A DNA stretch of 64,000 bases from Chamaelirium japonicum. Taxonomy: Eukaryota > Streptophyta > Magnoliopsida > Liliales > Melanthiaceae. Position 1 is the stretch's first letter; the number at the start of each line of letters is the position of its first letter. Below the pieces are notes generated by a model. That model was not told the DNA's origin and searched no databases. It saw only the letters and a program-made list of their open reading frames with translations. The stretch spans positions 69,261,716-69,325,715 of the forward strand of contig OX393553.1 of assembly GCA_947650365.1 (NCBI GenBank). The letters are read 5' to 3'. Shown here in pieces: positions 1 through 64,000 of the stretch. Both the position numbers and the translations under genes were made by a program.

Positions 1-1589
1 CAATGGTAGGCTGCCATGTCAGCCTGTTGAAGCCGAGCACCAACAGTTGTTAGTGCGAAGTATTGTTCCTCTTTAAAAGGGCTTGGTGTTATCAAGATGA
101 TAGAGATAAATAAATTTTGGTTTGGGAATTGAACATAACCATTGAGATCCGACTTCTGATCTGTTCCCAAGTCCAGGATGATATTTGTTTTGGGGAGCGA
201 TCCATGAATGCCTTTCAAAAGGTTAAACTCACTTGAGGGGAGCAGTCACAGTGCACACCAACCTTCTTCTCTGTCTTAGAGGAACTGGGGAGTCCTTGTG
301 CGGGTATGGGTAACTTGGATGGGTGACCTTTTGGGAAGTCCTCGTGTGGGTACGGACAAAGCGGACAATATCTTATAAACCCAACAGTAAGTCCACTCAT
401 ATGAAATTTGGGAAAAACAGAGAATGTATGAATACATAAACCAAGAATGCAACCCCTTTGTTTCACTATGGTGGTTTGTTCTTGTGGGTGCACGAGGGAG
501 AGCCCAACAAGGTGATGCGATACTAGTAGCCCATAGCAGCTACTAATCCAAAGATCAGAGTACACCATAGCGGCACATAGAGGGCTCAGACACTTCAAGT
601 CAACAAACACAAATTGCCAAAGCACCAACCAGCATGGAGCACCCGTCAATACATAATAGGTTGCTAGACCAACCGATGTAATAGTAACAAAGGAAAGGAG
701 CACATGTCCGACAATGTATGTCTTTCTTCCTCATTTTCTTACTATAAAAGAAGAACCGAGGGCACAAAGGAAAGGGTTAAATCTTTGTTTGCTGAATATA
801 AGTGAAGAGATTTACCATTATAATGCTTTGGCGCACAATTATGAGGATAAAATATGCAAGTTCCATACTGAATGTAAGTGAAGAGCTTTGCCATTATAGT
901 TCTTTGGCGCACAATTAGGTGGATAAAAAGATATGATTAAGTTATGGGCCTTTTGATTAGTTTGCCACATTACCTTTTAAAAAAAAATTACGGCATTCTC
1001 TCCCTTAAATTGGCTCCTATGCCCATTTTATCTTGGTCATTGGTGGTGTTAAATCACCCTACTAGATCAATATGGACCACCTAACCTCAACCATCCATGT
1101 GGATAGACAAGAAAATGGGGGCATTGCATGTGAGAATGGTGGAGCCCGACCATTTGTCTTACTCCATGCCTAAATAAGTTCCAATAAATTGCAACTTTTT
1201 TATTTAATTGGTCACCCCCAATCCAAGCCCCTCTTTTGGAAATTATTCCACCCATTGATGTAGCCTTACTCCATTAAAGATTTAGGTTGGCAGCTTCAAG
1301 TAAAGGTTACTAGCGGATCTTCATATGTTAGCGCCCTAATAACATGTTAGTTGTACAAAAAAAAAATTCAAGTAAATGGTGGAACCCGTCCAGAAAACTA
1401 GTAGGGCTAGGCCACAAGGTAAGTTGTACGGTTTCGTCCTCAAAAAAAAATTACTTTTCAACAATTACGCAACTTTTTGTGACAGTATGATTAGTTGACG
1501 TCATGCTCATGGGATTAGTTGACGTCATGCTCATCCGAAAGAGGGTTTTCATGTCAATTACTATTTCTAATGTAATTTGATGATTCAGC
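1..1589. other. intergenic, no gene seen
   Basis: I find no supportable gene. A minus-strand open frame of 162 codons at 215-703 has no recognisable domain and no gene-like composition. Around 785-930 a segment of about 100 bp is repeated twice in tandem, diverged; it carries the shared phrase 'tttggcgcacaatta'. A short 'tgattagttgacgtcatgct' phrase is duplicated at about 1490-1530. Confidence 0.4.
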
Positions 1590-1901
1590 TATTACGATTC
1601 TCATGCCCCCTAAAAACCAGTGATGAGAGGGAGGGGAAAACAATAAATAAAGACATGGAACTCCCACCCCTTTACCAATTTGGGACTATTCTCAACACCC
1701 ACCCGCACGCAAAGCGTCTCTTGATCGGAGGGAGAAAGAGGATGCGACGGGGCCACATAGAGGGGAGATGGGTGGGGCCTAACTCTGATACCATGTTATG
1801 GTTCCCATGCCCCCTCAAAATCGATGATGAGAGAAAGGGGGCAACAATATATAAAGACATGGAACTCCCACCCCTTTACCAATTTGGGACTATTCTCAAC
1901 A
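1590..1901 (-). mobile_element. TRIM (terminal-repeat retrotransposon in miniature)
   Basis: Two direct repeats of 108 bp (1794-1901 and 1590-1697) flank a 96-bp interior. Read on the minus strand, each repeat begins TGTTGAGAATAG. The upstream copy ends in CA and is followed at once by TGGTATCAGAG (1783-1793 reversed), the primer-binding site complementary to initiator methionine tRNA. A short purine run (GCGGGTGGG) precedes the second repeat. There is room for no protein, so any movement would depend on an autonomous partner. A TATATA-type box lies inside the LTR. The repeats differ at several places, and the flanking 5-mers (tcagc and catcg) do not match, so this is an older copy or its edges have changed. 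Confidence 0.75.
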
Positions 1902-3311
1902 CATCGTTCTGGTTAGCATAAAAATGCACGGAGTGATATGATATATTATCGTTTCCAAGTCATTCATTCCACAGAAACAAATGCTATCCATTAGTTTTAA
2001 AATATCAAACTGAGAATAAAAAACAAACGGTTCCGGAATGATGCCAAACACCCTCTATGTCTTCCCTTTTTCGATCTATGGACCTCTTCGAGCCATTGCT
2101 CTAGTTTTCTATTCTCTGACCGCCTAGCGGGTTCATCATAAAAAAAACAAGTTGATATATTTAAATTTTATATTTCAGTATCGCTTGCCAATTAATTCTC
2201 GTTTCCTTCTTTTTATTGTGTAAGAAAGTACAAAAACTTGATGACATTGTCACTTGATTATTACTAATTTTAGATAAATATTTGAAAATTAATATTATTT
2301 TGTATCTTTGCCGCCCCCCTAAGAGAAAATCATGGCTCTGCCCCTGCCCCTCACATTTTGCATGCAAATATATTCACGGATGGTTGGGGACATCATGGGT
2401 TATATGCAATGGATTTGTGGCCTAGTCGAATGATGAAACAAGTTACGTCTGAGTTAGGTCCGATTTTAATAAGCATATTGTTACTAGATCTCTCTCTACA
2501 ACCCGAGGTGTTCATCCCCACCATACCATACCATGGCAGAGACCAGCAACCATCACCACGCAATGCATCGTTCCATCCACCTCCCCCTCCTCCTCCAAGC
2601 CACCACCGCCATGCCAACCGATAAGGGTTTCACCATGGAGCTCATCCACTGATACGCCGAGCGCGCCCCGCACTACAACAGTAACCCACTAAATCTGAGC
2701 TCTTGCAGACCCTAGGAGAACAATCCAGATCTCATGTCCAATGGCTGGAATCCAACCTCGCAGCCAGCATCACCGCACTGTACCATTGGCGTCGAGTTTT
2801 AGTAAAATCTTCATATTATTATGTATAATCAATCTAAATTTGATGAAAGAATAAGGAAAATGCTATATGAACATACAACGGGATAGAATCACTGAAAAAA
2901 ATGCCAGGTTGATTCTTCTATATATGATCACCAAGCAAAGTTGTCTTCGGTCAACTTGACCTTATTTTTTGTAGGGGTTGGGGACAAAGTGACCAATCCA
3001 TGTACATAACAAGTTCCAACTTGCAATAAGGACACAAACAAGTCCCATTTAACATCAAATCACTTAAGAGTCTAAGAAAACTAGGCTTGAATTGATTTCA
3101 ACGGGCCAACGATCGACGATCCTCCGACGGATAAATCATATAACACAACCACAATCTTAAGAATTAGTAGTAACAAAACAAAGGATAGGAAAAATTCAAA
3201 AACAAAGTAAAACCACATATAGCAGAGACAGATTTTACATGGACACCCTTGCAGGAGAAAACCACAAGCGAAGAAGGATCCACTATAATGGAGAAACCAA
3301 GAAGTTACAAG
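1902..3311. other. intergenic, no gene seen
   Basis: AT-rich sequence with a C-rich patch near 2570-2605 that generates meaningless proline/histidine and glycine frames on the two strands. No domain, splice structure or terminal-repeat element could be supported. Confidence 0.4.
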
Positions 3312-4894
3312 TAGGGGTGAAACTTGAGTGGGTTGGATCGGGTTGGTGCTCAACCCAAGCCCAAGCCGTAGTTACTATACCTCAACCCTAAACCCAATCC
3401 AACCCAACATTGGGATGGAAAATCTCAACCCAACCCAACCCAACCCAACCCAAGCGGGTTTGTTGGGTTAATATATACTTCCTTTTATCATACTAAGTCT
3501 ACCATATTAAATATAATCATTTATTATTTAATTAAAGACTTTGTTAATTAAGTGTGTAGTTATTTTTAAAAAACTCTACTTTTTCTATAAAAAAAGTATG
3601 ATAACTACTTAATTAACATTCAAGGATATCAAGTTTTACAAAAGAACTACCGAAACAATAAATATAATATTAAAAATTTGTCTATATTAAATTGCTAATA
3701 CAAAAGATAAAGTATCGCTATCGTATCAAATGCATAAAATTTTCGATTTGATAAAATTTTATCTAAAACTTATTAATATGAAAAAAAAATGCATGAAGAA
3801 GGGTTAAGAAGAAACATACATTGGTCGGATTTAATAGCTTCTACCACTTCAAGAAAAACAATTTTTCTTGACGAAAAGTATTCGTCGGTAAATTATTATT
3901 TCCCACGCTATATATATATTTACCAACGGATAAAATTTTCGTCGGTAGGAGACAATTTGTGCCGTCAGTAGGCAATAATAAATACGACGTTATTAAATAT
4001 TATTAGCGACGAATAATATCGCCTGAGAGGGAGACGACGCCAGAGAGGGAGGGCGCAGACGACGCAGGGCGGATCGAGGCGGGCATAGTGGGAGGCAGAC
4101 GAAGATGGTACCAAACGGGGGGGGGGGAGTCGGGCCTAAATATAACTTCAGACTTTATCCTAACGGACCTATATATTATGACTCGTCAGTATAACATATT
4201 TATAACGATAGATCGTTTAGTATCCGTTGGTTTAAATTAATGTTTTACTGATGACACATTTATTTCCATCGCTAAATAAAGAAAAATAAATAATTAAAAA
4301 AAGTATAATACCAACGCACCATTAATATTATGTTCAGTTGGTCAAATAATATATTTTACCGATGAAAAATATTTTAACTGTCGGCAAATTATTTATACCG
4401 ACGGATCAAAAATACTCGTTGGTATTAAATATCCAAAAATAATCAAAAAATCAAATATGTTATACCGAAGGATAGTTATATTTTTGCCGGTATTAAGCAT
4501 ACTTATACCGACGGAACAAAATATTATCGTCGACAATAAACATCTTTCTTGTAGTGTACATCTCCAACAAAACGTTATTCTCAATTTAATATTTAGAAGC
4601 TCACAAGAAAGATAATGAAAGAATTGAGGAATCCGATGATACATGTAGAAGTGAATCACGAACATGGTAACAAAATCTATATTATATCAATTTATTAATA
4701 TGATATTTGATTAATGTTGGTTCAAGTTGGGTTGGTCACCCAAACCTTCAACCCAAGCATGTCCAAGTATTAATCGGGTTGGATTTTTCTCAGTCCAATC
4801 CATGACCCAACCCATCCTACACCTGCCCAAACCCAACCCAATGTCGGGTTGAACACGGGTCGATTGGGTTTAACTTGTCCAAGTTTCAGCCCTA
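3312..4894. mobile_element. hAT-type DNA transposon, non-autonomous
   Basis: The element starts TAGGGGTGAAACTTGA and ends in the near-complement TCCAAGTTTCAGCCCTA. It is flanked on both sides by the perfect 8-bp duplication GTTACAAG (3304-3311 and 4895-4902), the target-site length of the hAT superfamily. The arms carry many AACCC/GGGTT runs (about 3330-3475 and 4725-4880). No transposase is seen. A CACTA element (3845-4556) sits inside, so the hAT insertion is the older of the two. Confidence 0.85.
3845..4556. mobile_element. small non-autonomous CACTA element
   Basis: The left end reads CACTTCAAGAAAAA and the right end, reversed, CACTACAAGAAAGA. Both sides carry the 3-bp duplication TAC (3842-3844 and 4557-4559), as expected for CACTA (En/Spm) transposons. 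The subterminal parts are packed with copies of the GTCGGTA / TACCGACGG motif in both orientations, a likely transposase-binding array. A GC-rich stretch at about 4020-4135, ending in a G run, lies in the interior. The size is 712 bp, so it encodes no transposase. It is nested in a hAT element. Confidence 0.8.
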
Positions 4895-4967
4895 GTTACA
4901 AGTAACACTCAACTTAAACGAGAAGACCCTCTTCACCTACGGTGTCTTTCCTCTTAAGGATCACACC

Positions 4968-5400
<433 letters not shown>

Positions 5401-5640
5401 TCCTAAGGTTTCTTTTTTGGGTATCTGCTTAAGAAATTGTGACACATATAGTCAATAATTATCCACCTGGGTAAATTATCCTTAACCAGTCTGATCATTG
5501 TCTCCAATGCACCCTGAAGGTGCCCAAATAACACCCCTATGGTGTCTAAAACCACGTCTTGAAGATACATGAAAGCACCTTAATGGTGTTAGCACCTCGA
5601 ATGTGCGAAACATCTTAAATTATCTTAATTATGTTCAAAC

Positions 5641-6780
5641 AATGCTTAAATTTAGTCATTAGAACCGGCTTCATCAACATATCAGAAGGATTATCCTATG
5701 TATGCATTTTTCCCAGAAAACAACACTAATCCTTCATAGTCTATCTAACAAAGTGATATTGGGTATCAATATGTATTCGTTGTCTGTGAGTAATGAACCT
5801 GATTGATTCCATTTGCCAAATAGATAATGCTTTGACTATTAAAAAATAACTTTAGGCTGAGAGTACGTGACAAAACTTACCAACAATGCCTCGAATTCAA
5901 GTCACCTCCTTGGATGCCTCAATTATAGCCATTTATTCTTTCTCTGTTATCTACAGTGCAACCATGTATTGTAGGAAGGCTTTCTAACTCATTGGATCTC
6001 CTGCTAGTGTGATTATATATAAGCTGTCATAGACATCCATCCATCTAAATTATCAACATAATCAATATCCACATATCCCATTGTATCTCTGACTGAATCA
6101 TTGTCTTTCTGAAAGATTAGACCAATGTAAAGTAGATCATGTAGGTACCTTTTATATCCACTTCAGTTCCTACCAGTGCTCTTTCTCCTGATTGTCATGT
6201 TACGACTACCACACTAATTCCCTGTGCGATATCTGAACGTGTACACACCATGGTGTATATCAACTATTGATGCACTCGTATACGGAACATAAGTTATTTA
6301 AACATGCTCATCATCAGCGCTGGGAGACTACAACGCCAAAAGCTAGAAGTATGCAGGAGGTGGGATGCTAACTGGTTTAGATCCACTCATACCATAAAGA
6401 GAAATTACCTTCTCCACATAGCCCCTCTATGTCAACCAAAGTGTATCATGCTTTCGATCTCCGATAATCTCTATGCCCAAAATTTCTTGGCACCACTTAA
6501 GTTCCTCATCTCAAACTCGCTACTTAATTAAGAGTTTAGAATATTAATATTTGATTTTGCAGCAAAAAACATGTTATCAGTATAAAGAAAAAGGTATACC
6601 ATAAAACCATCATAAATCTTTTTGAAGTAGACGTAATTATCATACTCACTTTTGATGTACCCATGATCTGCCATGAATATGTAAAATCTTATACCACTGT
6701 CTCGGCGATTACTCTAGCCCATACAAGGATTTTCCCAATCTGCAAACATGGTCATCTTTTCCTTTCATCATGCTTTGACC
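5641..6780 (-). pseudogene. decayed Ty1/copia pol (reverse transcriptase and RNase H)
   Basis: Reading the minus strand through several frames gives copia landmarks in the right order. First come a KSLYGLE-SPRQWYKILH block (about 6760-6660) and a VYFKKIYDGF block. At about 6570-6595 there is YLFLYTDNM, where the YVDD core has decayed to YTDN. Next are CTRSDIAQGIS (about 6211-6250), YVDNLDGWMSMTAYI (about 6015-6075) and IIEASKEV (about 5895-5935). Last is SDMLMKPVLMTKFKH (5641-5690), the RNase H tail. Stops and frameshifts are frequent. Gag, protease and integrase are not seen, so the copy is internally deleted and old. Confidence 0.75.
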
Positions 6781-6949
6781 GACCCAATATGGATCCCACG
6801 GACCATGGTGATCGATTGTATTTCTCGAGAAATGACGTTTAGCTAAGATAAACATGATCGCAAGACAATCCAAACTACATAAACAATTCACAAGAGAAGA
6901 AACAATATGCAAACACGAATCATACCACAAAGAAAATCACAAAGCCTTA

Positions 6950-8068
6950 TCGATGTAGGGTAGAGATGCCATTGTCCTCCCAACATGCTCGATTCCACTA
7001 TGATTTGAAACAATTGAGCAATTGTTCTTACAAACGTTCCTCTCTTTCTTCCTTACAACCCCTCTAGGGTTTCACAAACACTAATCTCTCTTAATTTTTT
7101 ATTCTCACAAAAGTTCCTTAAGAGTTACTAAATAAACCCACAAAATCCTTTATATAATAGGTAAAAGTTCCCAACTCATATAGGCCCGGAACCCTAAGTT
7201 TCAGCCTTAAAACAAGTCAACGAATATCAAATCCTGTGCAACCCATTGACTGGTGTGCACCAGCCCATGGTGACTGGGTGGTGCACACCCAAGTGCGCAC
7301 CACTTAAGGTAGCTCCAGCCCCCGATGCTTCTCTTGTTACCACTTGCGGAGTTTCATGTTTGTTGCCTTAATTTGTGTGTTCAAACCATTGCATGAGAAA
7401 TTACATGTAATTGGTTCTACTGATTCGTAATAGCACTCACCTTCAGGAAGATCAACTAAGAACATCTAAAGACTCGATAGTCCATCACATATCCTTAGTT
7501 TCTCACACTTGAGAGACATACGATGAGTCGAATTTATAGGGGTAAAGTAGGGTTTTTTTATCGTACTGATACAAGCAATTTTTATAGCTTTTATCATAAC
7601 ATGCTTTTTTGGTTCAACATGTATGATTTAAAAAATAAATCTCACTTTAGAGTTATTGTTTTTATAAATAAAAGATTATTTAATGCTTGAAAGTTTGAAA
7701 TGTGGTTTTAGTTTTGTCAGATTTGAGTCAACAGGAGGGGTCCAACACTTATAAGGAAGAATTTGAAAATAATATGAGAACAACATGCTGAAAAAAAATG
7801 TGCAAGTAACAAGCCATCTTTGACAGGTAGATTAACCCGAGGGCTACGAAGTGAGTAACACGGGGGGAATCTACCCCATCACCCTAAACTAGAACATCAA
7901 CAGCTGAATCTGGTTGAGGCAATTCATCAAACAAGTGGTCTGCATCTTTTTTGTTTGAAATTCCAGAGCAGCAAAATCTCAAACAGCACCATCATCAACA
8001 AAACCTTTAGAACATATTGCTCCAGTACAGCAAAACCGATCGGTTAGATAACACTCGTCAAATTTTAC

Positions 8069-8070
<2 letters not shown>
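6950..8070. other. intergenic; possible second LTR of the copia remnant
   Basis: About 7080-7350 matches 5080-5400 in landmark order and may be the upstream LTR of the antisense copia remnant. The rest, to the (GA)n tract, shows no gene. Confidence 0.3.

Positions 8071-8106
<36 letters not shown>
8071..8106. repeat. (GA)n microsatellite
   Basis: About 18 GA units roughly 280 bp upstream of the proline-rich protein gene. GA tracts are common in plant 5' flanking DNA. Confidence 0.9.
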
Positions 8107-8108
<2 letters not shown>

Positions 8109-8299
8109 ACAGTAGTGCATGATCATAGAGCGGGACCAGAGCAATGATGGCAGGGATGATAGCTTCACAGCCCATAGGAAAGAGCCAAGCATGCAAGACT
8201 GGCAGGAGCTGCATCTTCACGTGATCCGATTTGTCTTAGGGCTTCCCACCCAACTCCCACAACCACAACCACAACCCCAACCCCAACCCTCCCTCCTCC

Positions 8300-8306
8300 T
8301 ATTAAA
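8300..8306 (+). promoter_or_regulatory. candidate TATA box (TATTAAA)
   Basis: TATTAAA lies 81 bp upstream of the start codon of the proline-rich protein gene, a normal position for a plant core promoter with a short 5' UTR. It follows a CT/CA-rich stretch. Confidence 0.4.
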
Positions 8307-8386
8307 GTACCACAAACCTGTAGTGCACTCCCAACACCCATTTCCCTACTAGCTCGCTGGACTTAGTAGCTTTCGAGAGCATTGCC

Positions 8387-9061
8387 ATGGAGTCCTCCAA
8401 GCTCTCAGCCCTCCTCCTCCTCTTCCTCTTCCTCTCATCAACTCCTCTCACTCTCTCATGCGGCACCTGCCCCCCTACCGTGCCCAAAACCCCCAAACTC
8501 CCCCCCGTCATCGGCAAACCTCCCGTCGTCCTCCCCCCGGTCATCGGCAAGCCACCCGTCACCCTCCCTCCGGTCCTCCCCCCTATCACCGTCAAACCAC
8601 CCGTCATCCTCCCCCCGATCATCGTCAAGCCACCCATCACCCTCCCTCCGGTCATCCCCCCAATCATCAAGCCACCCATCACCCTCCCTCCGGTCATCCC
8701 CCCAATCATCAAGCCACCCATCACCCTCCCTCCGGTCCTCGGCCCGATCATCGGAACACCACCCGTCACCACCAAACCGGGCTGCCCCCCACCCCCGGCG
8801 CCGAAGGAAACCTGCCCGATCGACACCATCAAGCTCGGCGCCTGCTTGGACGTCCTTGGCGCGGTGGTGCACATAGGCGACCCCGCGGCTAACGAGTGCT
8901 GCCCGCTGATCGAAGGGCTCGCGGGGCTGCAGGCCGCCCTGTGTTTGTGCACCACCATCAAGCTCAAGCTCCTCAACATCAATGTCTTCCTCCCCATTGC
9001 CCTCCAACTCCTTGCCACGTGCGGCAGCCAGGCCCCGCCTGGTTTCACTTGCCCTGCTTAG
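8387..9061 (+). CDS. hybrid proline-rich protein, eight-cysteine-motif (DC2.15 / 14-kDa PRP-like)
   Basis: A 224-residue intronless gene whose start has a good context (gccATGG). Residues 1 to about 25 form a leucine-rich signal peptide. Residues about 28-135 are a proline-rich domain made of repeats such as PPVIGKPP, PPVTLPP and PPIIKPPITLPPVI. The C-terminal 85 residues hold the eight-cysteine motif in the family order: TCPI, ACLDVLG, ECC, LCLC, ATC and FTC. These proteins belong to the lipid-transfer/hydrophobic-seed-protein superfamily and act at the cell wall or plasma-membrane face in development, cold and defence; the precise role here is unknown. The coding strand is C-rich, which creates long false frames on the other five frames. 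Two near-identical 13-residue blocks (about 88-113) look like a recent tandem duplication. Confidence 0.95.
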   Translation: MESSKLSALLLLFLFLSSTPLTLSCGTCPPTVPKTPKLPPVIGKPPVVLPPVIGKPPVTLPPVLPPITVKPPVILPPIIVKPPITLPPVIPPIIKPPITLPPVIPPIIKPPITLPPVLGPIIGTPPVTTKPGCPPPPAPKETCPIDTIKLGACLDVLGAVVHIGDPAANECCPLIEGLAGLQAALCLCTTIKLKLLNINVFLPIALQLLATCGSQAPPGFTCPA

Positions 9062-9186
9062 ACACAGTTAAGCTCCTTGACATTTTCGAGCTCTAAGTAG
9101 GCTAAACCATGGCTTCAACTTGCACTCTAGATGAAAATCAACCATATATTTGTTGTCAACTCATAGATAAAGCCAACTGTATGTGC

Positions 9187-9191
<5 letters not shown>

Positions 9192-9267
<76 letters not shown>

Positions 9268-9276
9268 GTCTCTCTC
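9192..9276. repeat. (CT)n microsatellite
   Basis: About 40 CT units, interrupted near the end by TGTCTCTG. It lies about 130 bp beyond the stop codon of the proline-rich protein gene and may be in its 3' UTR. Confidence 0.9.
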
Positions 9277-9563
9277 ATGGCTGCATAGATCATGCTACTA
9301 GACTTCAGTTTGCAACTTCTGTTCCTTGCTAGAGTCTGACTGTCTGATTGTGTTTGCAGGTGATTGGAGTTGTGTCAATGTGGAGCAGAAGGGTTAATGA
9401 TTGATGAGGCACTGATCTTTGGTTGGATTTTTATGTACATTTTCGTTGGTGCAATTGTTCAGGGTGGTGTGTTTCTACGAATTATTAAGGGTCATGTGTT
9501 TAGTCGTTTGATTGCATTTTTCATCCCTTTATTCTCTTTTATTTGTATTTTTTGAGTCCAAGA

Positions 9564-9569
9564 AATAAA
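9564..9569 (+). promoter_or_regulatory. candidate polyadenylation signal AATAAA
   Basis: AATAAA about 500 bp downstream of the proline-rich protein stop codon. If used, the 3' UTR would include the (CT)n tract. A possible acceptor (tttgcag at about 9354-9360) might mark a 3' UTR intron. Plant signals are loose, so this is tentative. Confidence 0.3.
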
Positions 9570-9599
9570 TTGCCCTCGTGGCTTCGATTGTTTCTTTGA

Positions 9600-12272
9600 G
9601 CTTAATTAAACACAATATCAATGGATGGTGTGCCAGTGTGTGACTAGTTAATTTTTTCTGAATTATATTAATTTTTCGATGTTGCTATTTGCACCCATAA
9701 AATTACTAAGGGCCCCCAACTCACCATAAAATATATATGTGATCCATATGTATCCAAGGCCTTCTAGGCATTTTAATAAGGGCACCACGTACCACTGGAG
9801 CCACTGGTCCCATGCAACTGATCGTCGACCACCTCCGGCCTCACCAGTTCTCGACCTACTCCTCCTCCTGCCTTCTCCTTTCCTTCTTCGTCAAGTTCCT
9901 CCTTCCAACTGACTCGTCTCAATATAGGAAGAGCTTAAGGAAGAGGAAGACGGAGCAGCACTACAAGAATCAACATATTTCCCGACACTGCAGTTCGATC
10001 ATCGGCAAGTGGCTATCTATGTTGCAAAAAAAAAAAATTCCGACGTAACAACATGTATCGCCTTGATATCAAAGTAGCCAAGTCTGTGAATCTCCTCAGT
10101 CACGCCTAGGTGTTTGCGTCGCTAAAGGTTAAGTATTTTTAAGCGATGCATATAGTGCTGCCAAAACAAAGTTGCAATATTACCTCAACGTTGCAAAAAG
10201 TAATTGTAGAAGTCAATTATTTGGCATTTAGGTAGTGACGCGAATAACATATCACATAAGGTTAATTACTTTTACAACGTGGTTACAAATGTTGCTAAAA
10301 GTAGCATTTGGTCTTTAGTTTTTCAATATTTCCTTCCAATTTTCTAATATGGAGCCCTATCGGGAAGAAAATTCAGCAAAGCAGGTTAATCATGAATATA
10401 CTAACTAAGAAGTCCCCTCCTGATCGTTACCCGATGAGTTTTTCCCAAGCAAAGCAAAACCCGCATGCTTTAGAGTGTTCATCACGATTGCCTTGAAAGC
10501 ATCGAATTTTTTCATTTTCTTGTTCTGATATACAATTTGATGGTTCTGAGACTCGACCACCTTTCTAAAGCTCCTCACCTCCATCTCATGTGTCCAAGAT
10601 TAAGTGGTAGTTCTAGCATAGTAGGGCTTCGGATCGATCCCGAATCTCCTCAAGTGCCTCAGTCTCAAGCCAAGCACCTCAATCGACATCTCTTTTTTGC
10701 TCATTGCGGCTACATCGGACTGTAAACACCTATCGTGTATCTTTACAGATTCATCACGTTATTTTTACAAGAACTTAAACAGTTAGTTATTTTGAAATTA
10801 ATATTGTAACAATTTAATAAAAGTCCAATTAGTATACGTTTATGTTTTTCCTTATATGTCCGATATATGCACCCAATCATTCTTCAGCCTACTCTAGTAC
10901 GAGACTCCTTATAGAAGTCCACGATGTGGGGCTTCTGGCTGTCATTCGATGCCGCCTGATTTCATTAGTTCTACGTGTCAGACTATAACTAAGTATGGGT
11001 AACTAAATAACTTTTTTTAATTTTAAAAACACATCACCATGATAGACATCGTTACTGAAAAGACCTTGACCAGTATATGTGAATGGACCGCTTTGGTATT
11101 CTTTGACAGAACTTACAAAAAAAAAGTAATTAAAACAAAAAGTAAAATTCTAGTGAAATCAATCATAACTAATAGAGATTTTAGATAAGTAGCTTAGTGA
11201 TAGAGATAATACATAGATTGTATCTTCCACTTCTCATCAGTCCATACATGGTTGATCATGTAGTTTTAATTCACTGACTTAACCCCCCGACCGAGGCAGC
11301 TTGGTTTTGGGATCAACACCATCCACCAACAGCTTCTCTCATACTTGAGGTGCAAGAGGCACTTCCTGCTCATGTATTTCAACTGCCATTTTTATCAATG
11401 GCAGCCTGTACATTGGGATTAGTGTCATAGTCCTTGATATCACAGCTATCTTATAAACATTGATATTGATATTTATTGAATACAATAAATTAACCTAATT
11501 AAATAAATTAATAATTAGAATGTAATTATCAGAGCTTGATGTATGATTGCCCTTCTACGTGAGATATCCATATCGGTCTATGTACTGACGCCTTGGAGAG
11601 GTAGGGCCCCTCTAGTTTCTTTGTCAATCTCAGAGATGAGAGAAGAGGCTTCAGGCCCCACTAGCACATTACAGTCATCCGGGACTTCCACTGGGAGCCT
11701 ACCCGAACATGTTACAAGCTTGCCTCTCAGCCCTCTGACCCCGTGAAAGGCCCCATACAACCCTCGAGGTTTTTGTTGAGGTTGCAAAATGATATTTGAG
11801 TTAGTATACATAACACGTTCAAGTAAGATAAAAATTATATGCAAAGAAAGCAAACTTTACAGGTTGTATTACGACGCGATGCCCCTTGCATTTTGTTCTT
11901 GATTTGGTACTGGAAGGTACGTGTTTGATCATATGACTTGTTGTAGAAAGTGTAAGTTGAGGGCGGAGGTTTCATCGGTGGTGGAGGAGGAAGGGGAGTG
12001 GGAGGAGGAGGAGGAGGAGCATGAAGAAGGGGAGGAGAAGGATGGGGAAAGGGGGAGGAGGTGGCATCGGTGGCGGACAGAGCAGGAGGGGGTGGAGGAA
12101 AGGAGTTTGAGTGCCCAATCATAAAAGGGGCTTTAGCAAAAAAAAATTGAATCAAGCAGAGGTGCCAGTATCAAATTGGGGGCCCCAGTAATTTAGTGGG
12201 TGCAAATAACAACACCCAACGTTTTTGGTGGTCCAAAGTGGCTCTAGGTTTGGGCAGACCGCCAACTTTAGT
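9600..12272. other. intergenic; one isolated CACTA-like end and possible gene remnants
   Basis: At 9959 the sequence CACTACAAGAATCAAC looks like a left CACTA end; it is followed to about 10,330 by short 'gttgctaaaagta'/'gtcgctaaagg' motifs. I found no partner right end. A minus-strand open frame at 11578-11853 has ordinary-looking protein composition, and an adjoining proline-rich frame follows at 11835-12155. No other gene was supported. Confidence 0.4.
11578..12155 (-). pseudogene. possible gene remnant, unrecognised
   Basis: Two minus-strand frames lie side by side. The upstream one (12155 to about 11835) is a proline-rich run. The downstream one (11853-11578) contains the stretches GLYGAFHGVRGLRGKLVTCS and VEVPDDCNVLVGPEASSLI, whose residue mix resembles a real folded protein. 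I do not recognise the family, see no convincing splice sites and cannot exclude chance. It is listed because no transposon explains it. Confidence 0.25.
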
Positions 12273-13076
12273 CACTACAAGAAATAGGTTTTTTACCGAC
12301 GAAAATTTCTATTACCGTTGGTACTAATATATATTTTACCGACGGTAATAATATTTTCCGTCAGTAATAAGACTTTGATTTTTTTTTATTTTTTTTTCAT
12401 ATTTATTACCGACAGTTATATATTATCCGTCGGTAATCTACCTTTACCGACGAAAAATATTACGTCCGTCGGTAATATATGTTATTACCGACGATAATAC
12501 AAAAGTCCGTCGCTAATAATATATTTTATATTTTGCTATTTTTTTCGTTTATTTTTACTAACGGTAACTATATCTCCGTCGGTATAACTAATATTACCGA
12601 CGGTACAGGTTGATTCCATCGGTAATATTAATATATAAATTTTAATTTATTTTTACCATTTTAATTACCGATAGAAAAAGAATAATTGTTGGTATAAAAC
12701 TACTTTTTATCGACGAAATATATACTGTCATTCGGTAAAAACCCTGCGATTTTATAAACGTCCCCGATCCCCATTTCTGTTTCGATCTAAATATCCCCCC
12801 CTCCCCGGCCCCCCTACCCTCTCTCTCTCTCTCTCTCGATCTAATTCCCCCTCCCCTCCTTGGCCTTCCTCTGATCCCCTCCCTCGCGTGCCTCCGGCCG
12901 GCCACCCCTTCCCTCCCTTGCGCCTCCGGCCACCCCTCCCCTCCCCTTCCTCGCGCCACCGACCGGCAATGCTGCTCGACGTCCCCTCCGCCGACGCCAC
13001 TGCTCCTCCTCCTCCTCGAGCCCTCCCTCTCCATCTCCGGTGAGCTCCTCCTCCTCCTCCCTCTCCCCGTTAGTTT

Positions 13077-13890
13077 ATTTTGTTCCAAATCGCATCCTAA
13101 AGTTTGAAATGTTAGCACAATACCCCTTTTGTCATCTACTTAATTCCCTCATTTGGTAATTATTATCTTATTAAAACTGAATTGAATGGGGGCAAAATAT
13201 AGTTTTTAGACACCATAATTTTCTATATTAACTAAGGTCTCTACAAGTATATATTCCTCTTTAGAATGAGTATATATTCGTCTTCAGAAAGTGTATATTA
13301 GAAAGAGTATACATTCATTTTCAGAAAGTGTATATAGTTGTTAAGGTTTAAGGTTTAGGGTTTAGCATGGGGTTTAGGTTAGGTTTAGGGTTTATGTTAG
13401 GGTTTAGGGTGGGGTTTAGTTTAGGTTTAGGGTTTAAGTTTTGGATTAGGGTTAGGTTTAGGGTTTAAGTTTTGGATTAAGTTTAGGTTTATGGTTTGGG
13501 TTTAAAGTTTAGGTTTAGGTTTAGGATTAGGGTTAGGGTTAGGTTTAGGTTAGGGTTATGTTTAGGGTTTAGGTTTAGGATTAGGGTTAGGGTTAGGTTT
13601 AGTGTTTAGGTTTAGGGTTTAGGTTTGGAGTTTGGTTTACGGTTTAGGTTTAGGTAAGGGTTTATATTAGGTTTAGGGTTTAGGTTTAGAATTTAGATTA
13701 GGATTCAGTTTATTTTGTTCCAAATCACATCCTAATCAAAAAAATCCCTCTCCTTAATTTATTTTGTTCCAAATCGCACTCTAAAGTTTGAAATGTTAGC
13801 ACAATACACTTTTGTCAACTACTTAATTTCCTTATTTGATCATTTTTATCTGATTAAAATAAAATTACAGGGAGAAAAATATAGTTTTTT
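13077..13890. repeat. telomere-like block between two direct repeats
   Basis: From about 13340 to 13710 the plus strand is a degenerate run of TTTAGGG, GTTTAGG and TTAGGG units, related to the plant telomere repeat TTTAGGG but without long perfect runs. It is flanked by two copies of a segment of about 130 bp beginning ATTTTGTTCCAAATCGCA (13077 to about 13210 and 13743 to about 13890). The block is therefore interstitial and probably expanded inside the CACTA element; it is not a chromosome end. Confidence 0.75.
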
Positions 13891-14760
13891 AAATTAGTAG
13901 CTCACGAACAAGTTCGGTAACTCTAAATTAGTCAATTCGATAGCAAAATCTTAAATATCTACTAAATACTCATTCGTAAGTCGAAAATACAAAAAACCAT
14001 ATAAGTACGAATTATTGGATGGATCCGATGACGATCCGATCGAATCCAAACCAACTTGAAAATGTAAAACTCGAAAACTTATGATTTTTAAATACTTAGT
14101 CTCTAAATTAGTCAATCTGATAGCAAAATCTTAAAATATATAGTAAATACTCATTTATAAGTCAAAAATATGAAAAACCAAACGACCGAGTATGAATTAT
14201 CGGATGAGATCCGATAACGATCCGATCGAATCTAAACCAAATTCAAAATCTGAAACCAGAATACTTATGATTTTCAAACACTTAGACTCTAAATTAGTCA
14301 ATCCGGTGATAAATTCTTTAAATATCAAATATATACTCGTTTGTAAGTCGAAAATATGAAAAATCAAACAAGTACGAATTATCGAATGTGATCCAATGAC
14401 GATCAGATCGAATCCAAAACCAACTTCAAAATTCAAAACCCAAACACTAATGATTTTCAAACACTTAGACTCTAAATTAGTCAATCCGACAATAAAATCT
14501 TAAAATAACTAAAACATACTTGTTTGTAAGTCAAAAATACAAAAAATCATACGAGTGCAAATTATCGGATGCGATCCGATGATGATTCGATAAAATCCAA
14601 ACCAAGTTCAAAATCCAAAACATAAAAACTTATGATTTTCAAACACGTAGACTCTAAATTAGTCAATCCGACGGCAAAATCTTAAAATATCAAGTAAATA
14701 CTCGTTTGTAAGTCGAAAGAATAAAAAATCATACGAGTACGAATTATCGGATGTGATCCA
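13890..14760. repeat. satellite block A (diverged copies)
   Basis: About five head-to-tail copies, each about 180-190 bp, of the same sequence as the larger block downstream. Shared landmarks are a phrase like TATGATTTTTCAA, TAGACTCTAAATTAGTCAAT and a GATCCGATCGAATCCAAACC-type box. Copies here differ more from one another than in block B and carry their own variants (tagcaaaatcttaaa in place of gcgtaaattgttaaa), so the blocks were amplified separately. Confidence 0.8.
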
Positions 14761-14841
14761 ATGACTCGTTTAGTAAACGAGCCAAGCTTAAGCAGACCAA
14801 AAGCTCGGCTCGTTTGGGCTCGCGAATATGCTTATTTAGGG

Positions 14842-15041
14842 CGATGATGATAATATTAATACGGACGATGGCGATAACATGCAGGGTATGATATATGATT
14901 TGTAAGGTGGCATAGGCACGGATGCTGAGTCTAGTACCAATCGAAGGAAGAAAAATATATCTGCAAAGGTTCTCCAACACTTCCCGCTTAGGGACAGGCT
15001 TCAAAGGTTGTTTATGTCATCGAAGACTGCTGAGCCAGTAT
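14842..15041 (+). pseudogene. CACTA transposase (TNP2/Transposase_21-type) relict
   Basis: The plus-strand translation contains KVLQHFPLRDRLQRLFMSSK (14966 onward) followed by TAEP. I recognise this as the conserved block of plant CACTA transposases upstream of the catalytic core. Just before it is a Ser/Asn/Arg/Lys stretch, and upstream of that GMIYDL followed by an in-frame TAA (about 14900). Only about 65 residues of a protein normally over 700 residues long remain. It supports assignment of the surrounding interval to CACTA and sits directly upstream of the captured ARGONAUTE exons. Confidence 0.75.
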
Positions 15042-15116
15042 GTTATAACTAAAACATGCTCTTACTAAAAATTATGAACCAAGTTATTTATAGCTATTAC
15101 TTTGATTGCTACCCAG

Positions 15117-15596
15117 AGAGCTTTTAGTCGCCTTCTATTAATCGATGCGGCAAAAGCCTTATAGAATCATATTCTACAGGTGGAACATTGCTTATTATTT
15201 TTTTTTTCTCACTATTGTGATTATGCCTCCCATGTGAAAGCTTCTCTTAACATGTGTCTACATATCACAGGGACGGTATTAACGAAGGGCAATTCAATCA
15301 TGCCCTGCTCTATGAAATGGATGCGATTGAAATGTAAGTATTTGTTTCATTGCTTACATCTAGTAAGCAAGTAAATGGTCTCTCTCTCTCTCTCTTATGA
15401 TAGTGATGTAGCCTCTGTTTTTCTTTTAAATGATTGAATTTTGTTTTTTAATCATGCTAGGCGTGTGTCTCGTTGGAAGAAGGATATCTCCCTCCTATGA
15501 CATTTGTAGTAGTGCAGAAGAGGCATCACACCCGACTGATTCCTGCTGTGCATGGAAACCGGGATTCAATTGATCGAAGTGGAAATATATTACCGG
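15117..15596 (+). pseudogene. captured ARGONAUTE fragment (PIWI domain, three exons with introns)
   Basis: Three plus-strand segments joined at GT-AG sites match the plant ARGONAUTE PIWI domain. Exon a (15117-15179) reads ELLVAFY, a stop, then SMRQKPYRIIFYR. Exon b (15271-15333) reads DGINEGQFNHALLYEMDAI. Exon c (15461-15596) contains [20 protein letters not shown] and then DRSGNILPG. The a-b junction rebuilds YRDG, whose Asp is the second catalytic acid of the DEDH slicer site. Intron 1 is 91 bp (gtggaa to cacag); intron 2 runs 15334-15460 (gtaagt to gctag). A TAA lies at 15139-15141, and the b-c junction appears to have lost a base. The EEGYLPP wording suggests the AGO5/MEL1 side of the family, by inference only. 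Upstream is a transposase relict; downstream, satellite starts within a few bases of the exon c donor site. It cannot encode a working protein, but transcription could yield small RNAs matching ARGONAUTE genes. Confidence 0.88.
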
Positions 15597-15599
15597 GTA

Positions 15600-18500
15600 G
15601 GTATTGTCGGATGCCAATTCGATGACGATTCGATCGAATCCAAACCTATTTCAAATCCGAAACACGCTAACTTATGATTTTTCAACTCTTAGGCTCTAAA
15701 TTGTTCAATCGGAGCGTAAATTGTTAAAATATCCAATTAGAACTCACTCGCAAGTCCGAAATACAAAAAAAATTCTAAGTACGAATTATCGGATACCGAT
15801 CCGATGATGATCCGATCGAATCCAAACCTATTTCAAATCCGAAATACGCTAACTTATGATTTTTCAACGCTTAGACTCTAAATCGGTCAATCAGAGCGTA
15901 AATTGTTAAAATATCCAATTAGAACTCACTCGCAAGTCCGAAATACGGAAAAATTTCAAGTACGAATTGTCGGATGCCGATCCGATAATCGAATCCAAAC
16001 CTTTTCAAATCCGAAACACACTAACTTATGATTTTTCAACGCGTACACTCTAAATCGGTCAATCTGAGTGTAAATTGCTAAAATATCCAATTAGAACTTG
16101 CTCGCAAGTCCGAAATACGAAAAGATTTCAAGTACGAATTATCGGATGCCGATTCGATGACGATCCGATCGAATCCAAACCTATTTCAAATCCGAAACAC
16201 GCTAACTTATGATTTTTCAATGCTTAGACTTTAAATGGGTCAATCGGAGCGTAAATTGTTAAAATATCCAAGTAGAACTCGCTCACAAGTCTGAAATACA
16301 AAAAAATTCAAAGTATGAATTATCGGATACCGATCCGATGACGATCCGATCGAATCCAAACCTATTTCAAATCCGAAACACACTAACTTATGATTTTTCA
16401 ACGCTTAGACTCTAAATTGGTCAATCGAAGCGTAAATTGTTAAAATATTCAATTAGAACTCGCTCGCAAGTCAGAAATACGAAAAAATTCCAAGTACGAA
16501 TTATCGGATGCCGATCCAATCGAATCCAAACCTATTTCAAATCCGAAACATACTAACTTATGATTTTTCAACGCTTAGACTCCAAATCGGTCAATCGGAG
16601 CATAAATGGTTAAAATATCTAATTAGAACTTGCTCACAGTCTAAAATATGGAAAAATTCAAAGTACGAATTATCGGATACCGATCCGATCGAATCCAAAC
16701 CTATTTCAAATCTTAAACACGCTAACCTATGATTTTTCAACGCGTAGACTCTAAATCGATCAATCGAAACGTAAATTGTTAAAATATTCAATTAGAACTC
16801 GCTCGCAAGTCCGAAATACGGAAAAATTCCAAGTAAGAATTATCGGATGCCGATCCGATGACGATCCGATCGAATCCAAACCTATTTTAAATCCAAAAAA
16901 TGCTAACTTATGATTTTTCAACGCTTAGACTCTAAATAGGTCAACCGAAGCGTAAATTGTTAAAATATCCAATTAGAACTCACTCGCAATTCCGAAATAC
17001 GAAAAAATTCCAATTACGAATTATCAGATACCGATCCGATGACGATCCGATCGAATCCAAATCTATTTCAAATCCGAAACACGCTAACTTATGATTTCTC
17101 AATGCTTAGACTCTAAATCTGTCAATCGGAGCGTAAATTGTTAAAATATCCAATTAGAACTCGCTCGTAAGTCTAAAATACGGAAAAATTCCAAGTACGA
17201 ATTATCGTATGCCGATCCGATCGAATCCAAACCTATTTCAAATCCGAAAAATGCTAACTTATGATTTTTCAATGCGTAGACTCTAAATCGATCAATCGAA
17301 GCGTAAATTGTTAAAATATCCAATTAGAACTCGCTCGCAAGTCCGAAATACGAAAAAATTTTAAGTACGAATTATCAGATGCCAATCCGATCAAATCCAA
17401 ACCTATTTCAAATCCAAAACATACTAATTTATTATTTTTCAATGCCTAGACTCTAAATGGGTCAATCAGAGCGTAAATTATTAAAATATCCAATTAGAAC
17501 TCGCTCGCAAGTCCAAAATATAAAAAAATTCTAAGTACGAATTATCGGATACCGATCCAATGATGATCCGATCGAACACAAACCAATTTCAATCTGAAAC
17601 ACGCTTAGACTCTAAATCGGTCAATCGGAGCGTAAATTGTTAAAATATCCAATTAGAACTCGCTCGCAAGTTCAAAATACAGAAAAATTCCAAGTACAAA
17701 TTATCGGATGTCGATCCGATCAAATCCAAATCTATTTCAAATCCGAAACACGCTAACTTATGATTTTTCAACGCTTAGACTCTAAATCGGTCAATCGGAG
17801 TGTAAATTGTTAAAATATCCAATTAGAACTCGCTCGCAAGTCCGAAATACGGAAAAATTCCAAGTACGAATTATCGGATACTGCTCTGATCGAATCCAAA
17901 CCTATTTCAAATCCGAAACACGCTAACTTATGATTTTTCAACTCTTAGACACTAAATGGGTCAATCGGAGCGTAAATTGTTAAAATATCCAATTACAACT
18001 CGCTCGCAAGTCCGAAATACGGAAAAATTATAAGTACAAATTATCGAATACCGATCCGATCGAATCCAAACATATTTTAAATCTGAAACATGCTAATTTA
18101 TGATTTTTCAACGCTTAGACTCTAAATTGGTCAATCATAGCGTAAATTATTAAAATATCCAATTAGAACTCGCTCGCAAGTCCGAAATACGAAAAAACTC
18201 CAAGTACGAATTATCGAATGCCGATCCGATCGAATCCAAACCTATTTCAAATCCGAAACACACTAACTTATGATTTGTCAACGTTTAGACTCTAAATCGG
18301 TCAATCGGAGCGTAAATTGTTAAAATATCCAATTAGAACTCGCTCGCAAGTCCAAAATACAAAAAAATTCCAAGTACGAATTATCGGATGCCGATCCGAT
18401 GACGATCCGATCGAATCCAAACCTATTTCAAATCCGAAACACTCTAATTTATGATTTTTCAACGCTTAGACTCTAAATGGGTCAATCGGAGCATAAATTG

Positions 18501-19195
18501 TTAAAATATCCAATTAGAACTCGCTAGCAAGTTCGAAATATAGAAAAATTTCAAGTACGAATTATCGGATACCGATCTAATGACGATCCGATCGAATCCA
18601 AACCTATTTCAAATCCGAAACACGCTAACTTATGATTTTTCAACTTTTAGACTCTAAATGGGTCAATCGGAGCGTAAATTGTTAAAATATCCAATTAGAA
18701 CTCGCTCACAAGTTTGAAATATAGAAAAATTCCAAGTACGAATTATCGGATACCAATCCGATGATGATCCGATCGAATCCAAACCTATTTTAAATCCGAA
18801 ACACGCTAACTTATGATTTTTCAACGCTTAGACTCTAAATCGGTCAATCGGAGCGTAAATTGTTAAAATATCTAATTAGAACTTGCTCGCAAGTCCGAAA
18901 TACGAAATAATTTCAAGTACGAATTATCGGATGCCGATCTGATGACGATTCGATCGAATCCAAGCCAATTTCAAATCCGAAACACGCTAACTTATTATTT
19001 TTCAATGCTTAGACTCTAAATGGGTCAATCGGAGCGTAAATTATTAAAATATCCAATTAGAACTCGCTCACAAGTTTGAAATACGAAATAATTCAAAGTA
19101 CGAATTATCGGATGCCGATCCGATGATGATCCGATCGAATCCAAACCAATTTCAAATCTGAAACATGCTAACTTATGATTTTTCAACGCTTAGAC
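15600..19195. repeat. satellite block B, about 20 tandem copies of 170/181 bp
   Basis: The anchor CTTATGATTTTTCAA recurs at about 15671, 15853, 16025, 16206, 16387, 16557, 16726, 16907, 17088, 17258 and on to about 19172, giving about 21 units. Spacing alternates between about 170 and about 181 bp. The difference is one 11-bp step in the box GATCCGATGACGATCCGATC, where short units have a single GATCCGATC. One unit near 17590 has lost about 14 bp. The whole array is AT-rich, has no coding potential and lies inside a CACTA-bounded interval. Confidence 0.92.
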
Positions 19196-20071
19196 ACTCA
19201 ATTATAGATATAAACTATTTTTTTAACAAATACATGTTAATTGTAGGATGTGCAGCGTTAGGGGATGAGAGCACCAACGTTGGTGCCGGGCGGCGTGGGG
19301 TGGTTGAGCTAGGGCACACATCTTCCCTAAGTTTTGGATTATGTAAAAATAATTTTTTAATAAATATGTAGTCATTTTTTGGTCTTGTCTATAATTGTCT
19401 GTTATTGTGATAATATTTGATAAATTGCGGTAATATTTGATAAATTACGGTAATAGTTAATTTAGTCAATTATGGTAATATTTGAATATATTGTGGTATT
19501 ATTTGATAAATTGCGGTAATATTTGATAAATTGTGGTAATAGTTGATTTAGTGAATTTTGGTAATATTTGAATATATTATGATATTGTTATAAATCACAG
19601 GAATTAAAAAACATTATTTAAGTAATTTTTTTAAAAAAAAATCATGTTTTTTTGCCGAAGGAATTTATGACTTCTGTCGGTAATAAGCTATTTTTTTAAA
19701 AAATAATTTGTATATTGGCGACGGAATTTTTAATGTCCGTCGGTAATAACATTATATATTGCCGACGGACGGTAATATTCCGTCGGCAAAAATCTTATAT
19801 ATTGCCGACGGATAGTAATATTCCGTCGGCAAAAATCTTTTATATTTATAATTAAATATTCGTATATTATCGACGGATACAAAATATTCGTCGGTATTAA
19901 TTATTAATACCGACGAAAATTTTGTGTCCGTCGCCGATTTTTCCCGATGCCTTTTTTCCCGACATATTAGCGACGGAAATGACTTCCGTCGCGATAAAGC
20001 TTTACCGACGGAAAACTAACTTTACCGACGGATATTTTCCGTTGGTAAAAACTATTTTTTTTGTAGTGAGT

Positions 20072-21220
20072 GCTGCATCCGAACCGAACTTGGCTTGTGG
20101 GAGCTCAGGTTGATTAAAAGCTTGGATGTTCAAGCTTGGCTTGGCTCAATTAATAATGGAACTGAACCAAGCTTAGGTATATTTGAGATTGACTAGTTTA
20201 TTAATGAAAAAGACTAAAAGACAAACTTAAATTATCCTTTACCGAGCTTGTTTTCGAACTTCCGACTCGGTTAAAATCTTGGACTATGCATACCTATATA
20301 TTGAAACTCTTCACAAGTTAATCATAAGTCTGAGTACGTTACACCAGATCGGACAAAAAAACATAAATAAATACGACGCCAGACCTCTATCTAAACAAAC
20401 TACCAAATAGCACCAAGCAATGTCAATATTGTTTTTTTATGATATTTTTGTGAATATTTCAAAATGATCAGACATAGGAAATGACCATATACTCCTTTTT
20501 AAATGACCAAACATTTGTAAGTAATACAGAATTGTATATAATTTCAAACTTATAGAATCATATTTACACACTTTATAGTCAATTGATTCTAAGTTTTAAA
20601 ATATGACAGTACATTGTTAATTAATTTGCCTCTATAAGTTAATAGTATACATGACTCTTTTTCTCTGGTTGTTTTGTTCTGTTTGATATTTTGTTTGATA
20701 TTAATTTGCATTGCCTCTATATATTTTGCTTTTGCCCTTATGTCCGGTAGTTTTTATTGTTTCTATGTGTAAACATGTTCACCATCTTGAAATAAGCCTA
20801 TCTCAATCCAAAGTGAGCAAAGCTTTGATCCATGTATCTGAAAAAGAGACTGAACTTCAGAGTTAGGCCGCTCGACTATTCACGTGTAGTCGTACCCCTT
20901 ACTCTTGCATAAAGTTTGACTAGAGGGTTGAATAGGTAATCGTGACCTCGATACTTAATTGAGAACTAGTACTAATCTCGTGCGATTTGAAGAGAAAATC
21001 CAACACACCCATCACGGTTCTTCATGACATTGTTTGTTTGTTTTTTCTATTATTCCTTGTGGGAATATCATTGACTTTTGTTGTTGGCGTATGGCTCAGA
21101 ACCTCTCATCATTTGTTTATCTTATAATTCATTTAAGATTTTTGGATGGCAACGTTAACTGATTTGATAAAACAATACTCCATGAAACACTTTACCTGCG
21201 ATACACTAATGACTTGAAGT

Positions 21221-21225
<5 letters not shown>
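20072..21225. other. intergenic, no gene seen
   Basis: AT-rich single-copy-looking sequence with no supportable gene, element ends or structured repeat. Confidence 0.4.

Positions 21226-21315
<90 letters not shown>
21226..21315. repeat. (GA)n microsatellite
   Basis: About 44 GA units. The poly-Ser/Leu frame it creates on the minus strand is not a gene. Confidence 0.95.
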
Positions 21316-22103
<788 letters not shown>

Positions 22104-22555
22104 GGAGTAATCACAGCATTGCAATGATAGGCATAGCATGCTGAGCACATGCAAAGGGTGATCGTAACCTTCGAAAGGCCCACCTCACATGGGCTCAACA
22201 CAAGCATCCATCACGACGTGCAGGCAACAGACAACCATGGTGGTGGATCGAACGGGAAATGGACCAAGAATTACACCCATGGATAACCAAGATCTAGTGC
22301 TTCTTCCCCTACCCATGGTGGTGTGGGGGCGTCGGCCAGCGGCAGCGCTCAATGCCGCTTGTCACGAATCCCGATGCACTAAGGTTGACAAAAATAGCTC
22401 ATTTGTGATATTTTCAATTTTATTTTTAAATAAATTTATCTAAATACCCTCCACACATCATTCTCTCCATTTGCCTCTGCTTTCGTCTCTACTCGTTCTC
22501 TAAACTTTCATGGGTTCTCCTCTTCAGATCTTCTCCCTCCTCACCTCTTCTTTAC

Positions 22556-22562
<7 letters not shown>

Positions 22563-22594
<32 letters not shown>

Positions 22595-22988
22595 GAATGG
22601 GATGCTGCCTATCAAAGCAGCGTTTTTGCTGCTTTGAGACATTGTTTGACCATCCTAGAAGTTTTGGAATTTGATAAAATTTGGTGAGGGTGTTGTCTAG
22701 GGTAAGATGATCATCCTCACAAATTTTCATCAAATTCCAAAACTTCTAAGAAGGTCAAATGGTCGAAGCAAAATGCTGCAGATTTTAACGGTGACTGCGG
22801 ACGACTGATTTTGCTTCGACCATTTGAACCCCCTAAAAGTTTTGGAATTTGATGACAATTTGTGAGGATGATCATCTTACCCTAGACAACACCCTCACCA
22901 AATTTCATCAAATTCTAAAACTTCTAGGATGGTCAAACAATGTCTCAAAGCAGCAAAAAATGCTGCTTTGATAGGCAGCATCCCATTC

Positions 22989-23060
<72 letters not shown>
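22563..23060. repeat. (TA)n tract split by a fold-back MITE
   Basis: TA repeats at 22563-22590 and 22992-23060 flank a 400-bp inverted-repeat element, consistent with insertion into one TA tract. Confidence 0.85.
22592..22991. mobile_element. fold-back MITE, 400 bp, near-palindromic
   Basis: The left arm begins GAGGAATGGGATGCTGCC and the right arm ends with its exact complement. Pairing continues for about 190 bp per arm with few mismatches around a short centre (about 22770-22800). It has no coding capacity. It lies between TA repeats, so a TA or longer target duplication cannot be read. A transcript would fold into one long hairpin, a possible small-RNA source. Confidence 0.85.
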
Positions 23061-23064
<4 letters not shown>

Positions 23065-23550
23065 CTAGATGAGTCATTACATTATGACCTTAAGGTACTC
23101 CCACACGAGGCCAACTAAGACAACAGGGAATTGCGAGTCCAAAAAACATTCACGATTATATAATCGAGCCTCTCGTGCTAGCCAGTAAGCTGCTCGATTT
23201 TCCGACTAAGCCTCCTTCATATTTACTGCCTCTTCCCTCTCTCTCATACATCTCACTTTAGTGACATAAATTATTTCATCTCAAGGCTTATATAGTCCTA
23301 AACCCCACTACCAAATCTGAGGCTAGGGTAGCCGTTGCATTCGCACTACTCTTTTCATGGGTTATGGACTCTTGTTGGACAGGAGGACTGGTGCAGAGCT
23401 GTAGGCCGGTTAAGGTCGGACCACCGGTCTCCCAGCCTTATCTTGATCACCATCGATGGGTTCCTCCTCTTGGTCATAGATCGAGGTGTTATGCCCGAGA
23501 TGTTGTTGTCCTCCTCGTCGGTGTAATTACCGCGCTAGGGTGGAGGTAGT
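23061..23550. other. intergenic, no gene seen
   Basis: No supportable gene. Two overlapping plus-strand frames near 23335-23549 lack domains. Confidence 0.4.
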
Positions 23551-24230
23551 TTTTTTTTTTGTAACACTGATTACAGTACAAATACAAACATAGCAACAAG
23601 ATCAGCCTAGAACCCGAAGGTGAAGACAGACACTATTGTCAGTCTGGATGAGGTCACAAAATTCCGTTGGAAAGTCTTACAACCAAAGCATGGTGGTCAT
23701 CGAACGAGCACCATATCGGGCCATCCAATCAACCGACGAGTTACCTTCACGATAAATATGAGAAGAGCGAAATCCTGGAGCAACTTTGAGAAGCCATAAA
23801 CAATCCAAAAGCACCGGGTGTAGAGAGTGAGCAGACTGCAGTTGAGAGATGACAGATTGACAGTTCCCCTCAATCCATATCCGGGTGAATGGCCAGTAAC
23901 ACCTGAGAGTCAGGATCCCCTCCCAGAAAGCACAGACCTCGGTGAGATATGCTAACGATGAGAAGAAGGCCATAGCCCCGGCTGGTAAGACCACCCCTGT
24001 CGGAGAACGAATAACATAACCGGCACCGGCCATTTGCAATGGAGAGACATAAGATCCATCGAAATTAAGTTTCAACTTACCGGGATCTGACGGGTACCAT
24101 TTGATACCGATCGAAAATAACTCTGTAGTACGAGGGGTCACCATCCGAGAAGCAGCAAGGCATGTGAAGGTAGAGCTGCAAATATGAAAGGCCCACCGAA
24201 CCATCTAGACTGCCCGATCCGGTAGGTCAT
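23551..24230 (-). pseudogene. LINE 3' fragment with RNase H domain and poly(A) tail
   Basis: The minus-strand frame 24204-23677 is a plant non-LTR retrotransposon RNase H (RVT_3-type) domain. It has KLKLNFDGSYVSPLQMAGAG (first acidic residue), an EVCAFWEGI block (second), WIEGNCQSVI, where the usual Asp is Asn, and REGNSSVDWMA (last). An oligo(T) run just after 23550 is the poly(A) tail read backwards, so this is the 3' end of a 5'-truncated LINE. The changed third residue predicts an inactive enzyme. No reverse transcriptase is seen upstream. Confidence 0.75.
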
Positions 24231-24474
24231 CTTGGGTGGGGGTGGTTGATCTAGCGGATGCGGCAGCTCTTGCCAAAGTGAAAGAAGCCAACAACCTTGG
24301 GAGGGAGTGCCAACCTACCCTTGTTGTGGGCTCCGATGTCGGTCATCCTCCTCCTTGGTCCACACTCCTTTGTTGGTTTGAGTTTTCTCACAACATGAGT
24401 GCCTCCCCATGACTCTCTCTCTCTCTCTCTCTCTCTAACATTGGTAAAGAGCCGTTGGAGGGGGTGGTAGGGAC

Positions 24475-25044
24475 TAGGGATGGCAACGGGTCGGGTTTGG
24501 GGCGGGTCGGCCCTATCCCGAACCCGCCCCATTATATTTTATCCCGTCCATACCCGTCCCAAACCCGTGTCGGGTTTTGAGGATAATTCCTAAACCCGTC
24601 CCAATTAGCATTGAAAAGACCCGTGCCCGCCCCGCCCCGCCCCGTTTATGCATTGTGGGTCGGGTCTGGTCGGGTCGGCTTCACCAAAACTGCATATTTA
24701 GCTTCTTGGACCCACCTAATTGCAGCTCTACATGGAGAAGAGTATTGAGTAAAAATTCTGATAAGCTAAGAGCAATAGTAAGCATACTCATCAAAGGTAT
24801 GCTTACTATTGGATGGAAGCATACTCATCAAAGGTATGCTTACTCATCAAAGACTCGTATGATAGCCTGATAGGTTATATACCCGGGTCGGGTCGGGGCG
24901 GGTTGGAGTAAAACCCGAACCCAACCGGGTTTTAAATGCAAATTCCAAACCCGTCCCAAACCCGTTTTTGAGCATCCCAAACCCGTCCCAATAGGGTCGG
25001 GTCGGGTCAGGTAGCACGATAAACCTGAATAATTGCCATCCCTA
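24475..25044. mobile_element. hAT-type MITE, 570 bp
   Basis: Perfect 12-bp terminal inverted repeats, TAGGGATGGCAA, are flanked by the perfect 8-bp duplication GTAGGGAC (24467-24474 and 25045-25052). The arms consist of GGGTCGGG/AACCCGTCCC-type runs. In the middle, a phrase of about 20 bp (GCATACTCATCAAAGGTATG) is repeated. No transposase is encoded. The perfect ends and duplication indicate recent movement. Confidence 0.92.
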
Positions 25045-25193
25045 GTAGGGACTATGGAAGCCGTTAGGGCATATATGTCAACATCAAATATAGTAAAACC
25101 GTAGGTTCAAGCCCATGTACAAGTGGCCATTTTGTAGAGGAATGGAGGGAAGCCTTGAAATTATGCCATGTGAACCGGTTGGAAAAAAAAAAG

Positions 25194-25346
25194 TGTTATG
25201 AAACGGTGGTTGCATCGGATATGGATGCCCACCGGATAAATACCCCTAGATTCATGGGATAGGAGATTTTTCCGTCTCTATCCCAACCTCCAATTATGCC
25301 TATATATAGGGGGGTAAATGAATAATACAATACGTTTTTCCCAACA
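25194..25346 (+). repeat. 5' LTR of the copia element
   Basis: 153 bp, TG...CA ends, with a TATATATAG box near 25303-25311. It differs from the 3' LTR at two adjacent sites (gatttttccg versus gatttccccg). Confidence 0.95.
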
Positions 25347-26700
25347 CGTTATCAGCACGATACGTGAAGCACGAGCCCGACGGGAGAGCACGACCCGGCC
25401 TCGGCTCCGGATCTCGTCCGCGGCCCCGACCCGGCAGACCCCATCGCAGAGGAAGAGAAGAAGAGAGAGAAGACGTAGAGAACGGCGAGACATCCACCCC
25501 AACTCCGGCTCTCGTCCACCCCGACCCCGACTCCAACTCCGGCTCCGATCAACCTGATCCATCCGAGCCCGGCACGACGAGACAGGTACGCTCTACTGCT
25601 CAGTTGCACCAACCGCTCACACCAGGCCCGGTGATCTCATGACCGGCGGCCAGCACCGCACGACTAGTCGTGCGACCGACGGGCCCGCGCGCGAGTTCCG
25701 ATGGACTGCGCGTGAAGTCCGGCGACAACGCCTGTAGCGGAGCACGCACGAGCGACTGTACGACCGGGGGAGGCAGCGGTGGCGGCTGCGCTCGCGCACG
25801 TCAACGACGGGCGCGACAGCGGGCAGCGCCCGCGTGCGTGCGGTTGCGCGCGAGCGGCACCAACGAGCGCACCTGGACCGGCCCGTTTTAGGGTTTCCTG
25901 TGTTTTTTTTTTGTGGGAGAAGATGAACAGTGTTCATCTATTGGGTTTTAATCTCTAAACCCGACCAACCCGTTAGCCATTTAATGGCTAAACCCGACCC
26001 GACTACATAGTACAGACCCGACTGCATTTGCAGGCCCGATCCGACTACATATAGTACCAACCCGACTGCAAGTACATACCCGACCCGACTGCGTATGCAT
26101 ATTCAACCCGTCCATTCTTATATGCTCACATATATTTGATTGAATGTTTTGATATACACCATTCATTTAAATACTCTATTGTATGACCGATCTATAGCCA
26201 AATTGTTCGATCCATATATGGATTTTGGGTATCCGAACCGTTCCGGAAGCATCGGTATGGTCAGTTTTTGCTATTTCATATATATTATTTATGTATTTAA
26301 CTATTTAACCCCTAAGAGACCTATGTGCAATATCTGTTTTACAAATAAGGACAAAATTGTCCTTAATTGTAACAGACTTTACAATGTACTTATATCTTGT
26401 GTTTTCTTACATATTTCATGTGCATAAGATGTTATTTTCTTCATTAGATGTACTTTAGGTAATTAGTACCTTTTAGAAAAGCTTGACAAGGCGCATCACG
26501 GTTCCATAGAACCCACTCTACCTTGGCAAGTGGTTTCTAAAAGGACCCTATTAATACCCAGTATTAATAGGCTTTGTACATGATATGTCAAATTATTTTT
26601 TATAATATATCTCTATATGCACATGTGATGTATATGGTAATCATAGTAATTAATGAATATATGAACATGCGTGCATACATGAATATATGACTATGGTTAA
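25347..26700 (+). other. long, compositionally mixed 5' leader of the copia element
   Basis: About 1.36 kb separates the 5' LTR from the first gag sequence. The first 550 bp (25350-25895) is strongly GC-rich with many CG dinucleotides, unlike the AT-rich gag-pol. About 25955-26110 repeats a CCGACTRCAT-type phrase several times. The remainder is AT-rich with no coding sense. The GC-rich part opens long frames on both strands that I do not believe are genes. It may be acquired sequence. Confidence 0.5.
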
Positions 26701-26706
26701 GATAGA

Positions 26707-27345
26707 TTTGAAGAATGAATATATGAGCATAGTAGATCCTGTAGATCTCTGGAAGGCACTTAAGAAACGCTACGATCACCAGAAGATGATCACTTTGCCT
26801 GCAGCAAAGAGCGAACGATAAAACGCTATCTACCTTCTACCCAAATAATCATTCTACAACAGCAATACAGTGGATGAAGTACCAGAAGTACTCAGAACTT
26901 ATAAAAGTCCACCTGATCGTTGAAAAACATAATACCTTACTAGTAAAGAATCATAATTCTAGATCCACTAGATCATTGGCACTGCCAGAAGCAAACACCA
27001 ATGATTTCTACCAAGGTAGAGGTAGAGGAAGGAGAGATGGAAGACACGACAGCGAAGGACGCAATAACTATCTTGGAAGAGGTAGAAATCACCCTGGAAA
27101 AGGTGGACGTCAGAATCATCCTCGAAGAGATGATTATTATGGTCCTAGGAAGGACACTCACTTTAAAAATAAGTGGATTGCTCCTCAGAATCCAAAAAAG
27201 AATAATCCCTCTAAACCTGAAGATAAGAGGGACATATGTTTTGAATGTGGAAAGGAAGGACACTGGTCCAGAAACTGCCGTGCTAGTAAACATGAGAAGA
27301 ATAAGTACAAAAGTACAGGGTACCTGCACAGACAAATATGAATGA
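26707..27345 (+). pseudogene. copia gag remnant
   Basis: The translation begins DLKNEYMSIVDPVDLWKALK, the gag block of a common plant copia lineage, then stops at about 26820. A section expected in this lineage is missing. The frame resumes as KYSELIKVHLIVEKHNTLL (from about 26886), followed by a Gly/Arg-rich basic stretch and the zinc knuckle CFECGKEGHWSRNC (CX2CX4HX4C) at 27238-27279. The frame ends at 27341. The deletion and stops mean this copy cannot make a full capsid protein; packaging would require help. Confidence 0.8.
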
Positions 27346-27748
27346 AGATAACAATGAGTGGCCTGAAGAATACCAGAAGTAGACCGATGCCCTGAAGATA
27401 TCGTACCTGGAAAGTTCAGATTACTTTGATGAGTTAGACGATGACACATTAAATCCCTGAATCTTGGGATCTCTGAAGACTTTAGTTTTTCTTTTATTTT
27501 TTCTGTCAGACATTGCTAAGTAGTCTTTATTTCCTGTCAAACATTGCTAAGTAGTTTTTATTTCCAATCAGACATTACTCAATAGTTTTTATTCTGTCAG
27601 ACATTGCTGAGTAATTTTTATATTCTGTTGGATATTATCAATTTATATTGTCGTTCTGGTGATTTTACTTAGAAATTGTGTTAGTAAGTTTTATCATTGA
27701 TACTTCTCTTATGGGATTTATTGACATATAACTTATCATCTAGGAACG

Positions 27749-28186
27749 ATGACCAACTGCAAAGAGATTTGCCTGATAGATAGTGCAACAACACATACCA
27801 TACTGAAACACAGAAAATTCTTTACAAACATTGAATATAATTCACGTATGGTTACTACAGTGGCTGGCCCTACTGACATAGTTACAGGGTCCGGAAGAGC
27901 CCATATACTTTTACCTAATGGTACCCATTTGCTAATTAAGGATGCTCTATACTCAAAAAATTCCAGAAGAAATTTACTGAGTTTCAAAGACATCCGAGCA
28001 AATGGATATCATTTAGAAACTACAAATGAAGGCAATCTAGAATACCTCTGCATCACATCTAAAAACGGAGAGCATATTTCAATACTAGAAAAATGCTCAA
28101 CCCTATCTTTAGGGTTATACTTTACCCGCATTGGGGTTATGGAGTCCTATGCCCACTCATTTGAACCAGAAGTTCCCAAATCCTAG
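27749..28186 (+). pseudogene. copia protease region
   Basis: An open frame of 145 codons carries the retropepsin active-site region as IDSATTHTILK, where the family usually has D-S-G/A-A/C-T-x-H, and a later LYSKNSRRNLLSF block typical of copia protease. It is in a different frame from the integrase, which begins within its last 55 bp, so the polyprotein is split by a frameshift at about 28170-28190. The upstream gag frame is also separate. Confidence 0.75.
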
Positions 28187-30242
28187 AGATTTGGTCCTTT
28201 GGTATGATAGATTAGGTCACCCAGGGTCAGGTATATTTAGAAAGATCATTTACAATTCCTATGGTCATTCTCTTAGCAATCAAAGTCTGATTTTTCCAAA
28301 TGATCATTTTTGTGACCTTTATTCCCAAGGGAAGTTAATCACTAGACCTTCTTTTAAGAAAATAGAGACAGAATCACCTACCTTCATGCAGAGGGTTCAA
28401 GGTGATATCTGTGGTCCTATACACTCTCCTAGTGGTCCATTTAGATATTTTATAGTCCTAATAGATGCATCTACTAGATGGTCATACGTGAGCCTACTCT
28501 CCACTAGAAATTTAGCATTTGCTAGATTATTATCCCAGATTATCAAACTTAGAGCTAGTTTTCCTGATAACCCTATCAAATCTATCCGATTGGATAATGC
28601 AACTGAATTCTCTTCTAAAATCTTTAATGACTTTTGCACATCCATCGGAATAGAAGTCGAACATTCTGTCCCCCATGTCCACACCCCGAATGGCCTTGCT
28701 GAAGCTTTTATTAAGCGCTTGCAATTAATAGCTAGACCATTACTCTTACAATCCAGACTTCCAATTTCTGCATGGGGGCATGCTATCTTGCATGCTGCTA
28801 ATCTTGTTAGACTCAGACCTACTTCATACCATAATTTTTCTCCTGCACAACTTGTGTCAGGTATTCAGCCCAATATATCTCATCTTAGAAAATTTGGATA
28901 TGCTGTGCTGGTCCCTATTCCCCCTCCAAATAGAACTAAGATGGATCCCCAACGTAGATTGGAGATTTATATAGGTTTTGACTCACCTTCAATCATAAGA
29001 TTCTTAGAACCCTCAACAGGTGATCTATTTACTGCTAGATTTGCAGATTGTCATTTCGATGAGACAGTCTTCCCGCCGTTAGGGGGAGATAAAGAAGTTT
29101 CTAGGCAACGGCCTGTTTCCGAAGAACGACGTGAATTATCGTGGAATACTTCCACTATGTCTCATCTAGATCCTAGATCTCCCCAATGTGAGGTAGAAGT
29201 AAAAAGGATTTTGCATTTGCAAGATATTGCAAATCAATTACCTGATGCCTTCAATGATGCAACTAATGTAACTAAGTCGTTTGTTCCAGCCAAGAATGTA
29301 CCTGCAAGAATTAATATTCCAACTCCCAATAATGAAACTGCTGCACGCCAGAAACGTGGCAGACCTATAGGTTCCAAAGATTCAGTTCCCCGGAAGAGGA
29401 AGTTGAATAAGAAATCATGCCCTAAAACTCCAGAAGAAGTTAAGGTTCCAGAAGAACCTGGTCATAATGCTCCAGAAGAGATTATGGACCATATTTTTTC
29501 AGAAGAAAATATTTCCCAACGACCAAATTTCCCCCAAACTCCTGAAGAGATCCCTGCAGTGATTATGGATAAGGTACCGATACCAAATAATGAGAGCTCA
29601 ATATTCCATATGAGGGGTGAAATTTGGGACCGAAAGGAAATAGTCATCGATGACATATTTGCATACAAAGTAGCTACTGAAATAACAAAGGACGATGATG
29701 AAGATAATGAACCACGTAGTATATATGAATGTCGGCATAGAACTGATTGGCCAAAATGGAGAGAAGCTATTCAAGCTGAACTTGAATCTCTCAAGAAACG
29801 TGGAGTATTTGGACCTATAGTACAAACACCAAATAACGTAAACCTTGTAGGTTTCAAATGGGTGTTTGTAAGGAAAAGAAATGAAAATAATGAAATTGCT
29901 AGATATAAGGCAAGGCTTGTAGCCCAGGGATTCCTGCAGAAACCCGGGATTGATTATGAAGAGACCTATTCCCCTGTTATAGATATAGTTACGTTTAGAT
30001 ATCTCATTAGTCTCACAGTTTCTGAAAAACTAGAGATAAGGCTAATGGATGTCGTAACGGCATACCTATACGGGAACCTAGACACAGATATTTATATGAA
30101 AATCCCAGAAGGATTCAAGTTGCCTGAAGCAACATCAAAAGTCCCAGAAGGATTCAAGTTGCCTGAAGCAACATCAAAGAGTGCGCACTCGATAAAACTA
30201 AGACGAGCATTGTATGGCCTGAAGCAATTCGGAAGGATGTAG
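28131..30242 (+). pseudogene. copia integrase plus N-terminal half of reverse transcriptase
   Basis: A 703-codon frame. Residues about 18-75 are the GAG-pre-integrase zinc region. Its final CX2C reads CDLY, so one zinc ligand is lost. The DDE core follows: Asp in GDICGP, Asp in RLDNATEF, Glu in GLAEAFIKR. After a long variable linker, the reverse transcriptase starts at WREAIQAELESLKKRGVF, then KARLVAQGF and DVVTAYLYGNL. A 39-bp in-frame tandem duplication (30104-30181) repeats PEGFKLPEATSK. The frame ends at TAG (30240-30242), in the place of the Trp of the family's Q...W motif, so one base change closed it. Confidence 0.9.
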
Positions 30243-30263
30243 TACAATCGCCTTAGTGAATAC

Positions 30264-31352
30264 TTGTCTAGGGAAGGTTATAAGAATGATCCCATATGCC
30301 CATGCGTTTTCATAAAGAAATCAGAAAATAGATTTACTATAATTGCAGTTTATGTGGATGACATAAACTTGATTGGGACTCCTGAAGAGCTCAAGAAAAC
30401 TTCTGATTATCTAAAAAGGGAGTTTGAAATGAAAGAACTTGGTGATACTAAGTTTTGTCTCGGCCTGCAGATCGAGCGTAGCTCTAGTGGGATTCTAGTA
30501 CATCAATCCTTATATACTGAAAATTTGTTAAAGAAATTTAATATGGATAAATGTCACCCACTAAGCACTCCCATGGTTGTTAAACCTCTTGATATTCATA
30601 AAGATCCATTTAGACCTAAAGAGGAACATGAAACTATTCTTGGTTCTGAAAAATTGTATTTAAGTGCTATTGGTGTTTTATTGTATTTAGCTCAATGTAC
30701 TAGACCAGATATATGCTTTTTTGTTAATCTATTGGCTAGATACAGTTCAGAACCAACTCTTAGGCATTGGAATGGAATAAAACAAATATTTAGATATTTG
30801 CGAGAAACCATTGATATGGGATTGTTTTATTCTTGTGGTACTCCTCACTTGATTGGTTATGCAGATTCAGGTTTTCTCTCTGACCCCCATAAGGGTCGAT
30901 CCCAAACAGGATATGTATTTTTGAATAACAATGCAGCTATTTCTTGGAGATCGATTAAACATACACTTGTGGCCACATCATCGAACCATGCTGAAATATT
31001 AGCCCTGCATGAAGCAAGTAGAGAATGCGTATGGTTGAGGTCACTTGTGCAGCATATCAGAAGCAGTTGCCAGTTGGCATCAATTACCAAAGAGCCGACA
31101 GTTATCCACGAAGATAATGCTGCATGTATTGCTCAAATTCAAGCTGGCTTCATCAAGGGAAATCGAACAAAGCACATCTCACCAAAGTTTTTCTACACCC
31201 ACGAACTTCAGAAGAAAAGGGAGATTGAAGTCAAGCAAGTACGGTCAAGCGATAATTCTGTGGATCTCTTCACCAAAGCTTTGCCCAAGTCTACTTTCCA
31301 GAAGATGGTGTACGGCATCGGACTGCGACGACTTAATCACCAAACAAATTGA
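30264..31352 (+). pseudogene. copia reverse transcriptase C-terminal half and RNase H
   Basis: Continues in the same frame after the single TAG. The catalytic YVDD is intact (30351-30362, VYVDDINLIG). LGLQIERSSSGILVHQ and CTRPDICFFVN follow. The RNase H domain has YADSGF, SSNHAEILAL, HEDNAACIA and the C-terminal KHISPKFF...VDLFTKALP blocks, complete to the end. A readthrough or reversion of the one stop would restore the RT-RNase H order, but gag and protease remain broken. Confidence 0.9.
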
Positions 31353-31712
31353 TGTAATAAGGAGGAGATATAATCAGGGGGAGAGATGTAATAATGTAAT
31401 CAGGAGGAGATATAATCAGGGGGAGAGATATAGTAATGGTAATGTAATAGTTAGGCGGAGGGCATCTTGAAGATGCAAACTTATGCGCGTTATACTCTTT
31501 TTCCTTTGGTAGGGTTTTTCCCACAGGGTTTTCCCATCAAAGGTTTTAACGAGGCAGCATTATGCGCACCCACCATAGTTCCTGAAGAACTTGTTCCTGA
31601 AGAACTAAGATTGTACTCTTTTTCCTTTGATATGATTTTTTCCCACTGGGTTTTTTCCATCAAAGGTTTTAATGAGGCAATCATTGATAAATGGTGGTCA
31701 TCCAAGGGGGAG
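31353..31712 (+). other. copia 3' leader with repeated purine tracts
   Basis: The sequence ATATAATCAGGGGGAGAGAT occurs twice (about 31366-31385 and 31409-31428), and a third purine run, AAGGGGGAG, abuts the 3' LTR. The last is the likely polypurine tract; the others may be secondary priming sites. A phrase around TTTTTCCTTTG...CCATCAAAGG is also duplicated (about 31497-31680). Confidence 0.6.
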
Positions 31713-31865
31713 TGTTATGAAACGGTGGTTGCATCGGATATGGATGCCCACCGGATAAATACCCCTAGATTCATGGGATAGGAGATTTCCCCGTCTCTAT
31801 CCCAACCTCCAATTATGCCTATATATAGGGGGGTAAATGAATAATACAATACGTTTTTCCCAACA
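31713..31865 (+). repeat. 3' LTR of the copia element
   Basis: 153 bp, directly preceded by the polypurine tract and followed by the AAAAG target duplication. Confidence 0.95.
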
Positions 31866-31869
31866 AAAA

Positions 31870-32950
31870 GGGAAATTTTATTCATACCCCATAAATCTGT
31901 AATTAGCTCTCATTTCCAACAAACTTGAACACACCCTATTTTTTTTATTCATACCCCATTCCTATTCCAAAAATATCCTTTCCCTTTACACCCCACCTTC
32001 AATACACCCCAGTTAAATGGCCCGCCCCAACTTGATTATACCCCAATCAAACACATACCCCCTTAAATATATCCCAATTATATGCACTCTTGAATACACC
32101 CCACTCTTAAATAAACCCCATGCAGTTGGCTGGTACTTGAAGGCACAAGTAGAGCTGCAACTTGGGCGGGCCAATCTGAACCCAACCTGAATTTGGGCGG
32201 GCTAATCCGAGCCCAATCCGAATTATTTCTTCTTGACCCGACACAAAGTTAGCGGGTCTAGGTCAGGGCTAAACGGGTTCGGGTCGTAAACGGGTCAACA
32301 CAATAGACCCGTTTAATAAACGGGTCTGGCCCGGGTTTAGGGTCTGGACACGATAGATTCGTTTAGTATTCAACGGGTCGGGTCGGGTCAGGTCTACCAG
32401 CAATCCGATACTATAATATATAATACCAGTGGGTCTTTCGGGTCAGGTCGGGTTGAGTCGGATTGGGTCGGATCGGGTCAATTGAATAGATCCGGGTGGT
32501 AAACGGGTCTTACCGGGTCTTATCATGTCTACCCGTTTATTAGTGAGTCGGGTACGGGTTTAGGATCTAGACACGATTAGCTAAACGGGTCGGGTCCGGG
32601 TCTAGGGGTTTTTGACACGACACGAAACTAGACACGACACGAACCCGACACGACCCATTGCCACCCCTAGCTGCAACTTGGGCGGGCCAACCCGAACCCA
32701 ACCTGACTTTGGGCGGGTTAACCCGAACCCACCCCGCACAACCCGGCCAACCCGACAGGTTGGGCTTGGGCTAAGTTTAAACAAACCTCGGGTTGGGTTG
32801 GGGGTACAAAAGACGCTGAGTAGGGGCGTTGGGGTTTGGAGTACAAAAAAAAAAAGGGCATTGTTGGTATTAAAGGATTGTTGAGTAAGTTATTGAGAAA
32901 CGATAGGGATAGGGGGCTAATTACAGATTTTTGGGGTATGAATAAAATTT
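31870..32950. mobile_element. terminal-inverted-repeat DNA element, copy 1
   Basis: Begins GGGAAATTTTATTCATACCC and ends with its complement, GGGTATGAATAAAATTT. The interior is a mosaic of GGGTCGGGTC, CGGGTCTAGG and GGGCGGGCCAA phrases with no transposase. It is followed immediately by a second, closely similar copy, and the copia element landed in its first bases. Superfamily uncertain. Confidence 0.7.
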
Positions 32951-34048
32951 GGGAAATATTATTCATACCCCATAAATCTGTAATTAGCCCCCATTTCCAA
33001 GAAACTTGAATACACCCCAGTTTTTTTTTCATACCCCATTCCTATCCCAAAAATACCCTTCCCCCTTACACCCCACCTTCAATACACCCCAGTTAAATGG
33101 CCCGCCCCAACTTGATTATACCCCAATCAAACACATACCCCCTTAAATATATCCCAATTATATGCACTCTTGAATACACCCCACTCTTAAATAAACCCCA
33201 TGCAGTTGGCTGATACTTGGCACAAGTAGAGCTGCAGCTTGGGCGGGCCAACCTGAACCCAACCCGAATTTGGGCGGGCTAATCCGAGCCCAACCCGAAT
33301 CATTTCTCCTCGACCCGACAGGACCCGACACGAAGTAAGCGGGTCTGGGTCAAGGCTAAACGGGTTCGGGTCGTAAACGGGTCGACACGATAGACCCGTT
33401 TATTAAACGGGTCGGGTCCGGGTTTAGGGTCTGGACACGGTAGACCTAGGAAGACCCGTTTAGTATTCAATAGGTCATGTCGGGTCGGGTCGGTTCTACC
33501 AGCAATCCGATACTATAATATATAAAACCAGTGGGTCTTTCGGGTCAGGTCGGGTCAAGTCGGATTGGGTCGGATCGGGTCAACTGAATAGATCCGGGTG
33601 GTAAATGGGTCTTATCGGGTCTTATCGTGTCTACCTGTTTATTAGCGAGTCGGGTACGGGTTTAGGATCTAGACACGATTAGTTAAACGGGTCGGGTCCG
33701 GGTCTAGGGGTTTTGGACACGACACGAAACTAGACACGACACGAACCCGACACGACACGACTCATTGCCACCCCTAGCTGCAACTTGGGCGGGCCAACCC
33801 GAACCCAACCCGACTTTGGGCGGGTTAACCCGAACCCACCCCGCACAACCCGACGGGTTGGGCGTGGGCTAAGTTTAAACGAACATTGGGTTGGGTTGGG
33901 GTACAAAAGACGTTGAGCAGGGGCTTTGGGGTTTGGGGTATAAAAAAAAGGGCATTGTTGGTATTAAAGGATTGTTGAGTAAGTTATTGAGAAACGCTAG
34001 GGATACGGGGGCTAATTACAGATTTTTGGGGTATGAATAAAATTTCCC
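32951..34048. mobile_element. terminal-inverted-repeat DNA element, copy 2
   Basis: A head-to-tail duplicate of copy 1, very similar over nearly its whole length with small indels, starting GGGAAATATTATTCATACCC and ending GGGTATGAATAAAATTTCCC. The tandem arrangement without spacer suggests a duplication of the element rather than two independent insertions. Confidence 0.7.
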
Positions 34049-34127
34049 TAAAATTTTTCAAAAAAAAAGGGATAATATGCCTAAGGTCCCTGACAAGAGA
34101 TCGGTTAAATGGTAAAGACAAATAAAA

Positions 34128-34356
34128 GGGTTATTTTGACTTTGCCCCCCAAATTTTGCCTTGAATTAGATTTTACCCTCCATATTTCCATTAATTAGAC
34201 TTTACCCCCCAAACCTAACTGTTCCGTCAGCTCACCCTTTCTCTTAGATGGTAAGCTGACGGAACAGTTAGTTTTGAGGGGTAAAGTCTAATTAATGAAA
34301 TATGGGGGGTAAAGTCTAATTCAAGGCAAAATATGGGGGCAAAGTCAAAATAACCC
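34128..34356. mobile_element. Mutator-like MITE, 229 bp
   Basis: Near-perfect fold-back arms of about 100 bp start GGGTTATTTTGACTTTGCCC. The perfect 9-bp duplication CAAATAAAA (34119-34127 and 34357-34365) flanks it; nine bases is the Mutator target length. No coding capacity. Confidence 0.88.
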
Positions 34357-34365
34357 CAAATAAAA

Positions 34366-37340
34366 AGATGCTTTAGCTGTAGATCATTTCGTTTGAGCTT
34401 TACCTCTACGTGTAGTGGTACGAGGGATCACATGAAGCGTAACAATTCGGTAAAAAAGTGCAACAATTTGTTACAATGATTTTACTATAGCAAAATAATA
34501 ATAATAATAATATTTTAAAAAATTGCTACAGTGAAATCATTGTAGTAATTGTTACTCTTTTATCACCGAATTGTTACTCAATCTTTGCTACCACTATAGC
34601 AATTGTTACTCTTTATTATCGAATTAAGTAACAATAGTGATTTCACTGTAGCAATTTTTTTTCAAGATTTATCCAAAAAAATGACTACAGTGATTTCACT
34701 ATAGTAAAGAGTAACAATTTAAAAATAAAGAGTAACAATTGCATATTGTTACTCTCTACTGTAGTGAAGAGTAACATTTGTGATTTTAGTATTAGGAGCA
34801 ATTTTGTTATTTAAAAAAAAATCAATGGAGGTACTTGCTTTAAATGCATCTTTTTCGAGAGGGATCCAGTGCAAAACCATCTTATTGTCCGTCCTTTAGC
34901 TAAAAATAAACTCTTGAAAAATACTTATTGCTAAGTCCCTGAGCGCACACACACACACACAAAAAAAAACAAGAGAAGAAAAGATCGCCAGTAACTCTGA
35001 ATCTCATCTGATTGATTGTGGGTTATCCCATTGGATATATCCTATTAGAAGAGAAAAGCCAATTAATTTTTTTAGAAACCATCAATTGGAAGCGGGGGTT
35101 GAGGAAGACATCCAAATTAGGAGAGTGCAGTATCCAAACCAAACCAAACCAATTGATTTTGATCGGTTTCGACACATTCAATGGATCGGATTGGATTGAG
35201 TTTTTTAAAAACCGACATGATCTGATCGGTTGACGGATTTGTAAATCTAAAACCAACCTAAACCGAACCGAAATAACATATGTATATACATATGGTATTT
35301 TATTAAGAACACCATATGTCCTCAAAAACCCTTGCAACCAACAACCTATGCAATATTGTAGGATGACTCAAAATCAGTTAAAAATCTCTTTTAGACTTAA
35401 TGATTTGACAACAATTATTGATTTTTAAGTTGAAATTATGTCCTAATAGAAGTAGAAAAAAAGCCCAATAAGAATATAGGCCAAAGCCCAAACCGACCAT
35501 CCAATCCAAACCGGCTTTAATTGGATTGGATCGGATTAGATTCCAACCTTAGTTCGGTTTGGATCGGTTTGAAAATCCCTAAAACCGATCAAGATTGGAT
35601 CGATTTGGGTTTTGCTTAAATATGTTGGTTTCGAACCGATGCACACCCCTAATCTAAATCCGAACCTTGATATCCAAATGTTGCAGCACCACTACTTGAG
35701 AAGAAGACTTCCCGCTAAAGATCCTACGGTTCCACTCCAGCCAGATGAGCCAGCAAGTTATGAGAACTAGAATTCCCAATCCCTTCCGTCGCCTCGGCAG
35801 GACTCGACTAGTGTCATCGCCAAGACAACTCAATCAAGGATGGGGAAGAGGCCAATGAATTCAGACTGTGCACCTCTTAATTATATGCCAGACCCAGAGT
35901 TTAACTCACCAAATAGTTGCCCCACGACGGATCGAGCGTTGGGATCTCGTGCCTCCTGAGGTCACAAGAGACCTCAGGAGGCACCACAGCCTGGTGCACG
36001 CAACACAAACACGCCGCTCCGGCGAAAGGTAACCACCACATCCTGGCGGGGAACCAAAGGCCTAAAGCCGAGACCAACTAGTCGGCACCACCGCGGGAAG
36101 GAAGCCACCAGCCAAAACTCAGGGACCACCACACCGTGACAACAGGAACCTCCAGCCACCGTCGAGGCCGGGAGCCGCCGCAACGAGCCGAGGCGAGGTC
36201 AAGAGACCTATACAGTGGCCTCCGCATTGATTGGCCCAAACCACCGCATCACGACGAAGGTGAAGGATCGCCGGACCCGAGGAGCAGCCGGAGCCGGACC
36301 GCACGACCCAAAATCCCCAAAATCAAGAACACAAAGCCTTGTACACCCTTATCTACAGAGGAATGGAGGGAAGAAAGCCCAAATCGGTGCCCGGGGAGGT
36401 GTTCCGTCGAAGATCCCGGCCTTTCCGGAGCCACCCACGGCGGTAACCGAGGAGGCCAATAGAAATTGGCGAAACTCTAAACCAGGAAGGGAGAGGGTAA
36501 AAGGAAAGGCGGACCCCGAGTTGGCAAAGCCAACTATTTCACCAGTTTGTGGTGGCATTTCTGTTCCTAGCAAGCTTCAAACATGTTCGAAAATAGATCC
36601 TTAAACAGGAGGTCCTCTAAATAGATGTCAAGCCAAAATCTGATGGTGCATCATTGCCAACGAGAAGCTTGTTCCTGCATCTCTGAAGGTTCACCCCACC
36701 TTGGAAACTCCCCACAAGAAAGGAGAGATCTTGCTCGACATCCTGGAAACTCCCCGCCAGAAAGGAGAGATCTTGCTCGACATCCTGCTCAACACATGAA
36801 GCCAGAAAAATCTTCTGAAGTGTCAACCCCTAACTATCTTGCACCAACCTGCAACCTCCACCACCACTTGCCCAACATGGCGATATTGAAATCCTCAAGC
36901 CCTTGAAGGATAGGGCTTCTAAGGGCTAGATCGGGTACCCTATCCAAAGGGATTATGAAAACTGGGCTAGGCCGAAGCCTTGTAGGGCAGGGCTGGGTAC
37001 CCTCTCCAAAGGGCCAGATTGACAGACTTACATGCGCACGCACTAACATAAAATGTACTGACCACTTGGTCCCTTCAAAGATATAAAAAAAAAATACAGA
37101 TTTAAAACAGATTCAAGAACTTCAAGATCAAAACAAGTGTTATTATAACTTAATATGGAAATGGCTACCATTTGATTTCCAGTGTTTAGGAGTGAAAGGA
37201 AGTCCATGATCTTCTTCTCTTTCTAAAAGGTAGTCTTATCCAAAAGAGTTCTCTAATCTTCAAGCTTGGACGGCGGTAATTGTCAAGAACATCCTATCTA
37301 AATAAGATGGAAGTCTTTATAAAAAAAAAAAAGCCAAAAT
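34366..37340. other. intergenic, repeat-rich, no gene supported
   Basis: 34,430-34,800 is full of short direct and inverted phrases such as AGTAACAATT and TTACAGTGATTTCACTATAG. 35,130-35,650 carries AACCGAACC/GGTTTGGAT runs ending GATGCACACCCCTAAT, resembling one end of a hAT-like element. 35,960-36,560 is a GC-rich island with overlapping frames on both strands and no recognisable domain. At 36,706-36,789 a 42-bp unit is duplicated in tandem. Confidence 0.4.
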
Positions 37341-37342
37341 TG

Positions 37343-37884
37343 GGGTAATGCAGCTTAGGTCCCTGACAAGAGATAGGTTTGAGCTAAAGGGCTGACAATG
37401 TTTCGGTTTAGTGAATAGTCCATCCGAAACAACTTAAATTTCACTACCCGTTCTACCCCTACTTCTACTTCTGGCTGAATAGAAAATTGTATCGAATCCG
37501 GACGTTGATACAAACCATTGTAGCAATTTCGGACTGCTATAGTATTCCGGTATACGACAGTATTTTCACCTGCAACAATAATTTCAAACTACTACAGTGA
37601 TTTCAGTTAGGTTAAGGATTAATATTCACTGTTAGGGGTATAGAATTAGTGTTAGGGTTAGGGGTAGTGTTCACTATTTAGGGTAGAGATTTAGGGTTAG
37701 AGTTAGCTTTAGGGTTGGTTGGTTGGCTGGCTGGATGGATAATAATAGGTCAGTTTTGTCATTGAAAGGGGTGACAAAGTCAAAGGAGGGACTTGCTGTC
37801 ATTGCAACTTTTGGGGAGTGACCTAATGCAATGTTGTCTGTCCTGTTCACCAAATTGATCTCTTACCAGGGACCTAACACAATT
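37343..37884. mobile_element. possible fold-back element, boundaries uncertain
   Basis: The left side contains TTAGGTCCCTGACAAGAGAT and the right side ATCTCTTACCAGGGACCTAA, near-complements about 500 bp apart. A similar left phrase (AAGGTCCCTGACAAGAGATC) occurs at 34,083, so this family may be present twice. Target duplications were not identified. Confidence 0.45.
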
Positions 37885-38369
37885 TAGGCTGCAGTGAATC
37901 ATTAAATTGGAATTATGGGTCTAACACTCACAAGAAAAATCACAAATAATAACAAACTCTAAAAAACAAACAATAATAATAATAACAAAATGGTCGATTC
38001 TCGAAAAAAACAAACAATAACGATAATAACAAAATGATCAATCCTTGAGAAAGACAAAAAATAAAAATTAAAAATTAAAAAAAGGGATATATATACATAC
38101 AAGGCATCCTGAAACATCAGAATTACAAGAGAAAAGAGCTGAAACAGATCATGTATTGAAGCTAAATCTACAAGTGGATGGAGCAGAAGGAAACACATTA
38201 CAGCCCCATACAAAACAAATTGAAATGGGAAAAAAAAAATTTGTATTTCCCATGGACCGACGAGAATTCTGTGAAGCTCATTGGCAACACAATCACCAGC
38301 CCATGATGACAATGGTAAAGAATGCCCCGTAACAAATGATCATATCGAGAGATCCCATTCTTAGTAGTG

Positions 38370-41300
38370 CTACAATCCCAACATTCGAGAAAACCGATCA
38401 GAAAGATTAGCTATTACGAAACCAGCAAATACCTGCAAGACCAAAATTAAAAAAAAAAAATCAGTTACAACAGCATCAAGCGAAAGCTTCAGGGTCAAGC
38501 TTCAGTTTCAAGCCTCATCCCTTACCATACCGATGACCTGATGTTACAATACAACAGTGTAAGATACGCTATGATACAGAGGTGCACTTCAATCCAGATT
38601 TGCGCTTGTTGTCAATCTAAGTAATCATCTTGGGAAAGGGTGATTAATCTAACATTCATTCCTCCAACAATAATGTGTTCAATAGGGGCCTTGACTGTGG
38701 CAAGGCCTCCATGTTTGAGATACGCATCATATCTTTCTTCCGATGCTAAATACCACGACTTCGAAGCAATTACATCCTTCAACGTTACATGTGTAACCAT
38801 AATTATCAAGCCATGTCCCATCTACTTGGGGTCGGCTTTACATCATTCAACGTTACATGTGTAACCATAACTATTAAGCCATGTCCCATCTACTTGCGGC
38901 TTTGTGAATCCTTCCTCGCCATTCATTTCTATTTAGGACTATGCCTGTTGTCAATGAAAGTTTTTCCACGTCTTCTCTACATCAATGTATTGTAGGTCTT
39001 CCCCTCCCCCTTGGACGTTCCACACTAATATGGGACCCTCTCCTTCTCTGGGCCGCCTCTACTCTACGTTGATGTGTGCATATAAAATTAACAAAAGTCA
39101 CCCATGGAAAAGGTTGATGTTTAAGAATTACCTGAACTGAACCAAGGATATAAACTGCCGAATAGTGACGGCCGTGAATCACCATATCTGCAACCATGGC
39201 AAGTGGTATAGTGAGGGACATGCCCAAGGTAGCCACCAAGGGAGTTGTCCAAACAACACACAATGCCCTGCATAAAGATAAACCTTGTTCAAAAGAACAA
39301 CTCCACGTGATTAAAAAAAAGGGAATCAGAGTTATTTTCACATACCAGAAGTAATCTGAGAGTACACTTCCAACAAAGCCATTTGCCAGCACCACTTCGT
39401 CCATTTTAGCAGAGTGGGGTATCGAAAACTTGGGCTCAATCCCCAGCGCAGTCAGCGGCCACACTGAAAAGAAAGGAACAGAAATACAAATAGAATTTAA
39501 TACTGTGCAAAAGCTATGACTAACACAGTCACAGTGATTTCAGCATGTTCCCATTGAAGATCATCACTAAGCAAATGGAGGACCAACTGAAATTGAGATC
39601 TTGATCCCAACTAAATAAGTCATCAGCACATTATAAACAAAAGAAAATGGCAACCCAAATCGCAAATTGCCAAATATTCAACATGGTTCAGAAACATATA
39701 AAAAAAAACAGAGTACAAGGAATTGAAGATATGATCAAAGCCATTGTGGATCAAGGTCGATCCCCACTAGGCTATCAACTGAATGTCAGTACATTTTCAT
39801 AAGAGAGCATGAGTAGAAAAACATGCAAGCACCCAAAACTTTGGATAGATGAACAGAGTAGTTTAACTAATAACATAGTTCCCTTTATTTTTCAATCCTA
39901 GTGAATAAGGATTGTGAGTCTGTCTAAATCAACTCAGTGTATTGGACAGGGTATGCACTATCTACTTATTTTTTTACAAACAATAGAAGGCTTTGTCATG
40001 AATTTTATAAAATGATGCAGAGTATTAGGCAGCGTTGTCCGCTATGTCCTTTATTTTTACCTTGACTAACACATGTATCTTTTTTTATTAAATAAATTGA
40101 TTGGAATCTATGCCAACCCTCCTCCCCGGCCTCCCAAACTTGAGGGACTCTTAACAAACAAACAAACGAAAAGAAAGAGGCCTTGTCTAGTCTGTTGTAT
40201 ATACTTTATCTTCAGGAGGGGGCGGCTGCTTAGAGAGCTTAGTCAAAAAGGCCTTGTCCGGTCAATCATAGACTCTAGCCCACATTTGAGGAATCTTTAG
40301 ACCAACGAAATATTTTACAATCCTTAAGGTAGAAAGTGTCTTTTTTTAGCAACTGGACAAGCCTATAAGGAAGGTATTGATTTGTTGGAATCAAGCGAGT
40401 TAACTAAATTGGAAGGATGTATTGGTATGTGTAGTGTACACTCTAAGAAACTCGCAGATTATTTGCTTTAAGAAAAAATTGGTTCGACATGGCCTCTTTC
40501 TTTATCTTTAAGATGTACTGTTATGTGTGCTTTAAATAAGTTTTCCCCTTGTTTACATTCTTTGTGTGGTATGCTCACCATGTTGATGCCCATACTTTTC
40601 TTTTTGTATACATACATTGGGCTAATGCACTAATGAGATGGGCCGTTTTGCTTCATTATGTTTCATGGAATCAAACCTCAGGCTTGACATAGGCTCCTCC
40701 TTCCACGGTTCCCTTTCTAGCTCCCTCTCAGAGCTACGGTTACATCAGAGCTCCATGCAAGATAGGCTTCGCCTCTTTCCTCATTGGGTTCTTCCTTTCC
40801 ATCTACTTCCTCAAAGATAGGGTTTTGACATTTGGAGTTTCACCATCGCAACTATCTGCAGGAGCTATCCCATCTCAGACATTGATATCATTAGTTGTCA
40901 TCACCATGGCGTGAGTTCAAGAGAATGGTGAAGATTCGATCCCCGATGGAGACCGGCATACGATGGAGACCGGCATCTCCAGTGGTTGTGTTTATCAGAT
41001 AGGAGAGGTAGCCAAGGGAGAGAGAGGGAATCCTGCACTTCGAACAGCAGAATCTCTTCACTCCTCTAGTCATTGTTCAATCGTTGTTCTGCTACTCGAG
41101 AGCTATTGATTCAATGCCACTACATGCTCCTTGCTTGAGCATCACCGGATTTGAGCCTTGGATTAATTAAAACCCTAAAGCAGATCAAACTTGTCAGTCA
41201 GGATCCAACGGCCAATTGTTTTCCCTTTTCACAAGTCAGTATACCTGGGTAAGAGAATTTCGTTTTAAGTTGTTTCAAGTAAGTGCGATCGGATCTAACC

Positions 41301-44300
41301 TAACCTTAAGTTAGTTGGACTATCCAACTAACTTTATTATGGCAGATCCGACCCACCTTACTCTACTCAACGAATCTACCCGACAAGCAGGTCTTCCGTA
41401 CTGAGCAAAACCCCAATTTTTGTGCAAATTGTCGACTATACTTCATTTCCACCGACTGCTACTCTACCTTTGGCAGATTTATGCAATCTGCCAATTGTAA
41501 TTCGTTGTCTTCACCTCTCCATACGACCACCTATACTTGAGATCCGTCAACCACACCTATCAATCCCTCGATTGCGCAAGCTCTCCATTCCACCTACTCT
41601 TTGTACCGTTATATTTTCGAAGGCAAAGGGATTTAGCGGATTCAGCTAGAGATTTTACCTCAAGTTTAGAGATTACACTAGCTCTCTATATTCCACCTAC
41701 CACTATGGTCAGCACCTTGGTGGCGCTCCCCATTGTCGAGTTCTTTTACAGCAGGCTAGGCTTAGTATTGATCAGCCTTGCACTTTGATCTCATGTCGAC
41801 TCTTTGCACTTTGTGGAGACGTTTTCATTATGAGAACATTTATAGGGCACAAACCATTCACAAGGATGGATATCCACCTCACTAGATTGATAATTACGCT
41901 GTATACTCACCCTCAGGTTGAACTTGGAGGTTCACGACTTGTGGGGACATGTTGATGGCACTACGATCTCCTACATCTAGTGACATTGTGTCCGTAACAA
42001 CGACCATTTCTACCACCACAGGTGCTTATGGGACAACGTCTACTTTTGAGGCAAGCTGGATTAATAGACAAATTATAACATACATTTGACCTCAATGAAA
42101 ACTTACATTGGTACCCAGATAGATCGTTTCACTAACTCTCACACATGATGGGACTACTTAGCACAAATGTATGTTCGGTAAGACGATACCCACGAGTATC
42201 AGTTATTTTGAGAGGTGATTCACTCCCAATAGGAAAAGCGCTCCATTTTGGGAATGAATAGTTGAAACCCTGAATTCGTACTATTATTTTATGATATGTA
42301 AATAAGAAGTTTCCTATTTTGCCCTTATTATTGTTCTCGTTGCTAAGTTTAATTATGGAATTTTCAACCATCAAATAATAACTTAGAACTACTCATCTAG
42401 ATAGAAGAGACTGCCAAGGACCCAACGTTGAAGACAACCTTTTAATCGGGCTTCCAGTAGAAAGTTATGGTCAGAATGTGATGGTCTTGATATGTTCCGA
42501 AAAGTGTGCTATTTTATATGGGGTTGCTGAGTCAATTTCAGTGCGATCGGTACCCCGTACCCGTTTTCAATTGTACTTTTTGTGGCGGTTCAGTATCTCG
42601 TTGGCAGTCATATTTGACCAATTTTCTTCACTTTTCAAAGATACTATATTAAATTGTGTTAGTGGTTCCCGACGAAGATCGGTGCTTTAATTTTGAAAGA
42701 GGTCCTAGCCATTAAATCCCATGTTTTATTTCGGACTCACTGAAAATGATTTTCGTTTATATAATTATTTATAACTTTGAAGTTTTTAAATTATTAAAAT
42801 TAGATAAATAAAATATATTATTTTAATTGTCTACACTTCGAACTGATGGTTGGATGGATTCAGAGGTTTTTTCATAATATGTATATATGTATTCGATTAT
42901 ATACAAATAATATACTTTAATGAACAAATAAATAAAACAAATGACAAATTGCTCCCATGTCCCCTCCTTCCCAATCTTTGTATGCACATAGGAGCCCCAA
43001 CAACGCTCGTTATAGCACCGCTTACCCCCTATCTATTATTCCTCCCCAACTTTTTCCCCATCACCCCGGACTCCACTCCCTGCCTTTTTCTCCTCCCTTT
43101 CCACGAATCTCATGTCCCCTCCTATCCAGTCAAAGGCATGCCTAGGCTCACTAGGCTCCTCAAGGATCAACCCTGGTGCCTCGCCTAGGGAACGCTCAAG
43201 CCACTTAAGGCACAAGTGAACCTAGGCGTGCCTAGTTGTGCATCTAGCTGTGTGCATGCCAGGTGCACCTAGGGCGCCCGATTTAAATCCAAGATTTTTA
43301 TTTTATTTTTGCATTCTTTGACTTTTTCCTTAAAACTCTAAAAATTCCCCCTAAACATCTCAAATTACTTTCTTTCCCAAAAGACCCTCCAAAACCCTTG
43401 ATTTAATGAAAATCTAAGCTCATCCCGAAACCTTGATTTGATCCAATTCATATCCAATTTAGGTTCATCCCCAAACATAATTGGAGTGCTTTCGACAATG
43501 TTAGTGCAAAGCTCAAAATAAATTTTACCATCGACAATACTTGACAACTTATTTTATATTCTTAACATCAATTTTTAATTTTGAAGACTTGTTATTTTAA
43601 CTTAAGTCCCTAACCTAGATATTTTAGTTCCAAACTATATCAGTATTTAATGGGAGATTTCAGTTGATGTTATACTTGTGCTATTTGAGGTTATTTGTCC
43701 TTTTTACCAGTTTTATATCGTGGTTTTAATCTAGTTTTGCTTAAACACCTCGTATAAAACTTAATTTTAATGTGGGGAGAGGGGGAATTTAAGAGGGCTC
43801 TAAAGTCTAAACCCCACTAAAAAGACTGAAAAAATATAGTAAAAATCCCACATTTGAGCCTACATGCACGCCTTGCTCCTGAGCTTTTGACTACATAGAT
43901 CCCCTCTTGAGCACCACTCCACACCACCGACGTTGCCGCTCCCTCTCCTTGTTGTGCCATTGTCGTGCGACCAATCGGCCATGTCTTCCGACCTCGCACC
44001 CCTCCTTTTCTTGTTGTTGTCCGCCCCATGTTGAGTCACCCTCCCTTCTTGTCCAGTGTCGGCCGGCACAAACTATCAACTGGCCAACACCACAATGCAC
44101 AGCCCTCCCCACCTGTGGCCGAAGCATCCTCTCCCTCCCTCTTTCTTGCGGAAGAATAGTTGCATCATCCACCTCTTTCTTACCCTCTATTTTCCTCTTA
44201 ACATCCACCACCAATATGCTCTCTTAAGCTAATTGTTGTTGAGCACAACTTTCCCTATTTATAGCGCATCTGCCCTAGCCTATCTATTGTACAGCACAAC

Positions 44301-47300
44301 TATCCATGCACAGCCCTCCCCACCGGTGACCGAAGCATCCTCTCCCTCTACTTTTTCTTGCGGAAGAATAGTTGCATCACCCACCTCTTTCTTACTCTCT
44401 ATTTTCCTCCTAACATCCACAACCAATATGCTCCCTTAAGCTAATTGTTGTTGAGCACAACTTTCCCTATTTATAGCGCATCCACCCCACCCTATCTATT
44501 GTGCAGCACAGCTATCCATCAAGCTCGTGTGAGCGTTATGTGTGCCATCCATGTGTACAGATTGTCCGTACATCAATCAGCCTTCGTTCGCACTTCGTGC
44601 ACAGTGTCCCCTTGCCTGTCGCATGTGCATGCTGCCCGCGCACGTATGTGTAGTATGTGCATGGAGCCCATGCATATGTGTCACAACCCCGTGACACTGC
44701 CATGAGTGGGGAACACAATGCGCACAACTTTTGAACATACCCCTCGGCTACCGTCAGCTCGCGACCGACCAACCCCCAGTCTAAGCGTGCCCCGTGAGCA
44801 TGTAATCTGAGCACATCGAGAGGGTGCTAGATTTCGTCCAAGCATACCCACATCTGACGTGCACGTTCCCATACACCGATCGTCCAATGGGCCTTCCTGA
44901 GGGTTGTTCATCCCAACCATTGACTTTCTTGAACTACCACATGTTTCTGTAATTGTACCTTTGTGCTTTAGCGGATTGCTCTCATCATCTGACCAAGCCA
45001 GCGAAGTTTTTCCTGAGAAGGATTTCCTCGTAAAAAATCAGTTGTGTGCTTTAATTATCGCCTTTCATCATTAGGACCTTGTATGCTTTGCCCATAGCAC
45101 CCAACATGCCTCATTTTGAGATTGCTTGAGGAACCTTGAAAGACGAGTGAAAATTGTCTCCTAAATCTTAAAATCTATTAGTGTTCGACTCAAGGGTTAG
45201 AATAGGTGGTTTGCTATTTGAATAGGTTTTCACGACAACCGAACAACGAGATCTTCCACCGACTTCTTCAGTCGTATACCTTGTTTGATCTTCTCTCGTG
45301 TATTCTAGCATTGGAAGTGAAATTGATGGTTTTAGTAAGTGGAGTGCGTACCCCGTCGTACTTCGGTCTATCACCGCTAGTCTCTATCCCTATAGGGAGG
45401 ACTTTCATTGAGGGAGCTCAACTTGTAGGAGGAAACTTATGGTTGTGGTTTGTAGTATGCTTTTCCAATGTTTATGTGTTACTTTAGCTTTCGTTATGTT
45501 TATGTGTTACTTTAGCTTTCGTTTCATTGCTTTAGCATTTAGAACTCATTGTGTATGACAAAGTGACATATGAGTTACTTAAACAATTATATGAGTATGG
45601 AAAGAGACATATGAGTAGTATACTATTCAAACAATAATATGAGTATGGAAATCAAAAGATGTATGAGGATTAAGTAAATCTTAAAAGAAGGAATCAGAAG
45701 TTATATAGGATATTTCACAATCTTAAACATTTTGCACGTCTAGATATATGGATTTTAAAAAGAGTATTTACCAAGCCACCAAAGGGCAACAAGTGTGAAC
45801 AGTCCAACATATCCAAACAATTTTTGAACATCAACCCTTTCTCCTTCCTCTCCAGCAAACTTTTTGAGAAGCACTGCAATATTAACATCTCAAAAATTAA
45901 TGATTAGCCTGGTATAAAAGGAAAAAAGATCCATATAACCCAACATTGCCTGGAATAAAAGAAAATGGGATACAAAGAAAAACATCCAACCAGTAAATAA
46001 ACCATATGACATAGCTGAAAGAAGACCAAAAAGATCTCCTACAAGAGAACGCTCCCCATTCCTGCACATAACAGAACATTTGCTGAAGCTTAAAAGATTG
46101 GATCAACACACAATATAGACTAACACTATGAATATGAAGTTAGGCTGAAACATTAAATAGTTAAAGCATACTCCTCAATGCATTAACTTAACTTTATCTC
46201 ATGAAATTCACATAAGGAGGATCAGAAAGATGTTAGAGTTAATCATCATAGAAACTAAGATAAGAACAAGAGAGCTGACCCAGAAGAGCTTAATTCTGAC
46301 TCATCGTTTGCCCAAGTCTTGCCCATAGTTGTCATCGCCACACCCGCCATACTAACAAAAACAGCAACCACTTTTGCTATGTTTAAGGAGTCTTGGCCCA
46401 GAAATGCACCAATGAAAAGAGTGAATAGTCCAGAAGTTGAAGATAATACTGTAGTACTAGCAACGCTTGTCCGCGCAAGTGCTGCATTTGATAAGTACTG
46501 TATCCATCCAATACAGAAGATGAATATGTAATTGCCTCGGTTAAATAGTAAAAACCAAATAAGTAACAAAAAAAATAATCTTTTAACTTTTAGTTTAACA
46601 TTCAATAACTGTTCAAAGTAATATTTTTGTAGTAAAAAACCAAAAATGACATGTAAGCCCAATGAAGATCTAAAAGGATCAAATTATTTTCTATCAGAAA
46701 TACTAAGCTTTAAAAGTACGTGTTTCTTGATCCTTTAAAAGAGACAACATACTGTTTGAAATTTCTGGAAGATAGAATAATTAAGCAAAAAACTTTAAAA
46801 AGTATGTGTTTCTTGATCCTTTAAAAGAGACATCATACAGTTTGAAATTTCTGAAAGAATAATTAAGTAAATGATATTGGTTTTTCTAATACATTTCAGG
46901 CAGACAGATATTTCCTAGAGAAAAAAACACTCAAAATGTGGACATAGTCAAAAAGTTAACTTCTTTGTACAATTAGAAAACAAAAGGAACAGAACGTAAT
47001 ATAAAAGAATCAATGCAGTTAAACTAAAACCTTACCTCTGTTACAAACCAAATGGGGGCAAGATAGAATGCATATGTTACAATTTCCCTTGTGGAGAGCT
47101 CTTTGTTTTCTCTTAATGCTCCAACATCAGACTCATCTTTATGTCTAGCAATAAACGGCTTTTCATCTTCATGTGCCGAAAGGTCTGCTTCACTGTCTTT
47201 TCTAGTTAAATGGGCTTGTGATTCCATTTCCAAGATTTTCTGCATTCCATTAAATTTTAGAGGAGAACCCACTCCAGAAGACAAGTTCACAGGTTCTGCA

Positions 47301-50300
47301 ATCCTACCACTCTTAAAAGATTGCTTTTTCAGTACATTGCATAACCAATCCTTGATGAATGCTATTGGGAGATAAATAATCATAAGGGATGCTCCCAAAT
47401 AAGTAACAGCGAATGGTTGTTTATAGTCCGTAAATATACCCTGTTGACATTAGCAAGGAAGTTTATACTTCAGGTATTAACAATGGCAAAGAAAAATACT
47501 TTAAAAACCTTTGAAGTCCAAAAGGATTGATATCAGTTCATACATTAAAATTTTTAAGCTAAGAATTTTTCAGGAGGAATAGGTTAATAAATTTGTGCAT
47601 GCAGCAGTCAAGATAAATATCAGGAATGTGTTTTAGCTTCCATAGTCAATTCAAAAGTAACAGGCAAAAAACTATAGTCAATACAAAAGTAAAAGACTAA
47701 AATGTAAGTATATCTTTGGTAAAATAAATCCACTTTATAAAAAAGTACGTAAATCATTTTGCTTTCCAGCAGGTTCTACAGGTACTGATTATTCAGCAGC
47801 AACTACAAGTTTTAAGAAGCAAAAAGCCATCCAGAAGCACAAGAAACCTATGCAGAAATACTTCCATTTAAATTGGTGACAGGAAATGTCTGCCTCAAGT
47901 AGAGTCTGATGAATGCATGCATGTATTTGAAAAGGTGAAGTGAAAATTGGCCATGAACCTCAGTTCTAAGATTTATTATAGATTCTTAATTATCATCAGT
48001 ATGTGACAGTGGTATTCTAGTATTTAACAACGCTAGTCCTATGCTATCTGGTGTATCTTCAGCGATCACTAGAATATTTCGGCAGATGCAGGCGTTTCCA
48101 CACTATGGTGCTTCTATGCCCTCCAACAAGTAGTGCACTTACAGGTTTTGCTTCTCTTGTGGTATTTGAGCCTCGGTGGCCACCCCCTTTTACACCAAAA
48201 CTCCTTCAATTATTGTGCCTCAGTCTATGGCATCTTTCCTTACTACCAATAGTTTTGTTGCTCTTTTTATTGCCTTGGAGTCATCTAAGGAGCACTGATA
48301 CGGACAGTGACACTTATACGGCTACGGGACATGCCAAATCCTAGGAAAATAGGACACGGGCACGGCATGTGGCACGTTTTAACCTGAGTTAGGCCTTGGT
48401 AACTTAGCTTCACCCTTCCCTATAGTGATGAAGATAATGAAAAAAAACACATGTCAAGTAACAGTTTTAGCATCCCCTAAAATTGTATGTTTGCAGGCAT
48501 CAGTTTACCATTAAATTTGTCTCAACTTGATCGGATTGTTTTATGTTTTTTTTATTTTAATTATTTTTTAATAATGTCGATCTACATAAAGTGGATTGGC
48601 CATACATCCACAAACAAATTGGTTAAAACATTCCACATAGCGTGCACCAGGCCCATGGAGTAGATAACTTCCCTGCTCTATGGAGTAGGCTACCCCTTTC
48701 CCTATATAATAAACATGTGTCCACATATCAAAGTGTCCGTGAAGTGTCCAAGACGTATTTATTGAAAAATATATGATTAAAAATTGGGACAAGAACGAGA
48801 AGTATCTGACACGTGTCCAACAAGTGTCGGTATTTGACACGTATCAAATACGGCACCTCTAGGGAAGCGTCCATGCTTCCTAGGGAGTTGGTTCATTATT
48901 TACAAGACAAAATCATATGGAGTGTAAGTCTCATATTTGTGCAAATATGCATATTGCTTTTTTCCCTCCAAAATTTTTTTTCAGCTTCTTTAGCTTTAGT
49001 TCTAACTTTGGAGACCAGATTTATATGGAAATCATCTTCAGTTGTTGCACTACATTCTCTTATGTCTATTTTTTCCATAGTTATCAGGTTGTAAAGTTAC
49101 ATTTGAAATGGAAGCAAGAAGCAAAGGCTCAACAAACATAGCTATCAAGCCATGTCCTATCCGTTTGGAGTCCTTGTTCAGCAGTCATTCTTGTTAAAAT
49201 TTATCTATGTTGTTCCTGCCTTCCATATATTTTCTAAGAACTTCCATCAATGTTATTTTAGATCTTCCCCTCATTTTTCTTAACCTCATCAAAATGATCT
49301 GCGACCCCCACCATTCATGGACACCTTTGCTCTCTGTTGCCCATACCATCTTAATTTGTCCTCCTACATTTTTTCGTAAATTGATGCAATTCCTACACTT
49401 CCTTTAATAAACTCATTCGATACCCTATCCGGCCTAGTTTTACCACACATCCATCTTCTCTACGTTTTGCATCTTTGGGTATTTGCACCTCGATGGACAC
49501 ACTCTTTTACATCAAAACTCCTTCAGCTATTGTGCCTCATTCTGTGGCACCTCTCCTTGCTATCGATATTTCTATTGCCTTGGAGTTGGGTCGTCATCTA
49601 CATGCAAACTCATATGGAGTGTAAGCCGGTAATAGGGCTGGGACTTGGTCCGGACAAACCCGAGCAACCCGACCAAATTTTGAATTTGGACAATCACGGG
49701 CAACAATATTTGAGAATTTGGACGGGCATGGGTAAATTTTTTTTGCCCGAATTTGAATTTGGGCGAACATGATCACCCATATGACCAACCCGAGCAACCC
49801 GAAGAACCCGAGGAATATATATATATATATATAAAGAGAGAGGGATTAAGAGGATGCACATGTTCTATACAATCAAGTTAAACTTGTAATATTCTTCATT
49901 GCACGGTTGGCACCAATTTTTTTTTTGCTCAAGTAAGAGGAAACTCCATATTGATTGGTGTAAATTTTAGATCGGACGTATCTCTCCTTTTTAGTGAACG
50001 GTCTGGATGAACCCGAGGAACCCGATGAACTTTCCTGGTCCAAACACGGACAAACCCTCTACAAGTTTCCCGGGCAACTCGGGCAATTTGGGCAAATGCA
50101 ATGTAACTTGGTCCAAACACGGTCAGACCTCCAAACCCGACCATGTCCACCCCTACCTGGTAAGCCCCATATTTCTGCAAATATGCATATTGCTTTCTTC
50201 CACGATAAAGTTTTTAAGCTTGCTAGCTTTAGTTTTAACTTTGGAGACCAACTCTATCTGGAAAATTGAAAATGTCATTCAGTTGTTGAACTAAATTCTC

Positions 50301-53212
50301 CGACGTCTTTTTGTTTCATAGCGATCAGAATGTAAAGTTATATGTGACATGGAAGCAGGAAGCGAACGCTCAAAATCAATAAACATAGATCAAGCCTTGT
50401 CCTATCCGTATGGGGTCCTTGTTCAGCACTCATTCTTGTTAAGATTTATCTTTGTTGTCCTTGGCTTCCATATCTTTTCTAAGAACTTTCATTAATGTTA
50501 TTTTAAATATTCCCCTCATTTTTCTTAACCCCTTCAAAATGATCTGCGTCCCACACCTTACATGGACACCTTTGCTCTTCGTTAAACGCCCATACCATCT
50601 TAATTTGCCCTCCTCCATGTTTTCCTAAATTGATGCAACTCCTGCACTTCCTTTAATGTAATCATTTGGTACCCTATCCTGCCTAGCTTCGCCACACATC
50701 AATCTCACAATTGTCTATGTTTTACTTCTCTTGTGGTCTTTGCACCTCGGTGGCCACCCTCTTTTAAACCAAAACTCTTTCAGTTATAGTGCTCTATTCT
50801 CTAGCATCCCTCCTTTCTACAGATAGTTATGTTACTCTTTTTATTGCCATGAAGCCCCATATTTCAGCAAATATGCATACTGCTTTGGTTCTAACTTTGG
50901 AGACCAACTTTATATGAAAATGCTCTTCAGTTGTTGCACTACATTCTCTTGCATCTACTTTTCCATAGTTATCAGGTTGTAAGGTTATATACTTATATGT
51001 GAAATAGAAGCAAGAATCATAGGCTCAAAGTCAATAAATATAGCCATCAAACCTTGCCGTATACATTTGGGGTCCTTATTCACCATTCATTCTTGTAAAG
51101 ATTATTTTTGTTGTCCCTGTCTTTCATATCTTTTCTAAGAACTTTCATCAATATTATTTTAGATCTTCCCCTTCTTTTATCTTATCATTTTCAAAATGAT
51201 CTGCGACCCACACTTTACATGTCCACCTTTGCTCTCCGTTACACGTCAATACCATCTAAAGTTATTGGCCTCCATTTTCCTAAATTGATGCAACTCCTAC
51301 ACTTCCTTTAATATACACATTCGGCGCCCTATCCCACGATTCCCACCTCGTTTTGGCAGACATCCATCCATTCTTATTATGTCAAACTTGGTTTGTGCGT
51401 TTGAGCTCTCTTTATGGCCCAACATCCCGAACAAAAAAATATTATGGGTCTTATGGTTGTTTTGCAAAATCTACACTTAAAAGGCGTGTGTTGATTGCAT
51501 AGCACCGACAAACTTCCTCTCCACTGCATCTATTCAACTCAAATTCTATTTGATATATCCTTGCATCTGTCCATTTATTAAAGACATCGAAAACAATCAC
51601 ATTATTGAATGGCCGTCAATTTTGAATAGAAACTTCATTATCATCATTACCTCATTAAGATTGCATTTAGTATACTCAATTTTGGTTTTATTGATTTTTG
51701 GATCCTTAACATCCAAAGGTGTCCTCCATAATTTCAATTCAGCATACAACCTTGTTCGTGTTCAATCAATTAATACTAAATGATATACAAATAACGTGCA
51801 TCCTTGTATGTCATGAATATTAGTTGTTTGTTCATCAATTACACGAGTAGAAAGATATAGGCTGTGTTAACCCTTATTGATCCATGGCTGGAAAATTATA
51901 TGTTTCACCATAGTCGCTTCTCACGCTAGTAATTTGGTGTAGGTTCTGAAGCGCAAATTTGGTTACATGGGATCTCTGGAATGGAGCAACGGTGACCTAG
52001 AAGGATTCAGCTCCCCGAGATGCTCATAACGACGCCAAGAACACCAAGTTCGGCTAAGGAACGGTCAAATTATAGCTCAAACGGGCCTATTTTGGATTGG
52101 GTTTATACGGAACTGACTCAGTTCAAAATGGGTTTTAACTCAAAGATTCAGGTTGAGGTGGGTTAAAAACCCCCCTCAAATAAAGAAAGTGATTGATTTG
52201 GTTGGATCAATGGAGGCAATGGGTTGGATTCTGGTTTTCTTTCAAAGCATTATGTAATACCCTTCTAGTTATCTTAGTTGAACATATAACCTGTGTCACT
52301 ATGTGTGGGTCAAAAGATGCTATGAAACCAAGCGTCTAAACAAAAGTTCATCCTTAGCTAGTGATGACCAAGATTTACGGTTGACATTGGATGCTCACGA
52401 ATAATTTTAATAACATCAATTTTCGGATAACGGATGTTCAATTTCCTAATGATATCAGAAATAATATTACTATGTTGATAGATTTTTGTAAAAGGGAGTC
52501 TCCCGTACAATAATCCCCTGTTATGGTCGATACATTTTATCAACAATATTGAAATTTTCCAATTTAAAAGTCAAGAAAATTAGTTAAAGAAACAAGGTCA
52601 TATCATGATAGTACTTTTAACCATGCTCCTTATATGTTTGGATTTGTTCGAGGTAGCTACAATTTATTGAAAGGGGGAAAGAGATTCAAGGACGAGATAA
52701 TAAGCACGGATGCAAATATTAAATATCCAGAGATCTCTTCGGTGACGCTGCCCACAATGGCGGTGAAGAAGACTCCGGCATTGGAGCGGTTGTAGCATTC
52801 GGGGCACGAAAGGATGCCTATTACGATGTTTCTTTCAATTCAGAAAAGATGAAACAACATGATTAGAATTCTAATCTTGTTATTAGAATTCTAATCTTGT
52901 TTCCATCTTTTTGAGTTATATGCCCAACTCGATCAAATCCCAACATAAGTAAGATTGAAAATACTATCATAATCGCAAAACAACATTTTTTTTTTTTTTT
53001 TGGCTTTGCTGAATTTCACAATAAGAATTGCACCAACTCGTGAGATGCGAAAGGAAACCATGAAAGGGTAAAGCCCACATCGACATTGAAAAACGGAAAA
53101 AAAAAATAGGAAGGGTGCTCGGGGGGCAGACCTGCGTGACTTCAGCGGAGGTGACCCATATGATGACGACGGCGCCGATGAGGAGCAACCCCGTGTTGTA
53201 CCTCCAACCCAT
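38370..53212 (-). CDS. SLC35F5 / yeast YML018C-like EamA-family transporter, eight exons
   Basis: Coding exons on the minus strand: 53212-53132, 47440-47036, 46497-46280, 46061-45991, 45873-45772, 39463-39346, 39267-39132 and 38432-38370. All introns are GT-AG and phases agree throughout, giving 1194 bases: 397 residues plus TAG. The start [20 protein letters not shown] is the family's first membrane helix. Exon 2 adds a second helix ([20 protein letters not shown]) and a hydrophilic loop of about 75 residues, rich in Glu, Asp and Lys. Exons 3-8 supply the remaining helices, including [40 protein letters not shown] and the tail [12 protein letters not shown]. The family is a drug/metabolite-type carrier of internal membranes with no settled plant substrate. 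The length is normal. NLSDRF has Arg where I expect Trp. Introns 1 and 5 are 5.7 and 6.3 kb and full of decayed repeats. No break was found. Confidence 0.93.
38433..39131 (-). other. intron 7 of the transporter gene, with LINE-derived repeat and coding-like insert
   Basis: At about 38,780-39,060 the plus strand carries the phrase AGCCATGTCCCATCTACTTG and its follow-on text, which I recognise as the antisense 3' end of a plant RTE-type LINE. A unit of about 65 bp containing ACGTTACATGTGTAACCATA is duplicated there. Nearer the last exon, minus-strand bases about 38,776-38,612 encode [20 protein letters not shown] and then [20 protein letters not shown] before a stop. This has normal protein composition, but I do not recognise it. 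Confidence 0.55.
39464..45771 (-). other. intron 5 of the transporter gene (6.3 kb)
   Basis: Donor CTTG|gtaaata and acceptor ttttcag| are clear. Most of the intron is unassigned AT-rich sequence. 42,950-43,290 has an 'aggcgtgcctag'-like repetitive phrase. 44,097 to about 44,520 is a tandem duplication with a 211-bp period (CACAGCCCTCCCCACC...TTGTTGTTGAGCACAAC), each copy with a CTATTTATAG box. 45,540-45,690 has short repeats around ATATGAGTATGGAAA. No coding sequence was supported. Confidence 0.6.
46498..47035 (-). other. intron 2 of the transporter gene with a tandem duplication
   Basis: A unit of about 90 bp containing GTGTTTCTTGATCCTTTAAA and AGTTTGAAATTTCT-like text occurs twice in tandem at about 46,708-46,870. 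Otherwise AT-rich, no other feature. Confidence 0.6.
47441..53131 (-). other. intron 1 of the transporter gene (5.7 kb), LINE-rich
   Basis: The plus strand holds at least four decayed copies of one text, at about 48,090-48,290, 49,140-49,600, 50,390-50,860 and 51,050-51,400. It includes GTCCTTGTTCAGCA, TATCTTTTCTAAGAACTTTC, CATACCATCTTAATTTG and CACACATCCATCT. I recognise it as the antisense of the 3' end of plant RTE-type LINE reverse transcriptase. A hAT-like element interrupts it at about 49,633-50,156. A 22-bp unit (TTAGAATTCTAATCTTG) is duplicated at about 52,862-52,900. No open reading frame is intact. Confidence 0.6.
49633..50156. mobile_element. decayed hAT-like element inside intron 1
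   Basis: The left end TAGGGCTGGGACTTGG and right end CCATGTCCACCCCTA are imperfect complements, with ACCCGA-type runs in between, as in the other hAT elements of this window. The 8-bp flanks GCCGGTAA and CCTGGTAA agree at six positions. A short (TA)n tract lies inside. Confidence 0.5.
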
Positions 53213-53475
53213 CTCCTCCGCCCCAGATCCAACAGAACGTCTAGAAGAAACCCAATCTCACCCAGATCTCGCACGTGGCGTCCGACCCTCTCCTCATCCT
53301 CTCCGGCGAGGATCCGGGGACTCAGGACCGCCCGCCACCATCACCGGACAAGAGAGAACCGCCGGAAGGAGGTGAGCTCCGCTATCTGAGACGGAGAAGC
53401 GTCGCTTTTCCGTTGGATCGTGAACCTAAAATGACGGGAATGGCTGTTGCCGACAAATGAGAGTAAGGTCCTTAG
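53213..53475 (-). promoter_or_regulatory. 5' UTR / promoter-proximal region of the transporter gene
   Basis: A GC-rich stretch directly upstream of the start codon, rising from the AT-rich flank at about 53,475. It is the expected place for a 5' UTR, and several CT/GA-rich patches lie in it. No clear TATA box could be chosen. Confidence 0.35.
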
Positions 53476-53531
53476 TCGTTAGATTTCCGCACCGGCACGT
53501 TCATCTTGGCACCCCTATTCTTTACGTTTTT

Positions 53532-54048
53532 TTGGGTTTTTTACAAATCAACCCCTACAATATTCTCTATTTACGTATAAATTCCTACAAAAGTGATATT
53601 TACATATAAACCTATTACTTCATTCAAATTTTACATATTGACCCCTGCAGTTAGCTGACATCCAAAACGAGAGAATGTTTTCGATTTCATCTTTAATATT
53701 TTACCTAAACTCTGTAAATACCCTTCCAATGTGAGAATTTTTTGGATTAGGTCCAAGTTAGATTCGGATTATATATGTGTTTGTTTTGGATTAAGTCCTT
53801 ACTCAATAAAGATATATCAATTTAAGTAATTAAAACAATAGGTAAATCAGTTATTTCCCCTTTAGATTAATAAAATACAGTTGAATGAAGGAATATTTTG
53901 AAAATACATTCATTTTGGATGCCAACTAACTGTAGGGGTCAATATATAAATATCGACTGATTTAAGGGGTTAATATGTAAATATTAACTTTATAGGGGCT
54001 TATATATAAATAGAGAATATTATAGGGGATGATTTGTAAAAAAAACTT
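53532..54048. mobile_element. fold-back MITE
   Basis: The left arm GTTTTTTACAAATCAACCCC pairs with the right arm GGGGATGATTTGTAAAAAAA. The match continues for well over 100 bp through AATATTCTCTATTTA, with point differences. The centre carries a further pair around the phrase GTTAGCTGACATCCAAAACG. It lies a few dozen bases beyond the GC-rich upstream region of the transporter gene, so it could affect its promoter. The target duplication is not clear. Confidence 0.7.
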
Positions 54049-55229
54049 TTTTTTCATGTTGGCACCTTTCATATTTCCGAAACACCCTCATCCTTAATAG
54101 CCAACTCTCAGCCGATGCCAGTCCATCCCCCTTCGCCCTGCCCTTGCCGTTGCTTCGTTAAGTTGGATATGGATAGATTTTTTTGATCCGATAATTCGAT
54201 ATCGGTCCGAATCCGATAATTGTTTACTTTCAAATCGGATATGGATTTAGGCTGATCATATCTATTAAAAACTCAATACAAACTATAACAAAATATATTA
54301 TATTTTAACCATTGTTAGATTAGATTGCTTTAGATCTAATGCCCTAATGGTTAATATAAAAAAAATTATCATGGTCCCCCGATCGAGACTCAGACTTTAT
54401 CCATGTCCTTCCGAGTCCCAAGTTCGGAATCAACTTTGTGAATTCAATGCTCTATGATATCACAACCATTCGATGTACTCTTGTCCACGATATGAATTCT
54501 GATCCGAATTCGATCCGATCTGTACTAAAGCGGATATGGATTTGGTTTTCTGATCTGATAACAATTCAAATTTGATAAATCGTTGACTTAACGGATCGGA
54601 TTTGGATATAGCCCAATTCGATCCGAATCTGATCCGTTGACAAATCAACCCGTTTCCAACGCGATGTCGAGCCTCCATCTCCCCCCCTCCCTCCTCCTTT
54701 TTTCCTTCTTCATCTTCATCATGCAAAAAAACCCAAAGCACATATCGACGGGCCTACAATGTGTCGATGTCAAATGTCGACATCGACACAATAATGTATG
54801 CGACTGCTCCGGCGACACTGTCGGTGGTCAACCATTGACAAGATTACTGATCATGCTGATGCGATGCTGTCGGCAAGCAAATATTCGCCATAAATTCAAA
54901 GCCGCCGGTGACAATTGTGATAGGGTGACCTTTTTCGGAGGCAAGGTCAGAGAGGGCCAGTAGCACGTAGGGCTGAGTAGGGGTGCAATTTGGGTCGGCT
55001 AAAATAAAGAGTTGACCCAATCCAATCTAAATGGATCGGGTTCGTTCGATTTTAAGTTTTGTGGAGGACTAAATACGGATCGGTTCCAAGTTCAGGATAG
55101 GATAGACCCGACCCAACCTGAGAACCGAACACATATATGTTAATCCACATATATATGTCAAAAGGTTCAAAGTGGGATACAACTTGGTTGCGAAAGCTGA
55201 TTTGAAATCAGCTAATGTTTGATGCCCAA
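54049..55229. other. intergenic, hAT-like phrases, no gene
   Basis: 54,170-54,640 repeats GATCCGAAT/TCGGATATGGAT phrases. 54,975-55,130 has GGGTCGGCTAAA...GACCCGACCCAACC text like the arms of the hAT elements elsewhere, but only one end (TAGGGGTGCAATTTGGG at 54,978) is visible. No coding sequence supported. Confidence 0.4.
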
Positions 55230-55238
55230 AAAGAAGAA

Positions 55239-55686
55239 GGGCTTTTTTTTCAAAATATTATTAAAAAAACAAATATTTAACTAAATAGTGGTTGACCAAA
55301 ACTATTTATCAACCTAGCGCTCTGACAGCCATGAGGCATGTCAGCACCGTAAAGCGAACGCAATATTTTTTTTTCCGGTACAAGTAGAACCCGGTATTTG
55401 GATTACCGGGTTTAAACCCGGTATTCTGGATACCAGATTTACCCGAAAATCCAACAAGAAAACGACAAGTATGGGACCTTGGTATCCAGAAAACGTCTAA
55501 GGGTGGGTTAAACCTGGTAATCCAAATACTGGGTTCTACTTGAAACTACAAAAAAAAAACACCCCTCGCTCGCTTTACAGTTCTGACATGCCGCATGGCT
55601 GTCAGAGCACTAACTTGGTAAATAGTTTTGATCTACAACTATTTAGTTAAATATTTATTTTTTAATAATATTTTGAAAAAAACCCC
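55239..55686. mobile_element. Mutator-like MITE, 448 bp
   Basis: Inverted arms of about 120 bp begin GGGCTTTTTTTTCAAAATAT; the right arm, reversed, begins GGGGTTTTTTTCAAAATATT. The 9-bp flanks AAAGAAGAA (55230-55238) and AAATAAGAA (55687-55695) differ at one base. The centre holds its own palindromes around CCCGGTATTTGGATTACCGGG-like text. No coding capacity. Confidence 0.8.
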
Positions 55687-56224
55687 AAATAAGAATCTAG
55701 TATAACTTCGAACCTAGACATCCGTTTTCTGTGCAGGGACCTCGCCGATGCGAGTCCTGACACCAAGTTTCACAGAAATCCAGTCGCCCAAACTTCCAAA
55801 TCTTCCTGAAAATACATGTCGGAATGGCCTTGTTGAGCCGAATCCAGCGCGACATAGGTTTCGATCAATAAAACCCAATTTCCCTATTAGGCTAACCGAT
55901 ACAGCTCTGAAATACAGCAGTCTCGTATCTTTCCATACAGAGGTTGGATCACCGCGCACAATGCACGTCGCAAAGCTCTCACAGATCCGAACAGAGTTGA
56001 TGTAAAAGATGTTATAGGCTTACATGTAAATTTCTCAGAATACGACGAGGAAGAAAAAGTCTGGTGAAAAGTCTTTGAAACTGAAAACCCTTTTACAAGC
56101 TCAAGCAGAGAAGTGTGCTGATCTACAAAACATTTACTCCACATAGAGATGCAGTTGCAGGGGATTTTGATTATACACAGCAATTTCCCATAGAATTGCT
56201 TTCAACTACAAATCATCCGTTGGA

Positions 56225-57087
56225 TCAGCCAAAATGGGTCGTGCGCAAATCCCGACCACAACGAAGTCCACGCAAGACAATATTGCTAACAATTGGAAAC
56301 CGATCTGCCCATTGTTTGTAACCTGCGGGAAAAAAAAAAAGCTCAAATATCTCAATGCTGTTTCCAATTTGGACCTATGCAAACATTTGAGTCCACTTTA
56401 CTTCTTATGGTTTAATCCAGTGTTGAGCCGATAAAGAAAACCGCCATCTAACTTAACAAGGAGTAATGGAAAAACTGTGATAAAAAGACGATCACCTGCA
56501 GAGATAATCTGACGGAGATCTGAATGTTCTATGTCGTCTCCCTGCATCGAATTGGGTAGAACATGTAAGGGGAAAAAAAAAAGCACTCAAACAGCATCAT
56601 CATTACTTAACTATTATCCAACTCTTATAGTCTTATCCATCAAGATGGGATCGACCATCAAGATTGACAAGATTTTCCAATAAGTTGCCAACCTGGCGTC
56701 AAACCTCTAAGATTGGTGCCGAAAACATTAACCAAGCCAACTTAGAAAGAAAAGGGCATATGCCAAGAAATCTAAAAGGCCAGTTGGCAGGTAGAGAGAC
56801 CTACCTTAAAGTTTTAACATATAGACAAGTGCATTCATCTCTGTGGCACAAATTATAAGCCAAAGAGATGAAATGTAGCACCAAGGACATTAGAATAAAA
56901 AAAGGAAAAACAGGCCAAGGAAATGGGAGAACCTCATTCAAGCTTCTAAGAATGAGCTGTGCTAAGCTTTGTAGGGTACCGTGATCCAAATTGTAATCTT
57001 TTAAAAGAGCTTCTTCCGATGTTAAGTCAAAAACCAAAGTGCAGATGCTAGAAACCATCATGATAATGGACAGATCATTATCGCTAA
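56225..57087 (-). CDS. C-terminal three exons of an unrecognised gene (partial)
   Basis: Minus-strand exons at 57087-56933 (155 bp), 56541-56496 (46 bp) and 56322-56225 (98 bp, ending TGA) have GT-AG borders and matching phases. The joined reading starts SDNDLSIIMMVSSICTLVFD, continues LTSEEALLKDYNLDHGTLQS and LAQLILRSLNE, then GDDIEHSDLRQIISAG, and ends YKQWADRFPIVSNIVLRGLR, CGRDLRTTHFG. It looks like a helical, soluble C-terminus. I do not recognise the family. Upstream exons are not visible before the gypsy element or between it and the window end, so the gene probably continues beyond 64,000 with the gypsy element in an intron. Three consistent junctions make chance unlikely. Confidence 0.65.
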
Positions 57088-57686
57088 CTGTGCACAAATT
57101 TAGGAAGGGAAGGAAATACCGTCAGCATAAAAGTATTGTCATAAAGAAATTAAGATCAACGTAGAAGCCAAATTCAGAGCATTAACAACTAATATCTGTT
57201 TGTTCCAAATGGAGTGCATCACGAACAGAAATTTTGGTGGCTGAATGGTATCTAAATCAATAATCTAGAATCTGCATATTTCATAAACACAAGTAAAAAA
57301 AAAAAAATCAAAGGTATGGCTAAATTTGGTATTTGCTACATGTAGGAATGCATTATTACAAGTATATTGGTCACCACAATACCATGCACTGGTCCCTCCA
57401 GCATTTTATTGATCCTCTAGACCTCAAAGTTCATGTTAACAATATAATTTTTCATCAACACTGTTTTTCAGATATCATATGTTAAGATATTACTTATAAT
57501 AAACAATATGAATTAATTCTAATATTTGTCGATGGGCAAGGGTTCTAAAAGATTAGATAAAGCGTATAGATCACTGTTATGGTAATAGGCTACAGTTGTT
57601 ACCTTGTTCAGTTAAAATCAAACGCAAATACATGCAGTCGATAAAAGACTCCGAGCTCATCAATCTCAAGTAGATAGGAGGTAAAA
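57088..57686. other. probable intron sequence left of the gypsy insertion
   Basis: AT-rich, no coding signal. It ends in TAAAA, the left target duplication of the LTR element. Confidence 0.4.
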
Positions 57687-58907
57687 TGATGCAGACGAGC
57701 CTACTACGTGCAGTTTTTCTACAGCTGATCGCGTATTTTCACCCTCCCCGGAGATCCAGGAAGCCGATCGTCGATCCGTCTGCACCAGTGGAAAGCTCAT
57801 TCAGAGATCTAACACTTTGGTTTTTACTTTATTTCGATCCGACCAACGGATCTTTAGTTATTTCAGTTTTTATTTCTGGTTTGGGTAGGTGCGAGCCATG
57901 TTCGCATCCGGTTCGAGCCACAGATGCCGAACTGACTCATTTCTGTGTTAGGTTTTAGGCCGCAGGATCTTAAGTTAGATTTAATCTCAATGGATGAGAT
58001 CTCAAGGGAAACAAAAATTCAAAACCCTAGTCCCAAACCCCAACCGGTCGGCCCCTCTCTCTCTCTCTCGCGGACACCCTCTCTCATCCACGCGTCTCTC
58101 TCTCTCTCTCTACCCGACCGACCTCCCTCTCTCTTTCTTTCCTTCTTTGTTCCCTTGTTTGCTTCCCCTATAAGATCTAAAACCCTAATTGAGAAAAGGG
58201 AGATGAATTGAATTGAAAACCCTAACAACGGAGAAGCGGCTCGCTTGCTCAGTGTATCTCTTCCTACGAAATCCTCTTTGTTTCTAGTCTATTCTTCCTT
58301 CCGCAAGCTTCTATCCCGCAGCCTCGCTACTCGTCTACGGCTTCACGGAAGATCGACGTGAAGTTTCTTCGTCTTCAAAGATCCTTCGTCTCGGCTTCTT
58401 CACCCCGTCTTCTGGATCACACCTCCCCCTTCCGCGTCATTCACCTGCAACAACGGAGCATCGGAAAGCTGTCGGCATTGACCTAAGCACGGTTTGGCAT
58501 CGTCCTTCGATAATTTTCATGTGATAAATCTACTTTTTCCAACCGGCCTTATTGCTGAATTCCCATTAGGGTTTCCTAAATATTTGTTTTTCTGAGGATC
58601 TCATCCATTAGGACTTTATCGTTTTAGGTCTGTGGTTGTTCTTTGATACATTGACCTTATTTATTTGAGATTGTTATTGCTTAATTGCTGGAATTCAGTT
58701 ATATCATCTGAAATTAGTTATTGTCTTGTCAGTTGTTCTTGCTTCTTTGAATTAAATCTGATTGGGAATGAATGACCGTTGAATCGTGATTCTGAGCATT
58801 GCTGAAATTTGTTTATATATGCTGAAATCTGATTTTTATTGTTTAAATTCTGCACTTGGACTAAATTAAGCATCCGCATCGCATCAAGTTGGTACTTGAT
58901 CCCATCA
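57687..58907 (+). repeat. 5' LTR of the gypsy-type element
   Basis: 1221 bp. Contains (CT)n patches (about 58051-58065 and 58095-58110) and a CCCCTATAAGATC box near 58166-58178, a candidate promoter. The open frames inside it are not genes. Confidence 0.95.
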
Positions 58908-58910
58908 AGT

Positions 58911-58922
58911 TGGTATCAGAGC
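58911..58922 (+). other. primer-binding site (initiator Met tRNA)
   Basis: TGGTATCAGAGC, complementary to the 3' end of plant initiator methionine tRNA, 3 bp after the 5' LTR. Confidence 0.9.
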
Positions 58923-59120
58923 GCACTAGTCGTCGCATTCTTACGCAACGGCCGGTCCTCTTGCATCATTCGCATCTTCGCGTGCTTGCTGAAATTTTTT
59001 TTTTTATTTTCTTTTTTTCATTTTAGTTTGTAACTTGCATTGATTAGGTAACACGCATCGCGTGATCGCATACATTTAGGACCATCCCTTTCTCTCTGTA
59101 GTAAGTCGATAGCATCCATA

Positions 59121-60470
59121 ATGGCTGGATCTTCGCCACCCCGTACTTGGCAAGATGCCTTCATGAGGCATCAAGAGTACATGGATAGGCTTCAGGCCCA
59201 AATAGAAACCTTGACCTTAGCCTTCAATAATTCCCAAAATCCACCGCGACCCCGTCGCGAACACAGGGCTAGAGCGTCACCAGGGCGTAGTGAGTTAGAC
59301 CTAGGGTCAGGAGGTGACAGCGTCAGTTCCTCTGATGGATCTGAGCGGCGAAGTAGGCAAAGTCATAGGAAAGCGAAATCCCATTGGGGCTGGGATCAGG
59401 GCATTAAAATAGAAATTCCTGAGTTCGAGGGTAGGATGGACCCTGAAGAGTTTCTAGAGTGGGCCGAGCGAATCGACCAGTACTTCGAGTGGAAAGAAAT
59501 TCCCCGCGACAAACAAGTCAAGTTTGTCAGCCTTAAACTGAAAGGTCATGCACTGATTTGGTGGAAACAGTTGCAGACCACTAGGGGTAGGAAAGGAAAA
59601 GAAAAGATTTCCACGTGGACACATATGCGAGGAAAAATGCAACAGAAGTTCCTCCCTTCTGATTTCAAGCAGAATGTGTTCCAGAAATTCCAGAACCTGC
59701 GACAGGAGCATAAATCTGTAGATGACTACACTAATGAATTCTACAAGCTCCAAGCTCGTAATGATCTGCACGAAGATGAAGAGCAGAGCGTTGCTAGGTA
59801 CGTCAATGGTCTCAAACCTTCAATTCAAGAGGTGGTGTCCCTTCACGACTTGTATCAGGTCAGTGATGCACACCGACGGGCTAAGAAAGTCGAGTCTCAC
59901 CACTCCCGATCTGCGTCCCGGCGGTATGACAATACTAGGGCACCATCCGGATCTGTTAGTCGACCACTCCCTGGACCTTCACCTATAGCTGGCACAGTTC
60001 CTGCACCCACTAAGAAGGGTAAAGGAGTGTTAGGACCTAACCCGAGCCAGATTAAGTGCTTCAAATGCAACCAACCGGGTCATAACTCAGCCGATTGTCC
60101 TCGCCGTCAATTCCATCCACAGACAAATCTTGCGGATAATGACGAGGATGATCACGTGTCTGAAGGCGAGCACTTCAATGAGTTAGTCTTGGAGGGAGAT
60201 GATGTGACTGCACCACTGTTGGTTATTCACCAGTCTCCATCACCCCAAGTACCCAAAGCGTTGTTACCCCACGAGCTCTGTGGAGGACCCCCAAAGCCAC
60301 ACTGCAAGAATCAGAGGTTCGAGCTGTTCCGAACAGTCTGTAATGTCAATGGCATGGACCTTTGTCTCTTGATCGATAGAGGTTGCACCACCAATCTGAT
60401 CAACGAAGCGATCGTCAGGAGCAAGCAATGGAAAGTCAAACATTTGGCTCACCCGTACAAAACATCTTAG
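59121..60470 (+). CDS. gypsy-type gag with truncated protease start
   Basis: A 449-codon frame. Residues about 1-45 contain a coiled-coil-like start (RHQEYMDRLQAQIETLTLAF). About 48-90 is a Ser/Arg-rich linker. About 95-245 is the retrotransposon gag domain (KIEIPEFEGRMDPEEFLEWA; later LKLKGHALIWWKQL and FLPSDFKQNVFQKFQNLRQE). About 311-325 is one zinc knuckle, CFKCNQPGHNSADC. The protease begins near 405. Its active site reads LLIDRGCTTNLIN, where the catalytic Asp-Ser/Thr-Gly has become Asp-Arg-Gly, predicting an inactive enzyme. A TAG at 60468-60470 then closes the frame. Gag itself is open and full-length-looking, so it could still be made. Confidence 0.88.
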   Translation: MAGSSPPRTWQDAFMRHQEYMDRLQAQIETLTLAFNNSQNPPRPRREHRARASPGRSELDLGSGGDSVSSSDGSERRSRQSHRKAKSHWGWDQGIKIEIPEFEGRMDPEEFLEWAERIDQYFEWKEIPRDKQVKFVSLKLKGHALIWWKQLQTTRGRKGKEKISTWTHMRGKMQQKFLPSDFKQNVFQKFQNLRQEHKSVDDYTNEFYKLQARNDLHEDEEQSVARYVNGLKPSIQEVVSLHDLYQVSDAHRRAKKVESHHSRSASRRYDNTRAPSGSVSRPLPGPSPIAGTVPAPTKKGKGVLGPNPSQIKCFKCNQPGHNSADCPRRQFHPQTNLADNDEDDHVSEGEHFNELVLEGDDVTAPLLVIHQSPSPQVPKALLPHELCGGPPKPHCKNQRFELFRTVCNVNGMDLCLLIDRGCTTNLINEAIVRSKQWKVKHLAHPYKTS

Positions 60471-61577
60471 CTGGATAACACCACGAGCAAGTTGGTGACG
60501 CATTGTTGTCTGGCAAAATTGTCAATTGGGTTGCAATATAGAGATGAGATCTGGTGCGATGTCCTTCCGTTAGAGGTTGCTGATGTTATCTTAGGGCGCC
60601 CATGGCAGTTCGACCGAGATGTCCAACATCACGGAAGAGCCAACACTTATACCTTCCTTAAGGATGGCATCAATGTCACCCTATGGCCCACATGTTTTAG
60701 GAGGCACCGATCCCACGCACCTCAAGCCCTTCTGAGTCAGAGTCCGTCCGTCCCACCATTCGCTGAAAGTTTAGTTGGGTGTTCATCTGATTTACTGAAA
60801 ATTGATAAGGGATTAGACCACATTTTGCATTCCATTGCATGCACATCGCATTTAGAGTCTGTAGGCATTCATGACACTTGCATTCATCATTTGCCTGACA
60901 TATCTACAATCATAGACCCATCATATATGCGTCCATATTATCCAAGTGTTGAGCTTAACCTTAAAGATGATTCTGGCATGTTTGATCATTTTTCGATGCA
61001 GATTACTGATGAATCATGCTTTCAACTTTCAGCCAACCCATCACCTTTAATTTTTCGAAATCATAACAAGTGGCATGATGAATTCTTTAATTTCTTATTT
61101 TATTCACTGCATCCGGACAATGAAGACATGACACATCTTCTTGGATTAGAATCCCCTTGTTTTGCACCGTGCGCAGGCCACATTGAGCAACACATAATGC
61201 ACCCGCAACCCATGGCCCTTCAAATACACCATTGCCAATCGCGCAAGCCGATGACCCGCAGCACATTATGCTCCCGCGGCCTTTCTTTTTACATGTCATT
61301 CGAATTTCATGTCAACCCAAACTCCTATTATCACATGAAATTATCTGAATATTTTGACGATCTTATCGTGCCGCAGAGGATGTTGGTTTTGGCTTTCAGG
61401 TCTTCGCTTGGCGTCGAGGGGCAGGGGATACGAGATGGAGTTGCCGCGTACTTGGGGCGGGTTACCTGGCCACCAGACCCGGGAGAGCAGTCAGAGCAAA
61501 TTCAGCAGTTGCCGTTACTACCAGGGAAGCCCCCGCCGGACCCAGGACCTTGCTCGACAGGAGTCGAGTTCTTTTGA
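60471..61577 (+). pseudogene. protease tail and unassigned 3' region of the gypsy-type element
   Basis: In the same frame as gag, after one TAG, the protease resumes (LVTHCCLAKLSIGLQYRDEI, then VADVILGRPWQFDRDVQHHG, the C-terminal half with its ILGRPW block). From about 60,700 the frame stays open to 61,577, but I recognise no reverse transcriptase, RNase H, integrase or chromodomain motif; the text is His/Ser/Pro-rich and unlike pol. The long open frame may be chance or a relic of replaced sequence. Confidence 0.65.
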
Positions 61578-61589
61578 GTCCGGGGGACT

Positions 61590-62810
61590 TGATGCAGACG
61601 AGCCTACTACGTGCAGTTTTTCTACAGCTGATCGCGTATTTTCACCCTCCCCGGAGATCCAGGAAGCCGATCGTCGATCCGTCTGCACCAGTGGAAAGCT
61701 CATTCAGAGATCTAACACTTTGGTTTTTACTTTATTTCGATCCGACCAACGGATCTTTAGTTATTTCAGTTTTTATTTCTGGTTTGGGTAGGTGCGAGCC
61801 ATGTTCGCATCCGGTTCGAGCCACAGATGCCGAACTGACTCATTTCTGTGTTAGGTTTTAGGCCGTAGGATCTTAAGTTAGATTTAATCTCAATGGATGA
61901 GATCTCAAGGGAAACAAAAATTCAAAACCCTAGTCCCAAACCCCAACCGGTCGGCCCCTCTCTCTCTCTCCCACGGACACCCTCTCTCATCCGCGCGTCT
62001 CTCTCTCTCTCTCTCTACCCGACCGGCCTCTCTCTCTCTTTCTTTCCTTCTTTGTTCCCTTGTTTGCTTCCCCTATAAGATCTAAAACCCTAATTGAGAA
62101 AAGGGAGATGAATTGAATTGAAAACCCTAACAACGGAGAAGCGGCTCGCTTGCTCGGTGTATCTCTTCCGACGAAATCCTTTGTTTCTAGTCTATTCTTC
62201 CTTCCGCAAGCTTCTATCCCGCCGCCTCGCTACTCGTCTACGGCTTCACGGAAGATCGACGTGAAGTTTCTTCGTCTTCAAAGATCCTTCGTCTCGGCTT
62301 CTTCACCCCGTCTTCTGGATCACACCTCCCCCTTCCGCGCCATTCACCTGCAACAACGGAGCATCGGAAAGCTGCCGGCATTGACCTAAGCACGGTTTGG
62401 CATCGTCCTTCGATAATTTTCATGTGATAAATCTACTTTTTCCAACCGGCCTTATTGCTGAATTCCCATTAGGGTTTCCTAAATATTTGTTTTTCTGAGG
62501 ATCTCATCCATTAGGACTTTATCGTTTTAGGTCTGTGGTTGTTCTTTGATACATTGACCTTATCTATTTGAGATTGTTATTGCTTAATTGCTGGAATTCA
62601 GTTATATCATCTGAAATTAGTTATTGTCTTGTCAGTTGTTCTTTCTTCTTTGAATTAAATCTGATTGGAAATGAATGACCGTTGAATCGTGATTCTGAGC
62701 ATTGCTGAAATTTGTTTATATATGCTGAAATCTGATTTTTATTGTTTAAATTCTGCGCTTGGACTAAATTAAGCATCCGCATCGCATCAAGTTGGTACTT
62801 GATCCCATCA
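61590..62810 (+). repeat. 3' LTR of the gypsy-type element
   Basis: 1221 bp, preceded by the purine tract and followed by TAAAA. Confidence 0.95.
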
Positions 62811-62815
62811 TAAAA

Positions 62816-64000
62816 CCTTCCCTAAGCCATGAGGACTGCGCTACAGTACAGACCCAAAGTTCATCGCTATTAAATGTTTTGCCAATTTATTGTACTAAAT
62901 TCAATAGAATGATGTATTGACCCACATGGCTTCATTTGAACTCTTCTAGTGTGAATGTAGGCATATACTGTGCAATGATTGAAAAATTGAACACAACAAT
63001 CAGCCATTATAGAAGTAATAGAACTAGTATGATAATGACATACCATTTACTAGTCATCCACTATCCTTTATTATGACACTAAATAAGCAAACTTGCCCTT
63101 TCTACATTTCCAAATTGCTAGTGCATTAGAGTCGTTAAGAGTGATTTGGTACAACTTAGCTATTGGTCAACTTGGACAAATTGATTAAAGTACCGGGTTG
63201 TACGTGCAGTATAGAGTCATAGTCCAAAAATGTCAAGGAACAAATCCAAGATGAAGCTCAAACAAAGACACACAAGAAAGATCACATGCTCTCCTTCTTT
63301 ATGCTCAGAACCAAGGTTCGAAATTTCCATTTCGGTCAATATTTCGACCTCCTGGAAAATGGAAATATTTCGTGGAAATATTTCGACAGTGTGGAAATAT
63401 TGTGATTTGATGGAAATGGTGGAAATATTGATTTTTTAATGGAATTTTTGAATGAAACTCTGGATAGTCATAAACTAAGTATAGATACACGTTTTAGAAC
63501 ACTCAGATAATATTTATACCCTATCTATGGGTGTAGAGCATCACAAAGCATATATTCTGCATTTGAGTCTGTGCAGTCTTGTTTGGTCCTGTTTTGATCT
63601 ATGTTTTTAAAATGGTTTTTAATCTTTTTTGTGGAGAAAAATATTTCCAAAATAAAGATTAGTTGATTGTTAAATTAATGCTTCAAACGATTTTGAAAAT
63701 GGACTTAAAACAAGAAAGTTGTGCAAGTTTGAAATCATACAAAAATTATGCTGAAATGCAAAACACTGTTTTTTTACTAAGTCTGAAAAAATGAGTTTTT
63801 ATAAAGAAAAGTTTTTATACATTCAAAATTTTCTTTGACGGACCATGGTTTTCTAGATGTACTTGTAGTTCTACATCTTGTGGAATTTTTTGAGCTAAAA
63901 ATGAGTTGATTTAACCACTTTTCTCAACATACAAATTTTATGAAAAACCGAAAAAACTGTTTTCTCCTACTAAAACTGAAAACCTACTTTTTGATTCACT
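62816..64000. other. flanking AT-rich DNA, no exon seen
   Basis: Continuation of the sequence interrupted by the gypsy-type element. At 63,315-63,440 a phrase like GGAAATATTTCG recurs several times with inverted relatives. No exon of the neighbouring minus-strand gene could be identified. Confidence 0.4.

Follow-up and report, generated by a model that had tools for sequence, protein, structure and literature searches.

A MEL1/AGO5-type ARGONAUTE segment carried by an amplified CACTA lineage in Chamaelirium japonicum

Gene capture by CACTA transposons is known, and a close precedent for the case described here is the miR820 CACTA element of rice, in which a fold-back gives a 22/24-nt miRNA that cleaves OsDRM2 and of which Nipponbare has five copies (excerpt of PMC3459959). 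Captured coding DNA also characterizes Pack-TYPE elements, and those of CACTA type are mostly of low copy number in rice and maize (excerpt of PMC8903248). In maize, captured gene fragments have been described as siRNA reservoirs that affect their donor genes (excerpt of a 2026 review, PMC13317346).

Here we analyse a stretch of 64,000 nucleotides (the window) on contig C5 of a 1.52-Gb assembly of Chamaelirium japonicum, which holds a CACTA element with a fragment of an ARGONAUTE (AGO) gene. The finding is larger than first noted: it concerns an amplified CACTA lineage with a MEL1/AGO5-type piece, the gene from which it was taken is part of the machinery by which transposons are silenced, and the donor is identified. 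MEL1 is a germline ARGONAUTE that binds phasiRNAs. In rice meiocytes at early prophase I, phasiRNA accumulation depends largely on OsRDR6 and MEL1, and the targets of 21-nt phasiRNAs include 71 transposons (excerpt of PMC7562718). Judged by title or the beginning of the abstract, no report of an ARGONAUTE fragment in a CACTA element was found among the open-licence papers listed.

Host element, captured segment and donor gene

The host in the window is a complete element (Table 1). Its terminal inverted repeats start with CACTA, a 3-bp target-site duplication flanks it and a TNP2-type transposase occurs in its family, all of which place it in the CACTA (En/Spm) group. Its subterminal repeats are of the CCGACGGT type. 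On reading the sequence, only a transposase relict is seen inside, and positions 14906-15037 of it are 34/38 identical to an open TNP2-type ORF elsewhere in the same genome (L051). With captured coding DNA, an identifiable donor and a relict of transposase, the window element would also count as a Pack-TYPE (Pack-CACTA) element; a short-type copy at C1:8.70 Mb departs from that class, which by definition has no transposase gene. Beyond the element, the window contains a MITE-like palindrome at 22623-22959 (152-bp arms, 95% complementary, a 33-nt gap and adjacent AT microsatellites) and, at 31941-34000, two direct GC-rich units about 1.1 kb apart that are 83-98% alike in pieces.

Table 1. Features of the CACTA element and of the captured segment, in window positions
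Feature	Position	Strand	Basis or match
Left target-site duplication AGT	12270..12272	.	
Complete CACTA (En/Spm) element, 7796 bp, ends CACTACAAGAAATAG...ATTTTTTTTGTAGTG	12273..20068	+	
Right target-site duplication AGT	20069..20071	.	
Left subterminal repeats, ACCGACGGTA type, limits approximate	12285..12740	.	reading and tandem rows
Degenerate TTTAGGG-like (telomere-like) array within the CACTA element	13340..13689	+	
182-bp satellite array, about 4.6 copies	13920..14765	+	
TNP2-type transposase relict (..AKVLQHFPLRDRLQRLFMSSKTAE), stop 14903-14905, start approximate	14848..15037	+	
Captured MEL1/AGO5-type segment	15031..15607	+	90.5% identity to L009:6887-7460
Exon remnant 1, donor exon 16, in-frame TAA	15117..15179	+	donor alignment
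Retained intron, GT...AG	15180..15270	+	donor alignment
Exon remnant 2, donor exon 17, Asp of YRDG, 1-bp deletion near end	15271..15333	+	
Retained intron, GT...AG	15334..15460	+	donor alignment
Exon remnant 3, donor exon 18, no stop	15461..15596	+	donor alignment
First bases of next donor intron; deletion joins them to satellite	15597..15607	+	
181-bp satellite array, about 20 copies	15603..19202	+	
Right subterminal repeats, CCGACGGA/TCCGTCGG type, limits approximate	19640..20055	.	reading and tandem rows

In the window the captured segment measures 577 bp. At its start are the final bases of the preceding exon, followed by all of the intron before exon remnant 1, and it is cut at donor position 7460, where satellite follows. 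When joined by hand, its exons match the Protein argonaute 10 structure 7sva, which we take to be from Arabidopsis (E 1.9e-25).

Most of what the first-pass annotation had claimed for this fragment is borne out. For the three PIWI exons with both introns that it had placed at 15117-15596, alignment with the donor gives an identical outer span; the remnants correspond to donor exons 16-18 with GT...AG preserved at both introns, and the catalytic Asp of YRDG is found where a split codon for R is followed by D. The stop and the frameshift that it had reported are the TAA of exon 1 and the single base missing from the end of exon 2. Capture at the DNA level, rather than by retrotransposition, agrees with the match between donor and copies, introns included. 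The single CACTA-bounded interval is one element with AGT on both sides, and the supposed transposase relict, upstream of the fragment on the same strand, resembles the TNP2-type ORF noted above. The annotation had also suggested looking for the donor in the same genome and for other CACTA copies with the fragment; the former lies on C2 and the latter occupy about 200 further places.

A Piwi search of the genome gave at least 35 matches (130 of 293 candidates scored), and 13 of the 20 ten-kb loci fetched around Piwi matches also matched the fragment at the DNA level. The donor is the gene at 90.73 Mb of C2 (L009, C2:90728500-90738499), whose match to the window element is limited to 15031-15607. 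By our gene model it is intact, with 22 exons, GT-AG at all introns and 1000 aa without a stop, and ArgoN, ArgoL1, PAZ, ArgoL2, ArgoMid and Piwi all exceed their Pfam cut-offs. Among the best 120 of 1573 protein matches, the highest are monocot MEL1-like proteins (Phoenix 69%, Typha 70%, rice 72%), and the first 21, where named, are from monocots at 65-73% identity. Judged by its AGO domains and nearest homologues, the donor is closest to MEL1/AGO5.

Capture joint, copies and their history

Altogether about 1.03 kb of the donor was captured (L009:6887-7916), that is, four PIWI exons with their introns (exons 16-19 of 22). Comparison of the 10-kb donor locus with the window element and 12 further loci gave a match over 6887-7916 at most, and outside this piece there was a single 53-bp reverse match, to L016. 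At the left joint, TNP2 reads ..GCTGAGCAC, the donor ..GATGATCCGG and the copies ..GCTGATCCGG; in longer form, with a slash at the joint, the element reads ..GACTGCTGA/GCACATG, the donor ..GGGATGA/TCCGGTATG and the copies ..GACTGCTGATCCGGTATG. The TGA at this joint is common to both parents and constitutes a 3-bp microhomology, and the joint lies just before the donor's splice-donor site. At the right limit, three copies (L020, L031, L033) extend to donor position 7916, and many others end at 7903, trimmed at TATG into satellite. A CACTA element copied this part of the MEL1/AGO5-type gene as DNA and joined it beside its own transposase remnant, and the TGA would be expected under template switching during gap repair, the putative mechanism. 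Bearing on a capture by fusion of two neighbouring elements are the short microhomology at the joints and the 10 kb over which the donor locus was read. A fusion protein of transposase and AGO was considered and rejected; by our reading the two frames differ by one base (TNP2 ..SSKTAD/P), nor is any selection apparent.

The piece is abundant. In the assembly, the joint left by a common internal deletion occurs at 204 places, the left joint at 30 and the sequence within the deletion at 11, donor and window included (all at up to 3 mismatches); chance is excluded, since the reversed-pattern controls gave 0 in each case. Because the sets with the deletion joint and with the sequence inside the deletion are mutually exclusive, at least 204 + 10 = 214 places in the 1.52-Gb assembly carry the AGO piece, and by pattern count the deletion derivative is its commonest form. 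The 100 of the 204 deletion joints that were listed lie on the large contigs C1-C10, and a first DNA search had given at least 42 matches (40 of 699 candidates scored). Separate insertions are somewhat fewer than these place counts, as the assembly has allelic or duplicated contigs: L013 (C133) and L014 (C18), with flanks 97.9% identical over 749 bp, are one insertion. The 30-base left end of the family occurs at 1566 places (up to 3 mismatches; control 0), so the AGO-bearing elements are a minority of the CACTA family.

All 30 places with the left joint were read as loci, 18 with the deletion and 12 without it. If those 18 are among the 204, the left joint at up to 3 mismatches is absent from 186 deleted copies. 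Three of this kind were read; their AGO part measures 250 bp in L029, 313 bp in L030 and about 574 bp in L050. The first of them is the short-type copy at C1:8.70 Mb, where Transposase_21, Transpos_assoc, DUF4218 and DUF4216 are found in separate ORFs; the right CACTA end is present and the left end lies beyond the stretch read. A 37-bp flank of this element occurs at 56 places, of which 35 are on C1-C9; comparison by eye put a listed AGO joint without mismatches no more than 1.2 kb away from at least 22 of these 35. In the element itself (C1:8694500-8712499; L052, L029, L051), 181-bp satellite arrays of about 0.9 and 3.5 kb lie in opposite orientation on either side of the AGO piece and a coiled-coil-like ORF; a transcript running through both arrays could fold into a long hairpin whose loop contains AGO.

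Ends were sought in 13 elements, that of the window and those at 12 loci. Both were found in seven (window, L011, L013, L014, L016, L017, L019), and all 7/7 are flanked by identical 3-bp duplications; as L013 and L014 share a site, these represent six sites. In the other 6/13 (L010, L012, L015, L018, L020, L021) at least one end was missed or fell beyond the stretch. The view that nothing was captured, and that the fragment is part of an ordinary local AGO gene or of an assembly join, is practically without probability: the identical joint at 30 places, the perfect ends and duplications of the seven elements and the position of the donor on another large contig already refute it.

The 177-bp deletion was present in 21 of 35 copies (18 long, 3 short). 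Its effect is an in-frame fusion of exons 18 and 19 at a GTGG repeat, and the outer splice sites are kept in the copies read with it, e.g., L016 5072-5323. Donor exon 18 (about 7357-7365 of L009) contains TTTGTAGTG, identical to a CACTA terminus, and this borders the common deletion (L011-L018). A cut by transposase at this cryptic terminus was rejected as the origin of the deletion, since GTGG is shared by both of its sides (..GTAGTGGTGCAG / ..GTCGTGGACAC) and an ordinary microhomology deletion suffices.

The AGO-bearing CACTA lineage was amplified in at least two waves. A FastTree phylogeny of 32 copies and the donor (donor branch, 0.037) has an early, star-like burst of undeleted copies with terminal branches of 0.023-0.056 and a later burst of deleted copies, whose mean pairwise difference is 0.022. 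The clade of deleted copies has a support of 0.96-0.97, and many inner nodes are weak; among the three short copies the mean difference is 0.011. Transposase acting in trans would have spread the AGO-bearing element after its formation, and deletions have whittled the piece down to what is left in the window, L029 and L030.

Sequence change, RNA potential and competing readings

Counted as distinct departures from the majority base per site, changes among the 35 copies were 94/225 at codon positions 1+2, 49/113 at position 3 and 266/675 in introns. At such equal rates the AGO piece looks neutral. Selection on it had been a candidate and was dropped: a deficit of exon changes in the counts of copies against donor vanished when changes were counted within copies, which assigns the deficit to constraint on the donor branch. 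The donor itself departs from the majority base of the copies at 4/225 (positions 1+2), 5/113 (position 3) and 41/675 (introns), and the first figure against the last indicates constraint on the donor.

Use of the piece as protein, for instance as a dominant-negative PIWI segment made from element transcripts, could draw on several of these features. Splice sites are kept, the 177-bp deletion leaves an in-frame fusion, one short-type copy sits within an element with TNP2 domains, and 11 of 15 translated copies, most of them of the young deleted form, are free of stops over the exon parts that they contain. The last point can be put down to how recent the deleted form is, however, and the equal rates in introns and at both classes of codon position speak against such use, as do the stops in L010, L017, L019 and the window and the frameshift in the window. 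We consider it highly implausible.

Transitions at C/G sites were frequent in the copies, at 0.033 (CG), 0.021 (CHG) and 0.018 (CHH) versus 0.004 at A/T, with A/T sites as the reference; in every context C>T/G>A changes were thus about 4 to 8 times as frequent as transitions at A/T, an excess that would fit past methylation of the copies. Conceivably, 24-nt siRNAs from silenced copies also methylate the gene body of the donor to some extent, with no benefit to the element. The C>T/G>A excess and the maize fragments that serve as siRNA reservoirs (excerpt of PMC13317346) are in line with such a side effect, whereas the donor's frame, intact in our model and constrained as described, bears no sign of lasting damage. 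We regard this as possible, if rather unlikely.

The captured donor exons comprise 257 exonic 21-nt windows, of which the window copy covers 197; 15 of these 197 are identical to the donor and 179 match it at up to two mismatches, and in L033 as many as 122/257 are identical. The 35 copies contain 2280 distinct exonic 21-mers, which were compared with both strands of eight AGO loci: 184 of them recur without mismatch in the donor, and the seven other loci share none exactly. At up to one mismatch the figures are 1076 for the donor versus 0-4 for the seven others, and at up to two mismatches 1842 match the donor. The close target would hence be one gene and not the ARGONAUTE family. In this respect the earlier reading has to be narrowed: an ARGONAUTE PIWI fragment acquired as DNA, introns included, by a mobile CACTA element stands, and the family-wide target that had been suggested gives way to a single gene.

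It is possible, then, that the copies yield small RNAs matching the donor. Material for siRNAs against that gene exists, and no structure favouring their production was found. There is no inverted AGO match in the 12 fetched 10-kb loci and the window element, and the window segment folds slightly better than its shuffles (z -1.79; 4 of 100 as good), the L016 piece no better than its own (z +1.70; 96 of 100 as good). On these grounds a hairpin or miRNA precursor was rejected.

Could the element profit? If 21-24-nt small RNAs from the copies lowered the MEL1/AGO5-type donor in the germline, transposition might be eased. This would have a close precedent in miR820/OsDRM2, from the same superfamily and pathway (excerpt of PMC3459959), and it would agree with the high copy number, with the 21-mers that match the donor (184 identical, 1842 at up to two mismatches), with the large reliance of phasiRNA accumulation in rice meiocytes on OsRDR6 and MEL1 and with the 71 transposons among the targets of 21-nt phasiRNAs (excerpt of PMC7562718). 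Against it, the reverse strand of the window element and of the 12 loci contains no match to the captured donor segment, the L016 piece folds no better than its shuffles, exons and introns change at equal rates among the copies and the commonest form is without part of the piece. Nor does the donor carry, in the captured exons, an excess of third-position change such as escape from siRNAs might leave (5/113 versus 41/675 in introns). An RNA counter-defence of this kind does not seem favoured by these data, and we think it improbable. The more specific proposition that CACTA siRNAs from about 200 copies tune down germline MEL1, and with it the dependent control of phasiRNAs or transposons, we would rate a shade lower. 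If true, it would follow miR820/DRM2 as a second instance in which a CACTA lineage uses captured sequence against RNA silencing.

In our view, the AGO piece is quite probably a passenger, captured and amplified by a CACTA element. The window copy has no working frame, selection is not seen across the copies and deletions erode the piece, which together argue for this reading, under which the piece would lack a function. Its copies would be methylated, silenced transposons, and any small RNAs from them would be siRNAs of ordinary silencing that match the donor by coincidence. Some observations fit a passenger less comfortably, namely the donor-identical exonic 21-mers (15/197 in the window, up to 122/257 in L033), the 11/15 stop-free copies, the in-frame fusion of two AGO exons with splice sites kept and the slightly favourable folding of the window segment.

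Comparison with known systems

The presence of the AGO piece at about 200 places makes a direct test possible, in which small RNAs of the copies are set against the mRNA or the methylation of the MEL1-type gene. If they reach either, the present case would join miR820/DRM2 as an instance of a recurrent strategy. If they do not, a large load of ARGONAUTE-matching sequence would be tolerable without visible cost to the gene.

As in the miR820 CACTA element, exon- and intron-like sequence of one silencing-pathway gene sits within the element and multiplies with it (excerpt of PMC3459959). In contrast to that system, the gene here is an ARGONAUTE, about 200 places are involved and no fold-back was found. 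Compared with rice MEL1, of the AGO5 clade, the donor protein is closest to monocot MEL1-like proteins, and of such a gene the window retains no more than a broken piece of 577 bp. The maize fragments (excerpt of PMC13317346) are similar in that captured sequence may direct siRNAs at donor genes; they differ in being carried by Helitrons, Pack-MULEs and Sireviruses and in that siRNAs were measured there and are putative here. With Pack-CACTA and other Pack-TYPE elements the lineage shares captured coding DNA and CACTACAA ends (excerpt of PMC8903248). Unlike the Pack-CACTA elements surveyed, it occupies about 200 places, mostly as a deletion derivative, at least one copy lies in an element with transposase domains, and several kilobases of 181-bp satellite are found inside.
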